Position numbers and translations under genes: made by a program
Shown here: positions 1 through 20,857 of the stretch, piece after piece
Numbering within the stretch: position 1 is the stretch's first letter
How the letters are laid out: every line of letters starts with the position of its first letter
The notes under the pieces: model-generated
Databases searched by the model: none
Told to the model about the DNA's origin: nothing
The model's input: only the letters and a program-made list of their open reading frames with translations
Virus record (IMG/VR): IMGVR_UViG_3300037189_012314
Span: 1 to 20,857 of that record
From: a virus
Direction: 5' to 3' (one strand)
DNA: 20,857 bases

Positions 1-411
1 ACGATTATCTGTTACGTATGTTTCCAATGAATCATCTCCCATACTGCTTTGTTCGTAGAAGTTACAAAGAACATCTACTAGTGGTGTTGTATCTGTTGTT
101 GGTTCAGCCTTGGCATGCTTGTCGCAAGCCTTGGTACCCAACACTGGTGAGTATCCCTTGGATGTCATTGCACGTTCATCTGCTGGAGTAACATATACGC
201 CAACAGGTGTTCGTGTCAATATCTCACTATCCAAGATGTTACCGGTTAGTTCATCAAGAGTAGTTTCCTCCCACTTATTGTGAGGGCCCTTTGTTCCGTC
301 AGTTAACCGAGAGTACACACGCACATTATTGTCGTGTGGAGTAATGAGAACTTGACGGCGCTTACCATCAAGGTTCTCACTATGTGATTCAGTGAACATT
401 GCTATGTCCAT
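1..411 (-). CDS. Hypothetical protein, 3' end outside window
   Basis: A leftward reading frame stays open from ATG 411 to the window edge, giving 137 codons without a stop, so the C-terminus is missing. The start follows a clear Shine-Dalgarno (AGAAAGG, 7 bases before ATG). The visible product begins MDIAMFTESHSENLDGKRRQ and is hydrophilic, with no membrane segment, no signal peptide and a single Cys pair too far apart for a zinc knuckle. The stretch near residues 68-90 (TPVGVYVTPADERAMTSKGY) looks like a folded domain, but I recognise no family. It is the most distal visible gene of the leftward series. Confidence 0.75.
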   Translation of the reverse strand, partial: MDIAMFTESHSENLDGKRRQVLITPHDNNVRVYSRLTDGTKGPHNKWEETTLDELTGNILDSEILTRTPVGVYVTPADERAMTSKGYSPVLGTKACDKHAKAEPTTDTTPLVDVLCNFYEQSSMGDDSLETYVTDNR

Positions 412-434
412 TTGTTACCTTTCTCTTGTTTGGT

Positions 435-671
435 TTAATCGTCACCCAGAAGCTTGTCTTCCATTATGGTGGCGAAAGTGAACATGGCTTGTTTTGCTTC
501 AGGCCATTCTGTTATTAGTTCAAACAATATGTCATGGTCAATTGCTTTTTCCATGACCTTTCTGAACTTTTCAACTGCATAGTCCAGAAATTCTTCTTGT
601 TCTTCTTCTGGAATCATGTCAAGAGTAAACTCTTGTGGTTCGACTCCTTCATCATCACATTCGTGACACAT
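435..671 (-). CDS. Small acidic hypothetical protein (78 aa)
   Basis: The start is ATG 671, which has a good Shine-Dalgarno (GAAGGGA) 6-8 bases upstream. The frame stays open as far as a TTG at 860, but that extension runs through an inverted-repeat element and reads like non-coding DNA, so it is left out. The product starts MCHECDDEGVEPQEFTLDMI, with a lone CxxC at residues 2-5, followed by an acidic mostly helical body (EEEQEEFLDYAVEKFRKVMEK). No family recognised. The structured leader at 689-861 ends only a few bases before its ribosome-binding site, so translation could be controlled by that structure. Confidence 0.75.
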   Translation of the reverse strand: MCHECDDEGVEPQEFTLDMIPEEEQEEFLDYAVEKFRKVMEKAIDHDILFELITEWPEAKQAMFTFATIMEDKLLGDD

Positions 672-688
672 ATGTTTCCCTTCTCTTG

Positions 689-861
689 ATTGTTTGGTTG
701 GCCTACTCTCGAGGCCTAACAGAGGCTGGTTATATGCCCGCACCGTTTGGCAGGCAGACCAACACTGGTTGTTACACTCAACTGTGCTGCTGTTCGCTAC
801 GTACTCGGGGTCTAGGGGGATAACTAGTATGATCGGAGATGAGCTTGGCCAACCAAACAAT
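689..861 (-). other. Structured leader bounded by a 15-bp perfect inverted repeat
   Basis: ATTGTTTGGTTGGCC (689-703) and GGCCAACCAAACAAT (847-861) are perfect reverse complements enclosing 143 bases. In the leftward transcript this would form a long closing helix just after the stop codon of the gene at 872 and just before the ribosome-binding site of the gene at 435-671. The enclosed sequence has further local pairings, such as GCCT/AGGC and TGCC/GGGCA. It lacks a canonical T-arm, so it is not called a tRNA. It could be a leader regulator, a processed small RNA or a decayed tRNA-like element. Confidence 0.6.
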
Positions 862-871
862 GGTGGCTAAC

Positions 872-1168
872 TTAGAGTTGCCATCCGGTTGAGACACGAA
901 CAGTCCCGTCTAGGTCATACTGTTCTAAATCTACTTTACGTTTCCAACGGTCAAGAATTACTCTACGACCACTTTCACGTGTAGATTCAAAGCACCCAAG
1001 ATATGACTCATGATAGTGTTCATATCCTTTGCGCCGTGTATTGTAAATTTCCAAGAACTTTTGATGTGCTTGGATTCGACGACCACAATTGCCACAAGAG
1101 TTTATGTCTTGTGTCAAATCATCTCTCGATGGTAGATCGTCTATGCCTGATGTATCCATATCGGACAT
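872..1168 (-). CDS. Hypothetical Cys/His-containing protein (98 aa)
   Basis: ATG 1168 is preceded by GAAAGGG at a normal distance. The product opens with an acidic stretch (MSDMDTSGIDDLPSRDDLTQ), then a CGNCGRR knuckle at residues 25-31, and a second His/Cys group (YEHYHESYLGC) about 25 residues later. This looks like a single zinc-binding fold of CxxC...HxxxxxC type. The C-terminal third is basic, then neutral (DRWKRKVDLEQYDLDGTVRV). No named family is recognised. It lies between the 166-aa protein upstream and the structured leader downstream. Confidence 0.7.
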   Translation of the reverse strand: MSDMDTSGIDDLPSRDDLTQDINSCGNCGRRIQAHQKFLEIYNTRRKGYEHYHESYLGCFESTRESGRRVILDRWKRKVDLEQYDLDGTVRVSTGWQL

Positions 1169-1204
1169 TGGCTACCCTTTCTCGGGTGGGTTTGTTTGTG
1201 TTGG

Positions 1205-1705
1205 TTAGTACTTACCTTGAGCTCTCTCAAGCTCAACTAATTGACTAGCATTGGATGTGCTATTCAAAATTAGGGACCGGAACATATCACTGTTCATCTT
1301 CTTGTTCAATGCGTTAGCAACTGTAGACAAGAAGTTCCCGGCGTTGTCTGGTTTGTTACGTAGGATTGCACGTGTAGCCAGAACTGTTTCACCCCATGCA
1401 AATGACAATGGGGCTAGGTACTCGCTGTATGTTTTAATGGTGTTACCCATTTCATCAGGAGTAGATGCAACAGCAGCAGAAAGTAGTTGCACTACATTCT
1501 TTGCGTTATCTCCATCACAGGATGTGACAAGATGATTGATGATTGCATCTCTGAAGTTGGTAGATATCTCGGAAATCTGTACTAGATTTACGGGCATCAT
1601 TCCATCTTTAAGCAACTCAGCAGCAACGACAGGGTCTGTTGTATCCCTAGTCATGTACGCTCCTACTGAGATGTTTGGATCATACTTAAGATGTAGGTCC
1701 AGCAT
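1205..1705 (-). CDS. Hypothetical helical protein (166 aa)
   Basis: The start ATG 1705 lies inside the end of the upstream gene (20-base overlap), with GAAAGG further upstream at a long distance, so translation is probably coupled. The product is soluble and alpha-helical, with no Cys pairs. It includes the stretches VVQLLSAAVASTPDEMGNTI and AWGETVLATRAILRNKPDNA. The helix-rich, Ala/Leu-containing C-terminal half vaguely recalls actinobacterial helical-repeat families such as DUF4192, but the resemblance is too weak to use as a name. Function unknown. Confidence 0.75.
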   Translation of the reverse strand: MLDLHLKYDPNISVGAYMTRDTTDPVVAAELLKDGMMPVNLVQISEISTNFRDAIINHLVTSCDGDNAKNVVQLLSAAVASTPDEMGNTIKTYSEYLAPLSFAWGETVLATRAILRNKPDNAGNFLSTVANALNKKMNSDMFRSLILNSTSNASQLVELERAQGKY

Positions 1706-2420
1706 AGGAGGCTACTATCCTTTCTAGTTCGGTTAGTGGTTTTCTTACTATGTTGCCATTCTCTACCTTGATAGGGGAACCATCCCAAGCTAGAGAAACT
1801 CGTTTACTGCCGTAGTCACGCTTGCCAGTTCCATTACATGAAAAGCAATGTTGTGTGCGTTTAGTTGCGTGACCTCTTCCATCAAGGCCATGTTCACATG
1901 GCAATGAGTGCCATCTACTGTATGAATTCATTTGAACAGCATCAGGGTGTGTTGGGCAAACATATTTACCATTTACCACATCACCTTCCCAACAAGTTGG
2001 AGCGTTGCACCAACCATCTACCTTTCCTGTTTTAGAACACATACGACAGCCTTGTATCTTAGACGGTGTTAGCTTTGCATCTTGTTCATACAATTTGTAT
2101 TGAAAATTGCGTTGCACAATTTCAATGCCAGTGTATTTATAGATAGTAAACCTAACACTATAGGCACGCAAAGGGTTCCAACTGCCACCCCAATGTGTTG
2201 TAACTGTGCCTGGTGATTGAATAGTCTGTGTGTTATCAGTATGGATAGTAATCAATGGATAGTTATTAATCCATGGCATTACTATCTGAATATCACTAGA
2301 CTTATTAAATTTGTTTTCATATTGAATGCGATAACCACGGTCGTATAGAGTACGTTCATACTTTTTACGACCACCTGCTAGGTAATCTTGCCATTCAGCA
2401 TGAGTGTGAAGTCTCCACAT
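1686..2420 (-). CDS. Multi-zinc-knuckle phage protein with DnaJ-like CxxCxGxG motif (244 aa)
   Basis: The ATG at 2420 overlaps the upstream stop by one base. The first ~120 residues are a beta-rich domain (WGGSWNPLRAYSVRFTIYKY). The second half carries several Cys pairs: CRMC, then WCNAPTC, CPTHP, LPCEHG, and CFSCNGTGKRDYGSKR. The last matches the CxxCxGxG zinc repeat of DnaJ. A DnaJ J-domain (HPD) is absent, so this is not a DnaJ, but a zinc-binding protein that may bind nucleic acid or misfolded protein. Its length and complete frame suggest a real, expressed gene. Function unknown. Confidence 0.8.
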   Translation of the reverse strand: MWRLHTHAEWQDYLAGGRKKYERTLYDRGYRIQYENKFNKSSDIQIVMPWINNYPLITIHTDNTQTIQSPGTVTTHWGGSWNPLRAYSVRFTIYKYTGIEIVQRNFQYKLYEQDAKLTPSKIQGCRMCSKTGKVDGWCNAPTCWEGDVVNGKYVCPTHPDAVQMNSYSRWHSLPCEHGLDGRGHATKRTQHCFSCNGTGKRDYGSKRVSLAWDGSPIKVENGNIVRKPLTELERIVASYAGPTS

Positions 2421-2734
2421 TAGTTAGCCTCCGCTGTCTCAAATAGACCTGCATAGCAGGCTACAGGAGCTGGATCCTCCATGTCAACATACTGTAGTTC
2501 GATGACACGTTCACGGTCACGTTCTAACTTTTGTGCAGGCTCATCATCTTCATACCAGACAGATGTGAGTGATATCACAGATGATTCAGGCTTCAACATC
2601 TTGAGGGCAAACCCCAAGCCATCCATCAAACCACTGTAATAAGCACGAGCATTTTGTTGCTCAAGCACGTGAAGTTCAGCGTGCTCTTCCAATATCTGCT
2701 GCTCAATGGCAGCGATAACTTTTTTCTTACGCAT
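2420..2734 (-). CDS. Hypothetical coiled-coil protein (104 aa)
   Basis: The open frame continues further upstream, but that part is the shadow of the gene at 2727-2999. The chosen start ATG 2734 gives an ATGCGTAA 8-base overlap with the upstream stop and has AAGGTGG inside the upstream gene as ribosome-binding site. The product begins MRKKKVIAAIEQQILEEHAE, a probable coiled coil over residues 5-35, followed by a mixed region (GLMDGLGFALKMLKPESSVI) and an acidic C-terminus. No family recognised. It is translationally coupled on both sides. Confidence 0.7.
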   Translation of the reverse strand: MRKKKVIAAIEQQILEEHAELHVLEQQNARAYYSGLMDGLGFALKMLKPESSVISLTSVWYEDDEPAQKLERDRERVIELQYVDMEDPAPVACYAGLFETAEAN

Positions 2735-2999
2735 TTGTTGCCACCTTACCTGGATCATATGTAAATGGTCCATCGTATACTTTGCCAGTCTTCCAATGTG
2801 GAATTGACTTGTGGTTCCAACGACCACCTTTTGCTTTCCATGCTTCACGTAATGCGTTGTTCTCAGGACTGCGTCCGTTGATATGTGTGAAGTTGGTTTT
2901 GGGTGTTTGAGCAGGGCCAGGATTCTTTTTGAATGCCTTGCCATTAGGGCGATTGTCGTTGCGACCACCGCTCTTTGCTCCGCCTTTTCCTTTTGCCAT
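2727..2999 (-). CDS. Basic, Gly/Lys-rich hypothetical protein (90 aa)
   Basis: ATG 2999 follows GAAAGGA at good spacing. The N-terminus (MAKGKGGAKSGGRNDNRPNG) is highly basic and disordered, typical of nucleic-acid-binding tails. The C-terminal half is aromatic and Lys-rich (EAWKAKGGRWNHKSIPHWK). No catalytic motif is visible. It overlaps the next gene by 8 bases. It could bind DNA or RNA, but this rests on composition only. Confidence 0.7.
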   Translation of the reverse strand: MAKGKGGAKSGGRNDNRPNGKAFKKNPGPAQTPKTNFTHINGRSPENNALREAWKAKGGRWNHKSIPHWKTGKVYDGPFTYDPGKVATNA

Positions 3000-3015
3000 T
3001 TTCTATCCTTTCGGC

Positions 3016-3171
3016 TTAGATTGTGATTGACTCTACACTGTCGTATAGAGTATCAATGCCATCGTTCCATAGCATTAATGCTTCTTTGCGGGTACAGCCG
3101 TGAAATAGCTGTGCTTCTAATAAAAATAAGAGTTTGTCTGTTGTGGCGGCGGTTGTTTGTGTTGGTGACAT
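3016..3171 (-). CDS. Small hypothetical protein (51 aa)
   Basis: The start ATG 3171 shares one base with the upstream stop (TAATG), the junction used repeatedly in this genome. A further in-frame ATG at 3207 lies inside the upstream gene and is less likely. The product begins MSPTQTTAATTDKLLFLLEA and contains one Cys and a helical C-terminal half (TRKEALMLWNDGIDTLYDSV). No family recognised. Confidence 0.6.
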   Translation of the reverse strand: MSPTQTTAATTDKLLFLLEAQLFHGCTRKEALMLWNDGIDTLYDSVESITI

Positions 3172-3431
3172 TATCTGTGCCAATCTAATAGATATGTTGT
3201 TCCCCATTTACGATAGGGTGCATCTATGATGCTGTATAACTTCCACCATCTATACCCAGCCTTAGGCATAGTTTCTTGGTTTTCATATTTAATTTCATAC
3301 TTCAATGCTTTATGCAATGGGTATGAAGATAGATGATTGCACCAATTAGCAAACCACCGGAGTGGCAAGATATTAGTTTTGTGTTCCGGTATGTCTGTGA
3401 AATCAAACCGGCCGTGAAAATCTTCTTCCAT
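3171..3431 (-). CDS. Hypothetical Trp/Tyr-rich protein (86 aa)
   Basis: ATG 3431 follows GAGGAGA at ideal spacing. The product begins MEEDFHGRFDFTDIPEHKTN and is unusually aromatic, with five Trp in WFANW, YRWWKLY, RKWGTTY and LDWHR. No Cys pair, signal peptide or membrane helix. No family recognised. It is the first gene after the tRNA-Arg in the leftward direction. Confidence 0.7.
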   Translation of the reverse strand: MEEDFHGRFDFTDIPEHKTNILPLRWFANWCNHLSSYPLHKALKYEIKYENQETMPKAGYRWWKLYSIIDAPYRKWGTTYLLDWHR

Positions 3432-3546
3432 TGTTTCTCCTCTCTATATGAGTAATGAGCAGTTTTAATGGACGTGCTCAGGTCCTCTAGCGTAAGCGAG
3501 GGAGGTTTTCGCATCCAATGCTCCCGCCATCCGTGCTGTACTAGCG

Positions 3547-3619
3547 TGCCCTCAGCCAGAATCGAACTGGCAACACTCACCTTAGGACGATGATGTTCTA
3601 TCCATTGAACTATGAGGGC
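3547..3619 (-). tRNA. tRNA-Arg (anticodon CCT)
   Basis: A 73-base cloverleaf reads leftward. The acceptor is GCCCTCA with TGAGGGC (7 bp); the D-arm is GTTC/GAAC with an 8-base loop. The anticodon stem is TCATC/GGTGA around loop GTCCTAA, giving anticodon CCT for codon AGG. The T-arm GCCAG-TTCGATT-CTGGC is canonical. The discriminator is A and CCA is not encoded. It is separate from the rightward tRNA cluster and would supply a codon that is typically rare in the host. Confidence 0.93.
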
Positions 3620-3702
3620 TAACGAGCCTTTTTACCTCAGGTCATACTCAGGACCAACCACATTCCGTATCTCTGTACAGATTAATGTGTTATTAAATTG
3701 TT

Positions 3703-4152
3703 TTACTTGATATAGCGAAAGAGATTGTTCTTAATTGAGACCTTGATCTCATCTTCTTCTGCTGCCTTGAATGCAGCGATGTTAGCCTCTAATTCTTCAA
3801 TAGGGCTAACACCACGATATTCAGCACGGTCCCAGGCAGGACGGCAATCCTGCTCTGGATACTCACCGATAGCATCAATTACCTTATCTGGGGTAATGTC
3901 TACAGTGAAACGAATACCCTTGTTGTGGTAATTGTTTTTATATACCGATGTATCTTCATTAACAAATGAAGATCCGTTCTTTTTAAACCAAGCACGGGCT
4001 TTTTTATCCCATGCTTTTTGTTTATCAGATAGAACTGCATTTTCTTTTTCCCATGCGTCTATCTCTTTCTTCATTTCACTAACACGAGTCTCTAGTTTCT
4101 TTAAGATAACTGAGCGCTTGAACGTTAGTGACGTAGTTGCAGTTGAAGCCAT
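3703..4152 (-). CDS. Coiled-coil hypothetical protein (149 aa)
   Basis: ATG 4152 has AGGAGGG as ribosome-binding site. Residues about 10-55 form a strong coiled coil rich in Lys/Glu (VILKKLETRVSEMKKEIDAW). A middle segment (FVNEDTSVYKNNYHNKGIRF) may be beta-structured, and a second helical segment (EELEANIAAFKAAEEDEIKV) ends the protein. No Cys pairs or catalytic motifs. No family recognised. It lies directly downstream (leftward) of the large hairpin-rich non-coding region and is the first gene after it. Confidence 0.78.
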   Translation of the reverse strand: MASTATTSLTFKRSVILKKLETRVSEMKKEIDAWEKENAVLSDKQKAWDKKARAWFKKNGSSFVNEDTSVYKNNYHNKGIRFTVDITPDKVIDAIGEYPEQDCRPAWDRAEYRGVSPIEELEANIAAFKAAEEDEIKVSIKNNLFRYIK

Positions 4153-4453
4153 TGCTGGCCCTCCTTATATTTATTGGCGTTACCCATACCACGGCTGTGG
4201 CGGGGCATTGTTTGTGTTGGAACACGTGTTTTATAGACCACACGCTCTGTGTCTTTTAATTGACACTACATATTTCTTTCGGTCATCATACGTAGCCAGT
4301 ATCGTGTGAACCCACGAAGTTTCACGAGGATAAAGGGTCCGGGCCATGGGGTCGAATACACCTATTAGCGACACCTATTCTCATAGGGCTAGCGTTCGGA
4401 GTCTTAGCACATGCCATTCCTCGCCCGTCATGTCAGAGCCGGTAGTGTTCCTT

Positions 4454-4501
4454 GGATTGTCTATACAATCCAGTATGAGCAGGACCATCCTGCTCATACT
4501 G
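4454..4501. repeat. Two adjoining perfect hairpins (7 bp and 14 bp)
   Basis: GGATTGT-ctat-ACAATCC (4454-4471) runs straight into CAGTATGAGCAGGA-cca-TCCTGCTCATACTG (4471-4501), a perfect 14-bp stem with a 3-base loop. They share base 4471, so both cannot use their full length at once. Neither is followed by a T-run on either strand, so a simple intrinsic terminator is not supported. Confidence 0.85.
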
Positions 4502-4521
4502 CATCGTACAGATAAAGATAA

Positions 4522-4581
4522 GGCCGGGGGAGAGTACCCTCACACTCTCAACCCCGGCCAGTCTAGCGAACGGGCTAGACT
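4522..4581. repeat. Two further hairpins (14 bp composite and 8 bp)
   Basis: GGCCGGGG (4522-4529) pairs with CCCCGGCC (4552-4559). Inside it GAGAGT (4530-4535) pairs with ACTCTC (4544-4549), leaving a 2-base bulge. Immediately after, AGTCTAGC (4560-4567) pairs with GCTAGACT (4574-4581). The pair lies 12 bases before the stop codon of the leftward gene ending at 4594, so it could terminate that transcript, although no U-tract follows. Confidence 0.85.
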
Positions 4582-4593
4582 TCTCAGTTAAAC

Positions 4594-4854
4594 TTAGTGT
4601 TCTCTTTCTTCATACGCACTGAGGGCGTGCTCTAGTTTGTTGAAGTATTCACCACGAGAACAACTGCCTCGTTCGTGATTGTATGTCCACACTACATAGG
4701 GATCGTATGGGCTACCAAGTGATGCGTCACACAGAATTACATCTGTGTATTCATCAGCCTCTTTGTGCTTGATGATGACAGCACCAGTTGAGGCACCACC
4801 ATCTCCCTGAAGGATTGTTCCTTCTTTGATTGTTACGATTGTTTCACCAGCCAT
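4594..4854 (-). CDS. Hypothetical protein (86 aa)
   Basis: ATG 4854 overlaps the end of the upstream gene by 11 bases, and AGGAGG lies 9 bases before it, so the start is well supported. The product begins MAGETIVTIKEGTILQGDGG and is probably a small beta-rich domain (GAVIIKHKEADEYTDVILCD), with a helical C-terminus (EYFNKLEHALSAYEEREH). It has isolated Cys only. No family recognised. It is the last gene before the hairpin-rich region. Confidence 0.75.
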   Translation of the reverse strand: MAGETIVTIKEGTILQGDGGASTGAVIIKHKEADEYTDVILCDASLGSPYDPYVVWTYNHERGSCSRGEYFNKLEHALSAYEEREH

Positions 4855-5131
4855 TGCAATAGACCTCCTCAGTCTTTGGGTGCCATTTTTGTACGGTTGT
4901 TTCGGGGATATCTACCCAACGAATAAATTCGTGGGCACATTTATGACAGAGCATAAATTTAATAGGTGGTTCAAAGACATTATCTATGAACATCATATAG
5001 CCACCATCTATGGTGACCTCTAATGCCACAGGTATCTCAGAGTCCATAGATAATGGCTTGAATACCTGCGGTGCGTTACATTTGGTGCACTCAACTATGG
5101 TGATAGTTGGTGTATCTAGATTGGTATCCAT
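4844..5131 (-). CDS. Zinc-ribbon-like hypothetical protein (95 aa)
   Basis: ATG 5131 shares its A with the upstream TGA (TGATG), a reinitiation junction. The product carries two CxxC knuckles: C15-TK-C18 and C62-HK-C65. Between them lies a ~40-residue beta-rich segment (IPVALEVTIDGGYMMFIDNV). This spacing fits a single zinc ribbon with an insert. No further motif. It belongs to the operon downstream of the WhiB-like gene. Confidence 0.75.
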   Translation of the reverse strand: MDTNLDTPTITIVECTKCNAPQVFKPLSMDSEIPVALEVTIDGGYMMFIDNVFEPPIKFMLCHKCAHEFIRWVDIPETTVQKWHPKTEEVYCNGW

Positions 5132-5265
5132 CAGCTGGTTTCCAATAGTTGATAGATAAGTCTGAGCATATGTAACTCAGCCTGTATCTCAGCCATTTGT
5201 CGTTGTATTGCTGTTACTTGGTCTGATATTTCAAGCAACTTGTTTAAGCGTTCTTCATCAAGCAC
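5131..5265 (-). CDS. Mini coiled-coil protein (44 aa), GTG start
   Basis: A longer frame exists upstream, but it is the out-of-frame shadow of the WhiB gene. The likely start is GTG 5265, which overlaps the WhiB stop (GTGCTTGA) and has AGGAAGGA 6-7 bases upstream. The product begins MLDEERLNKLLEISDQVTAI and continues as an almost unbroken heptad-like helix (QRQMAEIQAELHMLRLIYQL). This suggests a small dimeric coiled coil. It is coupled to WhiB on one side and to the zinc-ribbon gene by TGATG on the other, so it could be a partner of either. Confidence 0.65.
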   Translation of the reverse strand: MLDEERLNKLLEISDQVTAIQRQMAEIQAELHMLRLIYQLLETS

Positions 5266-5506
5266 TTTGCTTCCTTCCTGCTTGGAATGACATAGGCGAT
5301 ACAAAGCCCACGCCATAGTATTCTTTGCCACCCCAGATACCATACAGCCCCGGTGTGGTCTCAGCGTATTCACGACACGCTGAAAGTAATGGACAGGCTT
5401 TGCACATAGCAATAGCCTTAGGTGTATTTGGATCACTCTTACTGGTAGGGAAGAAAATCTCCCCATCAGTCTGAGCACATAGTTGTGAACCATTCATCTG
5501 AAACAT
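5258..5506 (-). CDS. WhiB-like Fe-S transcription factor (82 aa)
   Basis: The product has the full Wbl signature: C10 in LCAQTDGEIFFP, then C35-x2-C38-x5-C44 (MCKACPLLSAC) for a [4Fe-4S] cluster, and the turn motif G53-LYGIWGG that normally precedes the basic DNA-contact tail. Here the tail is short (FQAGRKQSA). Wbl proteins occur in Actinobacteria and their phages and act with the primary sigma factor; phage copies (for example WhiBTM4) can repress host whiB2. The ATG at 5506 follows GGAGG and directly abuts the stop of the small membrane gene. At 82 residues the length is typical for the short Wbl class. The target genes are not evident. Confidence 0.93.
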   Translation of the reverse strand: MFQMNGSQLCAQTDGEIFFPTSKSDPNTPKAIAMCKACPLLSACREYAETTPGLYGIWGGKEYYGVGFVSPMSFQAGRKQSA

Positions 5507-5608
5507 TTACTGCCTCCAGTCGTGGTCTTCTTGGTCAATCTCGTACTGCTTCTTGATTAGGTATGCAACAAAGCCCATACCTATCAGTAAGAAACCTACA
5601 ATGAACAC
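5507..5608 (-). CDS. 33-aa single-pass membrane protein, GTG start
   Basis: Below the usual ORF cut-off. GTG 5608 is preceded by a purine-rich GAGGGGGAG, and the TAA stop directly abuts the WhiB ATG (TAAATG). The product (fVFIVGFLLIGMGFVAYLIK start, then KQYEIDQEDHDWRQ) has one hydrophobic helix of about 18 residues followed by a charged tail. This is the layout of a small bitopic membrane protein with a probable N-out, C-in orientation. It overlaps the end of the upstream gene by 13 bases. Whether it works with WhiB is unknown. Confidence 0.6.
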   Translation of the reverse strand: MFIVGFLLIGMGFVAYLIKKQYEIDQEDHDWRQ

Positions 5609-5781
5609 ATCTCCCCCTCTCTCAGCAATTCAACTGCCAAACTTTCGGGGGATTTTTCGGGGGAACTTACTGTCATTACACGCTTTGTGTAAGTGATGTG
5701 AGATAAAGTATGGACAGAGCCATCAGAGTGCTTAACAGTCAGCCTGATAGTCTCAGTCTTATACTCAAGGGTATTTATCAC
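5596..5781 (-). CDS. Small beta-rich hypothetical protein (61 aa)
   Basis: The frame is open from ATG 5835, but the first 18 codons have no ribosome-binding site and run through the 5817-5870 inverted repeat. GTG 5781, preceded by AGGTGGGG, is preferred; the longer 79-aa form cannot be excluded. From GTG the product reads MINTLEYKTETIRLTVKHSD and continues as short beta strands (SVHTLSHITYTKRVMTVSSP), then SPEKSPESLAVELLREGE. It has the look of a small single-domain beta protein. No family recognised. It precedes the membrane mini-gene and WhiB in the same transcription unit. Confidence 0.6.
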   Translation of the reverse strand: MINTLEYKTETIRLTVKHSDGSVHTLSHITYTKRVMTVSSPEKSPESLAVELLREGEMCSL

Positions 5782-5816
5782 GCCCCACCTGCTTTCTACT
5801 CCACATAGGGAGTGAG

Positions 5817-5870
5817 AGGGACATAGGCCAGACATACTTTACCGTTTAAGTTATACACACCTATGTCCCT
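5817..5870. promoter_or_regulatory. 11-bp inverted repeat ahead of the WhiB operon
   Basis: AGGGACATAGG (5817-5827) and CCTATGTCCCT (5860-5870) are perfect reverse complements around 32 bases. The flanks extend the match to 14 positions with one G/T wobble. The loop contains TATAAC on the leftward strand (a possible -10) near 5849. The position, directly upstream of the WhiB transcription unit, suits an operator or a 5' hairpin. Confidence 0.5.
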
Positions 5871-5912
5871 TTCACCACCTACGAAAAGGCAAAAAAAATT
5901 GCGGGGAACTAC

Positions 5913-6116
5913 TTATCTACCAGAACTCCTACCGTGCCTAAGGTCATCACTATTGGCATAGACATAGGTAAAGCCCTGCTTAGGCATAAGAATAAGCCTG
6001 AGATTAGACTGACGCTCTTGTAGTCCTTTAACTACGCAAGCCTTGTCCATACAATAGGCATAGCCAGCCTCTGCCCGTAGTTCAGGTATAGGCTGTCCGC
6101 AATAGATACAGATCAT
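5913..6116 (-). CDS. Small zinc-finger protein (67 aa)
   Basis: ATG 6116 is preceded by GAGGAGGAAT, an excellent ribosome-binding site that is also the coding end of the 26-aa gene upstream. The product opens with C3-IY-C6-GQPIPE, and a second pair C22-MDKA-C27 follows 16 residues later, forming a compact zinc-binding N-terminus. The rest is a short neutral-to-basic tail (MPKQGFTYVYANSDDLRHGR). This resembles the host-type 'CxxC...CxxxxC' mini treble-clef proteins, but no specific family is recognised. Confidence 0.75.
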   Translation of the reverse strand: MICIYCGQPIPELRAEAGYAYCMDKACVVKGLQERQSNLRLILMPKQGFTYVYANSDDLRHGRSSGR

Positions 6117-6118
6117 AG

Positions 6119-6199
6119 TTATTCCTCCTCGTGATTACAGTATGGACAGGCAAATGAATAAAAGTCATCGTATGACTCTTTACACTTAGAACAGGTCAT
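6119..6199 (-). CDS. 26-aa zinc-ribbon mini-protein
   Basis: Too short for ordinary ORF calling. ATG 6199 follows AAGGAG at 6 bases. The product is MTCSKCKESYDDFYSFACPY followed by CNHEEE, a minimal zinc ribbon with C3-SK-C6 and C18-PY-C21 and almost nothing else. The stop codon lies two bases before the next gene's ATG. It lies in a run of four consecutive Cys-rich genes (6510 down to 5913), which supports it being real. Confidence 0.7.
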   Translation of the reverse strand: MTCSKCKESYDDFYSFACPYCNHEEE

Positions 6200-6208
6200 A
6201 ATTGCTCC

Positions 6209-6280
6209 TTACTTATGGCAAGCACAAGCACATTGCTTGCTTGGCTTCTTAATGTGATGAGTGCGACATACACAAATCAT
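6209..6280 (-). CDS. 23-aa Cys/His-rich mini-protein
   Basis: The ATG at 6280 overlaps the upstream stop as TAATG, with AGAAAGG just upstream. The product is MICVCRTHHIKKPSKQCACA followed by CHK. It has C3-V-C5, a HH pair, and C17-A-C19-A-C21-H at the end: nine Cys/His in 23 residues. The CxC spacing differs from a classic ribbon and could bind a metal cluster. Function unknown. Real expression rests on the overlap, the Shine-Dalgarno and the neighbours. Confidence 0.6.
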   Translation of the reverse strand: MICVCRTHHIKKPSKQCACACHK

Positions 6281-6510
6281 TAGATAGCCTTTCTTGGTGC
6301 TGGAATACAGAGATGACAGTAAAAGCCTGAGCCATCCTTGTATCCTGCTGGGTCGCTACAGATAGAGCAAGGTACAAACTTACCCTTCTGATGACGAGAT
6401 GTTTCCATACGAGAGATGACACTCTCGCAGTTACCGCAACCACACTTGTCCCGTAGGACGTTGATAATGCTGAAGTAATCCTCAGCAGATAGTGTTAGTT
6501 GAATTGCCAT
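6280..6510 (-). CDS. Cys-rich two-knuckle protein (76 aa)
   Basis: ATG 6510 follows AAGGAGAA (part of AGAAAGGAG). The N-terminal ~20 residues form a helix (MAIQLTLSAEDYFSIINVLR). Then comes C23-G-C25-GN-C28, and a C-terminal zinc ribbon with C48-SI-C51 and C65-HL-C68. Seven Cys in total. The C-terminal ribbon (PCSICSDPAGYKDGSGFYCH) is the type found in DNA- or protein-binding adaptors. It is first in the run of four Cys-rich genes and is preceded by a strongly structured leader. Confidence 0.75.
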   Translation of the reverse strand: MAIQLTLSAEDYFSIINVLRDKCGCGNCESVISRMETSRHQKGKFVPCSICSDPAGYKDGSGFYCHLCIPAPRKAI

Positions 6511-6556
6511 AATCTTCTCCTTTCTAAGAGAATAGATAGATACCTGATAATAGATA

Positions 6557-6620
6557 AGCCACCAGCCGTATAACCTGGTCTTACCGATAGGTAAGCATTA
6601 CGGCTATACGGCCAGTGGCT
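6557..6620 (-). other. Nested long hairpin in a leader region
   Basis: AGCCAC (6557-6562)/GTGGCT (6615-6620) encloses GCCGTAT (6565-6571)/ATACGGC (6606-6612), which encloses CTTACC-gata-GGTAAG (6580-6595). AGCCGTA (6564-6570) can alternatively pair with TACGGCT (6599-6605), so two exclusive folds exist. It lies about 45 bases ahead of the gene starting at 6510. The overlapping 82-codon frame (6743 to 6495) has no ribosome-binding site and is judged non-coding. Confidence 0.7.
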
Positions 6621-6715
6621 ATCTTGGATATAGTCAATAAGGCAGGTCATCTCCTTGCGTGGCATACCACAATGCCACATCGCTGTGTGGGTGTCGTGGT
6701 AGTAGCAGCCCCTAC

Positions 6716-6745
6716 CTATGCCCATAGCGGTAACTATGGACATAG
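6716..6745 (-). repeat. 12-bp hairpin, fully paired only as leftward RNA
   Basis: CTATGCCCATAG (6716-6727) and CTATGGACATAG (6734-6745) flank a 6-base loop. They match at 11 of 12 positions; the odd pair is G-U in the leftward transcript but A-C in the rightward one. This supports leftward RNA as the functional form. Confidence 0.65.
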
Positions 6746-6753
6746 ATAGAGGC

Positions 6754-6775
6754 AGGGAGCGCCTAAGCGCCCCCT
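6754..6775 (-). terminator. GC-rich hairpin after the 183-aa gene
   Basis: Leftward RNA folds AGGGGGCGC-TTAG-GCGCTCCCT into 9 bp including one G-U. It begins 14 bases after the stop codon of the gene ending at 6789. A U-tract is lacking, as is common for actinobacterial terminators, so efficiency is uncertain and partial read-through to the downstream genes is likely. Confidence 0.55.
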
Positions 6776-6788
6776 ACCCTACTAGGTG

Positions 6789-7340
6789 TTAGGCGTTTGC
6801 CATCTCCTTCACCTTGTTACCGAGATACTGCTTACGCAATTCATCGGCTAATGCCACAACTTCCATAAGAAGTGCGGTGTTAGGCTCTGTTTCCACCAAT
6901 GCGGTGTTACGAGCCTGTGAGAGTGCCTTCTTAGCAGCCGTAAAGACCTCATTAGTCTTTACGCCATTAAGAGCATCTTTAGCAGCCTGTTCTGCCTTCT
7001 CAGCAGAATAGACAGAAGCAACACGCTCAATTTCAGCGTTCATCGCTGTGATGTCCTTAGACACAGTAATGCGGTGAAAGTTCTCACCAAGCAATTCTGT
7101 ATCTATCTTGCTTAGGTCATAAGCAGGACAGACAGACTTGATGTAGCCTGCGAACGCCTCACCTAACTTGGTCTGACCCTTGAGTCCGACCGCAATAAGG
7201 TGTGCGACTGTGATAGCAGAGTCCTGTGAGAACAACTTAGACCAGTCCTCAGCGTGCCAAGACTTGGCGTTGTTGTGCTTGTCCACATAGGACTTGACAG
7301 CACTCTGCGATGCAGCAGATAGAGTTACTATTGCGCTCAT
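6789..7340 (-). CDS. Helical hypothetical protein (183 aa), first leftward gene
   Basis: The frame extends to GTG/ATG codons near 7394, but ATG 7340 has AGAAAGG nine bases upstream, while the extension overlaps a hairpin-rich leader and is rejected. The product begins MSAIVTLSAASQSAVKSYVD and is almost entirely alpha-helical and Ala-rich. The later part (RVASVYSAEKAEQAAKDALN) looks like a coiled coil. It has one Cys and no catalytic motif. As the first gene after the divergent region, probably with its own terminator, it may be strongly and early expressed. No family recognised. Confidence 0.78.
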   Translation of the reverse strand: MSAIVTLSAASQSAVKSYVDKHNNAKSWHAEDWSKLFSQDSAITVAHLIAVGLKGQTKLGEAFAGYIKSVCPAYDLSKIDTELLGENFHRITVSKDITAMNAEIERVASVYSAEKAEQAAKDALNGVKTNEVFTAAKKALSQARNTALVETEPNTALLMEVVALADELRKQYLGNKVKEMANA

Positions 7341-7694
7341 CTGTATAGCCTTTCTAGTATCCGGTAGGCAAGACCTTCCTGCCCCCGCTCCCACTACCTA
7401 GCCTTGCGACTAGGTAGTGAGCGTAGGTGCAGGAGATGACCTCCTTACCACTTTGCCCCTGATGGGTTACACCATAGTTTTAATCTATACAGACCACCCC
7501 ACCCTTAAACGCCTCGCCACACGCCGATTAGCGAGGTGAGATGCACTAGTAGCTCCTAGATCGGGTAGACAGTGGCCTAAATCTCAAAATGTGATAAGGG
7601 TCACAATATTGCAAAATAAGGCAGTGGCTTGAACTATCTATGATCATAGTTTTATTGGAGCGAAAATTGGCGGGGAGCTGTACAATCAGGAGCT
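7341..7694. promoter_or_regulatory. Divergent intergenic region between the two arms
   Basis: These 354 bases have no gene. Leftward there is a possible extended -10 (TGTATAGAT, near 7482-7490), giving a ~145-base leader with the 7392-7419 hairpin. Rightward, TACAAT at 7681-7686 lies directly before the first gene, though a matching -35 at 16-18 bases is not visible. CCTCGC/GCGAGG (7512-7517 and 7532-7537) and two copies of CATAGTTTTA (about 7471 and 7645) could be regulator sites. The region is the likely early/late switch point. Confidence 0.55.
7392..7419 (-). repeat. 10-bp perfect hairpin in the leftward leader
   Basis: CACTACCTAG (7392-7401) and CTAGGTAGTG (7410-7419) enclose an 8-base loop. 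It lies 50-80 bases upstream of ATG 7340 and would be in the 5' leader of the first leftward transcript. Confidence 0.75.
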
Positions 7695-7808
7695 ATGGAT
7701 GACAAAGAGCGTCTTAAGCGTTGGACATGTTGTTTCTGTGGGAAAGTTTATGTAGTTCCAGGACTAGCGAGGGATTGTGAAGAAAGATGCGTAGAGAAGA
7801 GCACATAG
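7695..7808 (+). CDS. 37-aa zinc-ribbon mini-protein
   Basis: ATG 7695 has AGGAG two bases upstream, which is unusually close, and TACAAT eight bases upstream, so the mRNA may have little or no leader. The product begins MDDKERLKRWTCCFCGKVYV, with C12, C13, C15 and then C28-EER-C32. It resembles the 35-aa ribbon at 10244-10351 (both have CF/N-CG-x2-Y-x-VP). It overlaps the next gene by 22 bases, and both copies of this mini-ribbon lie close upstream of a KTSC-like gene. Confidence 0.65.
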   Translation: MDDKERLKRWTCCFCGKVYVVPGLARDCEERCVEKST

Positions 7809-8269
7809 GTCACAACATAAGTGATGATGAACGTAATAAGCAGTTCAACATTGCTGCGGCCATGTATGGCTTCGCTGATCCTGCATTTCGGGATAAACCA
7901 CCAGATGATCCATCAGATGGTTATTCGTCAGAATTCGGGGATGGCTGGGAGCTTCAACCTGCTCCATCAACAGGTCTAAGGCGTAGAGCCTGGTTCGTTG
8001 CATATCATCGTGGTATGGAGATCCTAGTAGTGGTCTTTACAACCAAGACACGGAAAACATCAAAAGGCCGGGAACATTATGGTTCTGTACGTCCAATGTT
8101 CAAATACTTTGAATGTTCAGAGGATATGTGGGGCGGACTGCTCAAGTCGGGATCTACTGGTAAGTGGCTCCATGATAACTACACTCCGGGTAGCGATAAC
8201 TATGCACCTACAGATAAAAGAGATATCGAAGAGATGACAAAGGATTACAAGAATTCTCTAGGTAAGTAA
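7787..8269 (+). CDS. KTSC-like hypothetical protein (160 aa)
   Basis: ATG 7787 lies within the end of the 37-aa gene with GAAGAAAG immediately upstream. The N-terminal ~65 residues are hydrophilic (ISDDERNKQFNIAAAMYGFA). The C-terminal part has a strand (EILVVVFTTKT) followed by PMFKYFECSEDMWGGLLKSG and STGKW. This fits the KTSC pattern: a strand, Y/F-x-Y, an aromatic before a Leu helix, then S-x-G. KTSC domains are short, of unclear function, and sometimes linked to nucleic-acid proteins. The gene at 10512 has the same layout. The family call is tentative. Confidence 0.65.
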   Translation: MRREEHIGHNISDDERNKQFNIAAAMYGFADPAFRDKPPDDPSDGYSSEFGDGWELQPAPSTGLRRRAWFVAYHRGMEILVVVFTTKTRKTSKGREHYGSVRPMFKYFECSEDMWGGLLKSGSTGKWLHDNYTPGSDNYAPTDKRDIEEMTKDYKNSLGK

Positions 8270-8275
8270 TACACC

Positions 8276-8284
8276 TGCTATAAT
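8276..8284 (+). promoter_or_regulatory. Extended -10 promoter, probably leaderless
   Basis: TGC followed by TATAAT (8279-8284) is a perfect extended -10. The start codon of the next gene is at 8291, so transcription would begin at or within a base or two of the ATG. No Shine-Dalgarno precedes that ATG, which agrees with a leaderless mRNA. The same TATAATTAA core recurs at 9005 and 9591. Confidence 0.65.
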
Positions 8285-8290
8285 TAAATT

Positions 8291-8995
8291 ATGGATAAAA
8301 AGATAAAGTTCATAGCTGCTTCAGATATGAAGTACGAGAATGATGATGCACCTATTCCTGCATCTTCGGCAGTACCAGATTGGTATCGCCAATCTCCAGC
8401 TACAACTTATGAAGGTGATATCAAGTTCGGTAGAGATATGTCTACTATCAAAGCTTGTACACCATTCCTAGACTCAATCACAGCTGGATACTTCATAACT
8501 GCTCCAGATGATATCCACGTATCTACAAAGCCAGATGGTGAGAAGAACTTCACCTATGTTGTACCTACAGATAATGACTTTGCTAGAGAACGTGAAGGTC
8601 GCACCGGCTATCTACCTATCCCAGTTGGATATCATCCACATGTGTGGCGTGCATCACTCTATCCATGTGTAGAGACTCCAGAAGGCTACAGCACCCTCTT
8701 CATCCACCCGATGAATAGATTTGAGCTTCCCTTCTTATCTATCTCTGCCATAGTGGATACTGACAAACCCCTCCCGCCGGTAGCTGTGTCATTCTACATA
8801 CGAGAAGACTTTGAAGGCGTGATACCTAAAGGCACTCCGATGTTACAAGCTATTCCGTTTAAGAGAGATAATTGGAAGTCAGATGTCAAAGCTCCCTATT
8901 CTTCCAAGATTGCTGAGGAAATTGGCCGAGCTCTTGTAAATGACGAGAAAAGAAACTATTTAAAGAAATTCTGGCATAAAAAGACGTTTCGCTGA
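8291..8995 (+). CDS. Conserved phage protein of unknown function (234 aa)
   Basis: The product begins MDKKIKFIAASDMKYENDDA. Its features recall a protein family found in many T4-like and marine phages: PDWYRQ, CTPFLDSITAGYFI, GYHPHVWRASLYP, GYSTLFIHPMNRFELPF, and a late KGTPMLQAIPFKRDNWK. That family has no known activity as far as I recall; the fold appears beta-rich and compact, with no obvious catalytic residues. Length is about normal for it. There is no ribosome-binding site; a perfect -10 sits six bases upstream, so it is probably translated from a leaderless message. It is followed by a second promoter of the same type. Confidence 0.75.
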   Translation: MDKKIKFIAASDMKYENDDAPIPASSAVPDWYRQSPATTYEGDIKFGRDMSTIKACTPFLDSITAGYFITAPDDIHVSTKPDGEKNFTYVVPTDNDFAREREGRTGYLPIPVGYHPHVWRASLYPCVETPEGYSTLFIHPMNRFELPFLSISAIVDTDKPLPPVAVSFYIREDFEGVIPKGTPMLQAIPFKRDNWKSDVKAPYSSKIAEEIGRALVNDEKRNYLKKFWHKKTFR

Positions 8996-9004
8996 TTTAT
9001 CCAC

Positions 9005-9036
9005 TATAATTAATATAGAGACGCCAATCGGGTCTC
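9005..9036 (+). promoter_or_regulatory. Promoter for hsp20 with start-site hairpin
   Basis: TATAATTAA (TATAAT 9005-9010) is followed at the expected start point by GAGAC (9018-9022)/GTCTC (9032-9036), which would cap the mRNA with a hairpin. No convincing -35 is seen. The Shine-Dalgarno AAGGAG of hsp20 lies 20 bases after the hairpin. Confidence 0.6.
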
Positions 9037-9067
9037 ATTTAACTAGTTATCGTCTAAGGAGATAATT

Positions 9068-9583
9068 ATGGCTCATATGCCCATGCACGGAAATCCCAAA
9101 GATCCATTTCCTAATCGTTACCCAGAACCATGGTCTAAGGAATATCCGAAAATCACAAAACCAGAAGCACCTCTAACGATCACATCCCTATTCCCACAGT
9201 TTAATCGCTGGGCAATCGGATTTGATCCCCTCTTTGACACCTTCAAGGAAGTATCTTCATCTGTAAAGGCAAGCGGTTACCCGCCTTATAATATTTACAA
9301 GAAGAAGGACCAATACATCCTAGAACTGGCTGTGGCAGGCTTTGCTAAGGAAGATATCAAAATCTCCGTACAAGAGCTCACACTGACCGTAGAAGGCGAA
9401 TTAGAGGCATCACAGGAGGAAGCTATCCATAAGGGAATCGCTACCCGTGACTTTAAGCAAGACTTCGTTTTAGCGGAGTATGTAGTAGTCAAGGGTGCAG
9501 AACTTAAGGATGGTTTGCTTAGGATCACTCTCGAGCAGGAACTTCCAGAAGAGAAGAAAGCAAAGATTATCGAAATCGCATAA
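9068..9583 (+). CDS. Small heat-shock protein, Hsp20/alpha-crystallin family (171 aa)
   Basis: This is a holdase chaperone that keeps unfolding proteins soluble as an oligomer. The alpha-crystallin domain covers about residues 71-158: YPPYNIYKKKDQYILELAVA start, GFAKEDIKI, LTVEGELE, and the signature A144-ELKDGLLRITL. The N-terminal arm holds GFDPLFDTF, as in IbpA-type proteins. The C-terminal KIIEIA provides the I-x-I motif (168-170) that docks subunits. Length is slightly above the bacterial norm because of a Pro-rich N-terminus. Hsp20 genes occur in several large phages and may help virion protein folding. It has its own promoter and a hairpin terminator. ATG 9068 follows AAGGAG. Confidence 0.93.
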   Translation: MAHMPMHGNPKDPFPNRYPEPWSKEYPKITKPEAPLTITSLFPQFNRWAIGFDPLFDTFKEVSSSVKASGYPPYNIYKKKDQYILELAVAGFAKEDIKISVQELTLTVEGELEASQEEAIHKGIATRDFKQDFVLAEYVVVKGAELKDGLLRITLEQELPEEKKAKIIEIA

Positions 9584-9587
9584 TCCC

Positions 9588-9596
9588 TGCTATAAT
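9588..9596 (+). promoter_or_regulatory. Extended -10 promoter ahead of the tRNA cluster
   Basis: TGC-TATAAT (9588-9596) followed by TAATAAAGAG copies the 9005 promoter almost exactly. Transcription would start near 9603, at the foot of the following hairpin. It is placed to drive the tRNA cluster, although the hairpin would have to be read through or serve as a processed 5' end. Confidence 0.6.
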
Positions 9597-9606
9597 TAAT
9601 AAAGAG

Positions 9607-9646
9607 CCCCTGGTTTCTACGGCGAATACGTGGCCAGGGGTTTCTT
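9607..9646 (+). terminator. Hairpin with T-run after hsp20
   Basis: CCCCTGG (9607-9613) pairs with CCAGGGG (9634-9640), followed by TTTCTT. This looks like an intrinsic terminator for hsp20, but it lies after the 9591 promoter and directly abuts the tRNA-Asn 5' end, so a role as a leader or processing hairpin is equally possible. Confidence 0.55.
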
Positions 9647-9719
9647 TGGTCTTTAGCTCAGTCGGCAGAGCGTAGAGCTGTTAACTCTAATGTCCCTGGT
9701 TCGAGTCCAGGAAGACCAG
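9647..9719 (+). tRNA. tRNA-Asn (anticodon GTT)
   Basis: 73 bases. Acceptor TGGTCTT/AAGACCA; D-arm GCTC/GAGC; anticodon stem TAGAG/CTCTA with loop CTGTTAA; T-arm CCTGG-TTCGAGT-CCAGG. All stems are perfectly paired or G-T paired. The discriminator is G and CCA is not encoded. It is the first of three tRNAs. Confidence 0.95.
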
Positions 9720-9725
9720 CACGGA

Positions 9726-9840
9726 GTATGAGTCTGAACAACTCATACAAAGTTAGTTGTACCGAAACCTACCCTGTGAGCGCATCATACGAAGGTGTTC
9801 AGACCGATGGAGATTGCTCTGCTAACTCACTAGGTACAAC
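9726..9840 (+). other. Structured spacer between tRNA-Asn and tRNA-Met
   Basis: GTATGAGT-ctgaaca-ACTCATAC (9726-9748) is a perfect 8-bp hairpin. Just after it AGTTAG (9751-9756) pairs with CTAACT (9822-9827), and GTTGTACC (9756-9763) with GGTACAAC (9833-9840). The order of the arms makes the last two a pseudoknot or alternative folds. A final GTCAGC/GCTGAC pair (9842-9847, 9876-9881) precedes the tRNA. No ribosome-binding site supports the long open frame here. Confidence 0.6.
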
Positions 9841-9887
9841 AGTCAGCAGGTGGTTTAGATTAAGAATCAAAGCCGTGGCTGACACAT

Positions 9888-9962
9888 TGCGGAGTAGAGC
9901 AGTTCGGTCAGCTCAGCAGCCTCATAAGCTGAAGGTCGTGGGTTCAAATCCCTCTTCCGCAA
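9888..9962 (+). tRNA. tRNA with CAT anticodon (Met or Ile2)
   Basis: 75 bases. Acceptor TGCGGAG/TTCCGCA with one G-T; D-arm GAGC/GCTC; anticodon stem GCAGC/GCTGA with loop CTCATAA and one G-A mismatch at the outer pair; T-arm GTGGG-TTCAAAT-CCCTC with one T-T mismatch. The T1-A72 pair and the lack of three G-C pairs in the anticodon stem argue against an initiator. A lysidine-modified Ile2 (codon ATA) cannot be told from elongator Met by eye. Confidence 0.9.
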
Positions 9963-9990
9963 CGGAGTAACACTTGTATGGCGGTATATA

Positions 9991-10122
9991 TTTTAGTTAG
10001 CTACTAAAAAGAACGTTGACTGTTTACGCAAGTATGTAGGGGTTTCTAGAGCAGCCTACACGGTCTCGTCAGGGGACTCGGTTACAGACCTTACGGCGTG
10101 GTGAAAGATAAACCGACCTGAC
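9991..10122 (+). other. Structured spacer between tRNA-Met and tRNA-Gln
   Basis: TTTTAGT-tagct-ACTAAAA (9991-10009), TGTAGG/CCTACA (10035-10040, 10055-10060), and a coaxial pair GTCAGG (10068-10073) plus TCGGTT (10078-10083) with AACCGA plus CCTGAC (10111-10122) are all perfect. GGTCT (10062-10066) can pair with AGACC (10086-10090) across the last helix, giving a possible pseudoknot. Again no gene is supported. Confidence 0.6.
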
Positions 10123-10126
10123 ACAT

Positions 10127-10197
10127 TCTCCATTCGTCCAACGGCAGGACTCCTGTTTTTGGCACAGGCAATCGTGGTTCGAATCCACGGTGGAGAG
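10127..10197 (+). tRNA. tRNA-Gln (anticodon TTG)
   Basis: 71 bases. Acceptor TCTCCAT/GTGGAGA; D-arm GTCC/GGAC; anticodon stem CCTGT/ACAGG with loop TTTTGGC; T-arm CGTGG-TTCGAAT-CCACG, perfectly paired. The discriminator is G and CCA is not encoded. It is the last of the three rightward tRNAs. Confidence 0.95.
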
Positions 10198-10243
10198 CAA
10201 AGTGTAGTTACAATGGCTACCCCGCCGAAAAGTTTAGGAAGTT

Positions 10244-10351
10244 ATGGAAGAGTTAAAATTAGATGTGCTCTGCTTCAATTGTGGAGTGATGTACAAAGTA
10301 CCTGTTGGAACTAAGCAACCAACAACTAAATGTCCGGAGTGTTCAGACTAA
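10244..10351 (+). CDS. 35-aa zinc-ribbon mini-protein
   Basis: ATG 10244 has AGGAAG four to five bases upstream and the stop overlaps the next start (TAATG). The product begins MEELKLDVLCFNCGVMYKVP and carries C10-FN-C13 and C30-PE-C33, a complete minimal zinc ribbon. It resembles the 37-aa protein at 7695-7808. Such free-standing ribbons often act as small adaptors on nucleic acid or on polymerase, but this is only a possibility. Confidence 0.7.
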   Translation: MEELKLDVLCFNCGVMYKVPVGTKQPTTKCPECSD

Positions 10352-10512
10352 TGCCTAAGTATGATTACCGATGCAACAAGTGTAGTGGGACTCAAGAAGT
10401 TGAACGAGGCTTTGGTGAGGATTATGAACCTACCTGTTGCCAGGAGACTATGAGCCGTATCTGGTCTGCTACACCTGCTATATTTCGTGGTGGAGGCTGG
10501 GGAGGTAAGTAA
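10351..10512 (+). CDS. FmdB-like zinc-ribbon protein (53 aa)
   Basis: The start ATG 10351 shares a base with the previous stop; an ATG at 10330 lies inside the previous gene and is not used. The N-terminus MPKYDYRCNKCSGTQEVERG is the hallmark of the FmdB/CxxC ribbon family (MPxYxYxCxxCG), and the end SATPAIFRGGGWGGK matches the family's SxPAIxFxGxGWY. FmdB-like proteins are putative regulators. Oddity: the second metal pair is an adjacent C29-C30 instead of CxxC, so metal binding may differ. Coupled on both sides by TAATG. Confidence 0.8.
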   Translation: MPKYDYRCNKCSGTQEVERGFGEDYEPTCCQETMSRIWSATPAIFRGGGWGGK

Positions 10513-10937
10513 TGTCAGATAGATATCGGGCTAAGAGGTTTATGCCTTCAGTTGACCCAGATAACTACGCTGCTATTGCTGCTGCTCTAAAGCATGACCG
10601 TGAGACCAGTAGAGTCTGCGGACCAGGTTATGAAGAGATATATGCCCCTCAATCTGACCCTCTACGGCCTAGAGCCCAAAAATGCTGCTATAACCCTGCA
10701 ACTGAGACTTTAGTTATTGTAATGACAGACCCCGGCTTCGGTGGTAGACCGAGATACACCTGGATCCAGTATGATAGTGTTATCCCTGAAATGTGGGAAG
10801 AACTAAAGGAAGGTTCTTCTACAAATGAGTTTGTAACTCAGGCGCTTAATGGATGGCCTTGGTTAACTACATCATTTGGACAATTGCCACGAACTCGTTC
10901 TGAAACATTCGAAATGGGTTTTCAAGAGTATTTGTGA
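10512..10937 (+). CDS. KTSC-like hypothetical protein (141 aa)
   Basis: ATG 10512 overlaps the FmdB stop. The first ~50 residues include a helix (DNYAAIAAALKHDRETSRVC). A strand (TLVIVMTD) is followed by YTWIQYDSVIPEMWEELKEG and SSTNEFV, which fits the KTSC pattern (Y-x-Y, VP-x-x-W-x-x-L, S-S-x-x-F). It shares this layout with the 160-aa protein at 7787. It forms the end of a zinc ribbon / FmdB-like / KTSC-like unit; a tentative family call. Confidence 0.65.
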   Translation: MSDRYRAKRFMPSVDPDNYAAIAAALKHDRETSRVCGPGYEEIYAPQSDPLRPRAQKCCYNPATETLVIVMTDPGFGGRPRYTWIQYDSVIPEMWEELKEGSSTNEFVTQALNGWPWLTTSFGQLPRTRSETFEMGFQEYL

Positions 10938-10964
10938 TACGCTAAGTCTCTACGAGAGGGTAAG

Positions 10965-11531
10965 ATGACAACATTAGTAGCAATTCAAGGTGACGGCTGG
11001 TCTGTTATCGGATGCGACTCTCGTGCATCTGGTGAAGATGGCCGTTATATGGAATTAGCAACACCTAAGATTGTTGATAACAACGGTGTGCTTATTGCTG
11101 TCTCTGGCGCATCCCGTGGTGGAAATATTACTCAATTTGGTTGGAAGCCACCAAAACCTCGTGCTAACGAGAATTTAGACATGTTTGTAACAAAGCGCTT
11201 TATTCCTGAGATGCGTGAAGCTTTTATTAAAGCCGGTTATGATGCCAAAGATGATGGCGATGCTGCAGGACACGACTCTAACCTAATTGTTTCAATTCGT
11301 GGCGTCCTTTACCCAATCTTTGAAGATTACTCTTGGGATCGTGAAGCCCGCAACGTTTACTACGCCGGTAGCGGCGGAGATGTGGCTCTTGGCGCACTTG
11401 AAGCTTTAGACTACTCTAAGGCTAAAAGTCCAGCGGCTGCCGAAAAAATCTTACGCAGAGCTGTAGAGATTGCCTGTAAGCACGATATTTATTCTGGCGG
11501 AAAGATCATTACACACATACAAGAAGCCTAA
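10965..11531 (+). CDS. Proteasome-beta/HslV-like Ntn hydrolase (188 aa)
   Basis: The product begins MTTLVAIQGDGWSVIGCDSR. After Met removal, Thr2 becomes the N-terminal nucleophile Thr1, and Asp18 falls exactly at the conserved Asp17 of proteasome subunits (GCDSRAS). Lys35 sits one position from Lys33. GSGGDVALGALEAL (about 145-158) matches the conserved GSG helix region. The length is close to HslV but short for 20S beta, and no separate propeptide exists. Related genes occur in actinophages, to my memory, near structural genes. Substrate unknown: virion maturation protease, host-proteasome mimic or amidase-type enzyme are possible. ATG 10965 follows GAGAGGG. Confidence 0.85.
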   Translation: MTTLVAIQGDGWSVIGCDSRASGEDGRYMELATPKIVDNNGVLIAVSGASRGGNITQFGWKPPKPRANENLDMFVTKRFIPEMREAFIKAGYDAKDDGDAAGHDSNLIVSIRGVLYPIFEDYSWDREARNVYYAGSGGDVALGALEALDYSKAKSPAAAEKILRRAVEIACKHDIYSGGKIITHIQEA

Positions 11532-11538
11532 TCCTTAA

Positions 11539-11572
11539 TATTATAGTCCAGTCCCTAAGTGCACCGGGACTG
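11539..11572 (+). promoter_or_regulatory. Possible promoter plus start-site hairpin
   Basis: TATTAT (11539-11544) is followed by CAGTCCC (11549-11555)/GGGACTG (11566-11572), the same order of -10 and hairpin as at 9005 and 9591. It precedes the 322-aa virion-type gene by 29 bases. No -35 is clear; a terminator for the upstream gene is an alternative, though no T-run follows. Confidence 0.4.
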
Positions 11573-11600
11573 AAAACCCTCTATATAGAAAAGGTAAATC

Positions 11601-12569
11601 ATGGCAACAAATAACAATGGCAACTTGGTGGATTCATCTGGCAACGTTGCAGTAGATTTTGTATGGGGTAATTTCCCTATGCAACCAAACGACGATCGCA
11701 CAGACGGAACCGCTTCAGTTGTAGTTGCAGCAAATGCATCTGACAACAATCAGTGGTCAGGATACTCAGTGTATCCAAGTGCTCGTCTTAACCCATCTTA
11801 TGATAGCCACGCTATCGCAGAAGCAGAGTGGGCTAACTACCCATCATTCATCGCAGCTGAAGGTAACTACATTGTTACTGCTGTATCTGGAGATGGAACA
11901 ACAGTTACATACACATCTCAAAACTACTTCAAGGGTGGAGAGACTGTAAACATTACAGGTCTTACAGCTTCAGCTTATAACCTTTCAAATGCAACAATTG
12001 CATCAGCTAACAAGCTTTCTTTCACTGTAACTAACTCAGCTAACGCTGGTTTGATCACAGGACAGTACGGCAAGGTTCAATCAACAACTGCTGTTACAGC
12101 AGCTGACGGTGCAGGCATTGCTTACATCGTAGTTCCTTCAGTACTTGGTAAGACAACTGCTCTTGCTATTGATGCTCTTAAGGATGCAGGCTACGAAGCA
12201 GCTAGCATCACAACAGCTACAGCTGCAACTAACACAGCTACACAACCAACTCAGATCAACGTTACTTCAACCACTGCTGCAACTGTAACAGTTGCTGGTG
12301 GAACAGGTACATGGCCAGTAGGTACAAAGGTAACTATTGCTACAGGTACAGGTATCCCAGCAGCACTTGTTGGAACTTGGACTGTAACAGGTGGTACTTC
12401 AAGCACACTTGTTATCGCAGGTTCAGGATGGACAGTCGCAGATTCAGGCGCTATCACACCTGGTACAAAGCTTACTGGTGCTACTGGAACAGTCAAGACC
12501 CAGTCAACAGCTGCAAACGCTTCATCTATCGCAACAACATCTACAATCACTATCACACCTTGGGCCTAA
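11601..12569 (+). CDS. Virion-type Ser/Thr/Ala-rich protein with beta repeats (322 aa)
   Basis: ATG 11601 follows AAAAGG. The N-terminus has a distinctive aromatic stretch (VAVDFVWGNFPMQPNDDR). Then comes a virion-type beta repeat (GGETVNITGLTASAYNLSNA, later SFTVTN) and a second one (WPVGTKVTIATGTGIPAALV, later GTWTVTGG). Between them, about residues 170-205, a PASTA-like segment (VVPSVLGKTTALAIDALKDA) resembles peptidoglycan-sensing domains. Composition is neutral and almost Cys-free. The strong terminator behind it suggests high expression. A head decoration protein or fibre component that touches the cell wall is plausible; a terminal catalytic domain is not seen. Confidence 0.75.
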   Translation: MATNNNGNLVDSSGNVAVDFVWGNFPMQPNDDRTDGTASVVVAANASDNNQWSGYSVYPSARLNPSYDSHAIAEAEWANYPSFIAAEGNYIVTAVSGDGTTVTYTSQNYFKGGETVNITGLTASAYNLSNATIASANKLSFTVTNSANAGLITGQYGKVQSTTAVTAADGAGIAYIVVPSVLGKTTALAIDALKDAGYEAASITTATAATNTATQPTQINVTSTTAATVTVAGGTGTWPVGTKVTIATGTGIPAALVGTWTVTGGTSSTLVIAGSGWTVADSGAITPGTKLTGATGTVKTQSTAANASSIATTSTITITPWA

Positions 12570-12587
12570 TAAACCCTCAAGTAAAAG

Positions 12588-12614
12588 GCCGGGAGTTCAC
12601 ACTCCCGGCTTTTT
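12588..12614 (+). terminator. Strong intrinsic terminator
   Basis: GCCGGGAGT-tcac-ACTCCCGGC (9 perfect bp, tetraloop) is followed by TTTTT. It ends the 322-aa gene and is the clearest classical terminator in the window. Confidence 0.9.
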
Positions 12615-12636
12615 GCTTTAGTGGGATACTATTCCT

Positions 12637-12834
12637 ATGACCGATTTAATGGTAGAAGAAGAGCTAGTATTAAACCTCAGGGAAAGCTGTGATCAATGCT
12701 CAGCAAGGGCATTTGTTATGGTAATCTTGCCCTACGGAGACCTAACTTTCTGTATGCACCATTATAATCAGAACGCCCAAGCACTTACAGACCAGGGCGG
12801 AATTGCTAAACTTTTGTCTGTAAATGAAGACTAG
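12637..12834 (+). CDS. Actinobacterial-type zinc protein, DUF7455-like (65 aa)
   Basis: The product has LRESCDQCSARAFVMVILPY followed by GDLTFCMHH: C18-DQ-C21, a two-stranded beta turn, then C39-MH-H42. This matches a small family I associate with Actinobacteria and their phages (DRCDxCxAxAxVRVxLxxGxLxFCxHH), which I recall as DUF7455. It is a single zinc-binding domain of unknown role. The Shine-Dalgarno (GTGGGA) is weak and the start lies 22 bases after the terminator, so it may have its own promoter. Confidence 0.75.
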   Translation: MTDLMVEEELVLNLRESCDQCSARAFVMVILPYGDLTFCMHHYNQNAQALTDQGGIAKLLSVNED

Positions 12835-12846
12835 ATCGGAAATCAT

Positions 12847-13632
12847 ATGAATTTTGGTAAAGGCGGACAAAATATTGTTCAAGCCGGAAACAATAACCCT
12901 AACGTATTCAAGGGTGCCGGTAATATTTTTGGATCTATTCTTGACATGAAGCTTTGGAAGCAAAAGCAAGATTATTTACACCAAAACCGTAAAGACCTTG
13001 AAACTCATAAGGCCGGTGTACGTGTAGCATCAAATTATGCTGAAGGAATGCTAGCACCTCAAATGTGGGGTCAATGGCATGATTATGCAAATAAAACTCA
13101 TGAACAACATTTTAAAGAGACTGGCGAATGGCACCCAAGCTATGACGAGAAGAGCATGTCTCCTAAAGATTACCTACACCCTACATTGCAGGGCCATGTA
13201 GAAAAATACGGAATTGTTACAAGTAAGCAAGGGCCTATGCCTGGAGCTCCAACTCGAGGTGAAATCTTTAACAGGACTAGAGGAGACGGTGGAAATACCC
13301 CGGTTGAATCTAAAACAGAAAATAAAGTAGATACTTCATCTGCGGTTGCTTCCTCACCGGTTCGTGGATTTAACCCTGAAGAAAATGATATCCAATCAGC
13401 TTTGCATCAAAACAATGCTACAAATTATTTCCCATTTGAATCCACTGCAGGTTCATCTGGTAAGTTTAGCCCAACAAAATTTGATAACGAACAACCTGTA
13501 TTTAGTGAGCTAGATGCAGAAGATATTCGTGCGGAAAATAAGAAAACACCTTTTGATACAAGAGCAGGATATAAAGAGCGTACATCCCATCTAACAGATG
13601 GCATTAACGACGGAACAGGCGGAAATAAGTAA
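12847..13632 (+). CDS. Hypothetical hydrophilic protein (261 aa)
   Basis: The start ATG 12847 has CGGAAA upstream (weak). The N-terminal ~125 residues look folded: MNFGKGGQNIVQAGNNNPNV, a helix (ILDMKLWKQKQDYLHQNRKD), and an aromatic stretch (LAPQMWGQWHDYANKTHEQH). From about residue 145 it is a charged, low-complexity, disordered tail rich in Asn, Ser, Glu and Thr. The stop overlaps the next start as TAATG. An internal virion or scaffold-type role is possible from position alone; no family recognised. Confidence 0.7.
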   Translation: MNFGKGGQNIVQAGNNNPNVFKGAGNIFGSILDMKLWKQKQDYLHQNRKDLETHKAGVRVASNYAEGMLAPQMWGQWHDYANKTHEQHFKETGEWHPSYDEKSMSPKDYLHPTLQGHVEKYGIVTSKQGPMPGAPTRGEIFNRTRGDGGNTPVESKTENKVDTSSAVASSPVRGFNPEENDIQSALHQNNATNYFPFESTAGSSGKFSPTKFDNEQPVFSELDAEDIRAENKKTPFDTRAGYKERTSHLTDGINDGTGGNK

Positions 13633-16067
13633 TGGCTGGTCAATTTGATAAGTGGAAAAAGATTCTCTCAACATCTGATTCACGTCCAGATAGGTACAGG
13701 CGTGAGCCGGATGTTAATGCAGAGGGAAGAATTACTCGCACATACCCAGAGATTGTTGCGCCAGCTCCTACCTTTAAGGGATCAGATGAAGATCCTAATA
13801 AGAACCGCTCTCTACCTGTAAACGCAGATCTTAAAGCACAAGAAGATAGCCTTAATATAGGACAACATGCTGTTGATACTCAATGGGGTGAAGTAGCTAA
13901 AAATACTCGCAAGCGTATGCTTGAAGGCCTTAAGACTACAACAATGCGCCTTGACGAGAATACAGGTGAGGCATATGATCTAGAAGATCGTAAGCCAACT
14001 CCATCAGGTCGTGTTAAGCCTGCACGTAAAGCTAACCCTAAGTATTTAGCTGCGGATGTTCAACGTCAAAATGAAGATCTTGCAACCTTTACTGAGGCAG
14101 ATCGTCGTAACTCAGGCATTATCCGTAACGATGACAAACTAGCTGAAGAATCATTTAACGACCGTGAAGCAAAATCTGGTTCAACACTTCGTTCAGTAAA
14201 CGGCTACACATATGATCTTAGAGAATTTTCTAATAACGGTGATATGGATCCTCTTGAAAAGGGCGGACCAATGCGCCAAGAGCGCCCTTCTACTCACGAT
14301 CTAGAACAAGAAACTTGGGGCGACTCATTAGAGGACGCTAGAGAAAAAGGTCGTGCTAAAGGAAAAACTTATAGGCAAGTCCCCCCTGCACCAGTTCAAT
14401 CTGGTCCATCTAGTATTGTTCCAACAAAGCCTTTAAATAGCAAGATGGCTGAAACTAGGGAAGAAGAAGTAGAGCCAGAAGAGAGCGCTGAAGATACTGC
14501 TCAAAGAGTACAGCTCAAAGAAGTACGTGAATACGAACAAAAGAGCAAGGGCCCAACTAAGGTTGAATATGGCGATACTCTTTCTGAAGCTAACAAGCGT
14601 AGTAAGTTTGGCCCACGTAAAACAAGAATTGAAGAACGTCCAGTATATGAGCGTCCAAAGGCCTACACTGAAGGCGATATTGATGAATCCGCCGCATACG
14701 AAGGTGACTGGAAAAAGAATTCTAAGACTGGAAAAGTTGAGCGTATTGATACAGGAAAGCTTAAGCCAGGATATGATGATCCTAATAGCATTCTAAGTAC
14801 AACTATGCGTGAAGAAGACCTAGAGGGTCCTGCAGCCCCTGCTGGAACTAAAAAGGTTAAAGTTATTTCTCCACGTGAGTCTCTTCCATATGACAAGCCA
14901 GAAGTTACTAAGCCTGGACATGTAATTCCACCAATCATGATTGACACTTATACAAGTGGAGAATCTGATGAAGGTAAAACTCTTGAAGAGATCGAAGAGG
15001 CAGATAGCAAGAAAAATAAGAACCTTATTCCTCCTCTAAGTACTACTGTTTACGATCCTAACAACATGCCAGGAAAAAACACTACCGGTAGAACTCCTCA
15101 ACGCCGTGCAGTTCAAGCGGCTATTCGTTCACAGCGTGCTGCTGATCTTGCTGCTGAAGGCAAGACTATGACTACGGTTCGCCCTGAAATCATGGATTCT
15201 GCAAAAGCTCTTGCAAAAACTTCTAGGTTTGGCATTACTGATGAATCATACTTTGACACACCTGAGTTTTTGGATCACCCAGCTATTCAGGAAGCCACCA
15301 TTGCTCACGCAACCGGTACTCACCATGACTTTAGCTTAGTTCAAAATGCTTTGGGTAAGGTTGCTCCAGAAGCACAACGTCGTAGAGAAGCATGGTATAA
15401 AGTTGCACAACGCAAGTTAAATGGAAAAGCTGAAAAAAAGAAGGGTGAGTTTGAAGTACTTCAATCTCTAGTTGGTAAAGGACGCTCTATTACCGGAGTT
15501 ACAAGAAATATTGAATCCGGTAAAAAAGCAGGAATTACCATTAATGGTCAATCTCCTACACTTGCTGAGCCAGCACCTATTGCAGATGTAAGAACCCCCA
15601 CACGTGCAGCTGATCGCAGAACGCATGCAAATACTGCGGCTAACCTTATGTTCCAGCAACAGCAGGCCGCAAGAGACGTTCATAAGCAATTTACTCAGAA
15701 TCCATTAAGCACTACAACAATGCGCCTTAATGAAAGCACTGGCGAGGCGTATGATACTGATAACGAAGAAGAGCTATTGGCTAATACAGCAAACTCTTCT
15801 GGTGGTACTACAGCCGGTATTGCTCCTGCAGGTTCAGATACCGTTACTGTTAGCAACAGGAACAAACCTGGTGTGGCTCCGGTAACTCGTCCATTTAACC
15901 CTGTAGAACTTAGGAATAAAAAGAATGTGCCATCTGTAGATGATTCCCGTACCGGTGCTTTAGGATCTACAGGAACAACATCAGTTTCAGTCCCAAGAAA
16001 TTCTGAAAATTATGCAGACACTATTATGCAAAGACTTCAGGCTGGTAAAAAAGACTCTGACGAGTAG
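13632..16067 (+). CDS. Large disordered charged protein with repeat motifs (811 aa)
   Basis: ATG 13632 overlaps the previous stop. The whole protein is rich in Lys, Glu, Asp, Arg, Pro and Thr, without Cys or hydrophobic core segments, and is therefore predicted disordered. Two copies of a motif TTTMRL(D/N)E(N/S)TGEAYD occur at residues 102-116 and 694-708. Shorter relatives are ILSTTMREED (about 388), PPLSTTVYDP (about 469) and KTMTTVRPE. A more ordered helical part lies about residues 560-620 (SYFDTPEFLDHPAIQEATIA). The 811 residues exceed TerL in size. It could be an internal head or scaffold-like protein, or bind a partner through the STTMR motifs. Family unknown. Confidence 0.75.
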   Translation: MAGQFDKWKKILSTSDSRPDRYRREPDVNAEGRITRTYPEIVAPAPTFKGSDEDPNKNRSLPVNADLKAQEDSLNIGQHAVDTQWGEVAKNTRKRMLEGLKTTTMRLDENTGEAYDLEDRKPTPSGRVKPARKANPKYLAADVQRQNEDLATFTEADRRNSGIIRNDDKLAEESFNDREAKSGSTLRSVNGYTYDLREFSNNGDMDPLEKGGPMRQERPSTHDLEQETWGDSLEDAREKGRAKGKTYRQVPPAPVQSGPSSIVPTKPLNSKMAETREEEVEPEESAEDTAQRVQLKEVREYEQKSKGPTKVEYGDTLSEANKRSKFGPRKTRIEERPVYERPKAYTEGDIDESAAYEGDWKKNSKTGKVERIDTGKLKPGYDDPNSILSTTMREEDLEGPAAPAGTKKVKVISPRESLPYDKPEVTKPGHVIPPIMIDTYTSGESDEGKTLEEIEEADSKKNKNLIPPLSTTVYDPNNMPGKNTTGRTPQRRAVQAAIRSQRAADLAAEGKTMTTVRPEIMDSAKALAKTSRFGITDESYFDTPEFLDHPAIQEATIAHATGTHHDFSLVQNALGKVAPEAQRRREAWYKVAQRKLNGKAEKKKGEFEVLQSLVGKGRSITGVTRNIESGKKAGITINGQSPTLAEPAPIADVRTPTRAADRRTHANTAANLMFQQQQAARDVHKQFTQNPLSTTTMRLNESTGEAYDTDNEEELLANTANSSGGTTAGIAPAGSDTVTVSNRNKPGVAPVTRPFNPVELRNKKNVPSVDDSRTGALGSTGTTSVSVPRNSENYADTIMQRLQAGKKDSDE
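13935..13979 (+). repeat. Coding repeat, copy 1 (TTTMRL...GEAYD)
   Basis: A 45-base segment whose first 18 bases (ACTACAACAATGCGCCTT) are identical to copy 2 at 15711. Most of the remaining differences are synonymous or conservative, indicating an old duplication kept at protein level. Confidence 0.85.
15711..15755 (+). repeat. Coding repeat, copy 2 (TTTMRL...GEAYD)
   Basis: Second copy of the 45-base motif in the same reading frame, about 1.8 kb downstream of copy 1. Both are followed by an acidic stretch (LEDRK and TDNEEE). Confidence 0.85.
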
Positions 16068-16078
16068 TAGGGTTTAAA

Positions 16079-16255
16079 ATGTCACGTTTAGAGGTTTTTA
16101 CCCCACAACCTGTTGAGAATAAAATGCCTGCTAATCTTCGCTATAAAGCAAGAGAGGCTGCCGAATATCTTACTGGGTTGAAGCCTACCCAAGCTGATGA
16201 CTCACACGTTATCACACGTCAAAAGTATGGCCGTTCATCAGGGACAAATAACTAA
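16079..16255 (+). CDS. Small basic hypothetical protein (58 aa)
   Basis: Missed by length-based calling. ATG 16079 follows AGGG and the stop overlaps the next start (TAATG). The product begins MSRLEVFTPQPVENKMPANL and has a central helix (RYKAREAAEYLTGLK). It ends basic (TRQKYGRSSGTNN). It starts the chain of five coupled small genes leading to the HNH nuclease. Function unknown. Confidence 0.75.
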   Translation: MSRLEVFTPQPVENKMPANLRYKAREAAEYLTGLKPTQADDSHVITRQKYGRSSGTNN

Positions 16256-16539
16256 TGGGACGCTCTCGTAAAGAACTTCACTATGGATCAAGAGATGGCG
16301 ATGGCAGAATTATTCGTAAGTCTGTAACCGACCGTAGCTCTAAGTCTGCACGCCCTTGGAATGATCCAGAGGTAGTTGATGCTTCTGAGCGTTATGGCAA
16401 ACCATTTTCCAGCTTTAAAGGCGTTGTATCCCACGAAAACGCTCTTGAAGGCATGGGATCATTAAATGAGTCAGAACGTATGACTTGCAATTTTTGTGGT
16501 AGATTTAAGTCACATCCAGATCATGAAGGGCACTTCTAA
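16255..16539 (+). CDS. Basic protein with C-terminal Cys2His-type knuckle (94 aa)
   Basis: Begins MGRSRKELHYGSRDGDGRII, strongly basic at first. The last 20 residues (MTCNFCGRFKSHPDHEGHF end) hold C-NF-C followed by three His, a possible zinc finger. The middle (GKPFSSFKGVVSHENALEGM) is neutral. Coupled by TAATG on both sides. It could bind nucleic acid during packaging or assembly; this is inference from composition and place. Confidence 0.75.
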   Translation: MGRSRKELHYGSRDGDGRIIRKSVTDRSSKSARPWNDPEVVDASERYGKPFSSFKGVVSHENALEGMGSLNESERMTCNFCGRFKSHPDHEGHF

Positions 16540-16844
16540 TGTCAAAATCACCAGCATGGCAGCGTAAAGAAGGACAGAATCCTAAAGGCGGTTTAAACGC
16601 TAAGGGTCGTGCTTCTGCTAAAAAAGAAGGACACAATCTTAAAGCACCAGTAAAGTCTGGTGATAATCCACGTCGTGCTTCATTCCTAGCACGCATGGGA
16701 AATGCATCGGGGCCAGAGCACAAGCCAAATGGTGAGCCAACACGTTTGTTGCTCTCATTACAAGCTTGGGGTGCATCTTCTAAGGCTGATGCTAAAAAGA
16801 AAGCTGCTGCTATCTCTAAGCGTAATAAAGGTAAGAAGAAGTAA
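16539..16844 (+). CDS. Lys-rich conserved phage protein, DUF6321-like (101 aa)
   Basis: Contains KGGLNAKGRASAKKEGHNLK, then APVKSGDNPRRASFLARMG, then GEPTRLLLSLQAWG and a Lys/Ala tail. The order GGLxAKGR - LKxPVK - RRxSFxARM - PTRxALxxW matches a small phage protein family that I recall as DUF6321. No enzymatic motif. Its very high Lys content suggests contact with DNA or with acidic virion parts. TAATG-coupled on both sides. Confidence 0.75.
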   Translation: MSKSPAWQRKEGQNPKGGLNAKGRASAKKEGHNLKAPVKSGDNPRRASFLARMGNASGPEHKPNGEPTRLLLSLQAWGASSKADAKKKAAAISKRNKGKKK

Positions 16845-17002
16845 TGGCTAAAAAAGTTTGGGATACTCCTGACCCAACAAAAAAGGATAAGAAGCTTTCA
16901 CTTAAGAAAAAAGCTGCTGCTAAAGCTCGTGCTAAGGCTGCAGGTCGTCCATACCCTAATCTTGTAGATAATATGAACGCTGCAAAGAAAAAGGGCAAAT
17001 AA
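16844..17002 (+). CDS. Lys/Ala-rich histone-tail-like protein (52 aa)
   Basis: Not in length-limited ORF lists. Begins MAKKVWDTPDPTKKDKKLSL and continues with KKKAAAKARAKAAGRPYPNL, a Lys/Ala/Pro composition like histone H1 tails. A short, possibly structured tail (VDNMNAAKKKGK) ends it. Start and stop are both TAATG junctions. DNA binding is a reasonable guess from charge only. Confidence 0.75.
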   Translation: MAKKVWDTPDPTKKDKKLSLKKKAAAKARAKAAGRPYPNLVDNMNAAKKKGK

Positions 17003-17298
17003 TGGCTACTAAGAAAAAAGAAGTAGCTGGTGGCAAAGAATATAAAGGATCCGCTGCTAATGGCGGCCGCAAAATTATTGTTGAGCACTACAAGGATTCA
17101 CACGGTAAGTGGCACACTACCTCTAAGAATGCTGCTAAGGCTAAATATGAAAAGAAGCATGGCAAGCTACCTAAGGGAACTGACGTAGACCACAAAGATA
17201 ATAATCATGATAATGATTCAACCAGCAATCTGCGCCCGCTCAAGCATGGCAAGAATACTGCCAAGGAGAACAGGCGCAGAGCCGGAAAGAAATCTTAG
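17002..17298 (+). CDS. HNH endonuclease (98 aa)
   Basis: The C-terminal part has the HNH pattern: D61-V-D-H64-KDNNHDND, N76-L-RPL, H82 and N85-TAKEN90. H64 is the likely general base, with the Asn/His pair for metal. An N-terminal AP2-like or basic domain (IVEHYKDSHGKWHTTSKNAA) precedes it. The protein is short but complete. Phages often carry an HNH next to the terminase as a packaging cofactor, although free-standing homing nucleases also occur; the location supports the packaging role. Its last four bases overlap the convergent lysin gene. Confidence 0.85.
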   Translation: MATKKKEVAGGKEYKGSAANGGRKIIVEHYKDSHGKWHTTSKNAAKAKYEKKHGKLPKGTDVDHKDNNHDNDSTSNLRPLKHGKNTAKENRRRAGKKS

Positions 17299-17810
17299 AC
17301 CGAGGGTACTGCTTTCAACCAGTATTGAACCACTCCATTATATTGCTGGTTTGTTCCAGCTTTCCATGCTGTCCAGTTTTTGCCCTCAGCAGACATTTTA
17401 AAGGCTACTTGGGCGTTGGTTACAGGATCATATAGGTCAGAGGCTGAACTAAGCTTATATTGGCTTATACGGGCTTTTAAAGGCCCATACAGGTTCACTT
17501 GGAAGAGACCGTAGGAATTATCCCCGGTACGGGCATTGCCGTTGTGGGATAGGGGGTTTCCATGGGACTCCTTCATAGCAACTGCCCAAGCTGTTTTTAA
17601 AGCTTTTCCTTTAAAGCCGGTTAGGCGTAAAAGGTCATAAAGCTGCTCTTGGGTTAGCTTATGCATCTTGGAGTATTTCATTATGGGGCTCACGCACATG
17701 GGAGCTACCTTTGCTTTTACAGCATTAGCTGTTTGTGTAAATGTATTTGTTATGACCAAGGTAAAGGCCATAGCTATTACAAATAGTTTACGTTTTCCAT
17801 TAAATGTCAC
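17295..17810 (-). CDS. Secreted SLT-type lytic transglycosylase/lysozyme-like lysin (171 aa)
   Basis: Start GTG 17810 has AGGAGA a few bases upstream. Residues 1-30 form a Sec signal peptide (K-rich start, hydrophobic IAMAFTLVITNTF, end ANA30). The mature part has a helical stretch (KLTQEQLYDLLRLTGFKGKA), then the catalytic Glu81 in AVAMKESHGNPLSHNG, and NSYGLFQVNL (98-107), the SLT/goose-lysozyme-like signature. It would cleave the MurNAc-GlcNAc bond outside the membrane. A signal peptide means export does not need a holin. It is the only leftward gene in the right arm, so it is separately regulated; a tail-tip or superinfection role is an alternative. Confidence 0.85.
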   Translation of the reverse strand: MTFNGKRKLFVIAMAFTLVITNTFTQTANAVKAKVAPMCVSPIMKYSKMHKLTQEQLYDLLRLTGFKGKALKTAWAVAMKESHGNPLSHNGNARTGDNSYGLFQVNLYGPLKARISQYKLSSASDLYDPVTNAQVAFKMSAEGKNWTAWKAGTNQQYNGVVQYWLKAVPSV

Positions 17811-17843
17811 ACTATCTCCTAGGCTAGAGGGCCAACCCGAATC

Positions 17844-17868
17844 TTTTATCTACTGTCACTAGATAAAA
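17844..17868. promoter_or_regulatory. 9-bp inverted repeat upstream of the lysin gene
   Basis: TTTTATCTA-ctgtcac-TAGATAAAA lies 34-58 bases upstream of the lysin GTG. It could be an operator for that gene or the stem of a transcript end. The remaining 17869-18040 holds only a short AGGGA/TCCCT pair near 17930 and the next gene's ribosome-binding site. Confidence 0.55.
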
Positions 17869-18040
17869 AATAGCCCAGCGTCTGTCTGCCGAGCTAGTTG
17901 CAACCCTTTTGTTACGTAGTTAGTGTTAGGGAGGTTTATTTCCCTATATCTATCCTAGCAGTAAATACAGGGTTGGTGCAACCGCCAAACCAAAATATGG
18001 TGTAAGATATATCACATAAAAGTAAGGAAAAGGCATAAAT

Positions 18041-18217
18041 ATGGCAAAAACAGTAAAATGTATGAATTGCACTGATGATGCATACTATGGAGTTGACAAT
18101 CCTGGGGCTAACTATCAAACTTTCTGCAAGGTTCATCTACCACCCTTTTTAACAAAGTTTGCAAACCCAAACGACCTACATCCGATGATTAAGATCATAG
18201 CTAAGAATGTAAAATGA
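18041..18217 (+). CDS. 58-aa Cys/His protein
   Basis: ATG 18041 is preceded by AAGGAAAAGG. The product begins MAKTVKCMNCTDDAYYGVDN, with C7-MN-C10 and a second C29-KV-H32. This is the same knuckle plan as the 65-aa protein at 12637 (CxxC...CxxH). The rest is a Lys-rich tail. The stop overlaps the next start as ATGA. It opens the four-gene coupled series that ends with TerL. Confidence 0.75.
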   Translation: MAKTVKCMNCTDDAYYGVDNPGANYQTFCKVHLPPFLTKFANPNDLHPMIKIIAKNVK

Positions 18218-18495
18218 GAATTGTACAGAGGGTAGTAACAAAGCAGGGGCATCCAGTACCGTCTAGCTCTCATGCTCCTCGTGGACCATTTCCACCCGAG
18301 TTGTTTATAGAGCCAGAAATTATTACAGATTACACACCATTTGATGAAGAACACCCACGTGGTGCCACAGCACAGAACGATTTTAAATCGCCTAAGCTAT
18401 TTCGATGTTCTATCTGTGCTGTGATAGTATTAGAGAATGAAGTGCCAGATCACTGGTGCGATGGGGCGGATGAGGAAGATGGCGCAAACACATGA
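18214..18495 (+). CDS. Hypothetical protein with C-terminal knuckle (93 aa)
   Basis: ATGA overlap with the previous gene. N-terminal part MRIVQRVVTKQGHPVPSSSH is basic and Pro-rich; then an acidic Pro-rich stretch (PFPPELFIEPEIITDYTPFD). The C-terminus has C-SI-C (RCSICAVIVLENEVPDHWC) with H-W-C about 14 residues on, a possible zinc site. No family recognised. Confidence 0.7.
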   Translation: MRIVQRVVTKQGHPVPSSSHAPRGPFPPELFIEPEIITDYTPFDEEHPRGATAQNDFKSPKLFRCSICAVIVLENEVPDHWCDGADEEDGANT

Positions 18496-18772
18496 TGTTG
18501 GGAAGTTTTACTGGCATTTAATGACGTACCCAGTAAAACCACCCGTAGTAATAGAACGAGCAGAAACCCAAGAGATTGATGGTCAGTATCGTTTTGGCAA
18601 AGGTTGGTGCTTACGACTTCCTTTAACACGCAGATCTGTAGTTGTTGGTAAATGGATAAAGTCTTACACAGAAGGTGAAGCCCTAACTATTGCCATAAAT
18701 GGTAGAGGTATGAAGCAAGACGAAGTTGATTGGGATAAAATCAGATATGGGGCAGAAGATGAAGATCTTTAA
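18479..18772 (+). CDS. Hypothetical protein (97 aa)
   Basis: Several in-frame ATGs occur (18437, 18470, 18479). ATG 18479, with GAGG three bases upstream, gives a short 17-base overlap and is preferred; an earlier start is possible. The product begins MAQTHDVGKFYWHLMTYPVK and includes RFGKGWCLRLPLTRRSVVVG and GEALTIAINGRGM, probably a beta-rich domain, ending acidic. No family recognised. Confidence 0.65.
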   Translation: MAQTHDVGKFYWHLMTYPVKPPVVIERAETQEIDGQYRFGKGWCLRLPLTRRSVVVGKWIKSYTEGEALTIAINGRGMKQDEVDWDKIRYGAEDEDL

Positions 18773-18998
18773 TCGTAAAAGCAAAACTACAAAAGAATTA
18801 ACAAAGGTTCAACGCAGAGTAAATTCCTTGCCTACTCAAGAGCTACTTACCTGGACAGATCAAATTATGTACTCGGTTGGTCGTAACTTGTCTGCTTGGC
18901 AAAAAACTCAGTACAAAGACAATTTAGCAGAGGCAAAACTTGGAGCAGAATCTTTAAGCGCTATTTTAGATACCTTAAGTGAAAGACACGGCCTGTGA
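18759..18998 (+). CDS. Small helical protein before TerL (79 aa)
   Basis: The frame extends to 18726, but ATG 18759 (GGGGCAGAAG upstream, 14-base overlap) begins the natural sequence MKIFNRKSKTTKELTKVQRR. The body is helical (PTQELLTWTDQIMYSVGRNL, then DNLAEAKLGAESLSAILDTL). The size, charge and position immediately before the large terminase subunit would suit a terminase small subunit or a cofactor, but no helix-turn-helix is clear. GTGA overlap with TerL. Confidence 0.7.
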   Translation: MKIFNRKSKTTKELTKVQRRVNSLPTQELLTWTDQIMYSVGRNLSAWQKTQYKDNLAEAKLGAESLSAILDTLSERHGL

Positions 18999-20572
18999 GC
19001 GAATCCCAGTTTGATGAGTTAGAACCGGAAGATTTTGACGAAGATGGCAATGTCCTGCCAGAAGAGGTTGAAGACGACGGTTTAGATGAGCTCTCTAAGG
19101 AGTTTGTTAAAGCTCTTGTAAATAAAATCATGGACTTTCAAAAAGTTCTTGTCGGCCATGAGCTGCACCCATATCAGACACCTCTAGCTAGAAGGTTGAT
19201 AGAGTCAGTCATTATCAATGACGGTGAAGAAATCACAGCTCTTGCCTCTCGTCAGAGTGGTAAGTCAGAGACCATTGCTAATACAGTGGCCACACTCATG
19301 GTTATCCTTCCACGCCTTGCAAAGATGTATCCAGAGCTACTTGGTAAGTTTGGTGATGGAATTATGGTGGGTATGTTCGCACCGGTTCAATCACAGGTAG
19401 AAACCCTATACGGCCGTACAGTATCCCGCCTTACTAGCGAATCAGCCCTAGATGTTCTTGGTGATCCTGAAATTGACGATATGGTAGCTAAAACACCTGG
19501 CGTAGTAAGGAACATCCGACTTAAGAACTCAGGCAGTAGCCTTATGATAATGACAGCAAACCCTAGAGCTAAAATTGAATCTAAGTCCTTCCACCTAATT
19601 ATTATTGATGAGTGTCAAGAAGCTGATGACTTTGTAGTGGCCAAATCAATTGCCCCTATGGGTGCTTACTACAACGCTACTATGGTTAAGACCGGTACAC
19701 CTACTACACACAAAAACAACTTCTATAAAGCTATTCAGTTTAACAAACGTAGGCAAACAGGTCGCAATGCCCGTCAGAACCATTTTCAATGGGACTGGAA
19801 AGATGTTGCAAAAGTAAACGCTAACTACGAAAAGTTTATTAAGAAAGAAATGCTGCGTATTGGAGAAGACTCAGACGAGTTCCAACTCTCCTATAACTGT
19901 AAGTGGTTGCTAGAACGTGGTATGTTCGTAACATCCAGTATCATGGAAGACTTAGGCGATACCTCGCAGGAACTTGTAAAGTCTTGGCACCGTTCACCAG
20001 TCGTAGTGGGAATTGACCCAGCACGCAAGATGGACTCAACTGTAGTAACTGTTGTGTGGGTAGATTGGGATCGCCCTGATGAATATGGATACTATGATCA
20101 TAGAGTATTAAATTGGTTAGAACTGCAGGGAGATGACTGGGAAGAACAATATTTCCAGATACAACAATTTCTTGGAGCATACGATGTGCTTGCTATAGGA
20201 ATTGACGCCAATGGTGTTGGTGATGCAGTGGCCGGAAGATTAAAAGTTCTTATGCCTCGTGCTGAAGTAATTCCGGTTACATCAAGCCCTACAGAACAAT
20301 CTAAGAGATGGAAGCATCTCCAAGCGTTAATTCAACGCCAGATGGTCTCATGGCCTGCCCATGCTAAGACTCGTCGCCTACGTATTTGGAAAAAGTTCTA
20401 CCAGCAAATGACGGATGCCGAAGTTCAGTACAAAGGCCCTAACTTTTTGGTAGCTGCTCCAGATGAAGCCCACGCCCACGATGACTTTGTGGACTCTTTG
20501 GCTTTAGCATGTTCCCTCACACAAGAACTAGTTATGCCAACAATTGAAGTTTCGGCAAGTCCTTTCTTCTAA
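18995..20572 (+). CDS. terL: Terminase large subunit (525 aa)
   Basis: This motor packages phage DNA into the prohead and cuts it. GTG 18995 overlaps the preceding stop (GTGA). After an acidic N-terminus, the ATPase has Walker A S85-RQSGKSE (K90), Walker B L201-IIIDE206, and coupling motif TGTPTT (about 233-238). The nuclease shows the RNase H-like acidic residues: D341 in VVGIDPARKMDS, D404 in IGIDANGVGD, and D496/D497 with D500 in HDDFVDS. Both domains are complete and the length is normal. The small subunit is not identified, though the preceding gene is a candidate. Of all genes here this gives the best marker for phylogenetic placement. Confidence 0.95.
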   Translation: MSESQFDELEPEDFDEDGNVLPEEVEDDGLDELSKEFVKALVNKIMDFQKVLVGHELHPYQTPLARRLIESVIINDGEEITALASRQSGKSETIANTVATLMVILPRLAKMYPELLGKFGDGIMVGMFAPVQSQVETLYGRTVSRLTSESALDVLGDPEIDDMVAKTPGVVRNIRLKNSGSSLMIMTANPRAKIESKSFHLIIIDECQEADDFVVAKSIAPMGAYYNATMVKTGTPTTHKNNFYKAIQFNKRRQTGRNARQNHFQWDWKDVAKVNANYEKFIKKEMLRIGEDSDEFQLSYNCKWLLERGMFVTSSIMEDLGDTSQELVKSWHRSPVVVGIDPARKMDSTVVTVVWVDWDRPDEYGYYDHRVLNWLELQGDDWEEQYFQIQQFLGAYDVLAIGIDANGVGDAVAGRLKVLMPRAEVIPVTSSPTEQSKRWKHLQALIQRQMVSWPAHAKTRRLRIWKKFYQQMTDAEVQYKGPNFLVAAPDEAHAHDDFVDSLALACSLTQELVMPTIEVSASPFF

Positions 20573-20582
20573 AAGATACACC

Positions 20583-20604
20583 TTTAGGCTGACTAATGCC
20601 TAAA
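20583..20604 (+). terminator. Weak hairpin after terL
   Basis: TTTAGGC-tgactaat-GCCTAAA is a perfect 7-bp stem beginning 11 bases after the terL stop. Few G-C pairs and no T-run, so it may only slow transcription or mark a processing site. Confidence 0.4.
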
Positions 20605-20618
20605 TAGAAGCGAGAATT

Positions 20619-20657
20619 ATGCCCGAGGACCTCAATCCCAATCCTATAGGAGAATAA
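20619..20657 (+). CDS. Possible 12-aa mini-ORF
   Basis: ATG 20619 to TAA 20657 encodes MPEDLNPNPIGE. The end covers the ribosome-binding site (TAGGAGA) of the next gene, so translating it could control that gene. Its own ribosome-binding site is weak (GCGAG). Real translation is uncertain. Confidence 0.3.
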   Translation: MPEDLNPNPIGE

Positions 20658-20659
20658 AA

Positions 20660-20857
20660 ATGGCAGTAGAAAATATCGCCCCAACACCTCAGTTCCCTGA
20701 GCGTCCGGGCAACTCTTACGAACGTAAGATGTCTCCTGCAACACCAGGCCTTCGTGGCCCACTTCGTTTCGAAGAAGGTATTGCAACAGACACAGATGTA
20801 CCAAATGATTTCCAACTTGGTTTGGATCAAGGTTACGACACTCCAGAAGGACGTCCT
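20660..20857 (+). CDS. Hypothetical protein, 5' part (66 codons in window)
   Basis: ATG 20660 follows TAGGAGA at 7 bases. The product begins MAVENIAPTPQFPERPGNSY and is Pro-rich, polar and probably disordered (KMSPATPGLRGPLRFEEGIA). It stays open to the window end, so the C-terminus is missing. The position after TerL is where portal-region genes usually lie, but nothing in the visible part identifies a portal. Confidence 0.75.
   Translation, partial: MAVENIAPTPQFPERPGNSYERKMSPATPGLRGPLRFEEGIATDTDVPNDFQLGLDQGYDTPEGRP

Follow-up and report, generated by a model that had tools for sequence, protein, structure and literature searches.

Two conserved structured RNA families, S1 and S2, in the tRNA array of an uncultivated tailed phage

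The analysed DNA, referred to as the window, comprises 20,857 nt of IMG/VR record IMGVR_UViG_3300037189_012314 and is derived from a tailed-phage genome, which it covers in part. Three tRNA genes, predicted by both ARAGORN and Rfam, are situated between an hsp20 gene and a gene for an HslV-like protein. They are separated by two spacers, S1 and S2, the subject of this study. The features of the region are as follows:

9068-9583: Hsp20 (hsp20)
9588-9596, plus strand: extended -10-like element TG-C-TATAAT (TGCTATAAT), putative promoter
9607-9613/9634-9640, plus strand: stem of a leader hairpin, the loop of which is kept in relatives
9647-9720, plus strand: tRNA-Asn (GTT)
9721-9887, plus strand: S1 RNA, the entire Asn/Met spacer (167 nt), 167.4 bits with covariance model R1, 13 distinct homologues
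9888-9963, plus strand: tRNA-Met (CAT)
9964-10126, plus strand: S2 RNA, the entire Met/Gln spacer (163 nt), 189.3 bits with covariance model R2, 7 distinct full-length homologues
10127-10198, plus strand: tRNA-Gln (TTG)
10965-11531: HslV-like protein
18995-20572: terminase (PHROG 2, E 9e-29; approximately 53% identity to the terminase of Streptomyces phage BRock)

The tRNA limits given by ARAGORN bear out the original prediction of two stem-rich spacers of about 165 bases, and the stems are found where it had placed them. At gathering scores, tRNAs are the sole Rfam families recognised in the window. With the cut-off relaxed to E 5 in an 801-nt region, no match falls inside either spacer, and two weak matches are located on the strand opposite to tRNA-Met. 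Likewise, the check for atypical tRNAs (ARAGORN, and the Rfam tRNA model up to E 5) returned the three flanking tRNAs only. S1 and S2 are unmatched by any of the 4,227 models of Rfam. Further downstream, the window ORF 12637-12834 resembles a small cysteine-rich protein (CDQCSA...FCGHHY, by eye), which in the tRNA arrays of contigs L073, L089, and L090 is encoded between tRNA-Asn and tRNA-Ile.

Positions 9588-9640 are likely the start of the array transcript, as judged from the -10-like element and the hairpin following it. Downstream of hsp20, L020, L021, L034, L036, and L044 possess the identical 20-nt hairpin loop TTTCTACGGCGAATACGTGG, whether or not tRNAs come behind. At this site, another hairpin occurs in L002, L031, and L033, with GTAGGTACCGC and GCATTGG in common. 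A consensus promoter scan for two hexamers returned no promoter, and no terminator-like sites were found on the plus strand near the spacers. By eye, a TATA-like hexamer occurs shortly upstream of three of the S1 loci without an upstream tRNA.

Relatives of both spacers were collected by blastn against loci fetched by their neighbouring genes and subsequently by core-motif scans of IMG/VR. By blastn, S1 was found in L031 (85% identity over 124 nt), and S2 in L033 (83% over 163 nt) as well as in L034 and L021 (87% over 108 nt). The core-motif scans extended S1 to 17 contigs with 13 distinct sequences, and S2 to 7 distinct full-length sequences and one fragment at a contig end. All carriers found are uncultivated contigs, and the families are small, with some members being close kin. 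The covariance models detected one S1 copy per record in 17 of 24 records (R1) and one S2 copy per record in 9 of 24 (R2); among these records, both RNAs occur together only in the phage of the window (contig L001) and in L090. The S2 relative of the latter (442-605, minus strand) is close to S2 in its 5' half and diverged in its 3' half, with compensatory changes in helix P4. L002, with 75% identity in a neighbouring protein, possesses tRNA-Asn followed by the downstream genes and lacks the block S1-Met-S2-Gln.

Among cultured phages, blastn of S1 or S2 alone against INPHARED gave short weak matches or none, and nothing credible; in case of the whole-region DNA query, the matches listed (20 of 176) fall over the tRNAs. 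Neither R1 nor R2 detected a credible member in Corynebacterium phage C3PO or Synechococcus phage S-CREM1. Several candidates were rejected as chance matches: a single GTDB match to the S1 19-mer (L095), which lies in an apparent protein ORF and lacks the surrounding S1 sequence, as well as L069, L076, and L077 as S2, which are pattern matches without flanking tRNA or R2 match. L088 was rejected as S1 on the same grounds (no flanking tRNA, no model match). In the literature, no description of S1 or S2 was found by text searching, which cannot query by sequence.

For S1 and S2, covariation was analysed in MAFFT alignments built without structure. As controls served 500 shuffles, by which kinship is not removed, and slides of the pairing partner by one to three columns, in which kinship is kept; in both families, these slides reduced pairing to below 50%. 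The S1 fold consists of the following elements:

9726-9733/9741-9748, plus strand: P1 hairpin; 7-nt loop CTGAACA invariant in 13 of 13 sequences, inner pairs change on both sides
9734-9739 with 9797-9802, plus strand: loop-loop contact (pseudoknot); CTGAAC/GTTCAG complementary and invariant in 13 of 13
9756-9763/9833-9840, plus strand: P2; 96.2% of cells paired, 3 of 8 pairs with compensatory changes
9776-9780/9826-9830, plus strand: P3; 3 of 5 pairs with compensatory changes, encloses the near-invariant core
9794-9796/9803-9805, plus strand: small core hairpin presenting the loop GTTCAG; pairs mostly invariant
9809-9812/9817-9820, plus strand: small hairpin of the near-invariant core; pairs mostly invariant
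9842-9847/9878-9883, plus strand: P6 terminal helix; 5 of 6 pairs with compensatory changes, ends 4 nt before tRNA-Met

In the S1 alignment 98.5% of the cells are paired (shuffled mean 88.1), both sides change in 14 pairs (shuffled mean 7.1), and the covariation score is 0.352 (shuffled 0.126), none of these values being reached by any of the 500 shuffles. The folding energy of the single sequence is unusual as well (z -2.57; 1 of 200 shuffles as good). A pair crossing another helix had been predicted for each spacer. In S1 this prediction is strongly confirmed, since the pair 9756-9763/9833-9840 is the conserved and covarying P2, and the partner that it crosses is the loop contact 9734-9739/9797-9802. 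From its sequence, this contact is likely a kissing interaction; due to its invariance in all 13 sequences it is beyond the reach of a covariation test. A scan with the seven contact positions left open returned no contig beyond the known S1 set.

The elements of S2 are the following:

9972-9976/10029-10033, plus strand: P1; constant except for one one-sided change
9981-9985/10019-10023, plus strand: P2; compensatory changes
9991-9997/10003-10009, plus strand: P2a; compensatory changes
10036-10040/10055-10059, plus strand: P3 hairpin; G-C replaced by C-G, plus other compensatory changes
10068-10073/10117-10122, plus strand: P4 terminal helix; 100% paired, 3 compensatory pairs, ends 4 nt before tRNA-Gln
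10079-10083/10111-10115, plus strand: P5; 94.3% paired, one-sided changes

With 92.3% of the cells paired (shuffled mean 85.8), changes on both sides in 11 pairs (shuffled mean 4.1), and a covariation score of 0.248 (shuffled 0.134), S2 also exceeds all of its 500 shuffles in each respect. Its single-sequence folding energy is ordinary (z -0.03; 95 of 200 shuffles as good), and thus it is the homologues, not single-sequence folding, that carry the claim for S2. In nine relatives, too, the folding energies of the single sequences are ordinary for the most part, so that the case for both RNAs rests on covariation. The crossing pair predicted for S2 (10062-10066/10086-10090) did not stand: the share of paired cells is 64.7%, conservation is confined to the outer G-C pairs, and each of the three inner pairs is formed in 3 of 7 sequences. 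An alternative long-range pair ACGC/GCGT was discarded, as it is broken in some sequences. A further candidate pair, the alternative 3-bp CGG/CCG, is present in 7 of 7 sequences with one compensatory change and competes with P5.

A protein-coding function of S1 and S2 was rejected, given that the block-length differences are not multiples of three, and no conserved reading frame was retained: all three plus-strand frames contain a stop in 10 of 13 S1 and 6 of 7 S2 sequences. In the window itself, an 80-codon ORF (9728-9970) runs into tRNA-Met. Conserved and covarying pairing is present in the homologous clusters, its absence having been named as evidence against functional spacers. S1 and S2 are two unrelated, conserved families of structured RNAs that were previously unclassified.

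The spacing was surveyed in 13 distinct S1 loci and 7 distinct S2 loci. Across phages, both RNAs are located flush between differing tRNAs, on the tRNA strand wherever tRNAs flank them. A tRNA follows directly downstream in 11 of 13 S1 and 5 of 7 S2 loci, and in all of these 11 and 5 loci a gap of 3-6 nt separates the terminal helix from it, measuring exactly 4 nt in 9 and 3 of them, respectively. Upstream, a tRNA ends 8-10 nt before the first counted helix base in 9 of 13 S1 loci and 7-8 nt before it in all 7 S2 loci; the remaining 4 S1 loci lack an upstream tRNA. Depending on the phage, S1 is followed by a Met, Asn, Thr, Leu, Ser, Gly, or Gln tRNA. L080 contains a full-length S1 (160.6 bits) and no tRNA detectable by ARAGORN or Rfam, and an open reading frame is situated downstream of this S1. 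In the syntenic contigs L080, L094, and L072, a common run of genes is preceded by S1 alone, S1 and tRNA-Gln, and Met-S2-Leu, respectively. After hsp20, S1 occurs in L031, S2 in L033, L034, and L021, both in the window, and neither in L002. It follows that S1 and S2 occupy the same loci, independently of the tRNAs present.

Other tRNA-like and structured stretches occur in these arrays. In L092, where the next tRNA called by ARAGORN is 214 nt away from S1, a stretch that resembles a tRNA and includes a T-arm motif, uncalled by ARAGORN, is found right after S1 (1971-2123, minus strand). An acceptor stem and a T arm only (approximately 42 nt, around 6845-6886) follow tRNA-Asn in L031 and could represent a remnant or a minihelix. 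A possible further spacer RNA is located in L089 (3951-4069) and in the 125-nt spacer before tRNA-Gly of L090, where a similar closing stem, GGCTATA.../...TATAGCC, stops 3 nt short of the tRNA in each case.

The known RNA manA (RF01745) exceeds the Rfam cut-off in the spacer before tRNA-Asp, adjoining S1, in two S1 contigs. Together with two cultured phages, its occurrences are:

L079, 1453-1634, minus strand: manA, 64.0 bits
L082, 10702-10886, plus strand: manA, 74.7 bits
Corynebacterium phage C3PO (L115), 2419-2605: manA model match, 47.2 bits, below the cut-off of 55.2
Synechococcus phage S-CREM1 (L116), 1716-1930: manA as annotated in the record, tRNA-Leu/tRNA-Asn spacer

The C3PO match fills the gap between tRNA-Trp and tRNA-Ser (2417-2605). 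The S-CREM1 record additionally annotates wcaG ahead of tRNA-Met and, in the spacer from tRNA-Asn to tRNA-Gly, abiF; the S-CREM1 paper assigns these array RNAs to the cis-regulatory RNAs and, in one case, to the sRNAs (PMC9964418). A 170-nt spacer of the same phage contains, by eye, a tRNA-like stretch and folds no better than shuffles.

We consider it probable that S1 and S2 are independent small RNA genes within the tRNA array that are released by tRNA processing and act separately from the tRNAs. Of the four origins proposed for the spacers (independent small RNAs, processing signals, decayed tRNAs, tRNA-like decoys) this one is favoured, with the RNAs presumed to be stable. The array would be transcribed as one RNA from a promoter probably situated just after hsp20. 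RNase P would cut the 5' ends of tRNA-Met and tRNA-Gln, a step suggested by the geometry and by the general properties of RNase P, and host tRNA 3'-end nucleases would cut the other side. The spacers would thereby be freed as RNAs of approximately 155-165 nt, each with an end helix and a tail of about 4 nt, and may then act in trans. Due to the 4 of 13 S1 loci without an upstream tRNA, release of the S1 5' end cannot always make use of a tRNA. Comparison among the loci speaks for independent RNAs by the covariation, the fixed spacing to tRNAs, the varied neighbours, the S1 of L080, the common loci, the single copy per record, and the similar habit of manA; the empty consensus promoter scan and the shuffle-like folding of the single S2 sequence speak against them.

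The main rival holds that the spacers are cis-acting elements without an independent life, the folds of which help RNases to mature, or protect, the adjoining tRNAs. Their flush position on the tRNA strand and the near-constant 4 nt between terminal helix and next tRNA would fit such a role, which is nevertheless unlikely in view of L080 and of the varying tRNA neighbours; for the same two reasons a pure processing signal, as originally proposed, fits badly. In addition, the next ARAGORN tRNA in L092 is distant, tRNA-Asn of L002 does without such a spacer, and the core sequence is more conserved than a spacer helix needs. Self-cleaving ribozymes that trim tRNA 3' trailers are improbable. Theta ribozymes, the cleavage sites of which are situated within 5 nt of a tRNA (PMC10879173), provide a precedent, and S1 and S2 are likewise compact, pseudoknot-prone RNAs adjoining phage tRNAs; however, the first counted helix base follows 7-10 nt after the tRNA, the upstream tRNA is missing from 4 of 13 S1 loci, and both the length of about 160 nt and the covariation of the terminal 3' helix are at odds with this role. 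No Rfam ribozyme family matched up to E 5, although theta ribozymes may be without an Rfam model of their own.

Still more improbable are riboswitch-like or attenuator leaders that control the downstream sequence. The near-invariant core resembles a ligand pocket, manA is classed as cis-regulatory by Rfam, and the reading frame after S1 makes a cis role possible in L080. Nevertheless, a tRNA, not a coding region, is directly next in most loci of both families, and terminator-like sites are lacking on the plus strand near the spacers. Decayed tRNAs, or chance structure in a non-functional spacer, can hardly be the explanation. Phage arrays do hold tRNA remnants, as exemplified by the stretch seen by eye in S-CREM1, but neither spacer matches the tRNA model up to E 5, which leaves tRNA-like decoys unsupported as well; moreover, the cores vary less than decay would permit, and the strong covariation and the invariant core argue against decay and chance alike.

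Returning to independent RNA genes, it is tempting to speculate, with considerable reserve, that tRNA arrays dock exchangeable RNA genes by making use of tRNA-processing excision, and that S1 and S2 may be anti-defence or host-takeover factors. If so, the docked set would comprise S1, S2, and manA, plus wcaG and abiF in S-CREM1, and S1 and S2 might serve, e.g., as RNA antitoxins or as decoys to neutralise host RNases, being swapped between arrays as defences change. The abiF RNA partners a toxin, and its annotation in the S-CREM1 array hints at the anti-defence reading. A long spacer in the tRNA array of a phage is readily taken for padding; in the window, two conserved RNA families reside in such spacers, and the occurrence of S1, S2, and manA at one kind of site suggests a general genomic address for phage RNA genes. 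C3PO and S-CREM1 are cultured phages in which this idea is testable.

By position, S1 and S2 group with the orphan structured RNAs of phage tRNA arrays; by sequence or model, they belong to none of the families tested. Phage T4 encodes within its tRNA cluster two stable RNAs without a known function, species 1 and 2 (rnaC, rnaD), which are of a length similar to S1 and S2. The manA RNA, an orphan structured RNA of approximately 190 nt, shares the position flush between tRNAs on the tRNA strand, but differs in sequence and fold; accordingly, the Rfam manA model did not match S1 or S2 in the window region or the relatives, though it found manA in adjacent spacers. Rfam files manA as cis-regulatory, and its 5' UTR locations are stressed in its description (PMC2864571); its placement flush between phage tRNAs is hard to reconcile with an exclusively cis-regulatory label. 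The theta ribozymes, HDV-like RNAs of gut phages, are also structured RNAs adjoining phage tRNAs (PMC10879173), but S1 and S2 show neither their cleavage geometry nor an Rfam ribozyme match. Phages and prophages also carry the orphan structured RNAs GOLLD and ROOL, in many cases close to tRNA islands (PMC12286853). The Rfam models of both gave no match in the window or the loci of 18 relatives, and many GOLLD members exceed 800 nt (PMC12286853). The two are partly held by kissing loops according to the same description (PMC12286853), a trait which S1, with its likely kissing contact, would share.
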